Below are positions 1-64,000 of a stretch of DNA of 64,000 nt, piece after piece. Both the position numbers and the translations under genes were made by a program. The notes beneath the pieces were generated by a model that was not told the DNA's origin, did not search any database, and was given only the letters and a program-made list of their open reading frames with translations. Positions within the stretch are counted from its first letter, which is position 1. Every line of letters begins with the position of its first letter. Source of the stretch: Agreia sp. VKM Ac-1783 (GTDB taxonomy: Bacteria; Actinomycetota; Actinomycetes; Actinomycetales; Microbacteriaceae); assembly GCF_900177765.1 (NCBI RefSeq), contig NZ_FXWI01000003.1:558001-622000 (forward strand), in the 5' to 3' direction.

Positions 1-1
1 C

Positions 2-289
2 CCGGGCATCGGCTTCTCGAAGAATGCCGAGCACAATTGGGCGCTGCTGGGCCACTACGGCGAGCTCGCGGCGCTCGGGTTGCCCGTGCTCGTCGCGGCA
101 TCGCGCAAGGGATTCCTCGCGCCTCTCGTCGCCGAGGGTGCTGCTCCGGATGCACGGGATGCGCCGTCGGCCGTCCTTGCCGCGATCGCGGCCTCGCAGG
201 GCGCCTGGGCTGTGCGCGTGCACAACGTGGCCGAGACGCGAGCCGCCCTCGACGTAGCAGACGCGTGGCGAAGGGGTGCTCGATCATGA
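2..289 (+). CDS. folP: Dihydropteroate synthase, C-terminal fragment
   Basis: This is the last 95 codons of folP; the rest lies before the window. The first residues read PGIGFSKNAEHNWALL, the signature of the DHPS pterin-binding barrel (usually DPGIGFGK), followed by GLPVLVAASRKGFL, where the SRKGF segment carries the conserved Ser-Arg-Lys that contacts pterin and p-aminobenzoate. The C-terminal AWAVRVHNVAETRAALDVADA matches the strand with the conserved R-x-H that binds the diphosphate. The enzyme joins p-aminobenzoate to dihydropterin diphosphate in cytosolic folate synthesis. Its TGA overlaps the folB ATG (ATGA), so the fol genes are translationally coupled. Confidence 0.95.
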   Translation, partial: PGIGFSKNAEHNWALLGHYGELAALGLPVLVAASRKGFLAPLVAEGAAPDARDAPSAVLAAIAASQGAWAVRVHNVAETRAALDVADAWRRGARS

Positions 290-708
290 CCCACGACATC
301 GTGCCGGTCGACGACCTCGACACCCTCACCCTGACGGGCCTCGAGGTCTTCGCGCATCATGGCGTCTTCGACTTCGAGCGTGCCGACGGCCAGACGTTCC
401 TCCTCGACCTCACCGTGTGGCTCGACACCGTGCCAGCGGCAGAGGGCGACGACCTGGCACAGACCCTGCACTACGGCGAGCTGGCCGTCGAGGTGTCCGA
501 GGCAGCGGCTTCGGAGCCGGTGGACCTGATCGAGACGCTCGCCGAGCGCATCGCGTCCCTCGTTCTCGCGCATCCGGTCGCCCGACGAGTGAGGGTCACT
601 GTGCACAAGCCCGACGCACCCATCCCCGTTCCTTTCGCCGATGTCTCGATCACGATCGTTCGCCCCCGCGGTCGTCTCGGTGCCGCGACCACCGAGGCCG
701 CACGATGA
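286..708 (+). CDS. folB: Dihydroneopterin aldolase
   Basis: 140 aa, close to the usual ~120 aa FolB with a short N-terminal extension. LTGLEVFAHHGVFDFER is the FolB N-terminal signature, the GQTFLLDLTVWLD strand follows, then LHYGELAVEV and DLIETLAERIA with the catalytic-site Glu. VHKPDAPIPVPFADVSITI is the family C-terminus. It converts dihydroneopterin to hydroxymethyl-dihydropterin and glycolaldehyde, the step before FolK. The ATG overlaps the folP stop by 4 bp and the gene overlaps folK in the same way, which fixes the start. Confidence 0.96.
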   Translation: MTHDIVPVDDLDTLTLTGLEVFAHHGVFDFERADGQTFLLDLTVWLDTVPAAEGDDLAQTLHYGELAVEVSEAAASEPVDLIETLAERIASLVLAHPVARRVRVTVHKPDAPIPVPFADVSITIVRPRGRLGAATTEAAR

Positions 709-1226
709 GCACGTACGAGCCGGCGGGCACCCGCGCCGTCCTGGCTTTCGGCAGCAATCTCGGCAATCGCGGAGAGACGATCAACGACGCCATGGCCGAG
801 ATCTCGATGCTGCCCGGTGTCGTGATGATCGGGGAGTCCAGCCTGTACGAGACGGTGGCCGTGAAGCTGCACGGCATCGATCCAGACGCCCCCGCCTATC
901 TCAACGCGGCGGCGATCATCGAGACCACGCTCGCGCCGCACGCGTTGCTCGCCGCTCTCAACGAGATCGAACTGAGGCACGGCCGAGTGCGCGAAGAGCG
1001 TTGGGGCGACCGCACACTCGACATCGACGTCATCACCTATGGATCGCTCGAACTCGACGACGAGACTCTCACCCTGCCGCACCCGCGGGCCTGGCAGCGC
1101 GACTTCGTGCTCGCCCCGTGGCTCGAGCTCGACGCGGATGCGACGATCCCCGGCCGTGGCAGGGTCGACCTGCTGCTCGCGTCGACCGACGACACGGCCC
1201 GCCGAACCCGATCGGAGTCGATGTGA
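705..1226 (+). CDS. folK: Hydroxymethyldihydropterin pyrophosphokinase
   Basis: 173 aa, normal for HPPK. AVLAFGSNLGNR near residue 12 is the HPPK substrate loop, and WGDRTLDIDVI near residue 102 holds the paired Asp residues that bind two Mg2+ ions. LTLPHPRAWQRDFVLAPWLEL is the conserved C-terminal segment. It transfers diphosphate from ATP to 6-hydroxymethyl-7,8-dihydropterin. Start ATG overlaps the folB stop by 4 bp; its own stop overlaps the next GTG. Confidence 0.96.
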   Translation: MSTYEPAGTRAVLAFGSNLGNRGETINDAMAEISMLPGVVMIGESSLYETVAVKLHGIDPDAPAYLNAAAIIETTLAPHALLAALNEIELRHGRVREERWGDRTLDIDVITYGSLELDDETLTLPHPRAWQRDFVLAPWLELDADATIPGRGRVDLLLASTDDTARRTRSESM

Positions 1227-1678
1227 AGCGCACCACCCCGTTCCCCGTGATCGCTCTCGCGCTGGCAGGCGCCATCGTCGGTTTCCTCCTGCAGATCGGC
1301 CTCGCGTCCGGCGGCAGGCCGATCCTCGTTCCACCGGTCACCCTGCCGATCACTCTCGCGGCCGCCGGGGCGCTCGTACTCGCCTTCGCTATTCCCGTCT
1401 ACCGAGCCATCCGCGGGCCGGTTCGGCGGGAGATCAACCCGTTCAGGGCGATGCGCGTGGTGGTGCTCGCCAAGGCGTCGAGCCTCGTCGGCAGTCTTGT
1501 GGCGGGCTTCGGGCTCGGATGCACGATCTATGTCCTCTCGCGCGCGATCGTTCCGGAGGTCTCGTCGCTCTGGCTCTCTATCGCCAGCGCGGCCGGCGGG
1601 GTGGTGCTGCTCGTGGCCGGTCTGGTCGCCGAACAGCTCTGTGCGCTGCCGCCCGACGACTTCACCCCGGAGACCTGA
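1223..1678 (+). CDS. DUF3180 membrane protein
   Basis: 151 aa starting at a GTG that overlaps the folK stop (GTGA). Four hydrophobic segments can be seen: about 7-27, 36-58, 80-103 and 113-136, separated by short basic loops such as YRAIRGPVRREINPFRAMR. This position right after folK and this topology match the DUF3180 family, which is conserved in Actinobacteria and has no known function. The coupling with folK says only that it is co-expressed. Confidence 0.85.
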   Translation: MKRTTPFPVIALALAGAIVGFLLQIGLASGGRPILVPPVTLPITLAAAGALVLAFAIPVYRAIRGPVRREINPFRAMRVVVLAKASSLVGSLVAGFGLGCTIYVLSRAIVPEVSSLWLSIASAAGGVVLLVAGLVAEQLCALPPDDFTPET

Positions 1679-1679
1679 C

Positions 1680-2228
1680 ATGTCCGACCCTACGAACGCC
1701 GCCGGTGCAGACGCAAAGGACTCCTTCGGCTCCTCGCCCACGACGAAGCGCGTTGTGATCGGCGGGGAGTGGCGGCGCGTGAGCGCCAAGTACATCGGCG
1801 TCGAACTCGTCGGCGTCGCCCTCTTCGGCGTCGTGGCGATCGGCGCGACTCTCGTGTTCGCGCTCACGAAGTGGTTTGCCGAGCCGCTCGGATGGATCGC
1901 GGTGGGCGTAGCTGTCGTCGTCACGCTCGTAATGTTCGTCGTCGCGCCGCGGCGGGTGCGTTCGATCGGCTATCAGCTTCGCGACGATGACCTGCTCTTT
2001 CGCCGTGGCATCATGTTCCACCGCGTCGTCTCGGTGCCCTATGGCCGAATGCAGCTCATCGATATCAACAGGGGACCGGTCGCCCGCTTCCTCGGTCTCG
2101 CCGAGCTGCGTTTCGTGACGGCTGCGGCTGCCACCGGTGTCACGATCCCGGGGCTCCCCGACGCCGATGCCGACTCGCTGCGCGATGCGCTCGTATCGCT
2201 TGCCGAGACGCGCCGGGCGGGGCTGTGA
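1680..2228 (+). CDS. PH (bPH2/DUF304) domain membrane protein
   Basis: 182 aa. After a polar N-terminus there are two membrane helices (about 38-65 and 70-92), then a bacterial PH-like domain: RSIGYQLRDDDLLFRRGIMFHRVVSVPYGRMQLIDINRGPVARFLGL, the typical DUF304 core. It resembles YdbS. YdbS/YdbT pairs occur together in many Gram-positive bacteria; their role is unclear. The ATG lies 2 bp after the DUF3180 stop and the stop overlaps the next gene, which encodes the larger partner. Confidence 0.88.
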   Translation: MSDPTNAAGADAKDSFGSSPTTKRVVIGGEWRRVSAKYIGVELVGVALFGVVAIGATLVFALTKWFAEPLGWIAVGVAVVVTLVMFVVAPRRVRSIGYQLRDDDLLFRRGIMFHRVVSVPYGRMQLIDINRGPVARFLGLAELRFVTAAAATGVTIPGLPDADADSLRDALVSLAETRRAGL

Positions 2229-3835
2229 CCGAGCCCGTCACTCCACCGTTGCCGGGGGGCGGCGACTGGCTGCGCCTGCATCCGGCGACTCCGCTCCTCA
2301 AGGGAGGCATCGCCCTCATCGCGGTGATCGGTTTCGTGCTCGCGAACGTGCGCGAACGACTCATCGAGATGTTCGTCGGCGGCCCCGAGAGCGGCGATCT
2401 GTTCGATGAACTCAATCGTCGGGGCCACCTCGGCTGGGCGATCGCGATCGTGATCGGCGGCCTCGCTCTGGGCGTCGTGGCCTTCTATCTGTCGTGGCGC
2501 ATGCACACCTACCGCATCAACGACGAGGCGGTCGAGGTGCGCAGCGGCATCCTGTTCCGCACCCACCGCCAGGCTCGGCTCGATCGCATTCAGGGCATAG
2601 CCATCACGCGTCCGTTCATCGCGCGCCTGTTCGGAGCGGCCCGGCTCGAACTGAGCGTCGCGGGGCAGGACGCGAAGGTGCAGTTGGCCTATCTGCGCGG
2701 CAGCGACGTCGACCGCCTGCGGCACGACATCCTTCTGCTCGCTTCGGCGCGACGGGCAGAAGAGGGCGTCGCTCCGCTCGTGACGCCGAGCGGCGCGGCG
2801 GGGGTTCCGGATGCCGTCGGCCCGGACTCGATCATCGGCCGCCGGGTGACCGAGTTGCTGGCCCCTGAACTGGACCCCCAGGCGGCTCCGCCGGAGTCCG
2901 TCGTGCGCATCTCTCCGCTTCGACTGGCCGGATCGTTGCTCGCCAGCGGAGGAACGCTCGTCGTTCTCATCATCGCCATCGTGCTCGTCATCGTCACGGC
3001 CTCGGGCCGGGAGATCGGTTTCTTCTTCCTGTTGGTGCCGACATTCCTCGGTGGTGTGGGGTACTACGCGCGCAAGGTGACGCGCTCACTGCGGTTCTCC
3101 ATCGCGGCGACGCCCGATGGTGTTCGCGTCGGCTACGGACTTCTGACCACGTCGAACGACACCCTGCCACCCGGACGGATCCACGCGATCGAGGTCTACC
3201 AACCGCTTCTCTGGCGGCCCTTCGACTGGTGGGCGATCCGTATCAACAGGGCGGGCCACGCCTCCAGTGGATCGGGCAGCCAGCCGGCGACGACGATGCT
3301 TCCCGTCGGCACCCGCTCCGACGTCGACAAGGTGCTCGGTCTGCTCCTTCCGGGGCTTGCGAGTGCCGACACTCGGCATCTGATCCTGGCGGGGATGGTG
3401 TCGTCCGGCGCCACGCCGGGCTTCGCTGTCGACTTCGTCCCCGCACCGCGCCGCGGCCGGTGGCTACGTCCGTTCTCGTGGCGGCGCACCGGCTACGCCT
3501 TGGCGGGCGACGCCGTTCTGCTGCGCAAGGGCCTCGTGTGGCGACAACTCGTCGCGGTGCCGGCGGCACGCATCCAGAGTATTCGCATCGAGCAGGGACC
3601 ACTTGCTCGCGCCCTCGACCTCTGCTCCCTGACCCTCGACACCGTGGCCGGGCCGGTCTCTGCCACCCTGTCGGTGCTCGACAGGGCCGGCTCCATCAGC
3701 GCGTTCGACGCCATCAGCCGCGCGGCGACGACGGCCGGAGCTCTGGAAGACAGCTCGCGCCGACCGATGGGTGCGTCGTCGGGCGGCACGCGCTCAGCGG
3801 ATTCGCACCAGCAACGACCGGAGGACGATCGGTGA
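2225..3835 (+). CDS. PH (bPH2/DUF304) domain membrane protein, YdbT-like
   Basis: 536 aa, GTG start overlapping the preceding stop. The protein has a membrane-helix pair near 28-90, a first bPH2 domain (YRINDEAVEVRSGILFRTHRQARLDRIQGIAI), a second helix pair near 235-285, a second PH-like unit around residues 290-380 (GVRVGYGLLTTSNDTLPPGRIHAIEV) and a third around 420-500 (AVLLRKGLVWRQLVAVPAARIQSIRIEQGPLARAL). The multi-domain layout is that of YdbT. It probably works with the 182-aa YdbS-like neighbour. Function is unknown. Confidence 0.86.
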   Translation: MTEPVTPPLPGGGDWLRLHPATPLLKGGIALIAVIGFVLANVRERLIEMFVGGPESGDLFDELNRRGHLGWAIAIVIGGLALGVVAFYLSWRMHTYRINDEAVEVRSGILFRTHRQARLDRIQGIAITRPFIARLFGAARLELSVAGQDAKVQLAYLRGSDVDRLRHDILLLASARRAEEGVAPLVTPSGAAGVPDAVGPDSIIGRRVTELLAPELDPQAAPPESVVRISPLRLAGSLLASGGTLVVLIIAIVLVIVTASGREIGFFFLLVPTFLGGVGYYARKVTRSLRFSIAATPDGVRVGYGLLTTSNDTLPPGRIHAIEVYQPLLWRPFDWWAIRINRAGHASSGSGSQPATTMLPVGTRSDVDKVLGLLLPGLASADTRHLILAGMVSSGATPGFAVDFVPAPRRGRWLRPFSWRRTGYALAGDAVLLRKGLVWRQLVAVPAARIQSIRIEQGPLARALDLCSLTLDTVAGPVSATLSVLDRAGSISAFDAISRAATTAGALEDSSRRPMGASSGGTRSADSHQQRPEDDR

Positions 3836-4560
3836 ACCCTGCACAACGAAGCGGACGGCTCGGAATCGGCATCGTCGGCGCCGGGCGCGTCGGCCCCATC
3901 TTGGGCGCTGCGCTCGCCGGAGCGGGGCACGCGCTCGTGGGCGTCGCGGCGATCTCCGAGGAGAGCCGCGAGCGGGCCGATGCCATCCTTCCGGGAGTGC
4001 CGATCCTCGAGATTCCGCAGCTCATCGAACGCAGCGAGTTGGTCATTCTCGCGGTTCCTCAGTCGGAGCTTGCGACGCTGGTGCAGGGGCTCGCCGACAC
4101 GGGCAGTTGGCAGGCGGGCCAACTCGTCATGCACACCGCTCCCGGGCTCGGCGTCGGCGTACTCACCCCGGCACTCGCCCAAGGCGCGATTCCGCTCGCG
4201 GTGCACCCGGCCATGCAATTCACCGGGTCGAGCGTCGACATCGCGCGGCTTGTCGGCACCTGGTTCGCCGTCACCGCGCCCGGCCCCGTCCTTCCGATCG
4301 GCCAGGCCCTGGTCGTCGAGATGGGCGGCGAACCGGTGGTGGTGGCAGAGAACGACCGCGAGGCCTACGCGGAGGCGATCGAGACGGCGACGACCTTCTC
4401 GAGCGCCATCGTCGATCAGGCGACCAGCCTGCTGTCGGGCATCGGCGTTCCCGCTCCCGGACTCGTCCTCGGCCCCCTCGTGCGGTCGGCCGTCGAGAAC
4501 GCGCTGCACCGCGCGCGCGGCGACGACATAGGAGCCCACTTCGACTCGATCGGTGGCTGA
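3832..4560 (+). CDS. Rossmann/DUF2520 NAD(P)-binding protein
   Basis: 242 aa, GTG start overlapping the stop before it. IGIVGAGRVGPILGAALAGAG at residue 11 is a dinucleotide-binding Rossmann motif (GxGxxG), and VILAVPQSELATLV and HTAPGLGVGVL follow as in the DUF2520 family. The C-terminal helical half (AYAEAIETATTFSSAIVDQA) matches the DUF2520 dimerisation domain. The protein lies directly before panC, as in mycobacteria (Rv3603c region). The fold recalls ketopantoate reductase, so a role in pantothenate synthesis is possible but not shown. Confidence 0.85.
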   Translation: MNPAQRSGRLGIGIVGAGRVGPILGAALAGAGHALVGVAAISEESRERADAILPGVPILEIPQLIERSELVILAVPQSELATLVQGLADTGSWQAGQLVMHTAPGLGVGVLTPALAQGAIPLAVHPAMQFTGSSVDIARLVGTWFAVTAPGPVLPIGQALVVEMGGEPVVVAENDREAYAEAIETATTFSSAIVDQATSLLSGIGVPAPGLVLGPLVRSAVENALHRARGDDIGAHFDSIGG

Positions 4561-4591
4561 GCAGCGGGATCACCGGTCTCGCACAGGCACT

Positions 4592-4597
4592 AGCATC
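4592..4597 (+). promoter_or_regulatory. Probable -10 box for panC
   Basis: TAGCAT in the 90-bp gap before panC. It would give a short leader carrying the AAGGAG Shine-Dalgarno at 4639-4644, 6 nt before the panC GTG. Confidence 0.45.
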
Positions 4598-4650
4598 GAG
4601 GGTGGCGGCGAGCGGAACCTGCGCCCGTCGTCACGATTAAGGAGTCCCCA

Positions 4651-5535
4651 GTGACCGAAGTAGCCGATTCGATCGCGGGCGTTCGCACCCTGATCAGCGA
4701 CGCGAAGAAGGCGCTCATCGCCGAAGGCGTCGCCTCTCCGACGGTCTCTCTCGTTCCCACCATGGGCGCTCTGCACGACGGCCATCTCGCTCTCGTCGAA
4801 AAGGCCCGCGAGCGAGGCCACATCGTGGTGGTGTCGATCTTCGTCAACCCCACCCAGTTCTCTGCCTCCGAAGATCTGCAGCGCTACCCGCGTGATCTGC
4901 AGTCCGACCGCTCGATCCTCGATGGCTCGGCGCGAGAGGGCGATCGATCGATCATCGTGTTCGCGCCGTCGGTCGACGAGATGTACCCGAACGGCCCGAC
5001 GCAGACCACGGTCACCGCCGGTCGAGCGGGGTCGACGCTCGAGGGCAGAAGCCGCGCCGGTCACTTCGATGGCGTGCTCACCGTGGTGTCGAAGCTGCTC
5101 AACATCGTGGCGCCCGACGCGGTCTTCTTCGGCCGCAAAGACGCGCAGCAGGCGTTCCTCGTGGGGCGCATGATCGCCGACCTCAACTTCGCCACCGCAC
5201 TCGAGGTCGTCGATACCGTGCGCGAGAACGACGGTCTAGCGCTGTCGAGTCGCAATCGCTTTCTCGACGAGAAAGAGCGCCGCGCATCCCTCGTGCTCTC
5301 GCACATGCTCGAGGCCGCCGAATCGGCCGCCGATCGAGGAATCGACACGGTGATCGCGGCAGCTCAGTCCGTTGCCATGGGCGAACCCCTCGTGCAGGTC
5401 GACTATCTCGCAGTCGTCGACCCCGGCACTTTTCTCCCGGTCGACGACGACTATCGGGGCAGGGCCGTCGTGCTCGTCGCGGCGCGCGTCGGCTCCACAC
5501 GGCTGATCGACAACGAGACCATCTACCTGGGCTGA
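4651..5535 (+). CDS. panC: Pantothenate synthetase
   Basis: 294 aa. SLVPTMGALHDGHLALVEKA near residue 34 contains the HxGH nucleotidyl-transferase signature in its HDGH form. VVSIFVNPTQF and the later FFGRKDAQQAFLV (with GRKD) and LALSSRNRFLDEKER (with SSRN) are the other PanC motifs. It condenses pantoate and beta-alanine using ATP through a pantoyl-adenylate. The GTG start has a clear AAGGAG Shine-Dalgarno with 6 nt spacing. Confidence 0.97.
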   Translation: MTEVADSIAGVRTLISDAKKALIAEGVASPTVSLVPTMGALHDGHLALVEKARERGHIVVVSIFVNPTQFSASEDLQRYPRDLQSDRSILDGSAREGDRSIIVFAPSVDEMYPNGPTQTTVTAGRAGSTLEGRSRAGHFDGVLTVVSKLLNIVAPDAVFFGRKDAQQAFLVGRMIADLNFATALEVVDTVRENDGLALSSRNRFLDEKERRASLVLSHMLEAAESAADRGIDTVIAAAQSVAMGEPLVQVDYLAVVDPGTFLPVDDDYRGRAVVLVAARVGSTRLIDNETIYLG

Positions 5536-5562
5536 CCGCCGGGGAGAGTAGAGCGCACCCGG

Positions 5563-5568
5563 TAAACT
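5563..5568 (+). promoter_or_regulatory. Probable -10 box for lysS
   Basis: TAAACT 30 nt before the chosen lysS ATG. A transcript from here would begin around 5575, after the upstream in-frame GTG codons at 5570-5574, and would carry the GAGGAG at 5581-5586. This supports ATG 5599 as the start. Confidence 0.5.
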
Positions 5569-5598
5569 CGTGTGCGAACCGAGGAGAGATTCGCCCGC

Positions 5599-7110
5599 AT
5601 GAGTGACGCACCCAACGACCACGAGCTGACCGACGACGAGCAGCGGGCCGAGGTCGCGGAACAGAAGCTCGTGCGCTTGGCCAAGCGCGACCGGCTCATC
5701 GCATCCGGGGCCGAGGCCTACCCCGTGTCGGTGCCCGTCACGACGACGATCCCCGCTCTGCGCGAAAAGTACGGCGATCTCGTTGCCGACGATACGACCG
5801 GCGACATCGTCGGCGTCGCGGGCCGCGTCGTCTTCGCCCGCAACACCGGCAAGCTCTGCTTCGCCTCGCTGCAGGCCGGGGATGGCAGCCGGATCCAGGC
5901 CATGGTGTCGCTCGCGCAGGTCGGCGACGAGTCGCTGGCCGAGTGGAAAGAGCTGGTCGACCTGGGAGACCACGTCTTCGTCTCCGGCGAGGTCATCTCG
6001 AGTCGCCGCGGCGAACTCTCGATCATGGTCGCCGAGTGGAAGATCGCCTCGAAGGCTCTGTTGCCGTTGCCCAACCTGCACTCCGAGCTCAGCGAAGAGA
6101 CCCGCGTGCGCAGCCGCTACCTCGACCTGATCGTTCGCGACCAGGCGCGCGAGGTCGTGCGCACGAGGGCCAAGGCCGTCGCCTCCCTTCGCCAGACGTT
6201 CGCCGAGCGCGACTACATCGAGGTCGAGACCCCGATGCTGCAGACCATGCACGGAGGCGCCTCGGCGAGGCCGTTCGCCACGCACAGCAACGCTTTCGAC
6301 ACCGAGCTGTTCTTGCGTATCGCGCCCGAGCTCTTTCTCAAGCGCGCTGTCGTCGGCGGCATAGACCGCGTCTTCGAGATCAACCGCAACTTCCGCAACG
6401 AGGGCGCAGACTCCACGCACTCGCCCGAGTTCGCCATGCTCGAGTCGTACGAGGCATACGGCGACTACAACACCATGGCCGAACTCACGCAGACCCTCAT
6501 CCAGAACGCGGCGCTCGCCGTCGCCGGTTCGCACGTCGTGACGTGGGCAGACGGCACCGAGTACGATCTGGGCGGCGAGTGGGATCGCATCAGCATGTAC
6601 GGCTCGCTGTCGGATGCGGCCGGAATCGAGATCACGCCCGAGACCTCCGTCAGAGACCTGCAGGCGCTCGCCGACCGCGAGGGCGTCGAGGTGCACCTGC
6701 CCAATCACGGCAAGCTCGTCGAAGAGCTCTGGGAGCACTTCGTCAAGGGTGGGCTCACGAGGCCCACGTTCGTCATGGACTTCCCGGTCGAGACCAGTCC
6801 GCTCACCCGCGCTCACCGTTCCATCCCCGGCGTTGTCGAGAAGTGGGATCTCTACATCCGTGGGTTCGAGTTGGCGACTGCCTATTCCGAGCTCGTCGAC
6901 CCCGTCATCCAGCGCGAGCGCTTCATCGAGCAAGCGCGCCAGGGCGCCGCAGGAGATGTCGAGGCCATGCGCCTCGACGAGGAGTTTCTGCGCGCGCTCG
7001 AATTCGGCATGCCGCCCTCGGGCGGACTGGGAATGGGCATCGATCGACTTCTGATGGCCCTGACCGGCCTCGGCATCCGCGAGACCATCCTCTTTCCCCT
7101 GGTCAAGTAA
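5599..7110 (+). CDS. lysS: Lysyl-tRNA synthetase, class II
   Basis: 503 aa from ATG 5599, which has GAGGAG 12 nt upstream; an in-frame GTG 27 nt further up would add a poorly supported extension. An OB-fold anticodon-binding domain fills the first ~170 residues ([27 protein letters not shown]). The class II core follows: motif 1 region near [15 protein letters not shown], motif 2 [20 protein letters not shown], and motif 3 [15 protein letters not shown]. It charges tRNA-Lys with lysine. Confidence 0.97.
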
Positions 7111-7120
7111 GGTCGGAATC

Positions 7121-7282
7121 ATGAGCTTCTTTGGCGGAAACAAGAATCCTCTCGATGACGACGGCAAGAAGAAAGACGGTCGAGTCAGCAATTCCAGGCT
7201 GTTCGTGTGGATCGTCGTGACCGCTGTCGCGCTCTATCTCATCGGCACCGGCGTCTACGGAATCATCACCAAGGGCAGCTGA
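7121..7282 (+). CDS. Small single-pass membrane protein
   Basis: 53 aa, beginning MSFFGGNKNPLDDDGKKK. A charged N-terminal half is followed by one membrane helix (about 28-49, FVWIVVTAVALYLIGTGVYGI) and a short KGS tail. It lies 10 bp after lysS. I do not recognise a family; similar tiny proteins downstream of lysS occur in relatives, but that is from memory. Confidence 0.65.
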   Translation: MSFFGGNKNPLDDDGKKKDGRVSNSRLFVWIVVTAVALYLIGTGVYGIITKGS

Positions 7283-7320
7283 GCGGTCGAGCTGCCGGGC
7301 GTCTCACCGGCATCGACTGC

Positions 7321-7326
7321 TAAACT
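7321..7326 (+). promoter_or_regulatory. -10 box for the 65-aa membrane protein gene
   Basis: TAAACT, 8 nt before ATG 7335, with no Shine-Dalgarno between. This suggests a nearly leaderless transcript. Confidence 0.5.
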
Positions 7327-7334
7327 CGCAGACC

Positions 7335-7532
7335 ATGGAAGACATTCTCGCCGGGCTGGGCGCCCTCGCCCCCACTGTGCTCGTCGGACTCGTCTTCTGG
7401 CTGGTCATGTTCGTGATTCTTCGCGCCGACAAGCACGAGCGCCGCGCTTTCTCGAAGATCGAAGCAGAAGAGCGCGCCAAGCTCGCTGAGTCGAGCGCTG
7501 CCCCGATCCACACCCCTACGCCCCGCAACTGA
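7335..7532 (+). CDS. Small membrane protein, coiled-coil tail
   Basis: 65 aa. One membrane helix (about 8-30, GALAPTVLVGLVFWLVMFVIL), then a highly charged helical stretch RADKHERRAFSKIEAEERAKLAE and a proline-rich end. Such a layout suggests a bitopic protein with a cytoplasmic tail. No function recognised. It has its own -10 box at 7321. Confidence 0.6.
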   Translation: MEDILAGLGALAPTVLVGLVFWLVMFVILRADKHERRAFSKIEAEERAKLAESSAAPIHTPTPRN

Positions 7533-7611
7533 ACCACGCGTTCGCCGTCTCCTCGGGGTCGTTCCGACACGCTACGGTTATCGTCGGGGCCGTAGTCGAG
7601 GGGAGCTCTCC

Positions 7612-9084
7612 GTGTTTGGAATCAATGCCGCGGGCTGGGTTCTCATCTTCGCCGTGCTCATCGATTTCCTCGTGCGCGTCACCGCGATCATCGTCGTTCC
7701 CCGCAACCGACGCCCGGCTACGGCCGTCGCCTGGCTCATGGCGATCTTCTTCCTGCCCTATATCGGCGTGCTCACCTTCCTGCTGATCGGCAGCTACAAA
7801 CTGCCCAAGAAGAGGCGTGACAAGCAGCAGGCGATCAACCAGTTCATTCTGGAGACGACCGAGGGCATCGACCTCGTCACCAAGAATCACGCCTGGCCGC
7901 CGTGGCTCGAGTCGGTGGTCGAGCTCAACCGCAATCTCGGTGCCATGCCGCTCGTCGGCGGCAACAACGCCAGCCTCATCGGCGACTACTCGCGCTCGAT
8001 CGCGGCGATGGCCGCCGATGTGGGCAAGGCTCGGCGCTACGTTCACGTCGAGTTCTACATCATGTCGTACGACACCGCATCGGAGGCGTTCTTCGAGGCT
8101 CTGGGAGCCGCCGTGAAGCGCGGCGTGACCGTGCGCGTGCTGCTCGACCACATCGCATCCATCAGATCGCCGCACCACCGCAGAACCACCAAGAAGCTCA
8201 CCGAGCTCGGAGTGCAGTGGTCGTTCATGCTGCCGGTGCAGCCTCTGCGCGGCAAGTACCAGCGCCCCGACCTGCGCAACCACCGCAAGCTGCTGATCAT
8301 CGACGGAAAGATCGGCTACATGGGGTCGCAGAACATGATCGACCGCAGCTACAACAAGCGGGGCAACATCCGTCGTGGCCTGCAATGGCAAGACCTCATG
8401 ACGCGCCTCGACGGCCCCATCGTGGCCGGCCTCAACGCCATCTTCATTACCGACTGGTACAGCGAGACCAACGAGCTGCTGATGCGCGAGACCGACCCGA
8501 TCACTCCCGACGTGGTCGAGGAAGCACCCGACTCCCTCGACTGCCAGGTCGTGCCTTCCGGCCCGGGATTCGAGGGTGAGAACAATCTCAGGCTCTTTTT
8601 GGCACTGCTCTACTACGCGCAGAACCGAATCATCGTCACGAGCCCGTATTTCGTTCCCGACGAAGCGATGCTCTACGCCATCACCACAGCGACTCAGCGG
8701 GGCGTCGAGGTCGAACTGTTCGTGTCGGAGATCGGCGATCAGGGCCTCGTTTATCACGCCCAGCGCTCGTACTACGAGGCTCTCCTTCGCGCCGGAGTGC
8801 GCATCTACATGTACCAAGCGCCATACATTCTGCACGCCAAGCACTTCACGATCGACGACGACGTGGCTGTCATCGGGTCGAGCAACATGGACATGCGGTC
8901 GTTTAGCTTGAACATGGAGGTCTCGCTCATGGTTCGCGGCCGCTCGTTCGTCTCAGAGATGCGCGAGATCGAAGACGGCTACAGAAAGGTCAGCCGCGAA
9001 CTCACCCTCGACGACTGGCTCACGCAGCCGCTCCGCTCGACGATTCTCGACAACCTGGCCAGGCTCACCAGCGCCCTTCAGTAG
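7612..9084 (+). CDS. cls: Cardiolipin synthase (PLD family)
   Basis: 490 aa, GTG start. Two N-terminal membrane helices (about 5-28 and 38-60) are followed by two phospholipase D domains. Each has an HxKxxxxD motif: NHRKLLIIDG near residue 223 and LHAKHFTIDDD near residue 405, each followed by the G-S-x-N strand (MGSQNM, IGSSNMDMRS). The enzyme joins phosphatidylglycerol units to cardiolipin at the membrane. The stop lies 1 bp from the end of the convergent pirin gene. Confidence 0.93.
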   Translation: MFGINAAGWVLIFAVLIDFLVRVTAIIVVPRNRRPATAVAWLMAIFFLPYIGVLTFLLIGSYKLPKKRRDKQQAINQFILETTEGIDLVTKNHAWPPWLESVVELNRNLGAMPLVGGNNASLIGDYSRSIAAMAADVGKARRYVHVEFYIMSYDTASEAFFEALGAAVKRGVTVRVLLDHIASIRSPHHRRTTKKLTELGVQWSFMLPVQPLRGKYQRPDLRNHRKLLIIDGKIGYMGSQNMIDRSYNKRGNIRRGLQWQDLMTRLDGPIVAGLNAIFITDWYSETNELLMRETDPITPDVVEEAPDSLDCQVVPSGPGFEGENNLRLFLALLYYAQNRIIVTSPYFVPDEAMLYAITTATQRGVEVELFVSEIGDQGLVYHAQRSYYEALLRAGVRIYMYQAPYILHAKHFTIDDDVAVIGSSNMDMRSFSLNMEVSLMVRGRSFVSEMREIEDGYRKVSRELTLDDWLTQPLRSTILDNLARLTSALQ

Positions 9085-9085
9085 C

Positions 9086-10096
9086 TCAGCGACGACGCGG
9101 CAGCAGCCGCACCGTGGGCAACTCGGGCGCCGGCAGCGGGGAGCCCGTATAGCCGTGGTCGCCGTGCGTGCTGGTGAAGCGCGGGCTCTGCGCATCCGGT
9201 TCGCCTTCGCCGATCGCCTCGGCCTGCCAGGCCGTGCGGTAGGCCACGATCTCCTCGTGGGTGCGCCCGACGAAGTTCCACCACATCACGATCTGCTCGC
9301 CGAAGGGCTCGCCGCCGATCAGAAGGAGCCGCGCGTCGTCGTCGCCCGTCTCGATGGTCAGGCCGGATGCGCCGGTCTCGACGAAGGCGAGCTCGGTTCG
9401 GGCGACGTGCGTGCCGTCGATGGTCACGGAGCCGGTGTCGACCAGGACCCCGTGCTCGTCGAGAGGATCGACCGGAAGCGTGACGCGGGTGTGCCGCGGA
9501 ATGTCGAGCTGTGCCGCGACGATGCGGGAGAAGGTCGTGGCCTGAGCGGTGACGCCGGCCACGGTGCCGAAGAACACGGCGATGCGGGCTCCGTCGAGGT
9601 CGGTGACGACGGCGTCGTGGCTCTCGAAGAAGGGCGCGACGTGTCTCGACGCGTCAGGGAGGGCCAGCCAGAGCTGCACGCCGTGCAGAAGAGTGGTGTT
9701 ATCGGTCGACACCTCGGAATGGCTGATGCCGCGACCGGCCGTCATCAGATGAAGCTCGGTAGGCCGGATGAAGGCGTGGCTGCCGACACTGTCGCGATGC
9801 TCGATCTCGCCGTCGAACAGCCAGCTCACGGTCTGCAGGCCCGTGTGGGGATGGGGTGGCACCACCATGCCCGCGCTCGCGCGCACGTCGGTGGGGCCGT
9901 AATGGTCGACGAAGCACCAGGCGCCGATCATGCTCCGCTCTCGACTCGGGAGGGTCCGGTGCACGGTCATGGCACGGGGGCCGCCGAGTGGCACCTCGCG
10001 GGGTGCGAGGATCGTGACGAGCTGCGGCTCCACGCCGAGCACCTCGTCGTCATCTCCGATGAGGAGCTCGTGCGGGTGCTTCTCGAGATTGCTCAC
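9086..10096 (-). CDS. Pirin family protein
   Basis: 336 aa from GTG 10096. PPHPHTGLQTVSWLFDGEIEHRDS is the pirin N-terminal cupin metal site (HxH) and ELHLMTAGRGISHSEVS supplies the third His and Glu ligands. A C-terminal pirin_C domain with GEPFGEQIVMWWNFVGRTHEEI follows. Family members are iron-binding bicupins; some act as quercetinase-like dioxygenases or redox sensors. The exact role here is unknown. Confidence 0.92.
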   Translation of the reverse strand: MSNLEKHPHELLIGDDDEVLGVEPQLVTILAPREVPLGGPRAMTVHRTLPSRERSMIGAWCFVDHYGPTDVRASAGMVVPPHPHTGLQTVSWLFDGEIEHRDSVGSHAFIRPTELHLMTAGRGISHSEVSTDNTTLLHGVQLWLALPDASRHVAPFFESHDAVVTDLDGARIAVFFGTVAGVTAQATTFSRIVAAQLDIPRHTRVTLPVDPLDEHGVLVDTGSVTIDGTHVARTELAFVETGASGLTIETGDDDARLLLIGGEPFGEQIVMWWNFVGRTHEEIVAYRTAWQAEAIGEGEPDAQSPRFTSTHGDHGYTGSPLPAPELPTVRLLPRRR

Positions 10097-10102
10097 GTGT
10101 GA

Positions 10103-10108
10103 AGCCTA
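10103..10108 (-). promoter_or_regulatory. -10 box of leaderless pirin transcript
   Basis: On the minus strand TAGGCT stands exactly 6 nt before GTG 10096, with no room for a Shine-Dalgarno. This is one of the recurrent TAnnnT-N6-start arrangements in the window. Confidence 0.6.
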
Positions 10109-10172
10109 GGCGTCCGTCGATGCAGGCGCATCGAACAGTGGCCGTCTCGAAACTCCTCTGTCAGCATGGGGC

Positions 10173-10697
10173 ATGGACTTCCTCACCAATAGCCCGGAAC
10201 TCTTCCCTCTCGTTCGGGGAGGGGGTGGCTTCCTGGTGTCGATCGGCCTCGGAATTCTCCTCGGAGCTTTCGGCCGATCGCGTCGGTTCCGCATCGTCGC
10301 TCTCATCGCCGGTGCCGCCCTCGGAATCGTCGTCATGGCGGTCGGAGGCGCCATGAAGATCATCTTCGCCGGCATCGGATACCCGGAGTGGTGGCAGTGG
10401 GCGGTGCTCGGTCTGGCCGTCGTCGTCGAGGGGTATCTCGTGAACCTCGTGGTGGAGAGAAACCCCGACCGCGACTCGCGATCCTTCTGGATGTGGATGC
10501 TGTTCGTGGTCGGCGCGCACTTTCTCGTCTTGACCGCGAGCCATGGTGTGATCTGCGGAGCCCTCGGCCTGGTGTGTATGGCGAACGCGCTGGTCGGCCT
10601 GCGCAGCACCCGGATTCCGTTCCGCATCTTCTGGGCGATCGACGGGGTGCTCAAAATGGGGGCCGGAACGACCATGATCGCCGTCAGCTACGCGTGA
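10173..10697 (+). CDS. Multi-pass membrane protein, unknown
   Basis: 174 aa with about five to six hydrophobic helices (for example 17-36, 41-66, 73-93, 112-130 and 133-152). The loop VVERNPDRDSRSFW is polar. No catalytic motif is visible and I cannot name a family with confidence. It stands alone between the divergent pirin gene and the next membrane protein gene. Confidence 0.6.
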   Translation: MDFLTNSPELFPLVRGGGGFLVSIGLGILLGAFGRSRRFRIVALIAGAALGIVVMAVGGAMKIIFAGIGYPEWWQWAVLGLAVVVEGYLVNLVVERNPDRDSRSFWMWMLFVVGAHFLVLTASHGVICGALGLVCMANALVGLRSTRIPFRIFWAIDGVLKMGAGTTMIAVSYA

Positions 10698-10814
10698 GCT
10701 CTGACCGCGACAACGTCATCGATTAGTCGAGCCATCGTCACGTCGCGCTGCTAATCTGGGGGCGCCGCCGGGGGATTCGCGCGGCATCCGGGAACGATCC
10801 TCTGGGGGGACAAC

Positions 10815-11186
10815 ATGGACTACTCGTACGAATATCAGCCCGATCCGGTCAGCACGATACTCAGCATCGTCATCGGCGTCATCGCGATCGTCGGACTCTG
10901 GGCCACGTTCGTGAAGGCGGGGCGCCCGGGATGGGCCGCCATCATTCCGATCTTCAACATCTACACCCTGGTGAAGACCGCCGGACGTCCGGGGTGGTGG
11001 ACCATCCTGTTCTTCATCCCGATCGTCAACTTCGTGATCCACATCATCGTGTCCCTCGATGTCGCCAAGCGTTTCGGCAAGAGCGGGGTCTTCGGCTTCT
11101 TCCTCCTGTTCCTGCTCGGCTTCATCGGCTATCCGATCATCGGCTTCGGCAAGGCGCAGTACTCGGGCTCGACGAACACCTACTGA
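10815..11186 (+). CDS. DUF5684 membrane protein
   Basis: 123 aa. Three or four membrane helices are seen; the repeated motif KAGRPGWAAIIPIFNIYTLVKTAGRPGWWTILFFIPIVN and the end DVAKRFGKSGVFGFFLLFLLGFIGYPIIGFG are typical of DUF5684 proteins, annotated elsewhere as signal-peptidase-like membrane proteins without catalytic residues. A probable -10 TAATCT lies at 10752-10757, and GGGGGGA before the ATG acts as Shine-Dalgarno. Confidence 0.75.
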   Translation: MDYSYEYQPDPVSTILSIVIGVIAIVGLWATFVKAGRPGWAAIIPIFNIYTLVKTAGRPGWWTILFFIPIVNFVIHIIVSLDVAKRFGKSGVFGFFLLFLLGFIGYPIIGFGKAQYSGSTNTY

Positions 11187-11192
11187 TTCGCG

Positions 11193-11235
11193 TCGGCAGG
11201 CTCACGAGACGGCGATCGTCTCCTGAGCCTGCCGA
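11193..11235. terminator. Bidirectional hairpin terminator
   Basis: Arms 11193-11210 and 11218-11235 pair over 18 bp with one mismatch around a 7-nt loop (GGCGATC). The hairpin lies between two convergent genes (DUF5684 and SDR) and can stop transcription from both sides. Confidence 0.7.
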
Positions 11236-11253
11236 GACCGGCGAGCCTCGACG

Positions 11254-12147
11254 CTATGGCGTCGGCATGCCGCCGTTCACGTGCAGCGTCTCGCCGACGA
11301 CATAGCTGGACTCGTTCGAGGCGAGGAACACATACGCCGGAGCCAGTTCGGCCGGCTGCCCCCATCGACCGAGGGGCGTCTGCTCTCCGACGCTCGGCAG
11401 CTTCTCGGTCGGCTGTCCGCCGGCCGTCTGCAGGGGAGTCCAGATGGGGCCTGGAGCGACGATGTTGACCCGGATGCCCTTCGGGGCAAGTTGCTGGGCC
11501 AGCCCCTTCGAGAAGGTGTTGATGGATGCCTTGGTGGTCGCGTAGTCCACGAGCATCTCGCTGGGCGAGTAGGCCTGGATCGACGAGGTGTTGATGATGG
11601 CAGAGCCCGGCTTCAGGTGGGGCAGTGCCGCCTTCGTGATCCAGAACATGGCGTAGACATTCGTCTTGAACGTCTCGTCGAACTGCTCGTCTGACACCTC
11701 GTCGAGCGTCTCGCGGAACTGCTGCTTTCCGGCGTTGTTCACGAGGATGTCGAGACCACCGAGCCCGTCGACCGCACGGGCGACGAGGTCACGGCAGAAG
11801 GCCGGGTCGACGATGTCGCCCGGAATGCTGATGGCCGTGCGGCCCGCCTCCTCGATGAGGGCGACGATGCGCTTCGCATCCTCCTCCTCCTCGGGCAGGT
11901 ACGAGATCGCCACGTCGGCGCCCTCTCTGGCATAGGCGATGGCGACGGCGGCTCCGATGCCGGAGTCTCCTCCGGTGACGAGTGCTTTGCGACCCGAGAG
12001 GCGGCCCGTTCCGCGGTAGGTCTTCTCGCCGTGGTCGGCCTTGTCCTCGAGCTTCGCGTCGAGGCCCGAGCCTTCCTGATACTGCGCTTCGGTGTCGATG
12101 TCGGCGTACATCTTCGTGGGGTCCTGGAGTGTGTACTGATCAGTCAT
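11254..12147 (-). CDS. SDR family oxidoreductase, stress-protein type
   Basis: 297 aa. ALVTGGDSGIGAAVAIAYAREGADVAI is the NAD(P) site (TGxxxGIG), DILVNNAGKQ the NNAG motif, and SSIQAYSPSEMLVDYATTKAS holds the catalytic Ser, Tyr and Lys. The ~45-residue N-terminal extension starting TDQYTLQDPTKMY is typical of the general stress protein 39/YhdF subgroup. Substrate unknown. It is leaderless from a TAGCCT box and is convergent with the DUF5684 gene. Confidence 0.9.
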   Translation of the reverse strand: MTDQYTLQDPTKMYADIDTEAQYQEGSGLDAKLEDKADHGEKTYRGTGRLSGRKALVTGGDSGIGAAVAIAYAREGADVAISYLPEEEEDAKRIVALIEEAGRTAISIPGDIVDPAFCRDLVARAVDGLGGLDILVNNAGKQQFRETLDEVSDEQFDETFKTNVYAMFWITKAALPHLKPGSAIINTSSIQAYSPSEMLVDYATTKASINTFSKGLAQQLAPKGIRVNIVAPGPIWTPLQTAGGQPTEKLPSVGEQTPLGRWGQPAELAPAYVFLASNESSYVVGETLHVNGGMPTP

Positions 12148-12153
12148 TACTCC

Positions 12154-12159
12154 AGGCTA
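12154..12159 (-). promoter_or_regulatory. -10 box of leaderless SDR transcript
   Basis: Minus-strand TAGCCT, exactly 6 nt before ATG 12147 (spacer GGAGTA). Confidence 0.6.
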
Positions 12160-12290
12160 GGCACCAGGGGGTGTGCGCCCGGGGGTGGTTGCGCCACACG
12201 TCCTACGCGTGTTTCACTCCGACCCACGGAGGGCGTGCGAACGTCTGCTTCACGAACCCGCGGCCGTCACGCCTAGGGCGAACAGAGCAG

Positions 12291-12308
12291 TATTCGCTCC
12301 CGGCGCTG
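12291..12308 (+). promoter_or_regulatory. Possible ClgR operator before clpC
   Basis: TATTCGCTCCCGGCGCTG fits the Corynebacterium ClgR consensus WNNWCGCYNANRGCGWWS in 15 of 18 positions, with the CGC and GCG cores intact at 12295-12297 and 12303-12305. ClgR activates clp genes in Actinobacteria. A weak -10 (TAGCAT) begins at 12311. The consensus is quoted from memory. Confidence 0.35.
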
Positions 12309-12362
12309 ATTAGCATCAGTACATCGAGCGCCATCCCTGCCCTGGTGTTCAAGGAGACAGAC

Positions 12363-14891
<2,529 letters not shown>

Positions 14892-14909
14892 GAGAGCCGC
14901 ACCCGACGC

Positions 14910-14957
14910 GAATGCCGCGTTCCGAATCCCGAACACGGGAATCGGAACGCGGCATTC
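14910..14957 (+). terminator. Long hairpin after clpC
   Basis: Arms 14910-14931 and 14936-14957 pair over 22 bp with a single mismatch around the tetraloop AACA. It begins 18 bp after the clpC stop. There is no U-tract, as is common for high-GC actinobacterial terminators. Confidence 0.75.
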
Positions 14958-14986
14958 CGTGCTTAAGACGCAACTCGGCAAGTCCC

Positions 14987-14992
14987 TACACT
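14987..14992 (+). promoter_or_regulatory. -10 box of a leaderless transcript
   Basis: TACACT, 6 nt before ATG 14999; TTAAGA at 14963-14968 (18-bp spacing) may be the -35. Confidence 0.6.
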
Positions 14993-14998
14993 GGGCGC

Positions 14999-15511
14999 AT
15001 GCCAAGCCGTGTGCAGTTGCACTACTACCCCGCTCGTCGGATTCTTCTGCGCGGGCATCCACCCGAGGTTCTCAGTGCGGTCGCGGGGGTGTTCGGCGCC
15101 CGAGGGTTCCACCCGCCCCTGGCGATCGACGAGTCGACGATCCAGTTGGAGATCGGCTCGGCGGCTCGCGAGTTCTGGCTCAGCGGCTCGGTTCTGGCGG
15201 ACGCCGCGCGGTTCCTTCTCCCCGCCCGTGCCCGTGCGCTCGTCGTGCACGGTTTCGCCGTCGCACAGGTGGTGCCGTCGGAGGCGGCCGACACCGAGCA
15301 TCCGGAGACCTGGCTCACCGTCTCGGCAGTCAGCGGTCTCGAGACCCACAGTGACGTCGTCGACGGTATCGAACACTGCCTGGCCCACTTCGCGAGCGTC
15401 GGCCTGCTTCTGGATGCGGGCGAACCGATCAGCGCTCTGGAGCTTCCCGCCGATTCGACTCTCAATCCGAAGGGATTCCGCGCGTGGAGGCGGCAGACGC
15501 GACATGGCTGA
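14999..15511 (+). CDS. Hypothetical protein
   Basis: 170 aa beginning MPSRVQLHYYPARRI. The start follows from the -10 box 6 nt upstream and from the terminator ending at 14957. No membrane segment and no familiar motif is visible; it is an alpha/beta-like soluble sequence with the C-terminal LNPKGFRAWRRQTRHG. It lies 79 bp before pnuC. I do not recognise a family. Confidence 0.6.
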   Translation: MPSRVQLHYYPARRILLRGHPPEVLSAVAGVFGARGFHPPLAIDESTIQLEIGSAAREFWLSGSVLADAARFLLPARARALVVHGFAVAQVVPSEAADTEHPETWLTVSAVSGLETHSDVVDGIEHCLAHFASVGLLLDAGEPISALELPADSTLNPKGFRAWRRQTRHG

Positions 15512-15590
15512 ACGTCGTCGACAGGGAATGGCCGGCATGCCTCCGGCGTTGTGTCGCTGTGGCCCACCGGTCTGAGAGAGAAGGCGCACC

Positions 15591-16295
15591 GTGGATGTTC
15601 TGAACTGGCTGTTCAACGCACAGCTGCACATCGGCGATCAAACGATCCTGTGGCGTGAGGTTCTCGGCAACGTGTTCGGGCTTCTCAGCGCGCTGGGCGG
15701 GATGCGTCGCAAGGTCTGGGCATGGCCGGTCGGCATCGTGGGCAACGCCCTTTTGTTCACCGTCTTCCTCGGCGCCGTCTTCGGTACCCCCAACCCGGTG
15801 AATCTGCTCGGCCAGGCCGGACGGCAGGTGATGTTCATCGTCGTCTCGATCTACGGGTGGGTGCGTTGGCAGCAGGCTAAGCACGACGGTGGGGCGGCGG
15901 TGAGTCCGCAGTGGGCCGGGTGGAAGAACAGGATCTGGCTCGTGTTGGCGCTCGTGGGCGGCACGGCGATCGTGACGCCCTTGTTCCAGCTGCTCGGATC
16001 GTACGAGCCCGTCTGGGCTGACGCGTGGATCTTCGTCGGCTCGCTGCTCGCCACGTATGGCATGGCGAAGGGGTGGGTGGAGTTCTGGCTGATCTGGGTC
16101 GCCGTCGACGTGGTCGGCGTGCCTCTTCTGGTGTCGGCCGGCTACTACGCCTCGGCGTTTATGTACGTGTTCTACGGCGCCTTCACCATCGTGGGGTTCA
16201 TCATCTGGGCCCGCATCCGTCGGCGCGAGAGCCTCACGATCGAGACACGCTTTCCCGATCCCACCGTGCGCACCGATGGCTCGAACTGGCAATAG
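15591..16295 (+). CDS. pnuC: Nicotinamide riboside/mononucleotide transporter PnuC
   Basis: 234 aa, GTG start with GAGAGAAGG upstream. Seven membrane helices are visible. EVLGNVFGLLSALGGMRRKVWAWPVGIVGNALL is the PnuC signature with the WxxW-like substrate site, and NLLGQAGRQVMFIVVSIYGWVRW and AKGWVEFWLIWVAVDVVG complete the family pattern. It imports an NAD precursor, usually nicotinamide riboside, by facilitated diffusion. Confidence 0.92.
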   Translation: MDVLNWLFNAQLHIGDQTILWREVLGNVFGLLSALGGMRRKVWAWPVGIVGNALLFTVFLGAVFGTPNPVNLLGQAGRQVMFIVVSIYGWVRWQQAKHDGGAAVSPQWAGWKNRIWLVLALVGGTAIVTPLFQLLGSYEPVWADAWIFVGSLLATYGMAKGWVEFWLIWVAVDVVGVPLLVSAGYYASAFMYVFYGAFTIVGFIIWARIRRRESLTIETRFPDPTVRTDGSNWQ

Positions 16296-16298
16296 GCT
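16293..16298 (+). promoter_or_regulatory. -10 box of leaderless argA-like transcript
   Basis: TAGGCT exactly 6 nt before ATG 16305. The box overlaps the pnuC stop codon. Confidence 0.55.
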
Positions 16299-16304
16299 GG
16301 TTCG

Positions 16305-16835
16305 ATGCCCGACGTGATGAAGCCCGCCCCCACCTTCACGGTGCGGCGCGCGCAGACGAGTGATGTGCCGTGGATCAAGGAGCTCGTGGAGCCCCTCGTT
16401 CAGCGACGAATCCTCCTGGGCAAGGAGCTCGTCGTCTTCTACGAGGCTGTGCAGGAGTTCTACATCGCCCTCGACGACGACGGCAACCGCATCGGCTGCG
16501 GCGCCTTGCACGTGTTCTGGGACGACCTCGGAGAGGTCCGCACCCTCGCCGTGGCCGACGCGTGGCTCGGCAAGGGTGTGGGCCACGCCTTGCTCGAGGC
16601 GATCGAACTCGAAGCGCGCCGTCTCGGCCTCACACGGCTTTTCTGCCTCACCTTCGAGGTCGGCTTCTTCGAGCGCAACGGATTCGTGGCCTCGCCGCTC
16701 GGTCTCGTCGATCCCGACGTCTACTCCGAGCTGGTTCGCTCACCCGACGACGGCGTCGCCGAGTTCCTCGATCTGGCCCGCGTCAAGCAGAACACGCTCG
16801 GCAATACCCGGATGCTCAAGCGCCTCACCTCGTAA
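16305..16835 (+). CDS. argA: Amino-acid N-acetyltransferase (short ArgA type)
   Basis: 176 aa GNAT protein. VRRAQTSDVPWIKELVEP, LVVFYEAVQEFYIAL and GCGALHVFWDDLGEVRTLAVADAWLGKGVGHALLEAIE (acetyl-CoA loop) match the short stand-alone glutamate acetyltransferase of Actinobacteria (Rv2747 type), as does the end VAEFLDLARVKQNTLGNTRML. It would make N-acetylglutamate, the first step of arginine synthesis. It is leaderless. Confidence 0.85.
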   Translation: MPDVMKPAPTFTVRRAQTSDVPWIKELVEPLVQRRILLGKELVVFYEAVQEFYIALDDDGNRIGCGALHVFWDDLGEVRTLAVADAWLGKGVGHALLEAIELEARRLGLTRLFCLTFEVGFFERNGFVASPLGLVDPDVYSELVRSPDDGVAEFLDLARVKQNTLGNTRMLKRLTS

Positions 16836-16857
16836 CATCCCGAACATATGCGGCGGG

Positions 16858-16863
16858 TAGCCT
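16858..16863 (+). promoter_or_regulatory. -10 box of leaderless Nudix transcript
   Basis: TAGCCT exactly 6 nt before ATG 16870. Confidence 0.6.
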
Positions 16864-16869
16864 GCTGCA

Positions 16870-17355
16870 ATGTCTCCGTATCAGGTCTGCGTCTGCTTCA
16901 TCACTCGACGAGATGAAGCCGGAGTGCGGCAGGTGCTGCTCGGGCGCAAGAAGACAGGGCTGGGGCTCGGCAATATCGTGGGCCTCGGTGGAAAGATCGA
17001 GCCAGGGGAGACCGCCCTCCAGGCGATCGTGCGCGAGATCGAAGAGGAGTCGAGTCTGGTCGTCGATCCCGCGGCGGTGAGCGAGGTGGGCTTCATCCAC
17101 TACGCCTTCCCGCACCGCGAGAACTGGAGCCAAGACTCGACGGTCTTCGTCGTCGATACGTTCTCGGGAACCCCGGTGGAATCCGACGAGGTGGTTCCCG
17201 CCTGGTACGACGTCACCGATCTGCCGCTCGATGGAATGTGGGACGACGCCAAGTATTGGCTGCCTCAGGTTCTTGCTGGAGAGAGGGTGCACGCGAGCTT
17301 CACGTTCGGCGAAGACCTGAAGACTGTCTCCCACTCGTCGTTCGACGCCCCGTGA
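16870..17355 (+). CDS. Nudix hydrolase, 8-oxo-dGTP diphosphatase-like
   Basis: 161 aa. The Nudix box is GGKIEPGETALQAIVREIEE followed by ES (residues ~39-60), with the metal-binding REIEEE. The neighbouring LLGRKKTGLGLGNIVGLGGKIE resembles MTH1-type MutT enzymes, as do DSTVFVVDTFSGTPVESDEV and PLDGMWDDAKYWLPQVLAG, with the WxDD segment that contacts 8-oxoguanine in MTH1. It probably removes oxidised dNTPs. Confidence 0.9.
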   Translation: MSPYQVCVCFITRRDEAGVRQVLLGRKKTGLGLGNIVGLGGKIEPGETALQAIVREIEEESSLVVDPAAVSEVGFIHYAFPHRENWSQDSTVFVVDTFSGTPVESDEVVPAWYDVTDLPLDGMWDDAKYWLPQVLAGERVHASFTFGEDLKTVSHSSFDAP

Positions 17356-17366
17356 CACGAAACGGG

Positions 17367-17372
17367 TATTCT
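17367..17372 (+). promoter_or_regulatory. -10 box before the GAF regulator
   Basis: TATTCT 5 nt before a GTG (17378) that opens a 17-codon frame closing immediately before the regulator's TTG at 17432. Confidence 0.4.
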
Positions 17373-17377
17373 CGACG

Positions 17378-17431
17378 GTGAGGCCGGATGCCGCGCAGCC
17401 GGGCTCTCGATTGTCGTTCGATCAGCGTTGA
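17378..17431 (+). CDS. Possible 17-aa leader peptide
   Basis: GTG at 17378, 5 nt after a TATTCT box, would start a leaderless peptide VRPDAAQPGSRLSFDQR. Its TGA (17429-17431) abuts a TTG that is in frame with the regulator gene. This may couple translation of the two. There is no coding-bias evidence, so it may be chance. Confidence 0.2.
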   Translation: MRPDAAQPGSRLSFDQR

Positions 17432-17443
17432 TTGGCACCTCTT

Positions 17444-18706
17444 ATGACGAGTCCATGGCTCGCGCAACCTCAGGTTGCGCCGACAGCTCCCCGACCTCTG
17501 GTCCGAGCCTCCTGGAATCGAGCTCTCGAGCGTCATCTCGATCCGGACTTGCTGCTCGCCTCGCTCGAGGTCGCCGAAGACGAACTCGGCGACTACCGAC
17601 TCGCGCATCCGCTCGCCTCGGTGCTGCCGGTGATCCGCCGGCTCCTCGTGCGAGACGCCGACGACGACTCGGGGATGCTCGTGGCGGTGGGGGATGCGAT
17701 GGGTCGCCTTCTGTGGGTCGACGGTGACCGCGCGTTGAGGCGCAGGGCCGAGGGCATGCTGTTCGTCGAGGGAGCGGGGTGGTCGGAGAGCCGCGTGGGA
17801 ACGTCCGCGCCGGGCACAGCACTCGAACTCGATCACGCCGTGCAGATCTCGGGAGGCGAGCACTTCAACCGCCTCGCGCACGAGTGGAGTTGCACCGCGG
17901 TGCCCGTGCACGATCCCGAGACCCGGCGCATCCTCGGCATGATCGACATCACCGGCGGTGCGCAGGCGGTCGATCCGCACACTCTTCCGCTGATGGAGGC
18001 GACGGCGGCCGCCGTGGAGTCCGAGCTGATGGTGCAGCGCCTCAGGGCGCAGCGCGACCGCATCGGGGCCGTGACGAGGCCTGCGCGGCGCCGACCGGCA
18101 TCCGGTGTCACCCGCACGGATCGGGCGGTGCTTCGTGTTCTCGGCCGCGACACGGGAGAGCTGACGAGCGGCGGTTCGACGGTCGAGCTGAGCGCTCGAC
18201 ACACAGAGCTGTTGACGCTGCTGGCATGGCACCGTCAAGGACTCACCGCGGGTCAGCTGGCCGACCTCGTCTACACCGAGGGCGAGTCGGCCGTCACTCT
18301 GCGTGCGGAGATGGTGCGGCTGCGCAAGGTGCTCGACAAGGCCCGATGCGACCTCGGGCTGGAGTCGCGGCCGTACCGGCTCACGAAGGCGCTCGAATTG
18401 GATGCGCAGCACGTGATCGCCCTGCTCGATCGCGGCGCGCACAGAGTGGCCCTCGCCACGGCCGCGGGCGCGGTGCTTCCCGGCTCGGCTGCACCGGGAA
18501 TCGAGGCGGTGCGTGACGAGGTGCGAGCGCGGTTGAGAGAGTCCGTGCTCACCGACGCATCCGTCGATGTTCTGCTTGAGTACGCCCGAACCGCCGATGC
18601 CGTCGACGACGCGGAGGTGTGGGCGGCACTCCTCAGACTGCTGCCGCCGCGGTCGCCTCGCCGGGCCGGAATCGTCGCCCATCTCGAGGCGCTGACCGCA
18701 TCCTGA
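17444..18706 (+). CDS. GAF-domain transcriptional regulator
   Basis: 420 aa from ATG 17444; TTG 17432 is an alternative start with 4 more residues. The N-terminal ~190 residues form a GAF-like sensor ([51 protein letters not shown]), as in AcoR-type activators, but the sigma54 AAA domain is absent. The C-terminal part has a winged-helix-like stretch: [28 protein letters not shown] then [10 protein letters not shown]. It lies directly before the aldehyde dehydrogenase/DUF779 genes and very likely controls them in response to a small molecule. Confidence 0.8.
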
Positions 18707-18794
18707 GTCGCAACCGTCTGCAACGTCGCGGGGCGTAACGTCGACGGAGTCTGAACCACAGGCATCCGACAACGACGTCGAAAGGCACACACGC

Positions 18795-20318
18795 ATGACT
18801 GTCTACGCGAACCCCGGAACAGACGGGGCCGTCTTCTCTTACAAGCCGCGCTACGACCACTTCATCGGAGGCGAATACGTCGCGCCGGCCAAGGGACAGT
18901 ACTTCGAGAACCCGACCCCGGTCACCGGTCAGAACTTCACCGAGATCGCCCGCGGCACGGCCGAGGACATCGACCGGGCGGTCGACGCCGGCTGGAAGGC
19001 TTTCGACGCCTGGGGCAAGACCTCTGTCGCTGAGCGAGCGGTGATTCTCAACAAGATCGCCGACCGCATGGAGGAGAACCTCGAGTTGCTCGCCGTGGCC
19101 GAGACGTGGGAGAACGGCAAGCCCGTGAGGGAGACGCTGAACGCCGACATCCCGCTGGCCATCGATCACTTCCGGTACTTCGCTGGCGCCATCCGCGCGC
19201 AGGAGGGTGGCATCTCCGAGCTCAACAACGACACGGTCGCGTATCACTTCCATGAGCCGCTCGGTGTCGTGGGCCAGATCATCCCGTGGAACTTCCCCAT
19301 TCTGATGGCCGTGTGGAAACTGGCTCCCGCGCTCGCGGCCGGAAACTGCATCGTCCTGAAGCCGGCCGAGCAGACTCCCGCGTCGATCCACGTGTGGCTC
19401 GATCTCGTGAAGGACCTGCTGCCCGCCGGTGTGCTCAACATCGTGAACGGGTTCGGCATCGAGGCGGGCGCCCCGCTCGCGTCGCACCCGCGCATCCGCA
19501 AGATCGCGTTCACGGGCGAGACGACCACCGGCCGACTCATCATGCAGTACGCCAGCGAGAACCTGATCCCCGTGACGCTCGAACTCGGAGGCAAGAGCCC
19601 GAACGTCTTCTTCGCCGACGTGGCCGACGAGAAGGATTCGTTCTACGACTCGGCTCTCGAGGGCTTCACCTTCTTCGCGCTCAACCAGGGCGAGGTGTGC
19701 ACTTGCCCCTCGCGCGCCCTGGTGGATGCGTCGATCTACGACGGCTTCGTCGGTGACGCTCTCGAGCGGGTCAAGCTGGTCAAGCAGGGCAACCCGCTCG
19801 ATACCGACACGATGATCGGCGCGCAGGCGTCGAACGATCAGCTCGAGAAGATCCTCAGCTACATGGACATCGGCAAGCAGGAGGGCGCGAAACTCCTCAT
19901 CGGCGGCGAGCGCAGCGACCTCGGAGGCGAACTGAGCGGCGGCTACTACGTGCAGCCGACCGTGTTCGAGGGCGACAACTCGATGCGCATCTTCCAGGAG
20001 GAGATCTTCGGCCCCGTGCTGGCGCTGACCAAGTTCAACGGCTACGACGAGGCGATCGAGATCGCGAACGACACGCTCTATGGCCTGGGAGCCGGAGTGT
20101 GGAGCCGCAGCGGAACGCAGCTGTATCGCGCGGGCCGCGCCATCCAGGCCGGGCGGGTGTGGTCGAACACCTACCACCAGTACCCGGCCCACGCGGCGTT
20201 CGGCGGCTACAAGCAGTCGGGCATCGGGCGTGAGAACCACCGCATGATGCTCGATCACTACCAGCAGACCAAGAACCTGCTGGTGAGCTACGCGAACAAG
20301 GCGCAGGGATTCTTCTGA
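18795..20318 (+). CDS. Aldehyde dehydrogenase family protein
   Basis: 507 aa. [39 protein letters not shown] is the NAD site, [11 protein letters not shown] holds the general-base Glu, and [13 protein letters not shown] holds the catalytic Cys. The C-terminal [23 protein letters not shown] is typical of the ExaC/AldB acetaldehyde dehydrogenases, which are usually paired with a DUF779 protein as here. It oxidises an aldehyde, probably acetaldehyde or another short alcohol product, to the acid. Confidence 0.94.
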
Positions 20319-20337
20319 TGCCTCGTTCGATGCGCTC

Positions 20338-20721
20338 ATGAGCCCGCGCGTCGAGGTGACGGGTGCCGCAGCCGACATGCTGCGGCACCTGACCACCACG
20401 TATGGCCCGCTGATGTTCCATCAGTCGGGCGGATGCTGCGACGGGTCGAGCCCCATGTGCTATCCGGTCGGCATGTTCCGCACCGGCGGCTCGGACGTGC
20501 TGCTGCAGACCCTCGAGATCGAGGGCCTCGACCCGATCGAGTTCTACATGTCGGCCAGCCAGTACGAGTACTGGAAGTACACGCACCTCACGGTCGACCT
20601 CGTCGATGGGCGGGGAAGCGGTTTCTCGGTCGAGGCGCCGGAGGGCAAGCGCTTCATGATCCGCTCGAGGCTGCTGACCGACGGTGAGCTCGAAGAGTAC
20701 GGGGTCGAGGCGCGGGCTTAG
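20338..20721 (+). CDS. DUF779 protein
   Basis: 127 aa. FHQSGGCCDGSSPMCYPVGMF with its three cysteines, GLDPIEFYMSASQYEYWKYTHLTVDLVDGRGSGFSVEAPEGKRF is the full DUF779 signature. The family is nearly always next to ExaC-type aldehyde dehydrogenases or alcohol dehydrogenases, as here (19 bp). Its role is unknown; the Cys cluster suggests metal or thiol chemistry. Confidence 0.92.
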   Translation: MSPRVEVTGAAADMLRHLTTTYGPLMFHQSGGCCDGSSPMCYPVGMFRTGGSDVLLQTLEIEGLDPIEFYMSASQYEYWKYTHLTVDLVDGRGSGFSVEAPEGKRFMIRSRLLTDGELEEYGVEARA

Positions 20722-20726
20722 GCCTG

Positions 20727-20789
20727 TCGGGCGGAGATTCTGCCTATCCGAGCGTCATAGGAGCTCGGATGGTCGGTATCTCCGCCCGA
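20727..20789. repeat. Palindromic element A
   Basis: 63 bp with perfect 12-bp outer arms TCGGGCGGAGAT and ATCTCCGCCCGA (20727-20738, 20778-20789) and inner arms ATCCGAG / CTCGGAT. The inner loop carries CGTCATAGGAG. Confidence 0.8.
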
Positions 20790-20830
20790 AAACGCCGCCC
20801 TACGGGCTTGGCGGCGACATCGCCGGCGAA

Positions 20831-20891
20831 ACGGGAGGAAATCCGCGCATCCGATGGCCTATTCGGGTCGGATGCACGAATCTCCTCCCGT
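20831..20891. repeat. Palindromic element B
   Basis: 61 bp with outer arms starting ACGGGAGGA and ending TCCTCCCGT, and perfect inner arms ATCCGA (20849-20854) and TCGGAT (20868-20873). The loop contains TATTCGGG. G-to-A and C-to-T changes relative to element A keep the outer stem paired. Confidence 0.8.
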
Positions 20892-20953
20892 TCTGCATCG
20901 ACAAACTCTCATGCCTGCCATCCGACGCGACCCGGGGTGCTTCGGCCGTCCTG

Positions 20954-21016
20954 TCGGGCGGAGATTTCGGGTGTCCGAGCGTCATGGGAGCTCGGATGGT
21001 CGGTATCTCCACCCGT
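20954..21016. repeat. Palindromic element A'
   Basis: 63 bp, the second copy of element A: left arm TCGGGCGGAGAT (20954-20965), right arm ATCTCCACCCG (21005-21015), inner TCCGAGCGTCATGGGAGCTCGGA. It matches A closely except in the region after the left arm. Confidence 0.8.
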
Positions 21017-21058
21017 TCTGCCATCTCGGCTCGGGATTCGAGGTATTCGCACCCGAAT

Positions 21059-21115
21059 GGGCGGAGTTCGGCGCATCCGACGCCGTATTCGGGTCGGATG
21101 TGCTGAGCTCCGCCC
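21059..21115. repeat. Palindromic element C
   Basis: 57 bp, the counterpart of B: outer arms GGGCGGAG and CTCCGCCC, inner ATCCGA (21075-21080) and TCGGAT (21094-21099), with the shared loop word TATTCGGGTCGGATG. Confidence 0.8.
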
Positions 21116-21140
21116 GTTGTGGTGGCGGGCGCTCGCGCGG

Positions 21141-22130
21141 TCAGTCTACGGCGAGCGCGCGGCGCAGAAAGTCGACCAGGTCGGCGGATGCGCGGCGCGA
21201 CACCCGCATGATGCCCGGGTAGGTCACCCAGCCGTGGGGCGCCTCGGCGTAGGTCTTCACCTCGACAGGCGTTCCCTCGGTCGAGAGCCGCGCCGCATAG
21301 GCCAGCGCCTGGTCGCGCAGCACGTCGTGAGCCGACACCTGCACGAGCGCAGGCGGCAAGTCGGCGAGCGACGACGCCCGCACAGGCGACACCGACGGGT
21401 CGTCGTCGGCCCCGTGCTCGCGTGAGGCGCCCAGGTAGTAGCGGAAGAAGGCATCCATGTCGGCGCGGTGCAGAACGGGCTTGCGCGCGTTCTCGTGCAT
21501 CGATTCGTCATCGAGCGTGGTGTCGGTGACCGGGTAGATCAGCCCCTGGGCTCGGATGGGCGGACCACCCGAGTCCCGCGCACGCAGCGCCATGACCGCC
21601 GACAGGTTGCCGCCCGCGCTGTCGCCGAAGACGGCGAGCCGCGCTGGCGATGCGCCGAACTCCTCGGCGTGCTCCGAGGCCCAGGAGACCGCGGCGATGC
21701 AGTCGTCGACGGCCGCGGGGTATGGATGCTGCGGCGCGAGTCGGTAGTCGACGGCCACGACCACGGCGCCGAGTTCTGCAGCGACCCGCGAAGGGAGCCA
21801 ATCGCAGACATCGAGCCCGCCGAAGAGCGTCCACCCGCCGCCGTGGAAGTAGACGGCGATGGGCAGGTCGGAGGCGCCCGTCCGTGCGTCGCGGGGCCGG
21901 TAGACGCGCAACGCGAGCGGCCCGTGCGAGGTCGCAATCGACAGATCGCGCACCTCGACACGGCTGTCTCTCGCCCCGAAGACCACGCGCCTCACCGGTG
22001 CGGGGATGGCGCGCATCGTCTGGTTGTGCTCGATGTCGGTGGGACTCATCGTGGCGATGTGCATGGAGCGGAACCTGTCCATGAACCAGCCCCACGCGCG
22101 CACGCGAGCGGGGATCGGAGTGGGCGTCAC
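21141..22130 (-). CDS. Alpha/beta hydrolase, HSL-type esterase
   Basis: 329 aa from GTG 22130, whose GTGA overlaps the stop of the preceding gene. YFHGGGWTLFG is the HGGG oxyanion motif, VFGDSAGGNLSAV holds the nucleophile Ser, and DYRLAPQHPYPAAVDDC is the HSL/AidA-type strand; the catalytic Asp and His are probably in VSAHDVLRDQALAYA and EAPHGWVTYPGI. It hydrolyses a short- or medium-chain ester or removes an acyl group. It is the last gene of a five-gene operon. Confidence 0.9.
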   Translation of the reverse strand: MTPTPIPARVRAWGWFMDRFRSMHIATMSPTDIEHNQTMRAIPAPVRRVVFGARDSRVEVRDLSIATSHGPLALRVYRPRDARTGASDLPIAVYFHGGGWTLFGGLDVCDWLPSRVAAELGAVVVAVDYRLAPQHPYPAAVDDCIAAVSWASEHAEEFGASPARLAVFGDSAGGNLSAVMALRARDSGGPPIRAQGLIYPVTDTTLDDESMHENARKPVLHRADMDAFFRYYLGASREHGADDDPSVSPVRASSLADLPPALVQVSAHDVLRDQALAYAARLSTEGTPVEVKTYAEAPHGWVTYPGIMRVSRRASADLVDFLRRALAVD

Positions 22131-23263
22131 CGCGCGAGGTCTGTCAGCCGGGGTGAGCGGGGAACGTGCTGGGTCTGCGGCACGCCCGCGCTGAAGACGG
22201 AGAGCGCGACGTCGCTGCGGGCGAGGCCGAGCCGCTTGCGCAGCGCACCGTGAGCCGCGGGCGAATCTATGAGCTCGGAGTGCGGCGAGATGGCGAGGCC
22301 TTGACGATGCGCGTGCAGCCAGAGGCGTTGAAGGATACGTCCTGCCTCGAGAGCGTGCGGTTCGGTGACGCCGATCCGGCTGTCCATCGCCTCGGTGACA
22401 CTCAGGATGTCGTCGATGCCGGCCGCGCGCGAGTTCGCCACGAGTACGTGGTGCGTCGGCGCCCCCGCTTCGTCGGTCAGAGCGGGCGGAAGGGTGGCAT
22501 CTCGTCCGAGACCCTCGAGGAACCGGGCCAGGGGACCGGCCACGGCGACGAGCGGATCTCGGAGCCGGGCCTTTCGTGTGAACGGCGCCGCGATCCGGGC
22601 GAGCGGCCTCGGCATGACCAGCATCGCGTCGGTCATGCCGTCGCGGTGATAACGCGGATGCCGCGGGTCGAGACGCAGCCAGTGCAGCAGCTCGTTCGCC
22701 ACGGTGGCGCGCGACGCTGTGAAGGCGATGCCGAGCGTGCTGAGCTGCTTCATCGCTCCGTCGTCGAGCGAGCGCACCTGCAGCCACGGCGGCAGCTGCA
22801 GCGATTCGATGTACGCGAACACGTCGGGCTTGCCCTCGAGCTTGCCTCGGTACACGCATCTCGCCCGCACGTCGTCGGCAGTGAACGGAGGAGGGCCCGC
22901 CGAGTTCGCCGGCGCGTCCGAGGGCGACACGGTGATCCGGAACACGGGGCGGGTGGCATCCGCAGGCCCCGCGACCGGCAGCGAGTCGAGCTCGGAGAGT
23001 GCGGGAAGGACCTCGACGTCGACGGCGTACCCCTTCTCGGCGGCCCCGATCGCGCAGCTCTCGATCCAGGCGCCCAGCGACATGATCACGTCTCGGAACG
23101 TGGGATCGCCAGCGGGCAGTGTACGCCCGGGAACGATGGAGACCTCGATCGCTCCATCGGCGATGCGCGGCGACCAGGGTTGGGTGTTGTGGGGCGAGGG
23201 CGACCGGCTGGCCAGCAGGATCAGCTCGTTCAGCAGCTCGGAGGAGGGCGTGTCTGCGGTCAT
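22127..23263 (-). CDS. Nitroreductase-fold (Acg-type) FMN protein
   Basis: 378 aa. The N-terminus ILLASRSPSPHNTQPWSPRI is the FMN-binding signature of nitroreductase-like proteins (SPSxxNxQPW), and the second half contains the pattern LEAGRILQRLWLHAHRQGLAISPHSELID. The duplicated ~380-aa layout is that of mycobacterial Acg. Members may sequester or use FMN in redox reactions. ATG overlaps the upstream stop (ATGA) and the stop overlaps the esterase GTG, so it is part of the coupled operon. Confidence 0.85.
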   Translation of the reverse strand: MTADTPSSELLNELILLASRSPSPHNTQPWSPRIADGAIEVSIVPGRTLPAGDPTFRDVIMSLGAWIESCAIGAAEKGYAVDVEVLPALSELDSLPVAGPADATRPVFRITVSPSDAPANSAGPPPFTADDVRARCVYRGKLEGKPDVFAYIESLQLPPWLQVRSLDDGAMKQLSTLGIAFTASRATVANELLHWLRLDPRHPRYHRDGMTDAMLVMPRPLARIAAPFTRKARLRDPLVAVAGPLARFLEGLGRDATLPPALTDEAGAPTHHVLVANSRAAGIDDILSVTEAMDSRIGVTEPHALEAGRILQRLWLHAHRQGLAISPHSELIDSPAAHGALRKRLGLARSDVALSVFSAGVPQTQHVPRSPRLTDLAR

Positions 23264-24408
23264 GCGATTCCTTCGTCGGGTCGGGTCGGTGTCGAGGTCA
23301 TGGATGCGGACGACGCGGGCCGACGGTAGAGCGTCGAGCCGTGCAGAGGCCGGCCACCGAAGCGCGAGAACTGTCGTGCCGAACCGGCGTTGTCGAGGCC
23401 CACGGTGGTGGTGCGCAGCCGCCGGTAGCCGCCCTCGGCGAGGTTCACCTGCAGCTGGCGGCTGAGCAGTGTGAGGATGCCGCGGCCCTGTCGGTCGGGC
23501 TCGGTGCCCTGAATGATGAGGATGGCCTCGCGGCGGTAACGTCCGCGAGTCAGGAGCAGCTCGAGCTGGCGCAGGGGAGTGAGCCGACCCCGCACCTTCT
23601 GCACGAAGGGAGAGATATCGGGAAGCACCAGGATGAATGCGACCCCCTTGCCGGAACGGTCGTCGCGGGCCAGGAGCAGCAGCTTCTCGTCGAGCAGGAA
23701 GGACAGGCCGTCGGTCGCCGCTGTCATCTCAGCCGGGGTGATGCGCGTGTAGTACGGCAGCTGCTCGAACGCATCGTTCAGCACGGCGAGCAGCTCGGGA
23801 ATCAGTGTGTCGGTCTTCGACTTGTCGCCGTATTCGAGTCGGATACCGGCCGCGGCGAGCTCTGCCGACGTCGGGGCGGTAGCCTCGACGGCGCCGACGT
23901 CGACGCTCCACGTCTGCGCCTCCTGCGTCCGCACGAATCCCGCCGACTCGTAGACGCCGGGAACCCACGCGGGGTTCCATGCCGAGTCGACGAAACCGCG
24001 CTCGTCGAAGCCCGAGGTGATGACGCCGGCCGACTGGTTGGGCAGCAGCGAGACCGGGCCGAGGAGTTGCTGCTTGCCCGCCGCCCGCGCCGTCTGGTCG
24101 AGGTGCTCGAACAGCGCCGATGCCACCTCGGCGCTCGCGAAGTCCGTGGCGCCGAACAGTTGCGACGTGACTCCGAACTTCTCGTCGAGTCGCGCGTCTG
24201 TGTGAACGGTCGAGCGCCCGACGACACGGCCATCGTCGTCGCGCACGACCACGAGCCGCACGGGCTCCGGATGCGCGCTCGTGCCGCGATACCACGCGCG
24301 GATGGTCGACTCGAGAAGGGGCACGGCGAGGTCGTGAGGCCAGAGCCGGCTCGGCAGCTCGACGAACTCGCGAAAGGCTGCGTCGTCGGCGACCGTCTCG
24401 ACCCTCAC
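23260..24408 (-). CDS. GNAT-like acyltransferase (YghO-like)
   Basis: 382 aa, GTG start overlapping the upstream stop. LLGPVSLLPNQSAGVITSGFDERGFVDSAWNPAWVPGVYESAGF is typical of YghO-like proteins, a two-domain GNAT relative. The C-terminal domain has AILIIQGTEPDRQGRGILTLLSRQLQVNLAEGGYRRLRTTTVG, an acetyl-CoA loop (RQGRG). The acyl donor and acceptor are unknown. It is central in the coupled operon. Confidence 0.75.
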   Translation of the reverse strand: MRVETVADDAAFREFVELPSRLWPHDLAVPLLESTIRAWYRGTSAHPEPVRLVVVRDDDGRVVGRSTVHTDARLDEKFGVTSQLFGATDFASAEVASALFEHLDQTARAAGKQQLLGPVSLLPNQSAGVITSGFDERGFVDSAWNPAWVPGVYESAGFVRTQEAQTWSVDVGAVEATAPTSAELAAAGIRLEYGDKSKTDTLIPELLAVLNDAFEQLPYYTRITPAEMTAATDGLSFLLDEKLLLLARDDRSGKGVAFILVLPDISPFVQKVRGRLTPLRQLELLLTRGRYRREAILIIQGTEPDRQGRGILTLLSRQLQVNLAEGGYRRLRTTTVGLDNAGSARQFSRFGGRPLHGSTLYRRPASSASMTSTPTRPDEGIA

Positions 24409-25262
24409 GAGCCCGGCCCCGTGACATCCAGAGACGCATCGAGAGGTGCGGTGGCCTCGGGAGCCACGTGCAAGCGGATGTATCCGCCCGTTCCGTTGCG
24501 CGTGTCCTTGGTGATCCACTGCATGAGGTGCCTGTGGCCAGGCATGCGCGCGAACGCGAGAAGGTCGTCTCGTCGCTCGAAGAACGCCAGCGTGCCGAGG
24601 GTGAAGGGGAACTCGTAGTAGGTCGTGAACCAGATGTAGCCGCGCATCGTCATCATGCGAGCGATCATCGGATAGTAGATGCGTGCGAGCGCGATGAGTG
24701 CTGCCGGGCCGGTGTATTTCGTCGCGCCGACGAACATGGCTTGCGCGTCGGCGATGGGCCTCGCCGGGCGCTTCGACTCTCGCGGCTTCGTGGGGCCCTG
24801 TCCCGACGGGCGTTCGGTGGATGCGGCATCGACCCGGGGCGGCTCGGCCCCACGGCCCGCCTCGACCGAGGTGGGGGTGAACCGCTCGATGTGGCCCATG
24901 CGACCGTCCTCGGCGCGCCAGACTCCATTCGTGTATCCGGATGGCTCGGCCTCGAGAATACGACCGGTCGGATGCGCGTCGCCCAGTCTCAGCCATGGTT
25001 CCAGGCGCGCGGGCGCGGTGACGAGGGCGTGGTCGAGTTCGTCACGAGTCGAGAAGTAGGAGGCGACTCCGAGCGTGCGTGGTGGTCGGCCGTAGCTCTT
25101 CTGCCAGAGAAAGCCGGGGGAGTCGGCGAAGTGGGTCGCCAGATCGCGGCGAGCCCCGCGGGCGCGCCGCGCATCCGCCGCCGAGTCGAAGCTGCGCTCG
25201 ACGACGACCATGGCGCGCGCCCGGCCCTGCGGCGGCGCGAGCGAGAAGTCGGTGGAGCGCAT
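24405..25262 (-). CDS. Unknown protein, possibly two dimeric alpha/beta-barrel halves
   Basis: 285 aa from ATG 25262; upstream frame is open but lies inside the ligase gene. GFLWQKSYGRPPRTLGVASYFSTRDELDHAL and, in the second half, GYIWFTTYYEFPFTLGTLAFFERRDDLLAFARMPGHRHLMQWI look like two copies of one beta-alpha unit. The second resembles the spheroidene monooxygenase (CrtA)/antibiotic monooxygenase fold only weakly. Between them is a disordered Pro/Ser/Arg-rich linker. It is co-translated with the GNAT gene. I give no function. Confidence 0.55.
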   Translation of the reverse strand: MRSTDFSLAPPQGRARAMVVVERSFDSAADARRARGARRDLATHFADSPGFLWQKSYGRPPRTLGVASYFSTRDELDHALVTAPARLEPWLRLGDAHPTGRILEAEPSGYTNGVWRAEDGRMGHIERFTPTSVEAGRGAEPPRVDAASTERPSGQGPTKPRESKRPARPIADAQAMFVGATKYTGPAALIALARIYYPMIARMMTMRGYIWFTTYYEFPFTLGTLAFFERRDDLLAFARMPGHRHLMQWITKDTRNGTGGYIRLHVAPEATAPLDASLDVTGPGS

Positions 25263-25275
25263 CAGGCGGCTCCCG

Positions 25276-26868
25276 TCATCGCGCCGTCGGGGCGGGGTCG
25301 GGCACTCCGCCGCGGTCGGCCTCATCGACGAGGTAGACGTTCTTGATCTTGCGCGGGCCGCCCTCGAAGACCCCGGAGCCGAACGAGTGCACCTCGATGC
25401 GGACGTCGCTGGCCGTCGGATCCTCTTCGAGCGACTGCGCGATGTCGCGGGAGACGGATGCCAGGTGGGTGAGGACGCCGGCGGCCGACCGGGTCTTCAG
25501 ATCGTCTGTCTCGGCGTTGTCGAGGGTCACGCCCTCGCGCAGCTGCAGGTGGATGACCGGTCGCTGCTCGAGGTTGCCGATGTCGAGCAGGCTCAGCTTG
25601 AACGACTCGATCTCTTTGGCGTGCGGGTTGTCGAGGTAGAGGCCGTTCTCGACGTCGAGCGGGTAGATGTTGGCGCCCATGTACGAGATCGTCGAGTCCT
25701 TGCGGCCGAAGAGCAGCACGAACGGCAGCTTCATGCGCTGGGTCGAGAATGCTCGTTCGAAGGCGAAGCCGAGGCGCGGATACTTCTCGGCGTAGGCCTG
25801 CATCTCGGGGAACGTGATGATCTTCGCCTCATCGCCGATGTTGTAGCGCAGCTTCGGACTCATGATGGCCATGGAGTTGAGTGTGACCAGGAGCTCGTTG
25901 TCTTCGGTGGTCTCGAGGTAGGTCTCGAGCGGGTTGTACTGGAAGATCATCGGGGTGCGCTGTTCGCTCTCGCCCAGCACGTCGCGTCTGAAGGGCTCGT
26001 TGGCGACCAGTGCTCGTCGCAGCCACACCGAGAGGTCGCTCTCGCCCGACATGCCGATGGTCAGGTCGGATGCGCCGTAGCCGGAGTAGACCCGGGTGAA
26101 ACGGTCTTCGAGGTAGTCGCGCAGTCCTTCGGTCAGCGCTTCGCCGCCCACGAAGCCGTTGAGGTTGTAGGCGTCCCAATCGAATCCCTCGGAGTCGAGA
26201 CGATCGCGCAGGTGCTTGAGAAAGGGCGGGTAGGCGCTGATGAGGTAGACGTAGCCGGGGCCGAAGTGCTTGAGGGTGTCGACGATCTTGTCGATGTCGG
26301 GGCCGGTGTTCTTGACCATCGCGATCTTCGACATGGCGAGGCCGGTGTTGGTCCCCGTCGCCCACGCACCCATGGAGAAGGCGTTGATGCAGAAGAGCTT
26401 CTTCGTGCCGAACAGCAGCGTGATGTAGCCGGCCACGTTCTTATGCACGGTATCGAGCTCGCGCTTGGAGCGCATCCAGTTGTAGGGCTTGCCGCTCGAA
26501 CCGCTCGATTCGTCGACGACGGTGCCGACGGTGACGATCTCCCCGTTCCAGCAACGCTGGGCCTCGGGGTATCGGTTCACATAATCGGTTTTGGATGTCG
26601 GCCGATAGTTGGTGAGCTGCCACCAGCGGAACGAGAACTTCTCTTCGTCGAGGTAGTTCTTGTAGGCCGGCACGTCGAGGTAGGCCTGCTGGCAGACCAT
26701 CCACGCGTTGAGTCGTGCGAAGCGCTCCATCGACGGGTGGTAGTGCCTGGCAGTGAAGCGCCAGAGTGCCGGATGAAGTCGATAGACCGCATACGTCGCG
26801 GTGACGAGCGCCGTCGCGATCCGCAGCGCGGTCTGGCGCAGCACACTCGTTCGTTGGGGCCGGGCCAC
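25276..26868 (-). CDS. PaaK/CapK-like adenylate-forming ligase
   Basis: 530 aa from GTG 26868, with Shine-Dalgarno GGAAGGA 6 nt upstream. An in-frame GTG at 26898 lies inside the TAGGGT -10 box and would precede the transcript. DESSGSSGKPYNWMRS is the AMP-forming P-loop equivalent, VYSGYGASDL the YGxSD-type motif, and LLFGRKDSTISYMGANIYPLDVE the hinge and C-terminal domain (GRxDxxIxxxGxNI). This is the phenylacetate-CoA ligase/CapK group, which activates a carboxylic acid as adenylate for CoA or amine transfer. First gene of a five-gene operon; substrate unknown. Confidence 0.85.
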   Translation of the reverse strand: MARPQRTSVLRQTALRIATALVTATYAVYRLHPALWRFTARHYHPSMERFARLNAWMVCQQAYLDVPAYKNYLDEEKFSFRWWQLTNYRPTSKTDYVNRYPEAQRCWNGEIVTVGTVVDESSGSSGKPYNWMRSKRELDTVHKNVAGYITLLFGTKKLFCINAFSMGAWATGTNTGLAMSKIAMVKNTGPDIDKIVDTLKHFGPGYVYLISAYPPFLKHLRDRLDSEGFDWDAYNLNGFVGGEALTEGLRDYLEDRFTRVYSGYGASDLTIGMSGESDLSVWLRRALVANEPFRRDVLGESEQRTPMIFQYNPLETYLETTEDNELLVTLNSMAIMSPKLRYNIGDEAKIITFPEMQAYAEKYPRLGFAFERAFSTQRMKLPFVLLFGRKDSTISYMGANIYPLDVENGLYLDNPHAKEIESFKLSLLDIGNLEQRPVIHLQLREGVTLDNAETDDLKTRSAAGVLTHLASVSRDIAQSLEEDPTASDVRIEVHSFGSGVFEGGPRKIKNVYLVDEADRGGVPDPAPTAR

Positions 26869-26896
26869 AGGAGTCCTTCCGTCGGAGAGGTAATTC

Positions 26897-26902
26897 ACCC
26901 TA
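26897..26902 (-). promoter_or_regulatory. -10 box for the five-gene operon
   Basis: Minus-strand TAGGGT, giving a transcript from about 26890, just after the GTG at 26898 and 22 nt before the Shine-Dalgarno-supported GTG 26868. Confidence 0.45.
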
Positions 26903-26940
26903 CAGCCGCGCCAATGCGGGTGTCAGGAGCATCAAGCTCG

Positions 26941-26946
26941 TAGCCT
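26941..26946 (+). promoter_or_regulatory. -10 box of a leaderless transcript
   Basis: TAGCCT, exactly 6 nt before ATG 26953. Confidence 0.6.
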
Positions 26947-26952
26947 AGGGTC

Positions 26953-27618
26953 ATGTCGACGATCAAAAATCCCGTCGGACCGGAACCGAGCAAGGTCTAC
27001 TGGCGCCGGCGCGTGATCGTGCTCGCGGGTCTTCTCGCTGTCATCGCCATCATCGTGCTCATCATCGTGCGGCCCGGCTCGTCTTCTCCCGTCGGAAGTT
27101 CGGACACCCCGCCGCCGGCCGCGACGACGGCAGCCCCGCAGACGACTGCGCCGCCGGCCGGGGCCGGTGAGCCGCAGAATGTCGACGCCGCACCTCCCGC
27201 AGACGGTTCGACGCCCGCGTGCGATGCCGCGAGTATCGTCGTGACCCCGGTGACCGATGCCGACACCTACGCCGCGGGGGTCACTCCGCAGCTGTCGCTC
27301 AGCATGACGAACACGGGCAGCACGGCGTGCTCGGTCAACGTGGGCACGGCGCAGCAGGTCTACACGATCAGAAGCGGCGAAGAGCAGTACTGGGTGTCGA
27401 CCGACTGCCAGGCTTCCCCTACAGACATGCCCACGGTGATCGAGGCCGGCGCCACGCTCGCGTCGACTCCGTTCGCGTGGGACCGCACCCGCTCCACGGC
27501 CGACACGTGCTCGTCGACCGACCGGCCGCAGGTTCCCGCGGGAGGCGCGTCGTACCACCTCGATGTGTCGATCGGCGGCTTCGCGTCGGCCGTGAGCAAG
27601 CAGTTCATTCTCGGATAG
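26953..27618 (+). CDS. Membrane-anchored extracellular protein, unknown
   Basis: 221 aa. Residues ~19-42 form one membrane anchor (VIVLAGLLAVIAIIVLIIV), followed by a Pro/Ala/Thr-rich linker (residues 45-75) and an outer beta-rich domain of ~140 residues with four cysteines that could form two disulfides. The pattern SLSMTNTGSTACSVNVGTAQQVYTI suggests an Ig-like/DUF4232-like fold. The last 14 bp overlap the convergent phosphatase gene. Function unknown. Confidence 0.65.
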   Translation: MSTIKNPVGPEPSKVYWRRRVIVLAGLLAVIAIIVLIIVRPGSSSPVGSSDTPPPAATTAAPQTTAPPAGAGEPQNVDAAPPADGSTPACDAASIVVTPVTDADTYAAGVTPQLSLSMTNTGSTACSVNVGTAQQVYTIRSGEEQYWVSTDCQASPTDMPTVIEAGATLASTPFAWDRTRSTADTCSSTDRPQVPAGGASYHLDVSIGGFASAVSKQFILG

Positions 27619-29635
27619 TCGAGATCGCCCAGCTTCTGCGGGCTCGGGACCGCGCGGCAATGAGTGCGCCGCCGGCCAGCAGCATGCCGAGCGCACCGAG
27701 GGGAGCGATCGGGGGCAGTGTCGCTCCGGTGGCCGCGAGGGTGCTCTTCCCGGCGGCGTTGCCCGGGTCGACTGCGACTTCCGCGGCGGGTGTGCGATTC
27801 AGCAGATGCACGGCGCCGTCGCGAAGCACGACGCTCGGCGTGTAGCCGGCGGGCAAGCCGTCGAAGCTGAATGACGTGAGGTCGATGTTCGACGCGGAGC
27901 CCGCATAGGTGACAATCACCTGGTCGTCGGCAGGAGTGAAGCCGTCGGTGAAGGCGGTCTTCACGGTTCCTGCCACGGTCAGGTCGCCCGCGATCTGCAC
28001 GGCGGGTGCCGACGAGTCGATGCTCAGATCCACCTCGGCGCCCGAGAGCACCGCGAGGTTGCCGCCGACGACGACCGGGGCAGTCGAGGTCTCCGACAGG
28101 ATGCCGCCGGCAACGCTGATCGGGCCGGTGCCGAACGCGGTCGGCGAGGTGGCCGACAGCTGGCCCGCCTCGACGACCGTGCCGCCCCCGTACGAGTTGT
28201 TGCCGGTGAGTGTCAGCGCGCCCGTTCCCTGCTTGGTCAACGAACCCGCGCCGTCGATGTCGTTGCGCCAGCTGTCGGTACTACTGAAGCCGCCATCAGC
28301 CGCGTTCATATCGACGGTGACGTCGGTAGAGAAGGCGCTGTAGCCGTCAGCGGCGGCGAAGAGGTTCAGACGGCCCCACCCTTCGGAGTCGTCGAGGAGC
28401 GCGTAGCCGGAAGGCAGCGCGGTGGACTGGAGTACCCAGCGGCGCTGGTCTGCGGTGAGATAGGGCTGCCTGGTCTCGAGCAGCACCTCGGCACCCTTCG
28501 GCACGACAGCCGACTTCGTGGTGTCGCCCACCCGGGGCAACCCGTAGGTGAGACGTTGTTCGTAGAGCTCCTCGTTGCTGGCGCGGTCGGCGAACGCGTC
28601 GCTGCCCGACGGGGCTGTGGCGAACAGGGTAGCCGCGTTCGCTCGTGCACTCTGCTTGAGAGCGGCATTGCCGGGCTGGTTGAGGGCGGCCGCGGCGACG
28701 GCGGTCGACATGATGCGGCCGCCGATCACGTCTCCGGGGGAGTGCATGCCGGCAACGATGCGGCTGTTGCCGATCTCGGATGCGCTGGTCAAGATCTGCT
28801 GGAACCGCTCGGGCGCGGCGTAAGCGAGGGCGTAGCTGGCCAGGTAGCCCGCGTTGGTGTGACCGCTGGGGTAGCCGCCGTCGGACTGCCACTCGGCATC
28901 CGTCTTCTCTGCGGGAACGAGCGTGGGCAGGACCTCGACGCTGTCGCTCCAGCGGAAGGGGCGGGCGTAGTTGTAGAAAGCCTTCGCCGGGTTCGTCGAC
29001 GCCGAGCTGTTGCGGAACTGATTGACCAGGTCGACCATGGGGCCGTAGGTCGTGCCGGAGTCTGCCCAAGCCCCGTTCGAGTTGCCCGCGTCGTCGTACT
29101 TCACGCTGGTGGCGTCGGACGGGATCTGGTCGGGGATCGTCGTTCCCGCGTTGCTGCCCGCTCGGAAGGTGTCGGCGTAGGGCCCCAGTCCGTCGATGGC
29201 CGAGTAGTTCTGGTTCCGACGATCGATCAGATAGGCCTCGGTCGACTGCTCGGCGGTGCGCGACTGCGTGATGCCCGCAGCCGTGGCGATGTTCGCGTCG
29301 AGCACAGCCTGGTTCTTGATAGTGCCCACGCTCGAGGGGATGAACTTGCCGTTCGCGTCGAACTGCGCCGTCGGGTTCGCGTCGGGCGTCCAGTAGTCGA
29401 GCATCGGCGAGAGCAGACCGATCGCGACGTTGCTCTGCGGGGTGGTGTTGGCTGTGGTGTTGCTGGCCGCCGCATCGACGTAGAACCGGCCCCAGGCATC
29501 CGGTTGCGCCACGATCGAGTCGCCCGGCGCGGCCTGGGCGGGGGCCGCGACGCCGCAGGCGACGGTCGCAGCGAGGGCCGCGGCAACGGCGATGCGGATG
29601 CGACGGGTTCGGCGGGCGGGAGACGGTGCGTTCAT
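27605..29635 (-). CDS. Surface PAP2 acid phosphatase with autotransporter-type repeat and LAATG sorting signal
   Basis: 676 aa. A signal peptide (MNAPSPARRTRRIRIAVAAALAATVACGVAAPAQA) precedes a class A acid phosphatase/PAP2 domain: GYPSGHTNAGYL and EIGNSRIVAGMHSPGDVIGGR give the SGH and SRxxxxxHxxxD motifs. Around residues 460-500 an autotransporter-associated beta-strand repeat is seen (GAGSLTKQGTGALTLTGNNSY). The C-terminus has LAATG, a hydrophobic segment and a RSRARR tail, i.e. a sortase class E-like signal. It should be displayed on the cell wall and release phosphate. ATG 29635. Confidence 0.85.
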   Translation of the reverse strand: MNAPSPARRTRRIRIAVAAALAATVACGVAAPAQAAPGDSIVAQPDAWGRFYVDAAASNTTANTTPQSNVAIGLLSPMLDYWTPDANPTAQFDANGKFIPSSVGTIKNQAVLDANIATAAGITQSRTAEQSTEAYLIDRRNQNYSAIDGLGPYADTFRAGSNAGTTIPDQIPSDATSVKYDDAGNSNGAWADSGTTYGPMVDLVNQFRNSSASTNPAKAFYNYARPFRWSDSVEVLPTLVPAEKTDAEWQSDGGYPSGHTNAGYLASYALAYAAPERFQQILTSASEIGNSRIVAGMHSPGDVIGGRIMSTAVAAAALNQPGNAALKQSARANAATLFATAPSGSDAFADRASNEELYEQRLTYGLPRVGDTTKSAVVPKGAEVLLETRQPYLTADQRRWVLQSTALPSGYALLDDSEGWGRLNLFAAADGYSAFSTDVTVDMNAADGGFSSTDSWRNDIDGAGSLTKQGTGALTLTGNNSYGGGTVVEAGQLSATSPTAFGTGPISVAGGILSETSTAPVVVGGNLAVLSGAEVDLSIDSSAPAVQIAGDLTVAGTVKTAFTDGFTPADDQVIVTYAGSASNIDLTSFSFDGLPAGYTPSVVLRDGAVHLLNRTPAAEVAVDPGNAAGKSTLAATGATLPPIAPLGALGMLLAGGALIAARSRARRSWAISTIRE

Positions 29636-29755
29636 CGGGTCATGCTCCAGAAAGTCGGTGCCCGTGCCAGCACACGAGTCTGGATCAGTGAATCCGACCG
29701 GGGTTAAGGCGATGGAGACCGCGGGTTAACAACTCGCGCGTTCATCTGGCACGTC

Positions 29756-29761
29756 TAGCAT
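29756..29761 (+). promoter_or_regulatory. -10 box of leaderless carboxylesterase transcript
   Basis: TAGCAT, exactly 6 nt before ATG 29768. Confidence 0.6.
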
Positions 29762-29767
29762 CGGGGC

Positions 29768-31315
29768 ATGGTCGAGCGAAACGTGTCACAGAATCTCGAC
29801 GTGCGGGTCGCCCAGGGAATCGCGCGCGGCGTTCGCGAACGAGGCATCGAGGCGTGGCGCAATCTGCCGTATGCGAAGGCGCCCGTCGGCGACCTCCGAC
29901 TGCGGGCTCCGCGACCGCCGGCGCCCTGGGATGGCGTGCGCGACGCATCGGAGTACGGCCCGGTGCCCTGGCAGTCGTTGCAAGGACACTTCGTCGGTGC
30001 GTCGAAGAAGCAGGCCATGAGTGAGGACTGCCTGACGCTCAATGTGCTCCGGCCTGCCGGCTCGGTCGGCGGTGCACTGCCCGTGATGCTCTTCATTCAT
30101 GGCGGTGCCTACGCGGTGGGCTCCAGCGCAGAGTACCCGCGCAACGGCGAGGCCCTCGTGCGAGATGGCGGAATCGTCTATGTGAGCATCAACTACCGCC
30201 TCAGCGCGCTGGGATATCTCGACTTCACCCGCTTCTCCACTCCCGAGCGCCCCTTCGACTCGAACCTCGGCCTGCGCGACCAGGTCGCGGCCCTCGAATG
30301 GGTGCGGGACAACATCGCGGCCTTCGGCGGTGACCCGAACAATGTCACCGTGTTCGGCGAGTCCGCGGGCGGCAATGCTGTCACCACTCTGATGGCGACG
30401 CCCGCCGCGCACGGACTCTTCGCCAAAGCGATCGCCCAGAGCGCGCCCACCAACGCCATCTATCCCCCGGAGCAGACGCATCGTTGGGCCGATGAGTTCG
30501 TGGCCTTCCTCGCCGATCGCATCGAGCCGGGCGGCGTCGAGACCACGTCTGTCGACGATGCGGGCGAGCTGCTCGTCCGCGCTGACGCATCCGATCTGGT
30601 CGAAGCCGCCGTCTCGCTCACCCTGCTGGCCCCCGATCGCGACCCGGGAACCATCGCGCTGTGCCCCGTGATCGACGGCGACTTTCTTCCGGAGCGCCCG
30701 CTCGACGCCTTCAAGCACGGCCGAGCCGCGCGCATCCCCCTCATCATCGGAACGAACGACCGCGAGGGCTCGCTGTTCACGGGGCGCCTCGACATCCTCG
30801 CGACGACGCCGCCCCGCATCCGCGCCATCTTCTCGCGCACCAAGAAGAAGGCGCGCAAGGCGATCAAGGCCGAGTACCCGGGTCTGCCCGACAAGCGCCC
30901 CGCCGCCGACTTCGCCGGAGACTACGCCTTCTGGTACCCCACCGTGAAGGTGGCCGAACGGCACTCGCGCTACGCGCCGGTGCACTTCTACCGCTTCGAC
31001 ATCGCGCCGCGGCTCGTTCGGCAGCTCGGATTCGATGCCACGCACGGGCTCGAGCTCTTCGCCCTGTTCGACCGCATGAACGGCTGGTTCGGCCGGGCGA
31101 TGGGTGCACTGGGTGGGCGGCGTGCGTTCATGCGCACGGGCGACCGGATGCGACGGCACTGGATCGACTTCGCCCGCAGCGGGCAGGTGGCCGGCTGGCC
31201 GGAATACGACGAGGACACGCGAGCGACCATGATCTTCGACGCGACCGACCGGGTGGAGAACGACCCTCGAAGCGCGCGCCGCGTGGCCTGGCAGGAGTTC
31301 GTGCCGCACGTGTGA
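29768..31315 (+). CDS. Type B carboxylesterase
   Basis: 515 aa. SEDCLTLNVLRP and IHGGAYAVGSS (oxyanion hole), then VTVFGESAGGNAV holds the nucleophile Ser (GESAGG). GTNDREGSLFTG probably supplies the acidic residue and THGLELFALFD the catalytic His, as in pNB-esterase/cholinesterase family enzymes. No signal peptide is seen, so it is cytosolic. Start ATG is supported by the leaderless promoter. Confidence 0.92.
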   Translation: MVERNVSQNLDVRVAQGIARGVRERGIEAWRNLPYAKAPVGDLRLRAPRPPAPWDGVRDASEYGPVPWQSLQGHFVGASKKQAMSEDCLTLNVLRPAGSVGGALPVMLFIHGGAYAVGSSAEYPRNGEALVRDGGIVYVSINYRLSALGYLDFTRFSTPERPFDSNLGLRDQVAALEWVRDNIAAFGGDPNNVTVFGESAGGNAVTTLMATPAAHGLFAKAIAQSAPTNAIYPPEQTHRWADEFVAFLADRIEPGGVETTSVDDAGELLVRADASDLVEAAVSLTLLAPDRDPGTIALCPVIDGDFLPERPLDAFKHGRAARIPLIIGTNDREGSLFTGRLDILATTPPRIRAIFSRTKKKARKAIKAEYPGLPDKRPAADFAGDYAFWYPTVKVAERHSRYAPVHFYRFDIAPRLVRQLGFDATHGLELFALFDRMNGWFGRAMGALGGRRAFMRTGDRMRRHWIDFARSGQVAGWPEYDEDTRATMIFDATDRVENDPRSARRVAWQEFVPHV

Positions 31316-31340
31316 CGACGTGTTCGCGCAGAACTCTCCT

Positions 31341-31443
31341 GCGCTGATCGAGTAGCTGCGTGAGGTACGAGCCAGCGTATCGAGATCACTCGGGGGTCTC
31401 GATACGCGCTGCTCCTTCGTCGCGAGCGCTAGTCGACCAGCGC
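31341..31443. repeat. Extragenic palindromic repeat (REP/BIME type)
   Basis: 103 bp between the carboxylesterase and radA, which are convergent. The inner stem is perfect: GCGTATCGAGA (31375-31385) with TCTCGATACGC (31397-31407) around an 11-nt loop. The outer arms GCGCTGATCGAGTAG (31341-31355) and CTAGTCGACCAGCGC (31429-31443) pair at 13 of 15 positions. The words CGCTGxTCGAGTAG and TATCGAGA resemble a dispersed palindrome common in Microbacteriaceae genomes (memory, not searched). Confidence 0.75.
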
Positions 31444-31450
31444 GGGTGAG

Positions 31451-32923
31451 CTAGTCGCGGTCGTGGTCGCGGTCGACGAGCCGCAGAGGTGTCGTCGGCG
31501 ACTTCTTCGTCGTGGGTTTCGTCGGTGGCGTTCGCGACTGCACCGGGAACGACCCCGTCGACGGATGCGCCGGGCTCACCCGAGACCCGGCGGCAGGCTG
31601 CTTGTCGAACGCGACTCGGAACGCGCGACGGATCTGCGTCTCGTCGGGGCCGAGGATGTCGGTGAAGCCGAGTCGCCTCGCTTCGGTGACCCGCAGGCTG
31701 GAGGATGCGACGGGACGCACCTCGCCCGCGAGGCTGATCTCGCCGAACGCCGCGAAGGTGTGCGGCAGGGAGAGATCGCTGTTGGCCGAGGCGATGGCGA
31801 GGGCGATGGCCAGGTCGGCAGAGGGGTCGACGAGGCGAACGCCCCCGACCGTGGAGACGTAGACGTCGCGGTCGCCGAGTGGGATGTTGAGGCGGCGCTC
31901 GAGCACGGCGAGAAGCATGGCGACCCGGGAGCCGTCGACTCCGTTGGTGACCCGGCGCGGGTTGGGAGCAGTCGTCTTGACGACGAGGGCCTGGATCTCG
32001 ACGGGCATGGCACGCCGGCCGTCGAGAGCGACCGTGACACAGGTGCCGCTGACGGCCTCGCCGCTGCGGCTGAGGAACAGGCCGCTGGGGTCGGGCACCT
32101 CGGCGATGCCCTCGGCGGTCATCTCGAAGCAGCCGACCTCGTCGGTGGGGCCGTAGCGATTCTTGAGGGCGCGCACGAAGCGAAGGCTGGTGTGGCGGTC
32201 GCCCTCGAACTGGCAGACGACGTCGACGAGGTGCTCGAGAACGCGGGGGCCGGCGATGGAGCCGTCTTTCGTGACGTGGCCGACGAGGATGACGGGAAGC
32301 GAGCGTTCTTTGGCGACCCTGATGAGAGCGGATGCGACCTCACGCACCTGAGTGGGGCTGCCGGCCGCGCTGTCGATGGAGTTGCTCGCAACGGTCTGAA
32401 CCGAGTCGACGATGACCAGATGCGGTTGCACGGCATCGATCTGGCCCAGCACGGTGGAGAGATCGGTCTCGGCGGCGAGCATCAGCGTGGGGGAGAGGGA
32501 GTGGGTGCGCTCGGCGCGCAGCTTGACCTGACTGACCGATTCTTCGGCGCTCACGTAGAGAACGCGCAGATGCTCTTCGGCCGCCTTCGCCGCGACTTCG
32601 AGGAGCAGGGTGGACTTGCCCACGCCCGGTTCGCCCGACAGCAGGATGGTGGCACCAGGGACAAGCCCGCCCCCGAGAACACGGTCGAATTCGTCGATGC
32701 CCGTGGCCCAGTGGCTGGCCGCCTCGGTGGAGATCTCTGTGATGGGCTGCGCGATGCGCGTCTCGCTGAGCTTCGCCGCCTTCACCGTGCGGGCGATGCC
32801 CTCGTTCTCGGCGCTCGACACCACGGTGCCCCATGCCTGGCATTCGCCGCAGCGCCCGACCCACTTGACGCTCTGCCAGCCGCACTCCGTGCAGCGGTAA
32901 GCGGTGGGTGTTCGCGAGGCCAT
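31451..32923 (-). CDS. radA: DNA repair protein RadA/Sms
   Basis: 490 aa. N-terminal C4 zinc finger CTECGWQSVKWVGRCGEC, Walker A SGEPGVGKSTLLLE near residue 96, the RadA motif KNRYGPTDEVG (KNRFG variant), and a C-terminal Lon-like domain (ALVVKTTAPNPRRVTNG, GVRLVDPSADLAIALAIASA). RadA promotes branch migration at recombination intermediates with RecA. An added ~45-residue Pro/Thr/Lys tail is unlike most RadA and probably disordered. Confidence 0.97.
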   Translation of the reverse strand: MASRTPTAYRCTECGWQSVKWVGRCGECQAWGTVVSSAENEGIARTVKAAKLSETRIAQPITEISTEAASHWATGIDEFDRVLGGGLVPGATILLSGEPGVGKSTLLLEVAAKAAEEHLRVLYVSAEESVSQVKLRAERTHSLSPTLMLAAETDLSTVLGQIDAVQPHLVIVDSVQTVASNSIDSAAGSPTQVREVASALIRVAKERSLPVILVGHVTKDGSIAGPRVLEHLVDVVCQFEGDRHTSLRFVRALKNRYGPTDEVGCFEMTAEGIAEVPDPSGLFLSRSGEAVSGTCVTVALDGRRAMPVEIQALVVKTTAPNPRRVTNGVDGSRVAMLLAVLERRLNIPLGDRDVYVSTVGGVRLVDPSADLAIALAIASANSDLSLPHTFAAFGEISLAGEVRPVASSSLRVTEARRLGFTDILGPDETQIRRAFRVAFDKQPAAGSRVSPAHPSTGSFPVQSRTPPTKPTTKKSPTTPLRLVDRDHDRD

Positions 32924-32929
32924 GCATCC

Positions 32930-32935
32930 ACGATA
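32930..32935 (-). promoter_or_regulatory. -10 box of leaderless radA transcript
   Basis: Minus-strand TATCGT, exactly 6 nt before ATG 32923, inside the gap between radA and the sortase gene. radA can therefore be transcribed on its own. Confidence 0.55.
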
Positions 32936-32982
32936 GACGCGACCGACGACATCCGATCACCGCCTGTGGAGAGTGGTAGGCG

Positions 32983-33645
32983 TCAGCCCCGCGTCGCCTC
33001 GATGACCATGTTGTCGGTGGAGGGAGCGCCGTCTGGTCGTTGCAGGCAGGTGATCACCACGAGGCGGCCCGGGGCATCGGCCCAGACCGACTGGTCACCA
33101 GAGATCTGACTCTTATCCACGGTCTCGCTGCTCACCACGTGGTACTCGACGTCGTCGACGACGATCGAGGCTCCCGACGCGATGCGGGCCTTGCCGTCAT
33201 CGACGTCGATCAACGCGTTGCCCGGCCCCTCGCCCCCGTTCCTGAGCGAGTGCATGACCACGAAGACGGTGCCGTTCGCGCTGTCTGTCGGTGACACACC
33301 CAGGTTTCGCACCCAGTAGGCCGAGGTGAAGCCGGGCGGTTCGAGCTCGTTGTCGACGACGTCGAGCGAGCCGAGGGGCACATCGAGGCCGACGGATGGC
33401 GCCTGGAAGCGTCCCGTGCCCGAGGGCGTGGCCGACGCGCTCGGATTCGGCGTCGCTCCGTCGAGCTGCACCGTGTTGCCCGCGAGATCGGTCGGGTGAG
33501 AGTCGGCGTCGACCGAATGCGCGCGCGGCGCGAGAAAGACAGCCGAAACGATGATCATGCCCGATGCGACGACGACGGCGCTGGCGGCGACAATGTTCAG
33601 TCGCCGCCAGCGCGATGTCGATCGCGGCGAGTGCCGCGGCGTCAT
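32983..33645 (-). CDS. Sortase (class F-like)
   Basis: 220 aa. One membrane helix near residues 16-38, a Ser/Thr/Pro linker, then the sortase barrel: GTVFVVMHSL contains the catalytic His and RLVVITCLQR the catalytic Cys in the TLxTC position. The usual Arg of RxxN before the last strand seems replaced: the sequence is PSTDNMVIEA, leaving Arg of CLQR as the only nearby candidate. ATG 33645 directly abuts the stop of the phosphatase gene (TAGATG), so the two are translated together and the phosphatase is its likely substrate. Confidence 0.82.
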   Translation of the reverse strand: MTPRHSPRSTSRWRRLNIVAASAVVVASGMIIVSAVFLAPRAHSVDADSHPTDLAGNTVQLDGATPNPSASATPSGTGRFQAPSVGLDVPLGSLDVVDNELEPPGFTSAYWVRNLGVSPTDSANGTVFVVMHSLRNGGEGPGNALIDVDDGKARIASGASIVVDDVEYHVVSSETVDKSQISGDQSVWADAPGRLVVITCLQRPDGAPSTDNMVIEATRG

Positions 33646-35184
33646 CTACCGTTCCAGGGTGCTGCGGGTTCGACGGTAGAGAACGACGACCGCCCCGAGG
33701 AGGGCGAGGCCGAGCGCTCCGAGTGCGACCGCAGGCCAGGCAGAGGGCTGTTCGACACGCGTTCCGCCCGTGGCGACCGACGGGCCGGCGAGGGATGCGT
33801 CGGTGCCGGTCGCGGATGCGGCGGTGCCGGTTGTGGTTGCGGCGGTGCCGGTTGTGGTTGCGGCGGCGACCACGGTCACGGCCAGCGGGTCGCTGACCGC
33901 GTTCCCGCTGCTGTCGGCGAGGAACACGGTGTGCGCGCCCGCCTCGAGGTCGACCGGAAGAACCGCGCTCGCTGTGATCGTGCCGTCGGAACCTGCGGTC
34001 GCCTGGCCGATGACGGTCGGAGTGGAGTGGACGACGATCTGGTAGACCGAACCCGGCGTGAATCCGCTGCCGGTCAGGGTCACCGACGCGCCGGCGGTAA
34101 GAGAGTCGCTCTGCGCTATGGCGATGACCGGCTTCGCGACCGTCATGCCGTAGTGCTTGGTCGTCACGCGGTCCGGAGCTGTTACCGTGACGTCGACTTT
34201 CTGGCCTGACACGGTCACTGTCGACGTCGCATCCGCGTTGCCGGTGACGACCTGCACGTCGGCGGGCGCGAGGCTCGGGATCGCGAGCGTGATGGATGCT
34301 CCGGCGTCGGTCGCTGCGGAATCGAGCGGCACAGAGACCCCGCCGATGGTGATCGCCGAGGCGCTCGCGTCGTTGGAGATGAGGAACCGGCTGCGAAGGG
34401 CTGCCATGTCTTGGGACGTGACGCCGATGGTCTTCGACAGGTATGAATCCATGCCGGAGTACTTGGTGGCGACGTCGCGTTCGAAGGTGCCCTGCAGCAG
34501 ATCTGGGGTGGCCCAGTTCACACCGAGCTGCGTGTTCGAGAGCAGATAGTCGTGCAGGATGTCTGATTCGGAGACGCCGAGGATGTGGTCGAGCATGTCG
34601 ACGACGGTTCCGGTGCGATCCATACCGTGCGAGCAGTGGATCAGGACTGTACCGCCTGTGTGGGTGGCGAGGAGGTGCAGGATCTGGCCGTAGGCGCTGA
34701 TCATGGGTCCGGGTGTTGCCGCGTCGACGTAGCCCTTGTCGACGAGGTCGTGATACATCGCTGTGTCGTCGCTGTAGTCGCCGTTGGCGCCGAACATCGA
34801 GATGTTGACGCTCTGCGCGCCCGGGATGGGAACATCCGGTTTCGCGGCGACCTGGCCGGGCGTTCGAAGGTCGATGACGAGGTCGACCTTGTACTCGCTC
34901 GCGAGCGTCTGCGCACCGGCGGTCGAGATCTTGTCGAGCGACTCGGAGCGGATGAGGCGGGGCGCATTCAGGGTCTGGCCGTTCAGACCCGTGACCGCAT
35001 TGAGTTCGCGTCCGTTGACGAGGCCCGGTACGTCGGTGATGGTGTGGTCTTGAGCGGTCAGCGCGGGTTGCGCGGGCGTGGCTGCACTCGCGCTGGTTGC
35101 GGAGAAGCCGACGGCGGCGGTGGCGCACAGCGCGATCGTCGTCAGACGGAGGGGAAGCGAGAGGCGTCGGGCATGGGTGTTCAC
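33646..35184 (-). CDS. Secreted, wall-anchored tyrosine phosphatase
   Basis: 512 aa from GTG 35184. Signal peptide to about residue 34 (ATAAVGFSATSASA), then a tyrosine/lipid phosphatase domain of the Y_phosphatase3 type: GRELNAVTGLNG, DLVIDLRTPGQVAAKP and the P-loop IHCSHGMDRTGTVVDML (HCxxGxDRTG). Two Ig-like domains follow (from about residues 290 and 355). A Thr/Ala-rich repeat leads to PSVATGG, a membrane helix and RRTR, resembling a sorting signal. It is co-translated with a sortase. Confidence 0.87.
   Translation of the reverse strand: MNTHARRLSLPLRLTTIALCATAAVGFSATSASAATPAQPALTAQDHTITDVPGLVNGRELNAVTGLNGQTLNAPRLIRSESLDKISTAGAQTLASEYKVDLVIDLRTPGQVAAKPDVPIPGAQSVNISMFGANGDYSDDTAMYHDLVDKGYVDAATPGPMISAYGQILHLLATHTGGTVLIHCSHGMDRTGTVVDMLDHILGVSESDILHDYLLSNTQLGVNWATPDLLQGTFERDVATKYSGMDSYLSKTIGVTSQDMAALRSRFLISNDASASAITIGGVSVPLDSAATDAGASITLAIPSLAPADVQVVTGNADATSTVTVSGQKVDVTVTAPDRVTTKHYGMTVAKPVIAIAQSDSLTAGASVTLTGSGFTPGSVYQIVVHSTPTVIGQATAGSDGTITASAVLPVDLEAGAHTVFLADSSGNAVSDPLAVTVVAAATTTGTAATTTGTAASATGTDASLAGPSVATGGTRVEQPSAWPAVALGALGLALLGAVVVLYRRTRSTLER
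33799..33861 (-). repeat. Three 21-bp tandem repeats in the phosphatase linker
   Basis: Two identical 21-bp units (33820-33840, 33841-33861) and one diverged unit (33799-33819) encode the linker TTTGTAA repeats before the sorting signal. Copy number may vary among strains. Confidence 0.7.
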
Positions 35185-35357
35185 GAAAGATCCCCGTTCG
35201 GGTTCGGGAGGGTGTGCCTGCGGTGTTTAGACGGTCGGCGGGACGTCGAGAACGCTAAGCACGCGCGATGCTGCGGCAGCAAACATCCGGTGAACGGAGA
35301 GCGACGAGCGGCTGGGAAAGCGCCCAGCCCCTGTCGGCTCAGTGATTTACCAGGAGA

Positions 35358-36137
35358 TCAGGCCTCGGGGTCTTCGCCGAACCCGTCGTCGTGGCGTCCC
35401 TTGGCGGCGAGAGCGGCGGCGCGCTCGGCGAGACGCTGACGCACTTCGGCCTGCCCCTCTTCGATGATCTTCGCGTCGAGCGGAGCGTTCACGTTGTGCG
35501 GGTTGCCGTGGTACTTCTCGATGTAGGCGTCGAGCTCGGGGCCGGAGGTCCACGAAGTGATGAGGCAGTAGCGCGGCTCGGGGCCCTTGTGCCAGACGGC
35601 GTGCCAGAAGCGCTGCGTGTCGACGATCAGCTGCGCACCCGCGGGCAACGCGATGCGCACCTCGGTGTCGGGGTCGAAGCGGTTCTCGCGCAGGATCATG
35701 AACGACTCGGCGTCGTCGGAGAGGTTGAAGAAGCCGCGAACGATCCAGCCGGTGCCATCGGGGTTGAGGCGGTTGTTGTCGTCTTGGTGCAGGTTGTAGA
35801 GCGCGTTCGCGTAGCTGTTGGGCTGCAGCTCGATCACGCGGCAGCGGCCGATGTTGGCTCCGGGCTCTTCGGCGCGGGCCTTGAGGATGGGGGCGCGGTC
35901 GACATTGGCCTGAACCCAGACGCCGTCTTTGTCGGTGCGCGGAGGCGTGTGGTTCCAGAATCCGTTGCACTCCATCTCGCCGAAGGCCGAGGCGAGAGGG
36001 GCGAAGCGCGTCACTCCAGACGATTTCCAGTCGACGTATTCGAGGTCGAGCCACTCCTGAGGGTCAGCCGCCTGGTCGTAGCGGTCGAGAACCACGTAGC
36101 CGGTCTCTTCGAATGCTGCGGAGCGGATATAGCTCAT
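35358..36137 (-). CDS. Putative Fe(II)/2-oxoglutarate-type oxygenase
   Basis: 259 aa from ATG 36137, with GAAAGGG as Shine-Dalgarno; the upstream in-frame codons lie in the leader. NLHQDDNNRLNPDGTGWIVRGFFNLS carries HxD, and RFWHAVWHKGPEPRYCLITSWTSG carries a distal His and Arg in the spacing of 2OG-Fe(II) dioxygenases (HxD...H...R). The ends are charged helices. The assignment rests on these motifs only. The promoter carries a DtxR/IdeR-like box, so expression should rise in iron starvation. Possibly a siderophore- or metal-related oxygenase. Confidence 0.55.
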   Translation of the reverse strand: MSYIRSAAFEETGYVVLDRYDQAADPQEWLDLEYVDWKSSGVTRFAPLASAFGEMECNGFWNHTPPRTDKDGVWVQANVDRAPILKARAEEPGANIGRCRVIELQPNSYANALYNLHQDDNNRLNPDGTGWIVRGFFNLSDDAESFMILRENRFDPDTEVRIALPAGAQLIVDTQRFWHAVWHKGPEPRYCLITSWTSGPELDAYIEKYHGNPHNVNAPLDAKIIEEGQAEVRQRLAERAAALAAKGRHDDGFGEDPEA

Positions 36138-36189
36138 AGAACCAGGACCCTTTCGGAAGTGAGGGCACGCGGGTTTTGTCGCGCCCAAC

Positions 36190-36208
36190 TAAGGCAAGGC
36201 TAACACTT
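36190..36208. promoter_or_regulatory. DtxR/IdeR-like iron box
   Basis: TAAGGCAAGGCTAACACTT agrees with the consensus TWAGGTWAGSCTWACCTWA at 15 of 19 positions. The minus-strand -10 box TAGCCT (36198-36203) of the oxygenase-like gene lies inside it, so bound DtxR would block transcription when iron is plentiful. Consensus quoted from memory. Confidence 0.6.
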
Positions 36209-36328
36209 TGGATGCGCCGGATTTCGGCCCCGGGTGGCTTCTCAGGGCGGCATCCGCGCGTTCGTGGCGTTCGATTTCTGGGCGCTGTCGATTCGCGCGA
36301 ACCCGCGGTCTGCATTACACTCGTCCCC

Positions 36329-36418
36329 GGTACCGTGTCCGAGCGGCCGAAGGTGCAACTCTCGAAAAGTTGTGTGCTTGAAAGAGCACCGTGGGTTCAA
36401 ATCCCACCGGTACCGCCA
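36329..36418 (+). tRNA. tRNA-Ser(CGA)
   Basis: 90 nt with encoded CCA. Acceptor arms GGTACCG (36329-36335) and CGGTACC (36408-36414), discriminator G, CCA at 36416-36418. Anticodon stem CAACT/AGTTG with loop CTCGAAA gives anticodon CGA at 36363-36365, which reads UCG. A long variable arm as in all tRNA-Ser, and the T arm GTGGG TTCAAAT CCCAC. Its 3' end is the left copy of a 25-bp direct repeat. Confidence 0.95.
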
Positions 36419-36427
36419 CGATCAAAC
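36403..36427 (+). repeat. Direct repeat, left copy (tRNA 3' end; possible attL)
   Basis: 25 bp, from the T-arm end of tRNA-Ser through CCA and 9 further bases, identical to 37620-37644. Imperfect similarity continues ~50 bp further, covering the terminator hairpin. Confidence 0.75.
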
Positions 36428-36467
36428 CCCCTGCTTCCCTTTGTTTATAAGGGAGTCAGGGGGTTTT
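36424..36467 (+). terminator. tRNA-Ser terminator
   Basis: AAACCCCCTG pairs with CAGGGGGTTT (36424-36433 with 36457-36466) around an inner TTCCCTT/AAGGGA helix and is followed by TTTT. Confidence 0.85.
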
Positions 36468-36561
36468 CTCATTGCCAAGTGAGTCGTTCGGACGCGAAGT
36501 GGACACATCTGAATGTCGCTTTGCGTTATCGAGGGCTACCGAGACTGCGTCAAGGTCGTTG

Positions 36562-37017
36562 CTAGAAGCCTTTGGGGAAGCCGAAAGGGCGCAGCTCGGG
36601 GGCTAGGTTCTCCCACTGCCAGGCCCGCTCCGTTTCTCGATCCTTGTCGCCGCTGTCGAGACCAACGGCTTTCGCGGCGTAGGTCGCAGCGTGCGGCGAG
36701 TGATCGAACATATGGGCCACTGCACACGCCTGGCCGGCTGCACGAGCGGCGGCGGCGGCCGCCGTTGCCCATGCTTTGGTCGCATCGCGAGCGGCCGCGT
36801 GAGCTGTGAAGGCAGCGGTGCGACATGCCGTCATAGGAAGTTCGCCGCGCTGCCACGCGCGTACTGCTGCAATCGCCGCGCGCGGGCGGTCGTCATCTGG
36901 TCGCTGTTTCTCGAAGATGTGCAGGGCACGCTCTGCGCAGCTCGCCGCCCACAGTGCGATCGCGTGAGGGACCGGCGGCTCAGGATTGGACCACTTCGGT
37001 TTCGTTTCCTTGCTCAC
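36562..37017 (-). CDS. Putative immunity protein (Imm5-like)
   Basis: 151 aa from GTG 37017. An all-helical, Ala-rich protein: ALWAASCAERALHIFE, DDRPRAAIAAVRAWQRGEL, FTAHAAARDATKAWATAAAAAARAAGQACAVAHM and HAATYAAKAVGL. This sequence of motifs is that of the Imm-5-like family of putative polymorphic-toxin immunity proteins. No toxin gene is adjacent, so it may be an orphan guard or have another role. It lies inside the repeat-bounded insert. Confidence 0.7.
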   Translation of the reverse strand: MSKETKPKWSNPEPPVPHAIALWAASCAERALHIFEKQRPDDDRPRAAIAAVRAWQRGELPMTACRTAAFTAHAAARDATKAWATAAAAAARAAGQACAVAHMFDHSPHAATYAAKAVGLDSGDKDRETERAWQWENLAPELRPFGFPKGF

Positions 37018-37154
37018 CCCTCGATCGTCTCAGGGATCGGCTGCAGCAAGATCAGCCGAACGCGGGTTGTATCGAAAAGGCGTGAGCGTACGTAATACGA
37101 GTGACCCACTAACGATCGATTTCGGGTCAATCAGGGTCTGCGGAAACCGCACAC

Positions 37155-37160
37155 TAGCCT
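37155..37160 (+). promoter_or_regulatory. -10 box of leaderless NTF2-like transcript
   Basis: TAGCCT, exactly 6 nt before ATG 37167. Confidence 0.6.
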
Positions 37161-37166
37161 TGTCAC

Positions 37167-37547
37167 ATGACGACACGGGACGATCAAGGGCGCTCCATCG
37201 ACGAAGCCCAGGATGCTCTTCACCAAGCCATGCGCGGTGGCGACGTCAGCCAGCTTCGCGAGTTGCTATACGAGGGCCTGGCCTTCGAACTGCCGGGCGA
37301 ATCAGTGATAGGCCGTTCAGCCGATCTCGATGCTCATGCCTCGGGTGCAACACGATTCGACAAGCTGTCGGAGCTTCATCGGTCCACTCTGGAACATGAT
37401 GGTCATGGCCGGACGTCGTCGCTCGTGGACATCGTCGTATTCGATGGAGGCCACCGCATCGAGGTTCGCATGATGTACCGCCGCTTTTGGTCGATCATCG
37501 AGGGTCGTTGGCAAGTAGTGGCGGGCAGCGCCGAACCGTCCGCATAG
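37167..37547 (+). CDS. NTF2-like (SnoaL/DUF4440-type) protein
   Basis: 126 aa. The pattern QDALHQAMRGGDVSQLRELLYEGLAFELPGESVIGRSADLDAHASG, then HGRTSSLVDIVVFDGGHRIEVRMMYRRFWSIIEGRWQVVAGSAEP, is the cone-shaped NTF2 fold. This fold binds small ligands or acts as an isomerase. It is the second gene of the insert after tRNA-Ser. Function unknown. Confidence 0.75.
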   Translation: MTTRDDQGRSIDEAQDALHQAMRGGDVSQLRELLYEGLAFELPGESVIGRSADLDAHASGATRFDKLSELHRSTLEHDGHGRTSSLVDIVVFDGGHRIEVRMMYRRFWSIIEGRWQVVAGSAEPSA

Positions 37548-37619
37548 GGCCGGGGCGTTCACACGGGAGGAAGCGTCACCCAGATGTGCAGACGACGCGA
37601 GGACGGAATAGCGGACACA

Positions 37620-37644
37620 CCCACCGGTACCGCCACGATCAAAC
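37620..37644 (+). repeat. Direct repeat, right copy (possible attR)
   Basis: 25 bp identical to 36403-36427, 1217 bp downstream. It is not a tRNA gene: only the last 13 tRNA bases plus CCA are present. Downstream similarity to the tRNA flank goes on with about 75% identity to about 37690. Confidence 0.75.
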
Positions 37645-37683
37645 TCCCTGCCTTCCTGTACTTACAAGGGAGTCAGGAGTTTT
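37641..37683 (+). terminator. Second copy of the tRNA-Ser terminator
   Basis: AAACTCCCTG with CAGGAGTTTT, a diverged copy of 36424-36467. Base changes on both arms mostly keep pairing, with one bulged C. Confidence 0.6.
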
Positions 37684-37747
37684 CTCGTTTGCGATCGCGC
37701 CACTCGCTCGCGAATAGAACTCATCTGACCCACTCATAGGCGGACAG

Positions 37748-37795
37748 GACGGGCCACCGGTGCGGTACCCTCTTCGCAGAGGGAAAAATCCCGTC
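37748..37795 (+). promoter_or_regulatory. Possible structured leader of the MFS gene
   Basis: GACGGG (37748-37753) can pair with CCCGTC (37790-37795), enclosing the perfect hairpin CCCTCT-TCGC-AGAGGG (37768-37783) and followed by AAAAA. It lies 71-118 nt before the MFS start. It could be an attenuator or ligand-binding RNA. It shares the words GGTGCG, GTACCC and GTCAGG with the guanidine-III motif, but not its spacing. Confidence 0.3.
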
Positions 37796-37865
37796 AGGCT
37801 CTGGCCGGCGGAAACGCACAAGCGTCTCGTGGGAGTCGCCACTTCTTCATCGAAGGAGTGCGCCC

Positions 37866-39335
37866 ATGTACGAACCCACCACCTCTCCGGCCACAGAAGC
37901 GCCACCGCCCCGTCTCCGCGACGCATGGATTGCGTTGGCCGGCCTCTCGGCGGTGTTTCTGTTCGAGATGCTCGACAACTCCGTTTTGAACATCGCACTT
38001 CCGACCATCGGTCGCGAGCTCACGACGTCGACCGCGGCGCTGCAATGGGTCTCCGGGGCGTACTCGGTCGTGTTCGGTGGCCTGATGCTGCTGTTCGGTG
38101 CGGTCGCAGACCGTGTCGGTCGGCGCCGGGTCATGCTCGTCGGCCTGACGCTGCTGGCAGCCGTGAGCATCCTGACCGTGTTCGTCACCTCGGTGGAGCA
38201 GCTGATTGCCGTGCGGGCGCTGATGGGGATCGCCGCGGCGATGACAACGCCCGGATCGATGGCGCTGGCATTTCGCCTGTTCGACAGAGACGATCTGCGC
38301 GTGCGTGCACTGACCGTCATCTCTACAGCCGGGCTGGTCGGCCTCGCTGCCGGGCCCACAATCGGCGGATTCGTGCTCGCCGTGGCGCCGTGGCAGGTGC
38401 TGATCATCGCCAACGCTCCCATCGCGGCGATCGCCTTTCTGGGTATCCGAAGTGGGATCGCCGCAGATCAACGAACCGACCTCCACCGCGACCCCATCGA
38501 CCTGATTGGCGCCGTCCTCGGTACGGCGACCGTGATCGGAGTCCTCCTCACGCCGACGCTGTTCGTCGCCGGCACCAACGTCGCCCTTGCCTGGGGCGCA
38601 GCAGCGGCCACGGCGGCTGGCGCGGTCGGCTTCGTGCTCAGGGAGCGCACCGCGCGGCACCCGCTGCTGGATCTCCGTCTCGTCGCACAGCCACTGGTTG
38701 CCAGCGGTCTGGCCTACAAGGCGGCGGCCGGCCTCGCGATGGCCGGCCTGTCGTACATGGTCACGTTGCAGTTGCAGTTCGCGTGGGGGTGGCCGCCGGC
38801 CCTCGCCGCAGTCGGCACACTCCCTCAGGTCGTGGTGCTTCTCGCGAGTGGCCGCTTCGTCGGCCCGTTCGTGAATCGAGTGGGTCTCGATCGAGCGGCC
38901 TGGATGAGCGCCGCCGCCGTGATCGCCGGGCTCGCCGTGTTCGCTCTGCTCGGCAGATTCGGCTACCCCTGGGTCCTGACCGCTCTTGTGCTTGTCGCCG
39001 CTGGGATGCGGGTGGTTGGCGTCGTCGCCGGTAATAACGTGCTTCGTGGTCTGCCCGAGAATCGCACCTCCATTGGGGCGGCCCTTGTCGACACGGCCAG
39101 CGAGATCGCGACGGCGGTCGGGATCGCCGCGACAGGCACGATTCTCGCCGCTCTCGTCGGTGGCAGCATCACGACGATCACTTTCACCTCGGATCAGCTC
39201 GCGTCATTCCAGGAGGCGATCCTCATCGCGGGCCTGACCATCACCGCTATCGCCGCAGCGCTCGTCTGCATCGGCATCCACCGTTCGCGCCGCACCCCCG
39301 CCCAGCCCACCAATCAGGAGCCTTCCTATGTCTGA
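37866..39335 (+). CDS. MFS drug-efflux transporter (DHA2/EmrB-QacA type)
   Basis: 489 aa with 14 predicted helices. FLFEMLDNSVLNIALPTIGREL is motif D1-like helix 1 of the DHA2 family, LLFGAVADRVGRRRVMLVGLTLL is the MFS motif A, and LAAGPTIGGFVLAVAPWQVLIIANAPI is motif C (antiporter). GAAGGAG is the Shine-Dalgarno. Likely a proton-coupled drug exporter. It overlaps the next hydrolase gene by 8 bp, which suggests joint action on one compound. Confidence 0.92.
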   Translation: MYEPTTSPATEAPPPRLRDAWIALAGLSAVFLFEMLDNSVLNIALPTIGRELTTSTAALQWVSGAYSVVFGGLMLLFGAVADRVGRRRVMLVGLTLLAAVSILTVFVTSVEQLIAVRALMGIAAAMTTPGSMALAFRLFDRDDLRVRALTVISTAGLVGLAAGPTIGGFVLAVAPWQVLIIANAPIAAIAFLGIRSGIAADQRTDLHRDPIDLIGAVLGTATVIGVLLTPTLFVAGTNVALAWGAAAATAAGAVGFVLRERTARHPLLDLRLVAQPLVASGLAYKAAAGLAMAGLSYMVTLQLQFAWGWPPALAAVGTLPQVVVLLASGRFVGPFVNRVGLDRAAWMSAAAVIAGLAVFALLGRFGYPWVLTALVLVAAGMRVVGVVAGNNVLRGLPENRTSIGAALVDTASEIATAVGIAATGTILAALVGGSITTITFTSDQLASFQEAILIAGLTITAIAAALVCIGIHRSRRTPAQPTNQEPSYV

Positions 39336-40317
39336 CCTCATGCCCCGCCCTCCGTTCGATCCGGAACTCTCCACGTTCCTCACCGCCCTCGAGGCACGCG
39401 GCCCCTTCACCCTGACCACCGAGATGCTGCCGCACATGCGAGGCCTCGACACGACCGAAGAAGCACTCGACGAGCGGCTGCGGTTGCGCGGGTACGAGCG
39501 GCGCACGATCACGGTGCCCGGCCACCTCGGGGATCCGATCACGCTTGCCGTGATCCAGCGGATCGGCCGCGCCGGAGCCACGAGCGCGGTGTACTCGATC
39601 CACGGCGGCGGCATGATGTTCGGTCACTACCTCGGAAACCTCGATTCGTACGACGACTGGCTGCTGAACGACCATGACGTCGTACTCATCAGCGTCGACT
39701 ATCGCCTCGCCCCCGAATACCCCGACCCGTATCCGGTCGAGGACTGCTACGCCGGACTCGTCTGGGTGCACGCCCACGCGGAGCAACTCGATATCGACCC
39801 GACCCGCATCGTCATCGCCGGGCAGAGCGCCGGCGCTGGACTCGCCGCGGGCACGGCCCTGCTCGCTCGCGACCGGAGTGGACCGTCGATCCTCGCGCAG
39901 ATCCTGGTGTCGCCTATGCTCGATGACCGCGACTCCACCGCGTCGACGAGACAGATCGATGGCGTCGGGGTCGCGGATCGGCAGATGACCCGCTTCGGCT
40001 GGGACGCCTACCTCGGCTCCCGCCGAGCCGGCGAAGACGTGTCCGTCTACGCTGCACCGGCACGAGCGACCGACCTCTCCGGGCTTCCGCGCACCTACAT
40101 CGACTGCGGAAGCGCCGAGGTCTTCCGCGACGAGACGGTCGCCTACGCCAGCGGCTTGTGGGCCGCCGGTGGCGATGCGGAGCTGCACGTCTGGCCGGGT
40201 GCTTTTCACGGCTTCACGAGCATGATGCCCACCGCCAGGATCTCGGTGACCGCCACAGCAGCGCTGGCCGACTGGATCAGGCGGCTTCTCGGCGCAGGCG
40301 CGCTAGGGAGCGGATGA
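39328..40317 (+). CDS. Alpha/beta hydrolase, HSL-type
   Basis: 329 aa. [15 protein letters not shown] carries [21 protein letters not shown] the nucleophile Ser (GQSAGA), and [24 protein letters not shown] the HSL strand; the acid and base probably are in [12 protein letters not shown] and [17 protein letters not shown] provides the Shine-Dalgarno. An esterase or lactonase possibly inactivating the compound handled by the overlapping exporter gene. Confidence 0.9.
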
Positions 40318-40392
40318 GCAAGTCAACCGTCGCGGTGTCTGCACCTCGCGGTGGCCGAGTCAACCCGCAAATCTCTCCCGGTGGCATCCTTC

Positions 40393-40398
40393 TAACGT
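40393..40398 (+). promoter_or_regulatory. -10 box of a leaderless transcript
   Basis: TAACGT, exactly 6 nt before GTG 40405. This selects GTG 40405 over the internal GTG at 40426. Confidence 0.55.
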
Positions 40399-40404
40399 GT
40401 TGGG

Positions 40405-40767
40405 GTGGGCGAACGCAGGCTGGTGAGGGTACCGCCGCGGATCCAAGTCGTTCGTGCGGCGTTTGCAGCGGCCGGAACGGGATACGTCGCCAGCTGCGCG
40501 TTGGGTGTCGGAGTCGCCTCCGGCCTCGTCGATCTGCGCGGAGCGCGCTGGGCGCATCACGTGGCGTATCTCGTCACCCTCGGTCTCGGCGGACTGGCTG
40601 CAAGCTCACTGCTCTGGAGCTCCAGCCGCTCCGGATGGCTGTTGCTTCCCGCCGCGGGTCCGCTTGCCGCCCTCGCGTATCTCGGCCCACGGATGCCGCG
40701 CCATCCGCTTGTCGCTCTGGCTGCGGCCCCGTTCTTCGTCGCAGCCTTCATCCACTCTCGAAAGTAG
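40405..40767 (+). CDS. Small membrane protein, unknown
   Basis: 120 aa, GTG start. Four hydrophobic segments (about 19-42, 49-70, 74-90 and 97-116), Ala/Gly/Leu-rich, with a basic N-terminus [14 protein letters not shown]. The gene is 5 bp before the nitroreductase, so they are probably co-expressed. No family recognised. Confidence 0.6.
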
Positions 40768-40772
40768 CCAGC

Positions 40773-41579
40773 GTGCACCTGCTTGACGCCATTCGCCGCC
40801 GCCGCACGACCAACGGGCACATGTTGCCCGATCCTGTCAGCGAGGAACACCAGCGGCTGCTGATGGAGGTGGCGGGCAGGGCTCCGTCGCAACTCAACAG
40901 TCAGCCGTGGCGCTTCGTGCTGATCGAAGAGCCCGAGACGATCCGAAGCATTGCCCGGATCAGCGGCGAGAGCATGAAGAAGATCATGGCGAACGGCGCA
41001 TTCTTCGAGCGGTACAAGCCGTACTTCCGCTTCAGTGCCGCAGAGATGGAGAGGCGCCGCGATGGAATGCTGTTCGATAAGCTGCCGGCGCCTCTGCGGC
41101 CCTTCACCAGCCAGGTCTACACCTCACGCGGACAGAAGCTGATGAACGCGCTGCGGGTCCCTTCGACCCTCGGCGCCGAGAACGAGAAGTTGGTGGCCGG
41201 TTCGCCGCTCTTGCTCGGGGTGATGCTCACTCGGGCAGAGAACCGTCCCGGCGAACTGTCGTCGTTCTACCCGACGTTCAGCCTGGGAGCCGCGATGGAG
41301 AACGTCTGGCTCACGACCGTGGAACTCGGCATGGGCATCCAGTTCATCTCCTTTCCGATGGAGGTGCCCGAGAACTGGCATCGCATCGAACGACTGCTCG
41401 AGGTGCCGGATGAGCTCGAGCGCATGGCGGTGTATCGGCTGGGGTATCTGCCCCCGGAGCAACGACGGCCCGCGATCGACTGGTCGAGTCACCAGCGCAA
41501 GCTGCCCTCGCAATACGTGTTTCGAGGCACGTGCGCCACGCCCCAGGAGGGGTGGGACGACGTTCTTCCCTCGGTCTGA
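40773..41579 (+). CDS. Nitroreductase family protein
   Basis: 268 aa, GTG start. [18 protein letters not shown] and [20 protein letters not shown] give the FMN-binding basic cluster and the S-x-x-N-x-Q-P-W signature. [27 protein letters not shown] is the conserved GAAxxN helix of the family. An N-terminal extension of other reading is excluded by the upstream gene. It uses FMN and NAD(P)H; substrate unknown. Confidence 0.88.
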
Positions 41580-41599
41580 TGACGCTCGTCGGGACTCTC

Positions 41600-41992
41600 T
41601 CAGTTGAGGGCGGTGCCGCTCGTCACGAGAGGCTTTCGTGCCCAGGGTGAGAGGCCGAGCAGCAATGCCCCCGCGCCGGTGCCCAGAAGCAGCAGGTGGT
41701 CGAGGATCGTGGTGCCGGACGGGAGCACCCCGCCGAGGTTCTCGTCGAGCATGCTGCCGATGCCGAGCAACACGAATACGAGTCCGACGAGCACGAGCAC
41801 TGCCTTGATCGCTTTGACGGGCGCCGGCGTGGCCCCGACAAGAAGCAGGGCTGCAGCAGAGACCGTGTAGATGACGTCGTTGACGAGGTCGACGTTGAAG
41901 AGTCCGAGCATAAGGGATCCCTCGATGAACCATCCGAGGAGCGCATGGCTCCCGATGACAATCCCGAGCATGAGTGCGTATGCCTTCGCCAT
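41600..41992 (-). CDS. DUF4383-like membrane protein
   Basis: 130 aa from ATG 41992, with strong Shine-Dalgarno GGAGGT; an in-frame ATG 18 nt up has none. Four membrane helices (about 5-25, 42-58, 63-84 and 98-118). SHALLGWFIEGSLMLGLFNVDLVNDVIYTVSAAALLLVG resembles DUF4383. Convergent with the nitroreductase. Role unknown. Confidence 0.65.
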   Translation of the reverse strand: MAKAYALMLGIVIGSHALLGWFIEGSLMLGLFNVDLVNDVIYTVSAAALLLVGATPAPVKAIKAVLVLVGLVFVLLGIGSMLDENLGGVLPSGTTILDHLLLLGTGAGALLLGLSPWARKPLVTSGTALN

Positions 41993-42268
41993 GTGTACCT
42001 CCGTAGCCATTCGACGCGCCGCCGGTTCAACGAGATCCACGTTAGGCCGAGTGCTACTGCGGAGGTCGAAGGCCTTGCCAAGGCCAGGGTGCGCCGATAT
42101 AGAAAGGCTCGCGGTCACGAAGCGTGACGCCGGGATGCAAGAGATCGCGGTGCGCGGCACCGGCATGACTGCGTGAGCGGGCCCCGTGCTCCGTGGGAGG
42201 ATCATAGGGTTTTGTTTCGAGGCGTTTCGTGAGGACGAGGCCGCCTGATAGATCGAGGAGGGGCACGC

Positions 42269-43141
42269 GTGAGCGAGGGGCTGACCCCGGGTGTCGAGCC
42301 GCAGCGCGGATCGGATCGCACGGAGCCGGACGGCCCGACAACGGGTCGGGCGGCGGGACTGGGCATCGTCGCGCTCCTGTTCGCGCTGCTCGTGGCGAGT
42401 TGGTTGATCCAACTCTCGTCGTTCCTGCAGCGGGATTTCGGGCCATTTGAAAAGAGACTGAGTGACGGCGGAGTGGTTGTCTGGGTCTCGATCGCTGCGG
42501 CGATCGCGATCCTGTCGCCCATCGTCGTACTCATCCTGCAGGCGCGCGTTCACAAGCGAAATCCGCGACACTCGATCGCCGCCGTGCTCGGGGCGGTCGT
42601 GGTGCTCGTCATCGCGGTTCCGACGAACACCGTTGTGGTCGGCTCCCAGGTCGCAAACCTTGTGACGGAACTCAATGAGAAGGCGCAGCCACCGACCGCA
42701 GCCGAGACCTTCTTCGAGCGCACTGGCGGCGACCCGCGCAGCGAAGTTCTCGAGCTGGGCGACGAGACAGTTCGGCTTCTGGGCGGAGACCCGACCGTGG
42801 ATGCGAAGGACTCCGACGCGGATTTTCGCGTGGTCAGCGATGAGTGTGTTCTCGACAACAGCAACCCCGGCATCATGTGGTCGTATCAATACGACGCTGG
42901 GTCGCAGGTCGATGCCAACGGTCAACTGCTCGTGCCAGAGGGCTCCACAGACCTGCCGACGGCGACGCACGACATGGCGGGTGTTATCGCCTACTGGGCG
43001 AGCCACGGCGTCACCGCTACAAAGGACGAAGACGTCAGCTCCGACGAGCAGTACCGGGCAGAGGCCGAATGGTTGGGCTATGACTCGTGGAGCCGCCCCG
43101 CGCCCGACGTGCGGTTCGATACGATCTGCCTCGTCGACTGA
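42269..43141 (+). CDS. Two-helix membrane protein with polar C-terminal domain
   Basis: 290 aa from GTG 42269 with GAGGAGG 9 nt upstream and a TAGGGT box at 42205-42210. Helices near 31-53, 70-91 and 104-124 are followed by a ~165-residue polar domain (TFFERTGGDPRSEVLELGDETVRLLGGD) rich in Asp/Glu with two Cys (DECVLD, TICLVD), which may form a disulfide outside the cell. No family recognised. Confidence 0.6.
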   Translation: MSEGLTPGVEPQRGSDRTEPDGPTTGRAAGLGIVALLFALLVASWLIQLSSFLQRDFGPFEKRLSDGGVVVWVSIAAAIAILSPIVVLILQARVHKRNPRHSIAAVLGAVVVLVIAVPTNTVVVGSQVANLVTELNEKAQPPTAAETFFERTGGDPRSEVLELGDETVRLLGGDPTVDAKDSDADFRVVSDECVLDNSNPGIMWSYQYDAGSQVDANGQLLVPEGSTDLPTATHDMAGVIAYWASHGVTATKDEDVSSDEQYRAEAEWLGYDSWSRPAPDVRFDTICLVD

Positions 43142-43245
43142 GAAGGCCGACCGGCACGGGCTGGACGTTGGGGAGCGCAACTGCTCCGCCTGCGCGAGAC
43201 CATGCGCACGGCCATCACCGGATGGGTCCGTCAGCTCGAGCTGCG

Positions 43246-43251
43246 TAGACT
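43246..43251 (+). promoter_or_regulatory. -10 box of leaderless GNAT transcript
   Basis: TAGACT, exactly 6 nt before ATG 43258; this favours that ATG over the TTG one codon upstream. Confidence 0.6.
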
Positions 43252-43257
43252 TTTTTG

Positions 43258-43689
43258 ATGAGCGCTGCAGAGGAATTCACCGTCACTACGGATCTCGCAC
43301 GGATCGACCTCGACACGGTGCATCACTGGCTGTCGAGGGATGCGTTCTGGGCGCTAGGACGCAGTCGACAGACCGTGCACGCGGCGGCGGAGGGCTCGAT
43401 GAACTTCGGAGTCTTCGATTCTCGCGGCTCGCTCTGCGCCTACGCGCGAGTGGTGACGGACAGTGCGACGTTCGCTTGGCTGTGTGACGTCTACGTAGAC
43501 CCTGGCCGTCGTGGTCTCGGCATCGGACGATTGCTGGCGGGTGCGGTTGTGGATGCTCTCGTGCCGATGAACCTCAAGAGGGTCATGCTGTCGACGCTCG
43601 ATGCTCACGGGCTGTACGAACAGGTCGGCTTCGTCGCGTTCCCTGACCCCGAGAAGTTGATGATCCTCGGGCCTTTGCTTCCCGGCTGA
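43258..43689 (+). CDS. GNAT family acetyltransferase
   Basis: 143 aa. CAYARVVTDSATFAWLCDVYVDPGRRGLGIGRLLAGAVVDAL contains the acetyl-CoA pyrophosphate loop (RRGLGIG), and LSTLDAHGLYEQVGF is the family C-terminal motif. Resembles YjcF/GNAT proteins of unknown substrate. Leaderless. Confidence 0.88.
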   Translation: MSAAEEFTVTTDLARIDLDTVHHWLSRDAFWALGRSRQTVHAAAEGSMNFGVFDSRGSLCAYARVVTDSATFAWLCDVYVDPGRRGLGIGRLLAGAVVDALVPMNLKRVMLSTLDAHGLYEQVGFVAFPDPEKLMILGPLLPG

Positions 43690-43691
43690 GG

Positions 43692-44039
43692 TCAGAGCGG
43701 GCGCAGCTGATCTTCGGTGATGGGAAAAGGCAGTGAGTAGTAGACCTGCGTTGCGGTCATGTCGCCCCAGTCGTCTTTCTTGACCCGGATGGCGGAGGGA
43801 GACACCTCGGCGATCCGAACGCGAAGCCACGATCCATCGTCGAGTCGAAACTCGTGCGGGTCGGCGAGATAGGCCAGTCCGAGTTCATCGAGTGTCTCCT
43901 CGGCCACCATCCAGTCCACTGGTTCCGTGCGGCGGCGTCCGAGCAGATCGATGGCGACGAAGCCGTCGCCGACGGGCTTCATCCAGCCCACGAGCTCACG
44001 ATCGTCTGATCGACGATGTTCGATCCAGTCGCTTTCCAT
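43692..44039 (-). CDS. Conserved hypothetical protein
   Basis: 115 aa, MESDWIEHRRSDDRELVGWMKP, a beta-rich sequence with WMVAEETLDELGLAYLADPHEFRLDDGSWLRVRIAEVSPSAIRVK. No motif of known function. It lies 2 bp after the YdcF-like gene and is probably its operon partner. Confidence 0.65.
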   Translation of the reverse strand: MESDWIEHRRSDDRELVGWMKPVGDGFVAIDLLGRRRTEPVDWMVAEETLDELGLAYLADPHEFRLDDGSWLRVRIAEVSPSAIRVKKDDWGDMTATQVYYSLPFPITEDQLRPL

Positions 44040-44041
44040 GG

Positions 44042-44632
44042 TTAGAGGGTAGCTCTCGTACGTCGCAGGCTCCGGATGCCGCGAATCGCAGCGACCGGCT
44101 TCACCATGGCGATCTCGCCGAATCGGTAGTCGCGCGCAGCGACGAGTCGATCAGCGAGATCGGGTCGCTGCTTCCAGAGATAGGCGCGTGCTTTCTCGGC
44201 GTGCATGCTGTTCGACGCGATCTTCACCGTGTCGAACTCCTCCAGAAGGTCGACGACGTTCGCGATGTTCTCCCACGTGGTGCGGCTGAGGCGATCGAGA
44301 AAGTAAGCGCCGTCGTATCCGTGGCGAGCGCGAGCGTACTCGAGCAAGAGATCTGCTTCCGGCACATCGCTGCCCACGCCACCGCCGCAGAAGATCAGCA
44401 CCGTCTCGGTCGCGTAGGGATCGATTGATCGAAGGGCCACGCGTACGCGGTAGCGGTTGAGATAGTTGGCCCGCATGCCTCGATTCCGGCACCCGAGCGC
44501 CACGATGGCCTGTCTGCCCGGCCCAGAATCACGATTGCCGAGCCTGCGTTTGCTCGCGACCCAATGCATCCATTCGGCCCAAGCCACGATGCCCGCGGTC
44601 GCGACGGCCGGAACGACGGCCAGGGCCCTCAT
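44042..44632 (-). CDS. YdcF-like DUF218 protein
   Basis: 196 aa. Short N-terminal membrane helix (ALAVVPAVATAGIVAWAEWM), then the DUF218 domain: QAIVALGCRNRG, TVLIFCGGGVGSDVPEADLLLEYAR and RLSRTTWENIANVV (RSxxTxEN-like), then KIASNSMHAEKARAYL. Members act in envelope or vancomycin-resistance contexts (SanA), without a proven reaction. ATG abuts the tautomerase stop (TGAATG). Confidence 0.8.
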   Translation of the reverse strand: MRALAVVPAVATAGIVAWAEWMHWVASKRRLGNRDSGPGRQAIVALGCRNRGMRANYLNRYRVRVALRSIDPYATETVLIFCGGGVGSDVPEADLLLEYARARHGYDGAYFLDRLSRTTWENIANVVDLLEEFDTVKIASNSMHAEKARAYLWKQRPDLADRLVAARDYRFGEIAMVKPVAAIRGIRSLRRTRATL

Positions 44633-45022
44633 TCAGACGTCGACCTTGTAGCCCAGCGCAAGGTCTGCGCCGTTGACGCCTCGGATGCCCCAGTTCACGC
44701 GCGGAGTCTCGGTGATGGTGATCTCGACGCTGTGAGGAGGGATGCCGGCCTCGGCGTCGAGGCGCGCGAAGAGTTCCTCAATGAGAGCGCGTTTCGCCGA
44801 TTCGGTGCGTCCGTCGAACATCGAGATCTCTATGATCGTGTAGTTCTCGCCGCGATCGTCGGGGTAGATGAAGTCCTCCGCATCGAGCGCGATGAACCGG
44901 TGGAACCGCTTCTCTGCCGGGTACGCGAGGGCTTCCATGACCGCTCCGTGGATCGCGTCGGAGATGGCGGCGCGACGCGCCTCGATGCACTGCCGGCGCG
45001 CGTAGATGGTGACCTGTGCCAT
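44633..45022 (-). CDS. Tautomerase family protein
   Basis: 129 aa. AQVTIYARRQCIEARRAAISDAIHGAVMEALAYPAEKRFHRFIALDAEDFIYP is the fused 4-oxalocrotonate tautomerase pattern, but after Met the usual catalytic Pro-1 is Ala (MA). VEITITETPRVNWGIRGVNG is the C-terminal half. Without Pro-1 the classical mechanism would be lost unless the start is different; MSAD-like double-length tautomerases are the nearest relatives. Confidence 0.8.
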   Translation of the reverse strand: MAQVTIYARRQCIEARRAAISDAIHGAVMEALAYPAEKRFHRFIALDAEDFIYPDDRGENYTIIEISMFDGRTESAKRALIEELFARLDAEAGIPPHSVEITITETPRVNWGIRGVNGADLALGYKVDV

Positions 45023-45029
45023 GCAGAAC

Positions 45030-45035
45030 AGCCTA
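45030..45035 (-). promoter_or_regulatory. -10 box of tautomerase transcript
   Basis: Minus-strand TAGGCT, 7 nt before ATG 45022; divergent from the GNAT promoter 20 bp away. Confidence 0.5.
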
Positions 45036-45055
45036 TTGCGACCATTTCTGCTTCG

Positions 45056-45061
45056 TAGACT
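45056..45061 (+). promoter_or_regulatory. -10 box of leaderless GNAT transcript
   Basis: TAGACT, exactly 6 nt before ATG 45068. Confidence 0.6.
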
Positions 45062-45067
45062 GAAGAG

Positions 45068-45520
45068 ATGCCCGTGGTCTCTCTCGAATCTCCGCGCCGC
45101 GATGACGTGCTCACGCTTCTGCAGCAGGCCGACGACTTCGCCTTGGCGCTGTACCCGGCCGAGAACTATCACCGGCTCGACATCGACGACCTCGAGAAGG
45201 CAGACGTCGGGTTCTACGTCGCGAGAGAAGACGGTGAGGCGCTCGGCACGGCGGCGATCGTCGACAGGCACGACGGTTCGGCCGAGCTGAAGCGGATGTT
45301 CGTCACGGCGTCAGCGCGCGGGCTCGGCGTGGGCAGGGCGCTGATCGGCGCGGTCGAAGAGCACGCGCGCAATCGGGGCATCACTCTCATCCGGCTCGAG
45401 ACGGGGCTGCCCCAGACCGCGGCGATCGCCTTGTACGAGAGGTCGGGGTATCGCGCCATTCCCGCCTTCGGGCCGTACATCGGCGATCCCACGAGTTACT
45501 GCATGGAGAAGTCGCTCTAG
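45068..45520 (+). CDS. GNAT family acetyltransferase
   Basis: 150 aa. AELKRMFVTASARGLGVGRALIGAVEEHARNRGITLIRLETGLPQTAAIALYERSGYRAIPAFGPY has the acetyl-CoA loop (ARGLGVG) and the ALYERSGY motif. It is closest to small PaiA/YafP-like acetyltransferases. Substrate unknown. Leaderless, divergent from the tautomerase gene. Confidence 0.9.
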   Translation: MPVVSLESPRRDDVLTLLQQADDFALALYPAENYHRLDIDDLEKADVGFYVAREDGEALGTAAIVDRHDGSAELKRMFVTASARGLGVGRALIGAVEEHARNRGITLIRLETGLPQTAAIALYERSGYRAIPAFGPYIGDPTSYCMEKSL

Positions 45521-45551
45521 AAACGCGCGCAGCGCGCATCTATGGACGAGA

Positions 45552-45794
45552 TCAGTGCTCGGGGCAGTGCAGCTGCGTGCGCTCGCCCGAGCGGTCAATG
45601 GTGTGCAGCGCCATCGACATTCCGCAGAGCGGGCAGTGCGGGTCTGCCGGCGGAACGTACGGCTCTTCCTTGCGACCGATGCCCACCTGCGCTGGCCCGG
45701 TGAACGTGTAGACGATGCGGTTGAGGTTGTTGATGAACCCCGGCTTGCCGTCGAACGGGTTCATGGGGTTGGGCGTGCGGGCTTGCCTGGTCAA
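45552..45794 (-). CDS. Small zinc-ribbon-like protein
   Basis: 80 aa from TTG 45794, with GAGG upstream. The C-terminal half has CPLCGMSMALHTIDRSGERTQLHCPEH: Cys-x2-Cys and a distant Cys-x2-His that could bind one zinc. The N-terminus GKPGFINNLNRIVYTFTGPAQVGIG is polar. The pattern is conserved in related genomes (memory). Function unknown. Confidence 0.7.
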   Translation of the reverse strand: MTRQARTPNPMNPFDGKPGFINNLNRIVYTFTGPAQVGIGRKEEPYVPPADPHCPLCGMSMALHTIDRSGERTQLHCPEH

Positions 45795-45868
45795 CGGGGT
45801 TCCTCAGGTGCTGAGTGCTGCAATGATTAGTGCCCTAAGTATATCGCGGATCGGGAGAGTTCGGGGTG

Positions 45869-46786
45869 TCAGGCCCATGCGTCGTAGCCGTGATCGCCGG
45901 CCCGAATTCGTGAGCCGATCACGCCCGGCATCATGACGACCCCGTTGCCCATTCGAAGAGGCGCGTACGTCGTCGAGGCCGTCCATGTTCGACCGTCGGC
46001 CGATTCGACGACCGTCTCGAACTCGGTCGATTCCTCTCCACGGCGCACCTTTTCGTGAACCCGGCCCGCCGCCGCGGCCGCGAGCATCTCGCGCAGCTCG
46101 ACGGCGTGCTCCACGTCGGCATCGAGGGAGAATCGGCCTTCGCCCACCTTCACCGAGATGAGGTCGGAGTCGGCAGAGGTCGACCGTGCCCACGAGATGC
46201 CTGCTGCGCCCGCAGAGAGCGGTTCTATCGTCACGGCTGCGCCATCGTCTGATTGCTCGATCGTCGCAACAGACGAGTAGGCGGCCACCGCGTCGTCGGC
46301 GATCGTGTCGAGCAGACGACCCAGAGCATCGGCTCTCTGCTGCGCCGCGCGCTCCTTGTCGCGCGCCGCGCGCTCCGCGGCGGCACGACTCTCGTCGCTC
46401 ACAACGTACGCAGGCAGCGCCGTATCGTCGTCGAGGTCGATAAGAAGATGAAGATCTCCGAATCCACCGGTGTCGCGAGCATCGACCGCGTCGAGCTCAG
46501 CTGACGACGCGATCGCGTCTCCTCTTTCGAAGACAGGATGCGGGCCCGGTGTGCGGCGCCGTTCGTAGCTCACGCCGGTGATCTGGGCGACCGTGCCCGT
46601 CACCTCCCACTGCGGCACATCGGCGGGCGTCTGGCCGTGATGTTCCTCGAGAAACCGGGCCGGGGCATCCGGTGCGGTCTGGCCTGGATCGAGCGCGACG
46701 ATCGAGACCGTCGTCGTCTCGCCCCGCCTGAACGCCTTGCCGCAGCAGTGCTGTTCCCACCCTGAAACCACGACCTCGATGTGCAT
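45869..46786 (-). CDS. DUF6578 protein
   Basis: 305 aa. The N-terminal SGWEQHCCGKAFRRGETTTVSIVALDP and GTVAQITGVSYERRRTPGP match DUF6578, which has a Cys-Cys-Gly pair. The C-terminal part has ISVKVGEGRFSLDADVEHAVELREMLAAAAAGRVHEKVRRG. No catalytic motif. Possibly surface or envelope related; role unknown. Confidence 0.7.
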   Translation of the reverse strand: MHIEVVVSGWEQHCCGKAFRRGETTTVSIVALDPGQTAPDAPARFLEEHHGQTPADVPQWEVTGTVAQITGVSYERRRTPGPHPVFERGDAIASSAELDAVDARDTGGFGDLHLLIDLDDDTALPAYVVSDESRAAAERAARDKERAAQQRADALGRLLDTIADDAVAAYSSVATIEQSDDGAAVTIEPLSAGAAGISWARSTSADSDLISVKVGEGRFSLDADVEHAVELREMLAAAAAGRVHEKVRRGEESTEFETVVESADGRTWTASTTYAPLRMGNGVVMMPGVIGSRIRAGDHGYDAWA

Positions 46787-46843
46787 GTGCCCAGCCTAGA
46801 GAGCTTGCGCGCGGAGCCAGCCGCTGAAGCGAGAGAATCGTCG

Positions 46844-46849
46844 TAGTCT
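46844..46849 (+). promoter_or_regulatory. -10 box of a leaderless transcript
   Basis: TAGTCT, exactly 6 nt before ATG 46856. Confidence 0.6.
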
Positions 46850-46855
46850 GCTGGC

Positions 46856-47368
46856 ATGGATGAGATCCCCTCCGAGCAGGTGCGGCGCCTGGTGCGGCGC
46901 GCCGTCGAGTCGCTCGAGGCCCAGAACGTGCATGACGAGGCCCTGGGCGTCATGCGCGAGCCGCGTGGCTTCTCGGTGTTCAAGACCGCGCCGATGATCG
47001 TTCCCGCGGGCCGGGCATGGCGGCTCGGCGTGCTGCTGGTTGACCGCGAGGGAGGCGTCTACGAGACCGGCGATGTGACGCGGGCCATCGAGCCGCTCCG
47101 CGCGGTGACCAACCGGTCGGCCGAAGCCGAGGCGCGGCGCGATGACCGCAGGGCCGCCGCGCGTGGAAAGTTTCCCGAGGGGGAGGTCGTGAACCACCGC
47201 TATGCTCCGCTCGCCCTCGACGACGAGAGCCTCATTGCCGGATCCGGCCCCCTGGAGGTGCGCGACGGAATCGTCGTGGTGCATTGGGATCGATCGAGCC
47301 CCGGTCGAGGCGTCTCGCATCTCGACCGCTATCTGGCCGACCGGGTGAGCGTGCTCACGCTCGATTGA
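46856..47368 (+). CDS. Hypothetical protein
   Basis: 170 aa. Begins with a helix (SEQVRRLVRRAVESLEAQN), then a beta-rich region (GRAWRLGVLLVDREGGVYETGDVTR), a basic stretch EARRDDRRAAARGKFPEGE and the end HLDRYLADRVSVLTLD. Convergent with the SMP-30 gene. I recognise no family. Confidence 0.65.
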   Translation: MDEIPSEQVRRLVRRAVESLEAQNVHDEALGVMREPRGFSVFKTAPMIVPAGRAWRLGVLLVDREGGVYETGDVTRAIEPLRAVTNRSAEAEARRDDRRAAARGKFPEGEVVNHRYAPLALDDESLIAGSGPLEVRDGIVVVHWDRSSPGRGVSHLDRYLADRVSVLTLD

Positions 47369-47371
47369 CCC

Positions 47372-48289
47372 TCAGCGCTGGATGGCGCCGAGGTCGGGTC
47401 CCGCACCGGGTAGAGGCGCCTCGAGCCACGGGGTGGCCGGCAGGCCTCGCGCATCGGAGGGCGCGCTGAACAGCCCGCCCGCTTCGGGCCAGCGCATCCG
47501 CTCTGCATCGTCGAGGTCGCGCGATGCGCTCGTGATGATGAGGCGGTCGAGCGCGGGCCCGGCGAACGCGACGCTCGACGAGTGCGGGGGCGGGATGCGT
47601 GCCCCGAGATCTGCGAGTTCGTCGCCTCGGTCGTCGAAGACTCGAACGCCGTGGCCGCCCCAGATGGCGACCCACAGCCGGCCCGACGCGTCGATTGTGA
47701 GTCCGTCCGGGTAAACACCCTCGTCGAACACGATGAACGGCTCGCGCTCACCCACGAGTTCTGCGCCGTAACTTCGGCGGTAGATGGTGCCCGCGTCGGT
47801 GTCGGTGGAGTAGAAGACCGTGCCATCGGGCGACCATCCGAGGCCGTTGCTGAGGCCGAGACCACCGTCGAGCACCGTGAGTTCGCCGGAGCTCTCGAGG
47901 CGAAGCAGCACGTTGTCGTTCGCGTCACCCGAGAGCGTGAGTGATCCCACGACGAGCCTGCCCTGCGGGTCGATCGAGCCGTCGTTCAACCTCTGGTGTT
48001 CTGGAATCAGCTCGGCACTGCGTGCCACTGAGCCGTCGGTGTGCACGATCGCCAGGCAGCGGGTCAGGGCCACCAGCATGCGGCCGTCGTCGAGCGGGAT
48101 GGCGCAGCCCACGTACTCGCCCAGCTCGGTGCGGTTGATCACACTGATGTGCCCGCGCTCGTCGAGCTCGCCGCGCAGCACGAGCCCGGCTTCGATGTCG
48201 ATCCATACAAGGGTCTCGCTCGCGGCGTGCCAGACAGGACCCTCGCTCAACACATAACTCGGCGTACCGGCGGGCTGGGCTGTAATCAT
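47372..48289 (-). CDS. SMP-30/gluconolactonase family protein
   Basis: 305 aa from ATG 48289. A six-bladed beta-propeller: LSEGPVWHAASETLVWIDIEAGLVLR (metal-site Glu), GRMLVALTRCLAIV, RLNDGSIDPQGRLVVGSL (Asn-Asp), LSNGLGWSPDGTVFYSTDTDAGTIYR (Asn), and VYPDGLTIDASGRLWVAIWGG (Asp). These are the Ca2+/Zn2+ ligands of the family. It hydrolyses a sugar lactone; the overlapping MocA gene may supply it. Confidence 0.9.
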   Translation of the reverse strand: MITAQPAGTPSYVLSEGPVWHAASETLVWIDIEAGLVLRGELDERGHISVINRTELGEYVGCAIPLDDGRMLVALTRCLAIVHTDGSVARSAELIPEHQRLNDGSIDPQGRLVVGSLTLSGDANDNVLLRLESSGELTVLDGGLGLSNGLGWSPDGTVFYSTDTDAGTIYRRSYGAELVGEREPFIVFDEGVYPDGLTIDASGRLWVAIWGGHGVRVFDDRGDELADLGARIPPPHSSSVAFAGPALDRLIITSASRDLDDAERMRWPEAGGLFSAPSDARGLPATPWLEAPLPGAGPDLGAIQR

Positions 48290-49263
48290 CGGCCGCGCTC
48301 GAATCCTGCGGCGGCGTAGATCGAGTCGATGGCCTGCATCTGCGCGACCGAGTCCTCGCCCTCGGTGAGCAGCTTCTCGCCGGTTGCGAGGCCGTCGACA
48401 ATGGCAGCGAGCTGGTGGTCGTATGTCTCGAGCCCGGCGACGGTCCAATTGCGGGCGATGCCGTCGCGCGTCTCGCTGACGTAGTGACCCTTTGACGGAA
48501 ACACCAGGTTGTCGACATGCAACGTAGCCAGCGTGCCGACTACATCGAGCGAGGAGTTGAGCTCTGCACCGTCGACCATGCTGCAGGTCATGCGCGCCGT
48601 CGCTCCCGAGGCGAAGCGCAGCGAGGCGTCCATGCTGAGATCGGCGCCGAGCGCATTGACCGTGGCCGTCGCATCCAGAACCTCGGGCTCGTCGGCCATC
48701 AGCGCCCGCAGCCAGTGCACGGGGTAGCAGCCCAGATCCATCAGCGACCCGCCGCCCACGGCCGGGTCGTGCCTGATCGACGCGGGGTCGAAAGGTATGG
48801 ATGCGGTGAAGTCGGCGTGTGCGGACACGATCTCGCCGAGACGCCCGGATGCGACGACGCGGTCGATCTCTGCGCTCAGCGGGTGATACCGATCGTGAAA
48901 GGCCTCGATGAGGCGCAGGCCGGTGTCGCTGGCGGCAGTGGTCATCAGTCGAGCCTCGTCGGCCGACATCGCAAAGGGCTTCTCGCACAGAACGTTCTTG
49001 CCGGCCTCGAGTGCGGCGATCGACCAGCGCGCGTGCTCAGACGGAGGCAGCGCGTTGTAGACGAGGTCGATGTCGGGGTCGGCGAGCAGCTGCTCGTAGC
49101 CACCGTACGAGCGGGGGATCGATTGCGTCGCGGCGTAGGCGCTCGCGGAGGACGCGCTTCTGGATGCGACGGCCGCGATCTCGACGTCGTCGCGCCGACG
49201 GGCCGGAGTGATGATGGCGTTGGGGGCGATCCCGGCTGCGCCGAGGATTCCGATTCTGAGCAT
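48286..49263 (-). CDS. Gfo/Idh/MocA family oxidoreductase
   Basis: 325 aa. RIGILGAAGIAPNAIITPARR is the NAD(P) site (GxxGxA) and VLCEKPFAMSADEA the EKP motif with catalytic Lys. GGGSLMDLGCYPVHWLRALM holds the conserved GG...D..xxH active-site segment, DPAVGGGSLMDLG. It oxidises a sugar or cyclitol; its stop overlaps the lactonase ATG (ATGA), so a sugar acid pathway is likely. Confidence 0.91.
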   Translation of the reverse strand: MLRIGILGAAGIAPNAIITPARRRDDVEIAAVASRSASSASAYAATQSIPRSYGGYEQLLADPDIDLVYNALPPSEHARWSIAALEAGKNVLCEKPFAMSADEARLMTTAASDTGLRLIEAFHDRYHPLSAEIDRVVASGRLGEIVSAHADFTASIPFDPASIRHDPAVGGGSLMDLGCYPVHWLRALMADEPEVLDATATVNALGADLSMDASLRFASGATARMTCSMVDGAELNSSLDVVGTLATLHVDNLVFPSKGHYVSETRDGIARNWTVAGLETYDHQLAAIVDGLATGEKLLTEGEDSVAQMQAIDSIYAAAGFERGR

Positions 49264-49303
49264 GCAACCAGAGTGCCATGCTCAAAGCCCGACGGGCGAG
49301 CGG

Positions 49304-50092
49304 CTAGACGCCCAGCGCGTTGAGCGAGTCGTCGACGATGGTGAGGCCCTCGAGACCGGGGAGGCCGCTGATTGCGGTGTCGATCTTGCGGGCGGCCTTG
49401 CGGCCTTCGACGCCACCCATGAGGTGACCCATCACGTGTTTGACCTCGTTCTTCTCCATGATGCTGGAGCCGACGGGAGCCCAGAAGTTGCTCAGGGCGA
49501 ACCGGGCGAACTTCTGCGCCTTCGTGCTCTTCGCCAGACGCTCGCGCGCCTGCGACGTGTAGAACGCCACGTGCCGTGCCTCTTGCTTCGCGATGCGCTT
49601 CAGCAGCTCGGCGAGCACGGGGTCTTCTTCGAGCGCGGCCATGCGGTTGTAGGCGGTGATCGCCGACCACTCGTTGGCAGCGCCCCATGCCATGTGCACG
49701 GCGACGAAGTCTGCGCCGACGACCTTGCCGATCACGGACTGCTTGATGGGGTCGAGCTTGTCGCGCCAGCCGAGTTTGAGGCGCTTGGCCTTGAGCTCGT
49801 CGAAGTCGACGCTGATTCCGTGGATTCCCAGAACGGTGGCCAAGGCCTCGCCGTGCCAGAACTCCTCGCGATTCCACATCGTCATGAACGCGCCCATCTC
49901 GGCCTCTTTGTGCGAGGGCGTGGTGAGCAGGTCGCGGGTGTAGCAGACGGTGTGATATTCCACGTCGGCCATATAGCGCAGGGTGCGCAAAGAGCCCTCG
50001 GGCAGGGGGTGCTCGCGGAAACGCTCGAGATCGAGGTCGTCCCAGTTCACGCTGACCGAAGTGGCCGTGTATTTGTCTACGTCGAATGCCAT
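49304..50092 (-). CDS. Ferritin-like diiron protein A (complete ligand set)
   Basis: 262 aa from ATG 50092. Four-helix diiron pattern: E45 (ADVEYH), E77-x2-H80 (EEFWHGEAL), E141 (NEWSAITAY) and E171-x2-H174 (KQEARHVAFY). This order, E...ExxH...E...ExxH, is that of acyl-ACP desaturase/ribonucleotide-reductase-like diiron oxidases. It lies next to an acyl reductase and close to an AGPS homologue, so it may desaturate an alkyl or acyl chain, possibly forming a vinyl ether. It has a paralogue encoded two genes upstream. Confidence 0.8.
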   Translation of the reverse strand: MAFDVDKYTATSVSVNWDDLDLERFREHPLPEGSLRTLRYMADVEYHTVCYTRDLLTTPSHKEAEMGAFMTMWNREEFWHGEALATVLGIHGISVDFDELKAKRLKLGWRDKLDPIKQSVIGKVVGADFVAVHMAWGAANEWSAITAYNRMAALEEDPVLAELLKRIAKQEARHVAFYTSQARERLAKSTKAQKFARFALSNFWAPVGSSIMEKNEVKHVMGHLMGGVEGRKAARKIDTAISGLPGLEGLTIVDDSLNALGV

Positions 50093-50099
50093 GGTGTGA

Positions 50100-50115
50100 G
50101 GAGAGTTTACTCTCC
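50100..50115. promoter_or_regulatory. Perfect 7-bp inverted repeat with -10 box
   Basis: GGAGAGTAAACTCTCC on the minus strand: 7-bp arms, 2-nt centre. It spans the reductase stop codon (TAA) and contains TAAACT, a -10 box for the ferritin-like gene A. Possible operator. Confidence 0.35.
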
Positions 50116-52428
50116 GGTTCCCTTCGCGAATTGCGGCAGGGCGGATGCTCCGCGGGTGCCGCGTTTCCAGTTGTGGATGCTCCATCTTCTTCGGAGCGCC
50201 TCGCGAGAAAGATTGGTGTCGGGGTTGATGGCGGTGGGGTTGCCGAGCAGCTGAAGCCACACGAGATCGGAGTGGCTGTCGCCGTAGCCGTACGACTTCG
50301 ACAGATCCATGCCATGCGTCTCTGCGTAGCGCCGCAACCAGGCAGCCCGCGCCTCGTCGACCAGAGGCGGCTGCGCGAGGTAGCCGGTCAGTATGCCGTC
50401 GCGCTCATGCATCGATCCGGCGACGACGTCATCGAAGAGCGCCGTCAGCGGCGAGGCCAGGATGCCGATGGATCCGGTGACGAGAACGGTGCGGTGACCG
50501 GCGGCGCGGTGTTCCTCTATGCGCGCGATCGCCGAAGGCATCGTGTGCCGTAGCAGCGTCTCGCGGTAGCCGCCAGAGACGACCTTCTCGAGCCGCTTCG
50601 CGGGCATGCCGCTGTAGCGACGCAGGAACGCGCGGATGAACTCGCCGCGGTCGCGGTGCTCCGCCTTCAGATAGCCGGGAAGCGACGTGAGAAGGCTCGC
50701 GACCTCGCTGGGCCATGCGGCCTTGCGGAAGCCCGCCGAGCGCACCCAGAGGTACTGCTCGACGATGTTGGAGTCGACGACCGTGCCCTCGAAGTCGAAG
50801 ACGGCGAGCACGTCGCTGCGCTGCGGAAGCGCCTTCGCGACCCGTTCCGACGCCGCCGGGCGCAGAGCGAACGCCCGGGTCAGCGCTGTGATCGACGGGA
50901 AGTGCACCTTCTGCAGGTAGTCCTCCCAGTCGATCGCGGTCACGTCGAATCCGATGTCGTCGCGTAACTCGGCGGGCAGTGCGTTGTGCAGCGCCCGGGT
51001 GTTGCGGTCGTCGAAGATGATCTCGGTCTGCACGTAGGCGCGGTAGAGCTCGACGAAGGTGCGCAGGTTCTCGAGGTCGTCTTTGCGCTTCAGGGCTTTC
51101 TTGACGTGCACGCGGGTGCGCTCGGTCGAGGGCAGGCGCTCGAGGGCCCTTTCGAGCCGTGCGTTCCAGATCTCCTGGTTGTGCAGCACTCGGTCGACCT
51201 TGCGGGTTCCCGGGAAGGTCCAGTACGGAACCTCGATGTGACCGTCGTTCTCGTGCGGCAGCGGAGTGGCCGTGAAGAACTCGTTCATGTTGGTGAACAT
51301 GCGGTGGATCGGCAGCGGATTCCGGGCGCCGGAACTCACGTGGTAGTACGCAGAGTCGACTTCTGCATCCGCCTCAGCCGGGTTCGCGGCGACAGCGAGG
51401 ATGACGTTGACCACGTAGTCGACGGGGATCACGTCGAGCACGGTGTCGGGCAGGGCCGGGAACTGCGTCAGGTTGCCGCGGGCGTAGGCGAGAACAAGGG
51501 GATCGGCCACCTTGAACCCGTCGATCCACCCGGGGTACGGGTGGCGCAGCGCGCTCTCGATGATGGCCGGGCGCACGACCGACAGGCGGTGACCGGTGTC
51601 ACGCCACAGCTCTTCCGCCGCCCGCTCGGCGAACGACTTCGTGAGCGTGTAGACGTCGGTCCAGCCGAGACTCTGGGCGCGGCTCCGCCCGTAGTCGACG
51701 AGGCGTTCGCGCACCCACTCGACGCGTCCGTTCTCGGCGGCGGTGGCCACAGCCTGCGGGCCTTCCTTGCCGTGGACGACGCGTGCGTCGTGCATGAACG
51801 TTCGCAGCGTCTCGGGCTGGCGCGATGCCATCTCGACCCGCACCCGGGCATCCCGAGCGGCAGTGAGCTCTGCACGCCAGTCGACCTCGTGCTTGAGTCG
51901 CCCCTCGGGAACGATGCCCTTGCGCAGCCCGCCGACGTAAGCCGTCGACACGTGCACCACGTGCGGGTCGCCGCCGGATTCGGCCAGGGCCGTGTAGAGA
52001 GCGATCGCACCGCCGAGGTTCGTCTCGAAGGCCTGATCGATGGGCGGGTCGAACGACACGGTGGATGCGCTGTGGATCACGACGTCGAGATCGGCCGGCA
52101 GCGGCGGAACGTTGGCGAGGTCGCCCGGAATCACGCGCAGCCGCTCGCGCACGGCGCGCTCGACCTCTTCTTCGCCGACGCGCTCGCGCCACGGGCCGAA
52201 CACGGGCTTGCGCAACAGGGTGCGCAGACGGTCGTCGGCGGTGGTGCTGCCCTTGGTGCGGATGAGCAGCGAGATCGTGGTCGCCGGATGCGATGAGAGC
52301 AGCCGTTCGACGATCGCCTGGCCGACGAAACCTGTTCCTCCCGTGATGAAGACGTGGGCGTCGCCGAGATCGGAGGACGCAGTCCATGACAGCGCCTCGC
52401 TCACGGTGCTGGCCACCGCGTCGCTCAC
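50107..52428 (-). CDS. Fatty acyl reductase fused to HAD-IB domain
   Basis: 773 aa from GTG 52428, whose GTGA overlaps the upstream stop. Residues ~20-420 form an extended SDR/thioester-reductase domain: FITGGTGFVGQAIVERLL (NADPH site) and DVYTLTKSFAE (YxxxK). The domain matches fatty acyl-CoA/ACP reductases that make fatty alcohols. Residues ~540-770 are a HAD-IB domain: FDFEGTVVDSN (second acid of DxDxT is Glu), VTGSIGI and YGYGDSHSDLVWL. The Glu may reduce phosphatase activity. Product: probably a fatty alcohol for ether-lipid synthesis by the neighbouring AGPS homologue. Confidence 0.82.
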   Translation of the reverse strand: MSDAVASTVSEALSWTASSDLGDAHVFITGGTGFVGQAIVERLLSSHPATTISLLIRTKGSTTADDRLRTLLRKPVFGPWRERVGEEEVERAVRERLRVIPGDLANVPPLPADLDVVIHSASTVSFDPPIDQAFETNLGGAIALYTALAESGGDPHVVHVSTAYVGGLRKGIVPEGRLKHEVDWRAELTAARDARVRVEMASRQPETLRTFMHDARVVHGKEGPQAVATAAENGRVEWVRERLVDYGRSRAQSLGWTDVYTLTKSFAERAAEELWRDTGHRLSVVRPAIIESALRHPYPGWIDGFKVADPLVLAYARGNLTQFPALPDTVLDVIPVDYVVNVILAVAANPAEADAEVDSAYYHVSSGARNPLPIHRMFTNMNEFFTATPLPHENDGHIEVPYWTFPGTRKVDRVLHNQEIWNARLERALERLPSTERTRVHVKKALKRKDDLENLRTFVELYRAYVQTEIIFDDRNTRALHNALPAELRDDIGFDVTAIDWEDYLQKVHFPSITALTRAFALRPAASERVAKALPQRSDVLAVFDFEGTVVDSNIVEQYLWVRSAGFRKAAWPSEVASLLTSLPGYLKAEHRDRGEFIRAFLRRYSGMPAKRLEKVVSGGYRETLLRHTMPSAIARIEEHRAAGHRTVLVTGSIGILASPLTALFDDVVAGSMHERDGILTGYLAQPPLVDEARAAWLRRYAETHGMDLSKSYGYGDSHSDLVWLQLLGNPTAINPDTNLSREALRRRWSIHNWKRGTRGASALPQFAKGTGE

Positions 52429-53243
52429 GATCGCAGCTTTCGGGCGACGGCGTCGCCGGTCTGCGGGGTCAGGCCGGGAAGTTCTGCCACTCTGTTTCCG
52501 ATCGTGGTTGCGCGCTGGAGTCCGTCGGCACCGCCGAAGACGATCTGTTCGAAGAAGGTTCTGTCTGCGTCTGAGCGATCGACCGCGCCGATCGGCCACG
52601 CTGCGTGGGAGAGCTGGCTCGTCGCCTGTTTGACGGTCTTGGCCGACTCGGCGAGGCGGCGATGAGCTTCTTCGGCGAAGAACGACTCGTGCCGGGCCTT
52701 GATGCCGCGGATGGTATCGAGTGTCGCGCTGAGCGTCGGGTGCCCGGCCACAGCATCCAGTCGTTCGTAGGCCGTGGCCATGACCCACTCGTCGATGAGG
52801 CCGGCCGTCATATGCACACCGGTGAGCGGCACGCCCTGGCCCATGGCCAGGATGGCGCGTCGGATCGGCCCGCGGCGCTCGGCCGACTCGGAGCGGTCGG
52901 AGCGCGGCGTGCCCTCGTCGCCCACCTGCGCGCCGATGCTGCCGTTGGCTCCGAGGATCTGGTCGATCGCGTCGGCGATCCAGAACTTCTCGAAGGCCCA
53001 TGTCACGAGAAACGCGGTGACTCGAGCGTCTTTGTGGGTGGCCGTCACGAGGAGGTTGCGCAGTTGCTCCATGGTCGCGCTCTCGAGTCGACCGAGGTAG
53101 CGCAGCAGATGAACCGCCTCGGGCGAGAGCTGAGAGGCCTCGTAGCCCTCGAGCTGGAGCTCGGGGCGCAGTGTGCCGCGGGCAGTGCTGGCGAACGCCC
53201 GCACGTCGAACCGCGCACTCGAAGCTGCGTCTGTGGATGTCAT
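52425..53243 (-). CDS. Ferritin-like protein B (degenerate ligand set)
   Basis: 272 aa from ATG 53243. It is a paralogue of ferritin-like protein A: LTGVHMTAGLIDEWVMATAYERLDAVAGHPTLSATLDTIRGIKARHESFF aligns with the corresponding segment of A. Aligned ligands: E54 kept, E77 to K86, H80 to I89, E141 to E152 kept, E171 to K182, H174 to H185 kept. With three of six ligands lost, it should not hold a normal diiron site and may serve as a structural partner of A. Its stop overlaps the acyl reductase GTG. Confidence 0.72.
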   Translation of the reverse strand: MTSTDAASSARFDVRAFASTARGTLRPELQLEGYEASQLSPEAVHLLRYLGRLESATMEQLRNLLVTATHKDARVTAFLVTWAFEKFWIADAIDQILGANGSIGAQVGDEGTPRSDRSESAERRGPIRRAILAMGQGVPLTGVHMTAGLIDEWVMATAYERLDAVAGHPTLSATLDTIRGIKARHESFFAEEAHRRLAESAKTVKQATSQLSHAAWPIGAVDRSDADRTFFEQIVFGGADGLQRATTIGNRVAELPGLTPQTGDAVARKLRS

Positions 53244-53302
53244 GAAAGCCCTGCCGACTGGTCGAAAACCTGCGTGCGTAAACGACGCCGTGAAGAGCAG
53301 AC

Positions 53303-53308
53303 TAACCT
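53303..53308 (+). promoter_or_regulatory. -10 box of leaderless ether-lipid operon transcript
   Basis: TAACCT, exactly 6 nt before ATG 53315, at the divergent promoter region between the two ether-lipid operons. It also forms part of a right half-site matching CTWACCTWA (53302-53310) of the DtxR consensus. Confidence 0.6.
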
Positions 53309-53314
53309 AACCCC

Positions 53315-54091
53315 ATGGCTGTAGCTCTCGTTACGGGAGGAACGTCTGGCATCGGTGCTGCGTTCTCCCGGTCCCTCGCTGCGCAGGGATATGACCTCGT
53401 TCTCGTCGCTCGAAGCGTTCCGCGACTGGAGGAGATGGCCGACGAGATCCGCGCCCTCGGCCGTTCGGTCGAGATCTTCCCGGCCGACCTCGCCGACCGC
53501 GACGATGTCGCCCGCGTCGCCGAACGCCTCGAAGACGCCTCTCGGCCGATCGACATGCTCGTGAACAACGCCGGATTCGGGGTGCACACGTCGCTCATCG
53601 ACGCCGATGTCTCGGCCCACGACCGTGCCTTCGAGGTCATGTGCCGAGCGGTGCTTGTGCTCTCCGGCGCCGCCGCGCGCGGGATGCTGCCGCGCGGCTC
53701 GGGAAAGATCGTGAACGTCTCGAGTACAGCGGGTTTCGTGACGATGGGCGCGTATTCCGCGTTGAAGGCGTGGGTCACCTCGTTCACCGAGGGACTCGCC
53801 GTCGAACTGCGCGGCACAGGAATCGGCGTGACGGCGCTCTGCCCGGGCTGGGTGCACACCGAGTTTCACGAGCGGGCCGGAATCAAGGCGTCGAGCATTC
53901 CAAACTTCTTGTGGCTCGACGCCGAACAACTTGTCACGGCATGCTTGCGCGACGTTGACCGAGGCAGGGTAATCTCCATACCGACTGTTCGGTACCGAAC
54001 CCTCATCTGGTTGGCTCGCCACGCACCGAGGAGTGCGATTCGCGCAGTCTCCGGGTCGATTTCCTCGAGTCGAAAGAAGCCGGTCACTTAG
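53315..54091 (+). CDS. SDR oxidoreductase of the ether-lipid operon
   Basis: 258 aa. ALVTGGTSGIGAAFSRSLAAQGYDLVLVARS (NADP-favoured: ARS), DMLVNNAGFG, and VSSTAGFVTMGAYSALKAW with catalytic Ser, Tyr (YSALK) and Lys. The C-terminal LIWLARHAPRSAIRAVSG may associate with the membrane. In this setting it is the likely alkyl- (or acyl-) dihydroxyacetone phosphate reductase. Its stop TAG abuts the next ATG. Confidence 0.85.
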   Translation: MAVALVTGGTSGIGAAFSRSLAAQGYDLVLVARSVPRLEEMADEIRALGRSVEIFPADLADRDDVARVAERLEDASRPIDMLVNNAGFGVHTSLIDADVSAHDRAFEVMCRAVLVLSGAAARGMLPRGSGKIVNVSSTAGFVTMGAYSALKAWVTSFTEGLAVELRGTGIGVTALCPGWVHTEFHERAGIKASSIPNFLWLDAEQLVTACLRDVDRGRVISIPTVRYRTLIWLARHAPRSAIRAVSGSISSSRKKPVT

Positions 54092-54841
54092 ATGGCTGAA
54101 CGAGAACCCGCGTCACCAAGACGCCCCGGCGATGTCGCCGGCGAGCGTGATCGATTCAACTCGCCTACGCACGCGGCAGCCCGTTTCGTGGTGCAGCGCG
54201 GGTTGCTGAAGCCCCTCATCTGGTCGCTCACCCGAGTCACCGTGATCGGCCGCGAGAAGCTCAAAGACGTAGCCGGAGGGTTCGTGGTCGTCGCGAATCA
54301 CTCCAGCCATCTGGATGCGCCGCTCATCGTCGGCTCGCTCCCACGGCGCCTGGCGCGTTACCTCGCCACCGGCGCCGCGGCCGACTACTTCTTCGCTGTG
54401 TGGTGGAGGCGCGGCCTCACAGCCCTCTTCTTCAACGCCTTCCCCGTGAAGCGCATGGAATCGAAGGCGAAGTCGATCAGTGCCCGGTCGCTCCTGTCTC
54501 GAGGCATTCCGATCCTGATCTTCCCCGAGGGAACACGATCGAAAGACGGCGAGGTCGGAGCGTTCAAGCCCGGAGCCGCGGCGCTCGCCGCATCGTGCGA
54601 CGTACCGACCATTCCGATGGCTCTGATCGGCGCCCACGTGGCTCATCCGCGGGGAGCGAACTGGCCCCGACGGGGCCGCTACCCGGTCGGCGTCGTCTTC
54701 GGTGAGCCTCTTCGACCGATCGCGGGGGAGACCCCCGGTCACTTCGCCGAGCGCACGAAGCAAGAGATCCTGCGCCTGCGCGAGCTTCATTCCGAGACTA
54801 TCCTTGGCCAGTCCCCACGATCTAGAGGAGCCCTTCAATGA
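54092..54841 (+). CDS. Glycerolipid acyltransferase (PlsC-like LPLAT)
   Basis: 249 aa. VVVANHSSHLDAPLIV holds the HX4D catalytic motif; FPEGTRSKDGEVGAFKPGAAALA the FPEGTRS substrate motif; IPMALIGA the third block. It transfers an acyl group from CoA or ACP to a glycerol-phosphate backbone. In this operon it could acylate dihydroxyacetone phosphate (GNPAT role) or the sn-2 position of alkyl-glycerol phosphate. Immediately follows the SDR and overlaps the AGPS gene by 4 bp. Confidence 0.9.
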   Translation: MAEREPASPRRPGDVAGERDRFNSPTHAAARFVVQRGLLKPLIWSLTRVTVIGREKLKDVAGGFVVVANHSSHLDAPLIVGSLPRRLARYLATGAAADYFFAVWWRRGLTALFFNAFPVKRMESKAKSISARSLLSRGIPILIFPEGTRSKDGEVGAFKPGAAALAASCDVPTIPMALIGAHVAHPRGANWPRRGRYPVGVVFGEPLRPIAGETPGHFAERTKQEILRLRELHSETILGQSPRSRGALQ

Positions 54842-56505
54842 GCGATGTCAAGCACATGAAATGGTGGGGCTGGGGCGTCGACGGCGTCGCTTTCCACCAC
54901 GAGAACAAGCCCGGTTTCGCGCCGTTCGTGAAGAAGAACCTCGGGCTCGACCTCACGAAGACCAAGGGCGAGCCGCCGACATTCGACGACATCGATGTCC
55001 CCTCCAGTCGCGCGGCGGAGTCGTTTGTTCTGCTGCTCGCCGGAATCGTCGGCGACGAGCACGTCGAGACCGACGACATGTCCCGCGTCGTGCACACATT
55101 CGGAAAGAGCATCCGCGACCTCATCCGCGTTCGCACCAGCGCGTTCCCCCGTGCCGTCGACGTCGTCGTCTACCCGGCCAACGAGGCCGAGGTCCGGCTG
55201 ATCGTCGATGCGGTCGTCGCGGCCGACGCCGTGCTCATCCCCTTCGGAGGCGGCAGCAACATCGCCGGCAGCCTCGAGCCCCTCGCCGCCGAGGAGCGCA
55301 CCGTCGTGTCGCTCGACCTCGGCCGACTCAACCGCGTGATCGAGGTCGACGCCGACTCGAGTCTCGCGCGCATCCAGGGCGGCGCCCAGGGGCCAGACCT
55401 CGAAGCCGAACTCAACGCCGCCGGCTGGACCCTCGGCCACTTCCCCGACAGCTTCACCCACTCCACCGTGGGCGGCTGGGTGGCGACGCGCTCCTCCGGC
55501 ATGCAGAGCGACAAGTTCGGCGACATCGCAGACATCGCCAAGGGCCTGCGGGTCGTGCGCCCCGGCGGAGTGCTCGTGCTGCGCCCGCTGCCCAGCACGT
55601 CGACCGGCCCGAGCGTGCGCGAGATGATTCTCGGCAGCGAGGGGCGTCTCGGGGTCATCACCGAGGTCACCGTGCAGATCCACCGCATCCCGGCCAAGCG
55701 CGAGATCCTCGCCTATCTCTACCCCACCTGGGACGCGGGACTCGCGGCCATGCGGGAGATCTCCGAGAGCGACGCCACCCCCTCGATCACCCGCGTCTCC
55801 GACGGCAACGAGACGCTGTTCTCGTTCGCCACGTCGAAGAAGAGCAAGGGTTTCTCGGCTCTCGCCACGAAAGGCCTCGGCGTGTTCCTGAAGGCCAAGG
55901 GCTGGGACACCGACAAGATGTGCCTGTCGTTCGTCGGAAACGAGGGCGGCGAAGAGCTGGTCGCGACGAACCAGAAGATCATCGCGGGCATCGTCAAGAA
56001 GCACGGTGGCATCACGGTCGGCAAGGGCCCGGGCGTGCTCTACGACCAGAAGAAGTTCGACACCCCGTACATCCGCGACTGGTTCCTCGACTGGGGCGGA
56101 TCGGCCGACGTGTCCGAGACCGCCGCCCCCTGGGCCAAGCTGCCCGAGCTCTACCGCAACGTGATCGCCAGCGCCAACCGCGCGTTCGACGAGATCGGCG
56201 TCAAGGGCTGGATCATGGCGCACCTCTCGCACTCGTACACGTCGGGCGCCTGCCTCTACTTCACCTTCGCCTACCTCGACACGGGCGATGCGATCCCCAA
56301 CTACGACGTGGTGAAGGGTGCGATCCAGCAGGCCTTCATCGACGCCGGCGGAACGCTGTCGCACCACCACGGCGTCGGTCTCGAGCACGCTCCCTGGATG
56401 GAGCAGGACATCTCGACCGAGGGCGTCAAGATTATGCGCGGACTCTTCGGAGCTGTCGACCCCGGTCGCCACTTCAACCCGGGCAAGGTTCTGCTCGACG
56501 AATGA
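54838..56505 (+). CDS. Alkyldihydroxyacetonephosphate synthase (AGPS) homologue, FAD
   Basis: 555 aa. Starts MSDVKHMKWWGWGVDG, like the KWNGWG of AGPS. FAD-binding: LIPFGGGSNIAGS and QGGAQGPDLEAELNAAG, GHFPDSFTHSTVGGWVATRSSGMQSDKFGDI is the AGPS signature, SEGRLGVITEVTVQIHRIP follows, and SHHHGVGLEHAPWM carries the active-site His cluster of the vanillyl-alcohol-oxidase superfamily AGPS. C-terminus DPGRHFNPGKVL. It should replace the acyl group of acyl-DHAP by a fatty alcohol, forming the ether bond. ATGA overlap with the acyltransferase. Confidence 0.88.
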   Translation: MSDVKHMKWWGWGVDGVAFHHENKPGFAPFVKKNLGLDLTKTKGEPPTFDDIDVPSSRAAESFVLLLAGIVGDEHVETDDMSRVVHTFGKSIRDLIRVRTSAFPRAVDVVVYPANEAEVRLIVDAVVAADAVLIPFGGGSNIAGSLEPLAAEERTVVSLDLGRLNRVIEVDADSSLARIQGGAQGPDLEAELNAAGWTLGHFPDSFTHSTVGGWVATRSSGMQSDKFGDIADIAKGLRVVRPGGVLVLRPLPSTSTGPSVREMILGSEGRLGVITEVTVQIHRIPAKREILAYLYPTWDAGLAAMREISESDATPSITRVSDGNETLFSFATSKKSKGFSALATKGLGVFLKAKGWDTDKMCLSFVGNEGGEELVATNQKIIAGIVKKHGGITVGKGPGVLYDQKKFDTPYIRDWFLDWGGSADVSETAAPWAKLPELYRNVIASANRAFDEIGVKGWIMAHLSHSYTSGACLYFTFAYLDTGDAIPNYDVVKGAIQQAFIDAGGTLSHHHGVGLEHAPWMEQDISTEGVKIMRGLFGAVDPGRHFNPGKVLLDE

Positions 56506-57386
56506 CACGTGCCCGTCTCGGCGGCCCCGTCGGAGCGGCGGGGCTCGTCGTCGCAGGGCTGGCGTGCCAGGAGGTCGGAGCGGCATTCGCCGTGCTGCTG
56601 TTCCCCAGCGTCGGCGCGCTGGGCATGGTCGCGCTGCGGCTCACCTTCTCCGCTCTCATCCTCCTCGCGATAGCGCGGCCGTCGCTGCGGGGCCGTAGCC
56701 GCGGCGACTGGATGACGGTGGTGCTGTTCGGCCTGGCCCTCGCCGTGATGAACGGCTTGTTCTACGAGGCCCTGGCGCGCATCCCGCTCGGCGCAGCCGT
56801 GACCATCGAGGTTCTCGGGCCGCTCGTGCTCTCGGTGGCCACGAGCCGACGCGCATCCAGTTGGCTCTGGGCGGTTCTCGCCTTCGTCGGCGTCTTTCTG
56901 TTGGGCCAGGGCAGCTTCGGCGAGCTCGATCCCGTTGGGGTGCTCTTCGCCGCGGGAGCCGGAGCGAGCTGGGCCGGTTACATCCTGCTGTCGTCGCGCA
57001 CGGGCAGTCGCTTCGCCCGGCTCGACGGCCTCGCCCTCGCGATGGCCATCGGCGCGGTGCTCACCCTTCCGCTCGGGGTCGCGGCCGCTGGCCCGGTGAT
57101 CGTGCGGCCCGACATCCTGCTTCTCGGGGCAGCCGTCGCGATTCTCTCGTCGACCATTCCGTATGCCCTGGAGCTATTCGCGCTCCGACGCATCCCCTCG
57201 TCGACCTTCGCGATTCTGATGAGTCTGGCGCCCGCGATCGCAGCGCTCGCCGGGGTCGTGCTTCTGGCTCAGCACATCTCGCTCGTCGGAGTGCTCGCCA
57301 TCGCGCTCGTCGTGACCGCGAGCATCGGAGCGGTGCGCAGCGCGGGCCCGGGGGCTACTCCCGTCGCTCGTGCCGAACCGGTTTGA
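56502..57386 (+). CDS. EamA (DMT) family transporter
   Basis: 294 aa with ten hydrophobic helices in two EamA repeats (first ending near residue 135, second LFAAGAGASWAGYILLSSRTGSRF onward). It resembles RhtA/threonine exporters. The ATG overlaps the AGPS stop (ATGA), so it belongs to the operon, yet its link to lipids is unclear; it may export a metabolite or be a passenger. The last 32 bp overlap the convergent DUF4166 gene. Confidence 0.88.
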   Translation: MTRARLGGPVGAAGLVVAGLACQEVGAAFAVLLFPSVGALGMVALRLTFSALILLAIARPSLRGRSRGDWMTVVLFGLALAVMNGLFYEALARIPLGAAVTIEVLGPLVLSVATSRRASSWLWAVLAFVGVFLLGQGSFGELDPVGVLFAAGAGASWAGYILLSSRTGSRFARLDGLALAMAIGAVLTLPLGVAAAGPVIVRPDILLLGAAVAILSSTIPYALELFALRRIPSSTFAILMSLAPAIAALAGVVLLAQHISLVGVLAIALVVTASIGAVRSAGPGATPVARAEPV

Positions 57387-58029
57387 GTTCGGCCGGAGCA
57401 TCCAGAGCAGGGGGGAACGTGCAGCTGAACGTGCCCTCGTATCCGAAGAGGAAGCCGAACCAACGGTTGCGCACCTCGAGCTTTATCCGATAGAGCTGCG
57501 CCGCGTCGTCGTAGCTCTCGTGCAGCTCAGCACGCCCGCTGAAGAGCATCGGAAAACGGAAGGCGACCGGGCCTTCGTAGAAGCGCTGCGCGTCTGAGAG
57601 CAGCAGTAGCGAGCCGTCGTCGTTCACCCTGAGATCGAGGTCGACGGCGAGATGCTGATGCGTGCCGAGGTAGTCGATGACCCGCCCAGCCCGCTCGCTG
57701 TAGATCATGGTGGCGTCGAAACGATGAGGCCGAGGGCTAGCGCCGTAGCTGCGCACGAACGTGACCGTCTCGCGTCCGAGAGGATCGCGATAGGGAAAGT
57801 TCTCGACGGTGAAAGGAACATCGGTGCCTTGAATCGGCACGAGGATATTGCGGACGCGACCGATCCAGAGAAAGGGCACGGTCCACCAGGGGCCGCGCCT
57901 GATGCGGGTCATCGTTCCCGTGCCCACACATGCGTAGCCCGCGTCGAGGCCGACGCCGAACCTCTTCTTCATCATCGGGTGCAGCCGCTCGAACTGCTCA
58001 CCGAGCGCCAGCGCGAAGATGGCGGTCAC
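57355..58029 (-). CDS. DUF4166 protein
   Basis: 224 aa from GTG 58029 (GTGA with the upstream stop). FERLHPMMKKRFGVGLDAGYACVGTGTMTRIRRGPWWTVPFLWIGRVRNILVP and FPYRDPLGRETVTFVRSY are the DUF4166 motifs, as is the end NRWFGFLFGYEGTFSCTF. DUF4166 is often fused to or near saccharopine-type dehydrogenases. Function unknown; pairs with the SRPBCC-like protein. Confidence 0.82.
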   Translation of the reverse strand: MTAIFALALGEQFERLHPMMKKRFGVGLDAGYACVGTGTMTRIRRGPWWTVPFLWIGRVRNILVPIQGTDVPFTVENFPYRDPLGRETVTFVRSYGASPRPHRFDATMIYSERAGRVIDYLGTHQHLAVDLDLRVNDDGSLLLLSDAQRFYEGPVAFRFPMLFSGRAELHESYDDAAQLYRIKLEVRNRWFGFLFGYEGTFSCTFPPALDAPAELKPVRHERRE

Positions 58030-58670
58030 TCGTGGACCAGCCCGGCCAGCGACGCCGGGGCGTCGGACATCGCGTCGTGGTCGCGCGCAGCGCGCGCCGG
58101 GCGGGAGCGGCAGCGCGAGGCCTTCGGCCTCTCGGCCCTCCAGAACGCGGCGACGGATGCGATCGGCCAGGATTCCGGAGGCGTTCCGGTCTCCGCCCAG
58201 ATGCGCAGTCGATCGAAGCTCCACGCGGTCATCCACCACACCACGCGACGCAGCACGATGCGGTCGAGCAGGGCTCCGGCGCGGCCCGCGAAAGGCACGT
58301 AGTCGTAGCCGGTGGTGAACGTCGTCGATCCGTCGGCATTCGGTAGATACCGCCAGTATCCACGGCCAGAGGCGAGCGGCGAGAGGGGATCTCGTGTCGA
58401 GAAGACGAGGGCGGAGGTCCGGGCGCCGCGAGCTCCAGTGCGCTCACCGAGGGAGACTCCGGTTCCCCGAATCGTGTGGAACGGCAGCCGCCGTTCATAG
58501 CGGAATCGGGAGGGGGAGTCGTCCGCGGACTGCTCGGCTTCGGGGGCGATCAGACTGAAGCGCAGGTCCCAGCGCGAATGCAGCTGCGGGGTCTGCGTGA
58601 GGCGCCAGATCTCGTCGATGTCGGCCCTGACCGTGGTCTCGACATACAGTGCGCGGTTCTTCCGAACCAT
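58026..58670 (-). CDS. SRPBCC-like protein
   Basis: 214 aa from ATG 58670 with AAGGAG upstream. [35 protein letters not shown] is the START/SRPBCC N-terminal pattern (helix-grip fold). The later [49 protein letters not shown] is the long C-terminal helix. The fold binds hydrophobic ligands. Overlaps the DUF4166 gene by 4 bp, so the two act together. Confidence 0.75.
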
Positions 58671-58745
58671 GGCGTGCTCCTTCGAATCGTTCTGTCTGCC
58701 AGCGTAGTGTCGGTGCAGCAGACCATCGACAGAAGGAGAAACCTG

Positions 58746-59189
58746 ATGCCACTGACAGGCGACTACGAACCCAGCACGTCCGACTGGGCGCGTGAGCAGG
58801 TCGAGGAGTACGAGGCATCCGGCGGTACTCGCGGCACCACGCTGCGCGGAATGCCGGTGATCGTGCTCACCTCTGTGGGCGCCAAGTCGGGCAAGCTGCG
58901 CAAGACCGCATTGATGCAGGTCGAGCACGAGGGCGAGTACGCCGTCGTCGCGTCTCTCGGAGGTGCCCCGAAGCATCCGGTCTGGTACTACAACCTGCTC
59001 GCCCAGCCGCACGTCGAGCTGCAGGACGGCCCGGTGAAGAAGGACTACCTCGCCCGCGAGGTCACGGGTGACGAGAAGGCCGTGTGGTGGGAGCGCGCCG
59101 TCGCCGCCTATTCTGACTACGCCGAGTACCAGAAGAAGACCGACCGCGAGATTCCGCTGTTCGTCTTGACAGAGAAGGGCGTCGAATGA
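58746..59189 (+). CDS. Deazaflavin (F420)-dependent nitroreductase family protein
   Basis: 147 aa. [64 protein letters not shown] is the DDN-type F420-binding split-barrel signature (SxGAKSGKxRxTPL, GGAPKHPxWYxNLxANP). GAAGGAG is its Shine-Dalgarno. It implies F420 or a related flavin is used. Overlaps the next gene by 4 bp. Confidence 0.93.
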
Positions 59190-59806
59190 CGAACCCACCG
59201 AACTTCGACAACGTCGCTCCGGCCGCGGGCTGGTTCCCGGATCCCACCGGCGGCCCCGGGAGCAGGTGGTGGGACGGCCAGAACTGGACGGAGCATGTCT
59301 CGGACCCCACGCTCCAGGCCTTCTCGCCGGCAGGGGTGCCGAGGCGGGTGCCGCAGGGCACGCCGGTCTACACGCCTTTCATCTGGTTGATCACGCTGCT
59401 GCCGCTCCTGGCGATTCTCGCCGTCGCCCTGTGGGACACCGACGCCTACATGCGCGCCTCGCTCAACTCTCCGAACGATCCTCTGGCGCAGTACCTCGAC
59501 CCGGGCTACCTGATCGTTCAGGCGCTCGGATTCGTCATCTACGGCGTCACCGTGCTGCTCGCCTACTTCGACTGGAAGACGCTCGCCGCACGTGGTTTCG
59601 ACCGACCGTTCCACTGGGCCTGGACCTTTCTCGGCGGCACCGTGTACATCATCGGCCGAACGGTCATCGTTCGGCGACGGGCCGGCGGTGGCGCGATGCT
59701 GCCCATCTGGATCACCATCGGCGTCGTCGTTGTGTCGTTGATCGTGGTGACCGTCAAGATCGTCGGCATGGTCTCCGTAGCGATGTCGTACCTGACGTCT
59801 TACTGA
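59186..59806 (+). CDS. DUF2510 membrane protein
   Basis: 206 aa. [26 protein letters not shown] is the DUF2510 (WYDGxxWT) motif at residues ~13-38. Four membrane helices follow (about 69-90, 116-137, 150-170 and 177-200). DUF2510 is a small actinobacterial domain, often cytoplasmic side of membrane proteins. Function unknown; ATGA overlap with the F420 enzyme gene. Confidence 0.82.
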
Positions 59807-59906
59807 GGTCTGATTCTCCCAAGTCGCCTGGATGGTGGATGGCTCCGTCGCAGAGGGCCTATCGTCGAGACAAGGGTCATCCGGGCTCTCGAAACGAGGA
59901 TGCACC

Positions 59907-60044
59907 ATGGGCGAGAAATCAGCACGCAAGGCCGTCGCCAAGCCGGCAGCACGCTCTCTCAAAGAGAAGCGGGCAGATAAGAAGACCAAGAGCGGTGCGG
60001 CGAATCACTCCTCCGACGCCGTGACGAACGTCAAGAAGAAGTAG
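59907..60044 (+). CDS. Small lysine-rich protein
   Basis: 45 aa, MGEKSARKAVAKPAARSLKEKR with the end KKTKSGAANHSSDAVTNVKKK. Start has GAGGA upstream (GAAACGAGGATGCACC). Highly basic and disordered; a matching small protein is common in Actinobacteria (memory). Function unknown, possibly nucleic-acid binding. An in-frame upstream GTG would give a poorly supported longer form. Confidence 0.75.
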   Translation: MGEKSARKAVAKPAARSLKEKRADKKTKSGAANHSSDAVTNVKKK

Positions 60045-60054
60045 CATTCGCCTC

Positions 60055-61245
60055 TCAGAACGACAGCGGCGAGCTCGCTGAGAACCCCGGCAGGATCAAG
60101 AAGGTCGCGCTGCCCGTCGGCGTGGCGTACTTCATCAGGTCGTCGTTTTCGTCGAGCCGCTGCTGTGTCGCGACGAACGTGCGCAGGGTGTTCTGAAAGC
60201 AGATGAACGCCAGGCCCGCATCGGCCTCTCCGCTTGGCAGTAGGCCGTCGTCGAACGCGTAGCCGCGCCGCAGCATCAGCGACGATCCCGTGAACGACGG
60301 GTGCGCCGCGCGCGCGTGACTGCGCAACGGGGTGATGAACTCGCCCTCCGGTGTCTTCGCGTTCAGGTTGACCTCGCCGTCTTTCGGCCCGCCTGAGAGT
60401 GGGGTTCCCTCGATGCGTTCGCGTCCGACGACCCGCTCCTGCGCGGGCGTTCCCAGGGCGGCGAAGCCCGACGTGTCGAGACGCAGCCGCCGGATGACGC
60501 ACACGGTGCCCGCGGCCAGCGCGGCGTCGGCGGTTCCGGTTCCGATCCACACGTTCTCGGCGAGTTCTTCGTCGCCGTGGGGCACGATGATGCCGTCGAG
60601 AAATCCGAACGGGTTGCGCACGACGCCGTGTTCGCCGTGTCCGCGGAAGAGGCGCTGACGCCAGCGCGGGGTCGCACCCGGCACCAGGGTGAGCAGATCG
60701 TCGCCCACGGCGGTGAGCACGCTGGGGTCGTCGGAGTAGAGAGCGAGCAGCAGGTCGCCACCTCGGCGGTGTGGCTCGATCGTCTCGTCTCCGGCGAACG
60801 AGGGCAGGTCTTGGGCGCCCGGCAGTGCGGGGTCGCGTGCCGCAACGATCCGCGGCCCGAGGCCGACCGTCACCGTCAGATCGCCCGGTCCGTCGGGCAG
60901 CACGTCGGTCGGCGTCGCGGTCGTGGTCAGCTCGAGGATCCGCTGCCCCAGCGCACCGAGCCACGCGGTGTCGGTGCTGTCGAGGTCGCAGACGAGCAGC
61001 AAGCCGAAGTGCTGGGGGGTCGCGGGGCGCGCGATTCCCGCCTGATAGCGGCCGCTCGCGGGCACCGGCTGGCCGGACGAACCCGCGGGCGTGGCGCCGG
61101 CATCCGGTGCTTTCGTCTCGCCGGGCCACGAGCCCGTCGCGGTGAGCGCACCCGCCGCGCCCGCGGCACCGGCACCCACCGCGATACCGAGCGCGCCGAG
61201 CAGCGCGCGACGGCTGGGTCCCTTGGGTGCTTCGGCGCCGGTCAT
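60055..61245 (-). CDS. Tat-exported DyP-type heme peroxidase
   Basis: 396 aa from ATG 61245. Twin-arginine signal GPSRRALLGALGIAVGAG, cleaved near residue 35. FGFLDG around residue 215 is the DyP GxxDG motif with the catalytic Asp; the proximal heme His probably is in SHARAAHPSF. RRGYAFDDGLLPSGEADAGLAFICFQ is the conserved end. It would be assembled with heme in the cytosol and exported. ATG overlaps the beta-helix lipoprotein stop. EfeB-like in family, but no efeU/efeO gene is nearby. Confidence 0.9.
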   Translation of the reverse strand: MTGAEAPKGPSRRALLGALGIAVGAGAAGAAGALTATGSWPGETKAPDAGATPAGSSGQPVPASGRYQAGIARPATPQHFGLLLVCDLDSTDTAWLGALGQRILELTTTATPTDVLPDGPGDLTVTVGLGPRIVAARDPALPGAQDLPSFAGDETIEPHRRGGDLLLALYSDDPSVLTAVGDDLLTLVPGATPRWRQRLFRGHGEHGVVRNPFGFLDGIIVPHGDEELAENVWIGTGTADAALAAGTVCVIRRLRLDTSGFAALGTPAQERVVGRERIEGTPLSGGPKDGEVNLNAKTPEGEFITPLRSHARAAHPSFTGSSLMLRRGYAFDDGLLPSGEADAGLAFICFQNTLRTFVATQQRLDENDDLMKYATPTGSATFLILPGFSASSPLSF

Positions 61246-62567
61246 CGGGTTCCCGTGCTGCTGGCGAGCAGATCGGCGGCGGGGAGCGCGACACCTGCGG
61301 CGTCGAAAGAGCTCGCCGGGCCGGTCTTCGGCAGGGCATCGGGAACAGCGGTCAGATCGCCGTCGAGGTTCGGCTGAGGACGGGGCTGGCCCACCTTGAG
61401 GAACGACACTCCCGCGGGTGTCTGCACGGCAGGCAGGGCAGAGGTCGGCACACCCGCAGAAGCGCCGGCCGTGCAGGATGCCGCCAGGTCGGCGGGCAGC
61501 ACGATCAGACCCGCGTCGGGGGCGATGCAGGTGGTCGTCGTGGGGCTGCGCGTGGCCGCGACATCGGCGACATCGACCCCGTTGCCCGAGAGGGAGTTTT
61601 CTGTGAGTCGCGTTCCCGTCGTGGCGATGTCTTCGGTGTTCGACAGTTGCACGCCAGAGACGCTGTTGCCGGCGATGACGTTGCGCTCGAGGGTGTCGCT
61701 CTGTGCTCCCGAGAGCCCCACACCGATGCCGAAGCCGCCCTGGGCTTGAGCGGGGGAGTCCGCGGAGTTGTTGTCTGAGATCACGTTGCCGACCACGGTC
61801 GCTCCGCGCTGGGGAACGAAGGCCTCCTGGTACCAGCTGAGCAGGGTGAGCCCCACACGGTTGCCCGAGAACCTATTGCCCGTGATCACCACGGAGTCCG
61901 AGGCGTTCGCGTTCTCATAGCCGATGGCATTGCGCTCGGCCACGTTGCCCGAGACCAGGATCGAGCAGTTCTGGCACTGGCCCACATAGAAGCCGGAATC
62001 CGCCGAGCCCGAGGCGTAGTTATTGCTCAGCACCCCATTCTGCGAGTTGAAGGCGTAGATGCCGTAGAGGCCGTTGTTCGTGGCGGTGACGTGGTCGACC
62101 TCGAAGCGCTGCAGGGGAGGGAACTTCTCGGGGTCGAGCTTCTGATAGCCTGTGAGGTTGTGGGCCTGAGGGCCGTTCTCGTCGTGCATTCCCGTGACGA
62201 GCACCCCGTTGAAGGTGTGCCTGGTCACGGTGAGGTTCTGCACACGCACGCCGTCGGCGATCACCTGAATACCGTTGGCCCGCAGTCCCTCTCCGTCGAT
62301 GATCACGCCGTCGCGGTCGAGTCCGCGCAGAGTGATGTTCTTCGTCGAGACCGTGACCTCTTCGGTATAGGTGCCAGGGGAGACGAGAACCATCCCACCC
62401 TCGGGCACCTTATCGACGGCGTCCTGGATCGTGGCGGCATCAGCCGGCACGCGCACGGTCGCGGAGGAGGCGTTCGTGGGGCCGGATGGCTTCGCGTCGA
62501 CGGCGCAGCCGCTCAGGGTGGCGACGAGCGCGAGTGCCAGTAGTGCGGGGAGGAGGCGAAAATTCAC
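61242..62567 (-). CDS. Parallel beta-helix lipoprotein (NosD-like)
   Basis: 441 aa from ATG 62567. Lipobox ATLSGCAV with the modified Cys at residue 21. IQDAVDKVPEGGMVLVSPGTYTEEVTVSTKNITLRGLDRDGVIID is the pectate-lyase-like start, then about eleven coils rich in NGLYGIYAFNSQNGVLSNN, ISVSGNV-like and SGVQLSN strands to residue ~350. Such solenoids bind polymers or metals. Co-translated with the DyP peroxidase, so it may be a wall-bound partner for it. Confidence 0.85.
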   Translation of the reverse strand: MNFRLLPALLALALVATLSGCAVDAKPSGPTNASSATVRVPADAATIQDAVDKVPEGGMVLVSPGTYTEEVTVSTKNITLRGLDRDGVIIDGEGLRANGIQVIADGVRVQNLTVTRHTFNGVLVTGMHDENGPQAHNLTGYQKLDPEKFPPLQRFEVDHVTATNNGLYGIYAFNSQNGVLSNNYASGSADSGFYVGQCQNCSILVSGNVAERNAIGYENANASDSVVITGNRFSGNRVGLTLLSWYQEAFVPQRGATVVGNVISDNNSADSPAQAQGGFGIGVGLSGAQSDTLERNVIAGNSVSGVQLSNTEDIATTGTRLTENSLSGNGVDVADVAATRSPTTTTCIAPDAGLIVLPADLAASCTAGASAGVPTSALPAVQTPAGVSFLKVGQPRPQPNLDGDLTAVPDALPKTGPASSFDAAGVALPAADLLASSTGTR

Positions 62568-62615
62568 ATCGCGAGTTTATCGTCACAGACGGGGTTATTC
62601 GTCTGCTCGGCGACC

Positions 62616-63734
62616 TCAGGCGCCAGTTGTGCCGAAGAGGAGTCCGAGCAGATAGGTCACGGCCGCCGCCCCGTAGCCGATGGCGAGCTGGCGTAGCCCG
62701 CGCTTGAGCGGCGAAGCGCCCGAGAGGATGCCGACGATCGCGCCGGTCGCGAGCAATGCCAGGCCCACGAGCAGTGCGGCGATGAGCAGCGCCGGCAGTC
62801 CTGAGAGCCCGAACAGATAGGGCAGAACGGGGATGATCGCGCCCGACGCGAAGAAGCAGAAGCTCGAGAGGGCGGCACTGATTCCCGTGCCGACCGCCTC
62901 GTGCTCGTCGCTCTGCGCGTGCACGGCGGGGTCGGCCGTGAGAGCGAGGTCGTGCGTGCGCAGCACCTCGCGGGCGTGCTCCTCTGCGTCTGCCTCGCTC
63001 ATGCCCCGCGCTCGGTACACGAGAGCGAGCTCGTTGGCATCCACGTCGAGGTCGGCGACGGCGCTTCGCGCATCGGGATCGGGAGTGGATGACTCAAGCA
63101 GCTCGCGCTGAGAACGCACCGAGACGTACTCGCCCGCCCCCATCGACAGCGCGCCGGCAAGCAGGCCAGCGATGCCGGTGAGCAGAACGACGTGGGTCGG
63201 CACACCGCTCGCAGAGATGCCGATGACGAGGGCGAGGTTCGACACGAGACCGTCGTTCGCGCCGAAGACCGCGGCTCTGAACGTTCCTGAGAGCCGCATG
63301 CGCCCTCGGGTCGCGAGTCCGCGCACGACCTCTTCGTGGATGCGCTCGTCCGCAGCCATCGCGGCCGTCGCGTCGGTATCGGTGTCGTAGGGCGAGCGCC
63401 CCTCGGCTCTCTGCGCGAGGGCGAGCACGAAGACGGATCCGAAGCGTCTGGCGAGAAAGCCGAGGACGCGGGTGCGGGTGGCGCCCCGCAGCGTACGCCC
63501 GACGTCGTCTCCCAACAGGCGGCGCCAGTGCTGCTCGTGCCGTGCCTCGGCATCGGCGAGAGCCAGCAGGATCTCGCGTTCCTCGCCCGTGCGTCGCTCG
63601 GCCAGATCGCGGTAGACGGCCGCCTCGAGCTGTTCGTCGGCGAGGTAGCGCCGCCACCGCCGGATGTCGGCCGCACGCGGCGTCGAGGTACCCGGTTCGG
63701 CTGCGACCGGCTGGTCAGGCACCGATGCGCTCAC
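62616..63734 (-). CDS. VIT1/CCC1-type metal transporter with ferritin-like domain
   Basis: 372 aa. Residues ~20-145 form a rubrerythrin/ferritin-like domain (YLADEQLEAAVYRDLAERRTGEEREILLALADAEARHEQHW, with E-x2-H, and DERIHEEVVRGL). From ~150 a VIT1/CCC1 membrane domain with five helices: FGANDGLVSNLALVIGISAS is the family signature, GALSMGAGEYVSVRSQRELLE the second. MbfA-like. It moves Fe2+ or Mn2+, probably out of the cytosol. The neighbouring DyP peroxidase and upstream gene context suggest iron biology. Confidence 0.9.
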   Translation of the reverse strand: MSASVPDQPVAAEPGTSTPRAADIRRWRRYLADEQLEAAVYRDLAERRTGEEREILLALADAEARHEQHWRRLLGDDVGRTLRGATRTRVLGFLARRFGSVFVLALAQRAEGRSPYDTDTDATAAMAADERIHEEVVRGLATRGRMRLSGTFRAAVFGANDGLVSNLALVIGISASGVPTHVVLLTGIAGLLAGALSMGAGEYVSVRSQRELLESSTPDPDARSAVADLDVDANELALVYRARGMSEADAEEHAREVLRTHDLALTADPAVHAQSDEHEAVGTGISAALSSFCFFASGAIIPVLPYLFGLSGLPALLIAALLVGLALLATGAIVGILSGASPLKRGLRQLAIGYGAAAVTYLLGLLFGTTGA

Positions 63735-63740
63735 CGCGGA

Positions 63741-64000
63741 TCAGTTGGAGGCTGCGGCGGCGCGCTGGCTCTCCTGGCGAGCGAGGTGGGCTGCCTTGCG
63801 GGCCTTCTCCTCGTTCAGCTGCTTGACGCGGGCTGCCTCACGGCGCACCTCGGCCTGCGTCGCGCGCTCGCGCACGAGCCACTCCGGGCGGTTCGCCAGC
63901 AGCTCCTGGATCTCGGCCGTGGTGAGCGGCTCGGTGACGCCGCCGCGAGCCAGGCCCGAGATGGTGACTCCGAGCTTCGAGGCCACGATCTGGCGTGGAT
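63741..64000 (-). CDS. DUF5997 protein, C-terminal part
   Basis: The gene enters from beyond 64000 and ends at 63741; about 86 residues are visible: PRQIVASKLGVTISGLARGGVTE, then LTTAEIQELLANRPEWLVRERATQAEVRREAARVKQ and a Lys/Arg-rich tail. This is the C-terminal half of DUF5997, in which the HPRxVVAxKLGVSISGLARGG motif precedes. GTG 63986 could look like a start, but the upstream residues (PRQI) belong to the family motif. Function unknown. Confidence 0.85.
   Translation of the reverse strand, partial: PRQIVASKLGVTISGLARGGVTEPLTTAEIQELLANRPEWLVRERATQAEVRREAARVKQLNEEKARKAAHLARQESQRAAAASN

Follow-up and report, generated by a model that had tools for sequence, protein, structure and literature searches.

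A divergent six-gene cluster of Agreia as a candidate aerobic ether-lipid and plasmalogen locus with a desaturase-like di-iron protein

In a window of 64,000 nucleotides (the whole stretch of DNA analysed) from the genus Agreia, six genes at 49304-56505 form two divergent operons. We favor, with moderate confidence, the view that together they specify an aerobic, O2-dependent ether-lipid/plasmalogen pathway in which two ferritin-like proteins, FerA and FerB, stand in place of CarF/PEDS1. Synthesis of ether lipids by the locus is well supported. For formation of the vinyl ether, the best candidate appears to be the soluble di-iron protein FerA, not CarF/PEDS1, and the window strain itself may make the plasmalogen lipid.

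The minus-strand operon runs in the order FerB, FAR-HAD, FerA, and the plus-strand operon in the order SDR, PlsC, AGPS (Table 1). An earlier note on this DNA had described two divergent operons 71 bp apart, and all six genes were found with the junctions as described. Its statement that almost all junctions are 4-bp or zero-gap holds for three of them: SDR and PlsC adjoin with a gap of 0, PlsC and AGPS overlap by 4 bp, and FerB and FAR-HAD overlap by 4 bp (GTGA), the GTG start codon of FAR-HAD overlapping the stop of FerB. FAR-HAD and FerA are separated by 14 bp. Among 80 loci fetched from a scan for FerA, 67 contained the full six-gene set with order and strands unchanged, a clustering that exceeds chance. 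The palindrome CGCTACGG-N-CGTAGCG was present in the divergent promoter region of 26 of 67 related loci and absent from those of Agreia; a promoter and terminator scan of 53100-53450 in the window found none. A flanking RhtA/EamA gene (56502-57386) shares 4 bp with the end of AGPS. We rejected it as part of the locus, a homologue being found in 5 of the 80 fetched loci, only the five Agreia ones; a GFO/MocA gene with close homologues (89-96%) in the same five was likewise rejected. No electron donor was recognized in the locus.

Table 1. Features of the divergent gene cluster, in window coordinates
Feature	Position	Strand	Basis
FerA: ferritin-like/acyl-ACP-desaturase-fold protein, 262 aa; candidate plasmanyl (vinyl-ether) desaturase	49304..50092	-	ligands, predicted fold
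FAR-HAD: fatty acyl reductase (NAD_binding_4 + Sterile-like) fused to HAD domain, 773 aa	50107..52428	-	Pfam, profile match
FerB: FerA paralogue, 272 aa; probable inactive partner subunit	52425..53243	-	hhalign, ligand table, model
Divergent promoter region, 71 bp	53244..53314	.	between divergent starts
SDR, 258 aa; candidate acyl/alkyl-DHAP reductase	53315..54091	+	PF00106 158.9 bits
PlsC-family acyltransferase, 249 aa; candidate DHAP or sn-2 acyltransferase	54092..54841	+	PF01553 80 bits
AGPS: alkyldihydroxyacetonephosphate synthase, 555 aa	54838..56505	+	scores and residues vs solved AGPS

Judged from its sequence, the FAD protein of the window is a true AGPS, as had been claimed. It scored 389 bits against the solved AGPS structure 2uuu and 283 bits against 4bby; the next match after the AGPS structures was the best glycolate oxidase (9qgz), at 78 bits. 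Residues R413, Y474 and H509-H511 align with R515, Y578 and H615-H617 of peroxisomal AGPS 4bby and are invariant across 21 aligned AGPS; the HHH loop, Tyr578 and Arg515 are what we take to be the catalytic residues of the peroxisomal enzyme. Were the protein instead a lactate/glycolate-oxidase-type enzyme, the locus would be unconnected with ether lipids. AGPS does share the FAD-oxidase C domain, and glcD models match the window protein, but below their cut-offs. Based on the scores and on the retention of the His, Tyr and Arg residues, it groups with AGPS, and we rejected the oxidase reading as hardly credible. A grouping with the oxidases, which the earlier note had named as counting against its view, did not emerge.

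The fatty acyl reductase claimed in the earlier note was confirmed as such (PF07993, the NAD_binding_4 Rossmann domain, 155 bits against a cut-off of 20.1) and proved to be a fusion with a HAD domain (PF12710, 112.7 bits). The Sterile C-terminal domain (PF03015) reached 34.6 bits against a cut-off of 35.4. By profile, the closest solved relative is the fatty acyl-CoA reductase 7eoz (220.6 bits), and TGxTGFVG, Y260/K264 and D545xExT are invariant in 18 sequences. The SDR and the PlsC acyltransferase were likewise borne out by their Pfam matches (Table 1). The nearest NCBIfam model to the SDR is mycolate reductase NF040690 (169.6 bits, under the cut-off of 380); in PlsC, the motifs NHSSHLD and FPEGTRS were read in the sequence, and this protein may serve as the DHAP acyltransferase.

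The two ferritin-like proteins are present as noted earlier and differ in their predicted metal ligands. FerA, most likely starting at 50092 (a longer ORF, to 50260, overlaps FAR-HAD), has the predicted di-iron ligands E45, E77xxH80, E141 and E171xxH174, and all six are kept without exception in the 80 fetched FerA and in 14 of 14 from other families (94/94). Against FA_desaturase_2 (PF03405) it scored 21.9 bits, just below the gathering cut-off of 22.7, and its sequence match to 1za0 gave E 0.008. The top Foldseek matches of its AlphaFold model (pLDDT 84) are soluble acyl-ACP desaturases; the best PDB fold match is modest (7t63, E 1.8e-4, prob 1.00, TM 0.63). With E/ExxH/E/ExxH ligands on a desaturase-like helical bundle, the modeled FerA resembles the soluble di-iron desaturases. 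At E 0.001, it matched no aldehyde-deformylating family in Pfam or NCBIfam. Employing hhalign, we found FerB (structure model pLDDT 90) to be a paralogue of FerA (prob 100, E 2.4e-50) from which three of the six ligands have been lost: E77 is replaced by K/R, H80 by I/L/V/M and E171 by K/R/T in 78 of 78 sequences. With these substitutions, FerB is probably without catalytic activity, a partner rather than a second enzyme, and it may form a complex with FerA.

We searched for the known vinyl-ether routes. CarF/PEDS1 (Lipid_desat, PF10520) was found in 0 of 249 Microbacteriaceae genomes, that of the window included, in a search in which the control was silent; B. subtilis gave a match below the cut-off only. 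The controls being weak or silent, we extended the search to the phylum, in which 7 of 198 genomes gave strong matches; in one more search the control (G606) matched as well. When these seven genomes were tested for AGPS, a substantial match was found in one (G707, 391 bits), so that the seven do not show CarF and FerA to exclude each other in genomes with AGPS. DUF2229 (PF09989), a domain of PlsA-type proteins, was found in 0 of 12 genomes tested, again with the window genome included, and its control matched in 4 of 14; we rejected the PlsA route for these 12 genomes only. In the portions of the literature available, CarF is confined to Cystobacterineae, one myxobacterial suborder, and Leptospira (PMC9131029), and PlsA/PlsR to anaerobes and some facultative groups (PMC9702350).

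FerA co-occurs with AGPS. In the family sample (249 Microbacteriaceae genomes), 67 of the 75 genomes with FerA also had strong AGPS; for the order sample (347 genomes) the count was 42 of 49, the two genes often being unlinked. Outside Microbacteriaceae, the proportion was 39 of 41, the genes being unlinked in several genera. Among the sampled genomes of one genus (g91), G469 alone has FerA and alone has strong AGPS. Conversely, 25 of the 67 strong-AGPS genomes in the order sample had no strong FerA, and two genomes (G252 and G286) carry FerA and FAR-HAD and lack AGPS. In some Agromyces/Leifsonia strains, a FerB-FerA pair has no adjacent AGPS. Three Microbacteriaceae genera include genomes with FerA and with neither strong AGPS nor FAR-HAD, so FerA can persist without ether-lipid genes; the FerA of AGPS-less genomes in these genera form one derived clade (support 0.88).

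Dimethylacetals (DMAs), the plasmalogen marker, had been mentioned in the earlier note for some Microbacteriaceae, and the accessible parts of the published descriptions agree. For four Subtercola species, the DMAs listed there together make up about 21-29% of peak area; Agreia has low levels (at most 4%), and Frigoribacterium faeni and F. adelgis contain them too. The same partial sources give 2OH-C14:0 at 3.9-15.6% on MIDI for the type strains of DMA-positive Subtercola species and none for Subtercola endophyticus, and for Kineococcus rubinsiae they identify the MIDI peak 'C14:0 2OH' by GC-MS as anteiso-15:0 DMA. Both C14:0 2-OH and a DMA are listed for F. adelgis and S. lobariae; thus some 2-OH peaks need not be DMA. 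Frondihabitans is said, in the text available, to be without DMAs, but two of its loci (L039, L051) carry the gene set. F. endophyticum is similarly reported without DMA, and another strain of it carries the gene set (L064). In K. rubinsiae, a DMA producer, AGPS is present and the only FerA-family homologue is distant; it keeps all six ligands, and K. radiotolerans has no such homologue. This homologue softens the case for Kineococcus as a clean counterexample, and two species prove little. DMAs in aerobic actinobacteria have been reported since 2000, with no gene attached to them in the parts of those reports available.

We infer the following substrates and order of steps. FAR would supply the fatty alcohol by reducing an acyl thioester, mostly a branched one, and a PlsC-type acyltransferase, either the locus copy or a housekeeping enzyme, would make 1-acyl-DHAP. 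In this intermediate AGPS would replace the acyl group with the fatty alcohol, and the SDR would reduce the resulting 1-alkyl-DHAP to 1-alkyl-glycerol-3-phosphate for sn-2 acylation and entry into phosphatidylglycerol/cardiolipin lipids. FerA, held with the metal-less FerB, would then use O2 and electrons to desaturate the alkyl chain at C1'-C2', yielding the vinyl ether (plasmalogen); the pair would thus occupy the position of CarF/PEDS1 in animals and myxobacteria.

A possible though rather unlikely alternative is that the pathway stops at saturated alkyl-ether (plasmanyl) lipids, that FerA/FerB acts otherwise, e.g. in the desaturation or oxidation of an acyl chain (anteiso-15:1, for example), and that the DMAs of relatives come from another enzyme. 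Such a role would fit the fold that FerA shares with acyl-ACP desaturases, its persistence in three genera without strong AGPS and FAR-HAD, the strong-AGPS genomes of the order sample that lack strong FerA, and the DMA of K. rubinsiae in the absence of a close FerA. The K. rubinsiae homologue with its full ligand set argues the other way, as do the clustering of FerA with FAR, both on one strand, in 67 of the 80 fetched loci and the rarity of FerA without AGPS outside Microbacteriaceae; moreover, neither CarF nor a PlsA-type domain was found in the tested genomes as another source of DMA.

Acid methanolysis converts any fatty aldehyde to a DMA, and the marker could therefore come from free or bound aldehydes made by FAR in strains with alkyl ethers and aldehydes and no plasmalogens. 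We consider this improbable, because the DMA share in Subtercola, as given in the partial source, would be far above expectation for free aldehydes. Since FAR and a di-iron protein of the ferritin-like kind share an operon, the two might also form a hydrocarbon (aldehyde-deformylating) system of the cyanobacterial AAR-ADO type, with AGPS incidental. That is very improbable: FerA matched no aldehyde-deformylating family in Pfam or NCBIfam at E 0.001, FAR matches the male-sterility reductase domain and has 7eoz as its best solved relative, and the same conserved set includes AGPS, SDR and PlsC.

Returning to the plasmalogen pathway, we lean narrowly toward FerA plus the ligand-poor FerB being a third, independent solution to vinyl-ether formation, that is, a soluble O2-dependent di-iron ether-lipid desaturase, widespread in aerobic Actinomycetales and unrelated to CarF/PEDS1 and PlsA/PlsR. 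If so, many actinobacterial 'C14:0 2-OH' entries would be unrecognized plasmalogens, and plasmalogens in aerobes would be under-recorded, one reason being that the standard aerobic fatty-acid library can report their marker as C14:0 2-OH. The locus supplies genes that can be tested as a set, together with a candidate desaturase from a different protein family. Being soluble, a vinyl-ether desaturase of this kind could prove more tractable than PEDS1, a membrane enzyme.

Compared to the animal pathway (FAR1, GNPAT, AGPS, acyl/alkyl-DHAP reductase, PEDS1), the Agreia locus has AGPS, with its catalytic residues conserved, FAR, an SDR reductase and a PlsC-superfamily acyltransferase in common. It differs in the clustering of the genes into two operons, in the HAD domain fused to FAR, and in having di-iron FerA with its ligand-poor paralogue instead of a PEDS1/CarF homologue, which was not found. 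Myxococcus xanthus (ElbD/ElbE, the MXAN_1676-1674 operon, CarF) makes branched-chain ether lipids aerobically, as proposed for Agreia, and its AGPS, MXAN_1676, shares an operon with FAR-like and reductase-like genes, according to the part of PMC9131029 available. There, ElbD is FAR-ACS-ACP-AT and MXAN_1675 is FAR-AT, whereas Agreia has FAR-HAD and a separate PlsC; the ElbD-type FAR-ACS-ACP-acyltransferase architecture was not encountered, the Agreia FAR being fused to HAD only, and CarF was not found in the Microbacteriaceae genomes. The anaerobic PlsA/PlsR system of Clostridium also yields vinyl-ether lipids in bacteria but, as described in the available part of PMC9702350, by reduction at the sn-1 ester bond of diacyl lipids, a route that uses neither DHAP nor fatty alcohol. 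With the soluble acyl-ACP desaturases (castor stearoyl-ACP desaturase, M. tuberculosis DesA2), FerA has the fold and the di-iron ligand pattern in common; its sequence match to them, however, lies at the edge of noise, and FerA is paired with a ligand-poor paralogue and linked to AGPS. In yeast, Rnr2 and Rnr4 form a di-iron pair in which one protein has all ligands and its paralogue is minus some. FerA and FerB would be a comparable ligand-keeping and ligand-losing pair, in a putative complex that would carry out a different reaction.

The six genes lie in two divergent operons with 71 bp between their starts, in agreement with the arrangement proposed in the earlier note. Coupling through 4-bp or zero-gap junctions holds for SDR-PlsC (0 bp), PlsC-AGPS (-4 bp) and FerB-FAR (-4 bp) but not for FAR-FerA (+14 bp). 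In the fatty acyl reductase-HAD fusion (FAR-HAD), motif I of the HAD domain reads D545-x-E547-G-T and is invariant in 18 sequences. Phosphatases usually have Asp at the position held here by E547; because of this replacement, phosphatase activity of the domain is uncertain.

Genes of the locus (window coordinates, with domain-search results) and inserted stretches in related loci (locus coordinates)
Feature	Position	Strand	Remarks
FerA	49304-50092	minus	FA_desaturase_2, just below threshold
FAR-HAD	50107-52428	minus	GTG start; NAD_binding_4 + HAD
FerB	52425-53243	minus	no domain match
SDR	53315-54091	plus	adh_short
PlsC	54092-54841	plus	Acyltransferase
AGPS	54838-56505	plus	FAD_binding_4 + FAD-oxidase_C
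LarA-like/second PlsC	L079:7596-9856
LarA-like/second PlsC	L075:7600-9851
LarA-like/second PlsC	L036:7691-9957
LarA-like/second PlsC	L121:12161-14694

The FAD protein is a homologue of alkyl-DHAP synthase (AGPS), as had been claimed, and does not group with lactate/glycolate oxidases: against the PDB it scored 389 bits to AGPS 2uuu and 283 bits to peroxisomal AGPS 4bby, compared with 78 bits to the best glycolate oxidase. R515, Y578 and H615-H617 of 4bby, which we take to be the catalytic residues, align with R413, Y474 and H509-H511, invariant across 21 aligned homologues. AGPS in bacteria is already known and not new, because homologues are listed in actinobacterial metagenome genomes (available text of PMC11868695) and a bacterial reductase has been linked with AGPS (available text of PMC11948995).

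The ferritin-like protein FerA shares 100% identity with its counterpart in Agreia pratensis VKM Ac-2510. The E / ExxH / E / ExxH pattern typical of di-iron carboxylate enzymes is made up in FerA by E45, E77, H80, E141, E171 and H174; all six are identical in 80/80 fetched FerA proteins and in 14/14 from other families. FerB is plainly homologous (hhalign E 2.4e-50), and in all 78 FerB proteins of the fetched loci E77 is replaced by K/R, H80 by I/L/V/M and E171 by K/R/T; among other families, 11 partner-type stretches show patchier ligand loss. The FerA model (pLDDT 84) matched soluble acyl-ACP desaturases best (7t63, E 1.8e-4, prob 1.00, TM 0.63), followed by R2-like oxidases; for the FerB model (pLDDT 90), the hits were R2-like oxidases and desaturases, all with E >0.001. 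In our reading FerA is the catalytic member of the pair and FerB a partner that lacks the metal, the two probably forming a complex. A second FerA-like protein of family f15 (L146, G309:C23:8573-9325) has 5/6 ligands (H174 replaced by Q) and is in this respect intermediate between FerA and FerB.

Scanning genome contigs with FerA yielded 182 relatives. Among the best 80 of these, all six genes were matched in the same order and on the same strands at 67 loci, a few of them cut by contig ends, and only FerB and FerA at 11. One locus (L020) has FerA alone in an assembly that also contains a full set (L019), and another (L074), cut by a contig end, has FerA and part of FAR. Named genera bearing the set include Agreia, Subtercola, Frigoribacterium, Frondihabitans, Glaciihabitans, Herbiconiux, Salinibacterium and Labedella, and it is also present in two Microbacterium strains. 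In Subtercola and Labedella loci, FAR-HAD and FerA are separated by a gene for a LarA-like protein (PF09861) and one for another PlsC. At 26/67 loci (e.g. L033, L037, L054), though at none from Agreia, the palindrome CGCTACGG-N-CGTAGCG adjoins the SDR start in the SDR-FerB spacer; on visual inspection it overlaps what is probably a leaderless promoter of the SDR gene, and it resembles the operator of some regulator.

FerA and AGPS occur largely in the same genomes. Among 249 Microbacteriaceae genomes, 75 have strong FerA (>440 bits) and 69 strong AGPS (>600 bits; 74 match at E 1e-50), with 67 having both; a 76th genome, G113, has a FerB-type match only. AGPS without strong FerA was found in G101 (85% complete) and G113 (77% complete). 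Eight genomes have strong FerA without strong AGPS. FerB directly adjoins FerA in six of them (G025, G057 [locus L029], G079, G102, G142, G212), and G142 also shows a partial AGPS-like match that is weak at 234 bits; G227 is another of the eight, and in G107 FerB sits at base 1374 of its contig, so AGPS could lie past the contig end. In the order sample of 347 genomes, strong FerA (>370 bits) was found in 49 (54 at E 1e-5), strong AGPS (>700 bits) in 67 (95 at E 1e-60) and both in 42; outside Microbacteriaceae, 39 of 41 FerA genomes have both. These counts ignore phylogeny, and their very small Fisher values are therefore not to be taken literally. More weight is carried by genera g96, g133 and g143, where in the genomes inspected the FerA locus is unlinked to the FAR/SDR/PlsC/AGPS cluster yet co-occurs with it (all 18 sampled FerA genomes of g96 fall among its 22 AGPS genomes), and by genus g91, in whose sample G469 is the only genome with FerA and the only one with strong AGPS. 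AGPS without FerA is common in the order sample (25/67) and FerA without AGPS rarer (7/49), as would be expected if FerA acted downstream, in a modifying step.

In a FerA tree, sixteen FerB-FerA pairs without adjoining AGPS group as a single clade (support 0.88) that falls inside the operon-type FerA; genome-wide absence of strong AGPS was checked for those of the pairs that belong to the genome samples. In nine such genomes (G025, G057, G079, G102, G142, G212, G227, G477 and G545), FAR-HAD was not found at E 1e-20 either. Since FerA of all 11 fetched pair loci keeps every ligand, FerA and FerB must have some function in pair-only genomes. The pair-only loci L013, L016, L018, L022, L023 and L025-L030 belong to Agromyces, Leifsonia, Humibacter and Glaciibacter and have no other ether-lipid genes nearby; no neighbour is common to all compared pair-only loci, and one nearby gene recurs in 8/12. 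G252 and G286 have FerA and FAR-HAD without AGPS. Downstream of FAR-HAD, G252 has genes for an alcohol-dehydrogenase-like protein, for a LarA-like protein homologous to that of Subtercola and Labedella, and for a PlsC.

Acid methanolysis converts vinyl-ether chains into dimethylacetals (DMAs), which the earlier note placed in some Microbacteriaceae. They are indeed reported for Subtercola and Agreia (available text of PMC5945732) and for Frigoribacterium adelgis and F. faeni, as anteiso-15:0 aldehyde/DMA that two other species lack (available text of PMC12823222). Four Subtercola species contain i-16:0 DMA (6.9-17.0%), a-15:0 DMA (3.2-11.0%) and a-17:0 DMA (1.9-4.0%), and the values listed in the available part of PMC5945732 sum to 20.7-28.6%; if each plasmalogen has one DMA-forming and one ester chain, plasmalogens would make up roughly half of the diradyl lipids. 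In the same part, Agreia is given one DMA at <=4% and is ND in the table of major DMAs, and Frondihabitans is given no DMAs, with C14:0 2-OH as a major acid. In Kineococcus rubinsiae, the MIDI peak 'C14:0 2OH' was anteiso-15:0 DMA by GC-MS, DMAs being nameable only with the ANAEROBE6 library (available text of PMC7472656). MIDI 2OH-C14:0 is listed for the type strains of S. boreus (10.4%), S. frigoramans (9.9%), S. vilae (15.6%) and S. lobariae (3.9%) (available text of PMC9287328), the same species with DMAs in PMC5945732. The 'C14:0 2-OH' of Frondihabitans may likewise be a misnamed DMA; F. adelgis and S. lobariae list C14:0 2-OH and DMA side by side (available text of PMC12823222 and PMC5945732). 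This would be a naming problem in chemotaxonomy: some of the 'C14:0 2-OH' peaks listed for actinobacteria may be the dimethylacetal of anteiso-15:0 (available text of PMC5945732, PMC9287328, PMC12823222 and PMC7472656).

The K. rubinsiae genome has strong AGPS; neither CarF nor a close FerA was found in it. It encodes a distant FerA homologue with all six ligands (L141:1285-2244; profile E 4.3e-9, prob 96), a type present in 5/11 g99 genomes searched and not found in K. radiotolerans at E 1. The fatty-acid row of K. radiotolerans is without C14:0 2-OH in the available part of PMC7472656. The pattern in these two species fits a FerA-family desaturase.

The known vinyl-ether routes were also searched for. 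The CarF/PEDS1 model (Lipid_desat) matched none of the 249 Microbacteriaceae genomes, and the same model matched 7/198 phylum genomes at E 1e-48 to 1e-58. These strong matches (L114-L120, in G606, G708, G772, G761, G655, G740 and G707) fall in the actinobacterial families f32 and f61, and six of the seven genomes have no AGPS match >100 bits. Matches of this strength are spread more widely than the available text of PMC9131029 states, which gives Cystobacterineae and Leptospira as the only known sources of true CarF. PlsA-type DUF2229 was found in none of 12 genomes, that of the window (3.76 Mb) included; PlsA/PlsR is described from anaerobes and some facultative groups (available text of PMC9702350). 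In the open-access literature searched, nothing was found joining plasmalogen, ferritin-like and desaturase, and the titles and abstract starts listed contain no description of this operon.

The proposal that the locus makes alkyl-ether lipids is well supported, and such synthesis is very likely. Plasmalogen is the probable end product, and FerA is the best candidate for the vinyl-ether desaturase, an assignment we favour by a modest degree. The Agreia locus would work in a manner like that of the animal plasmalogen pathway, and it belongs to neither the CarF/PEDS1 nor the PlsA/PlsR route.
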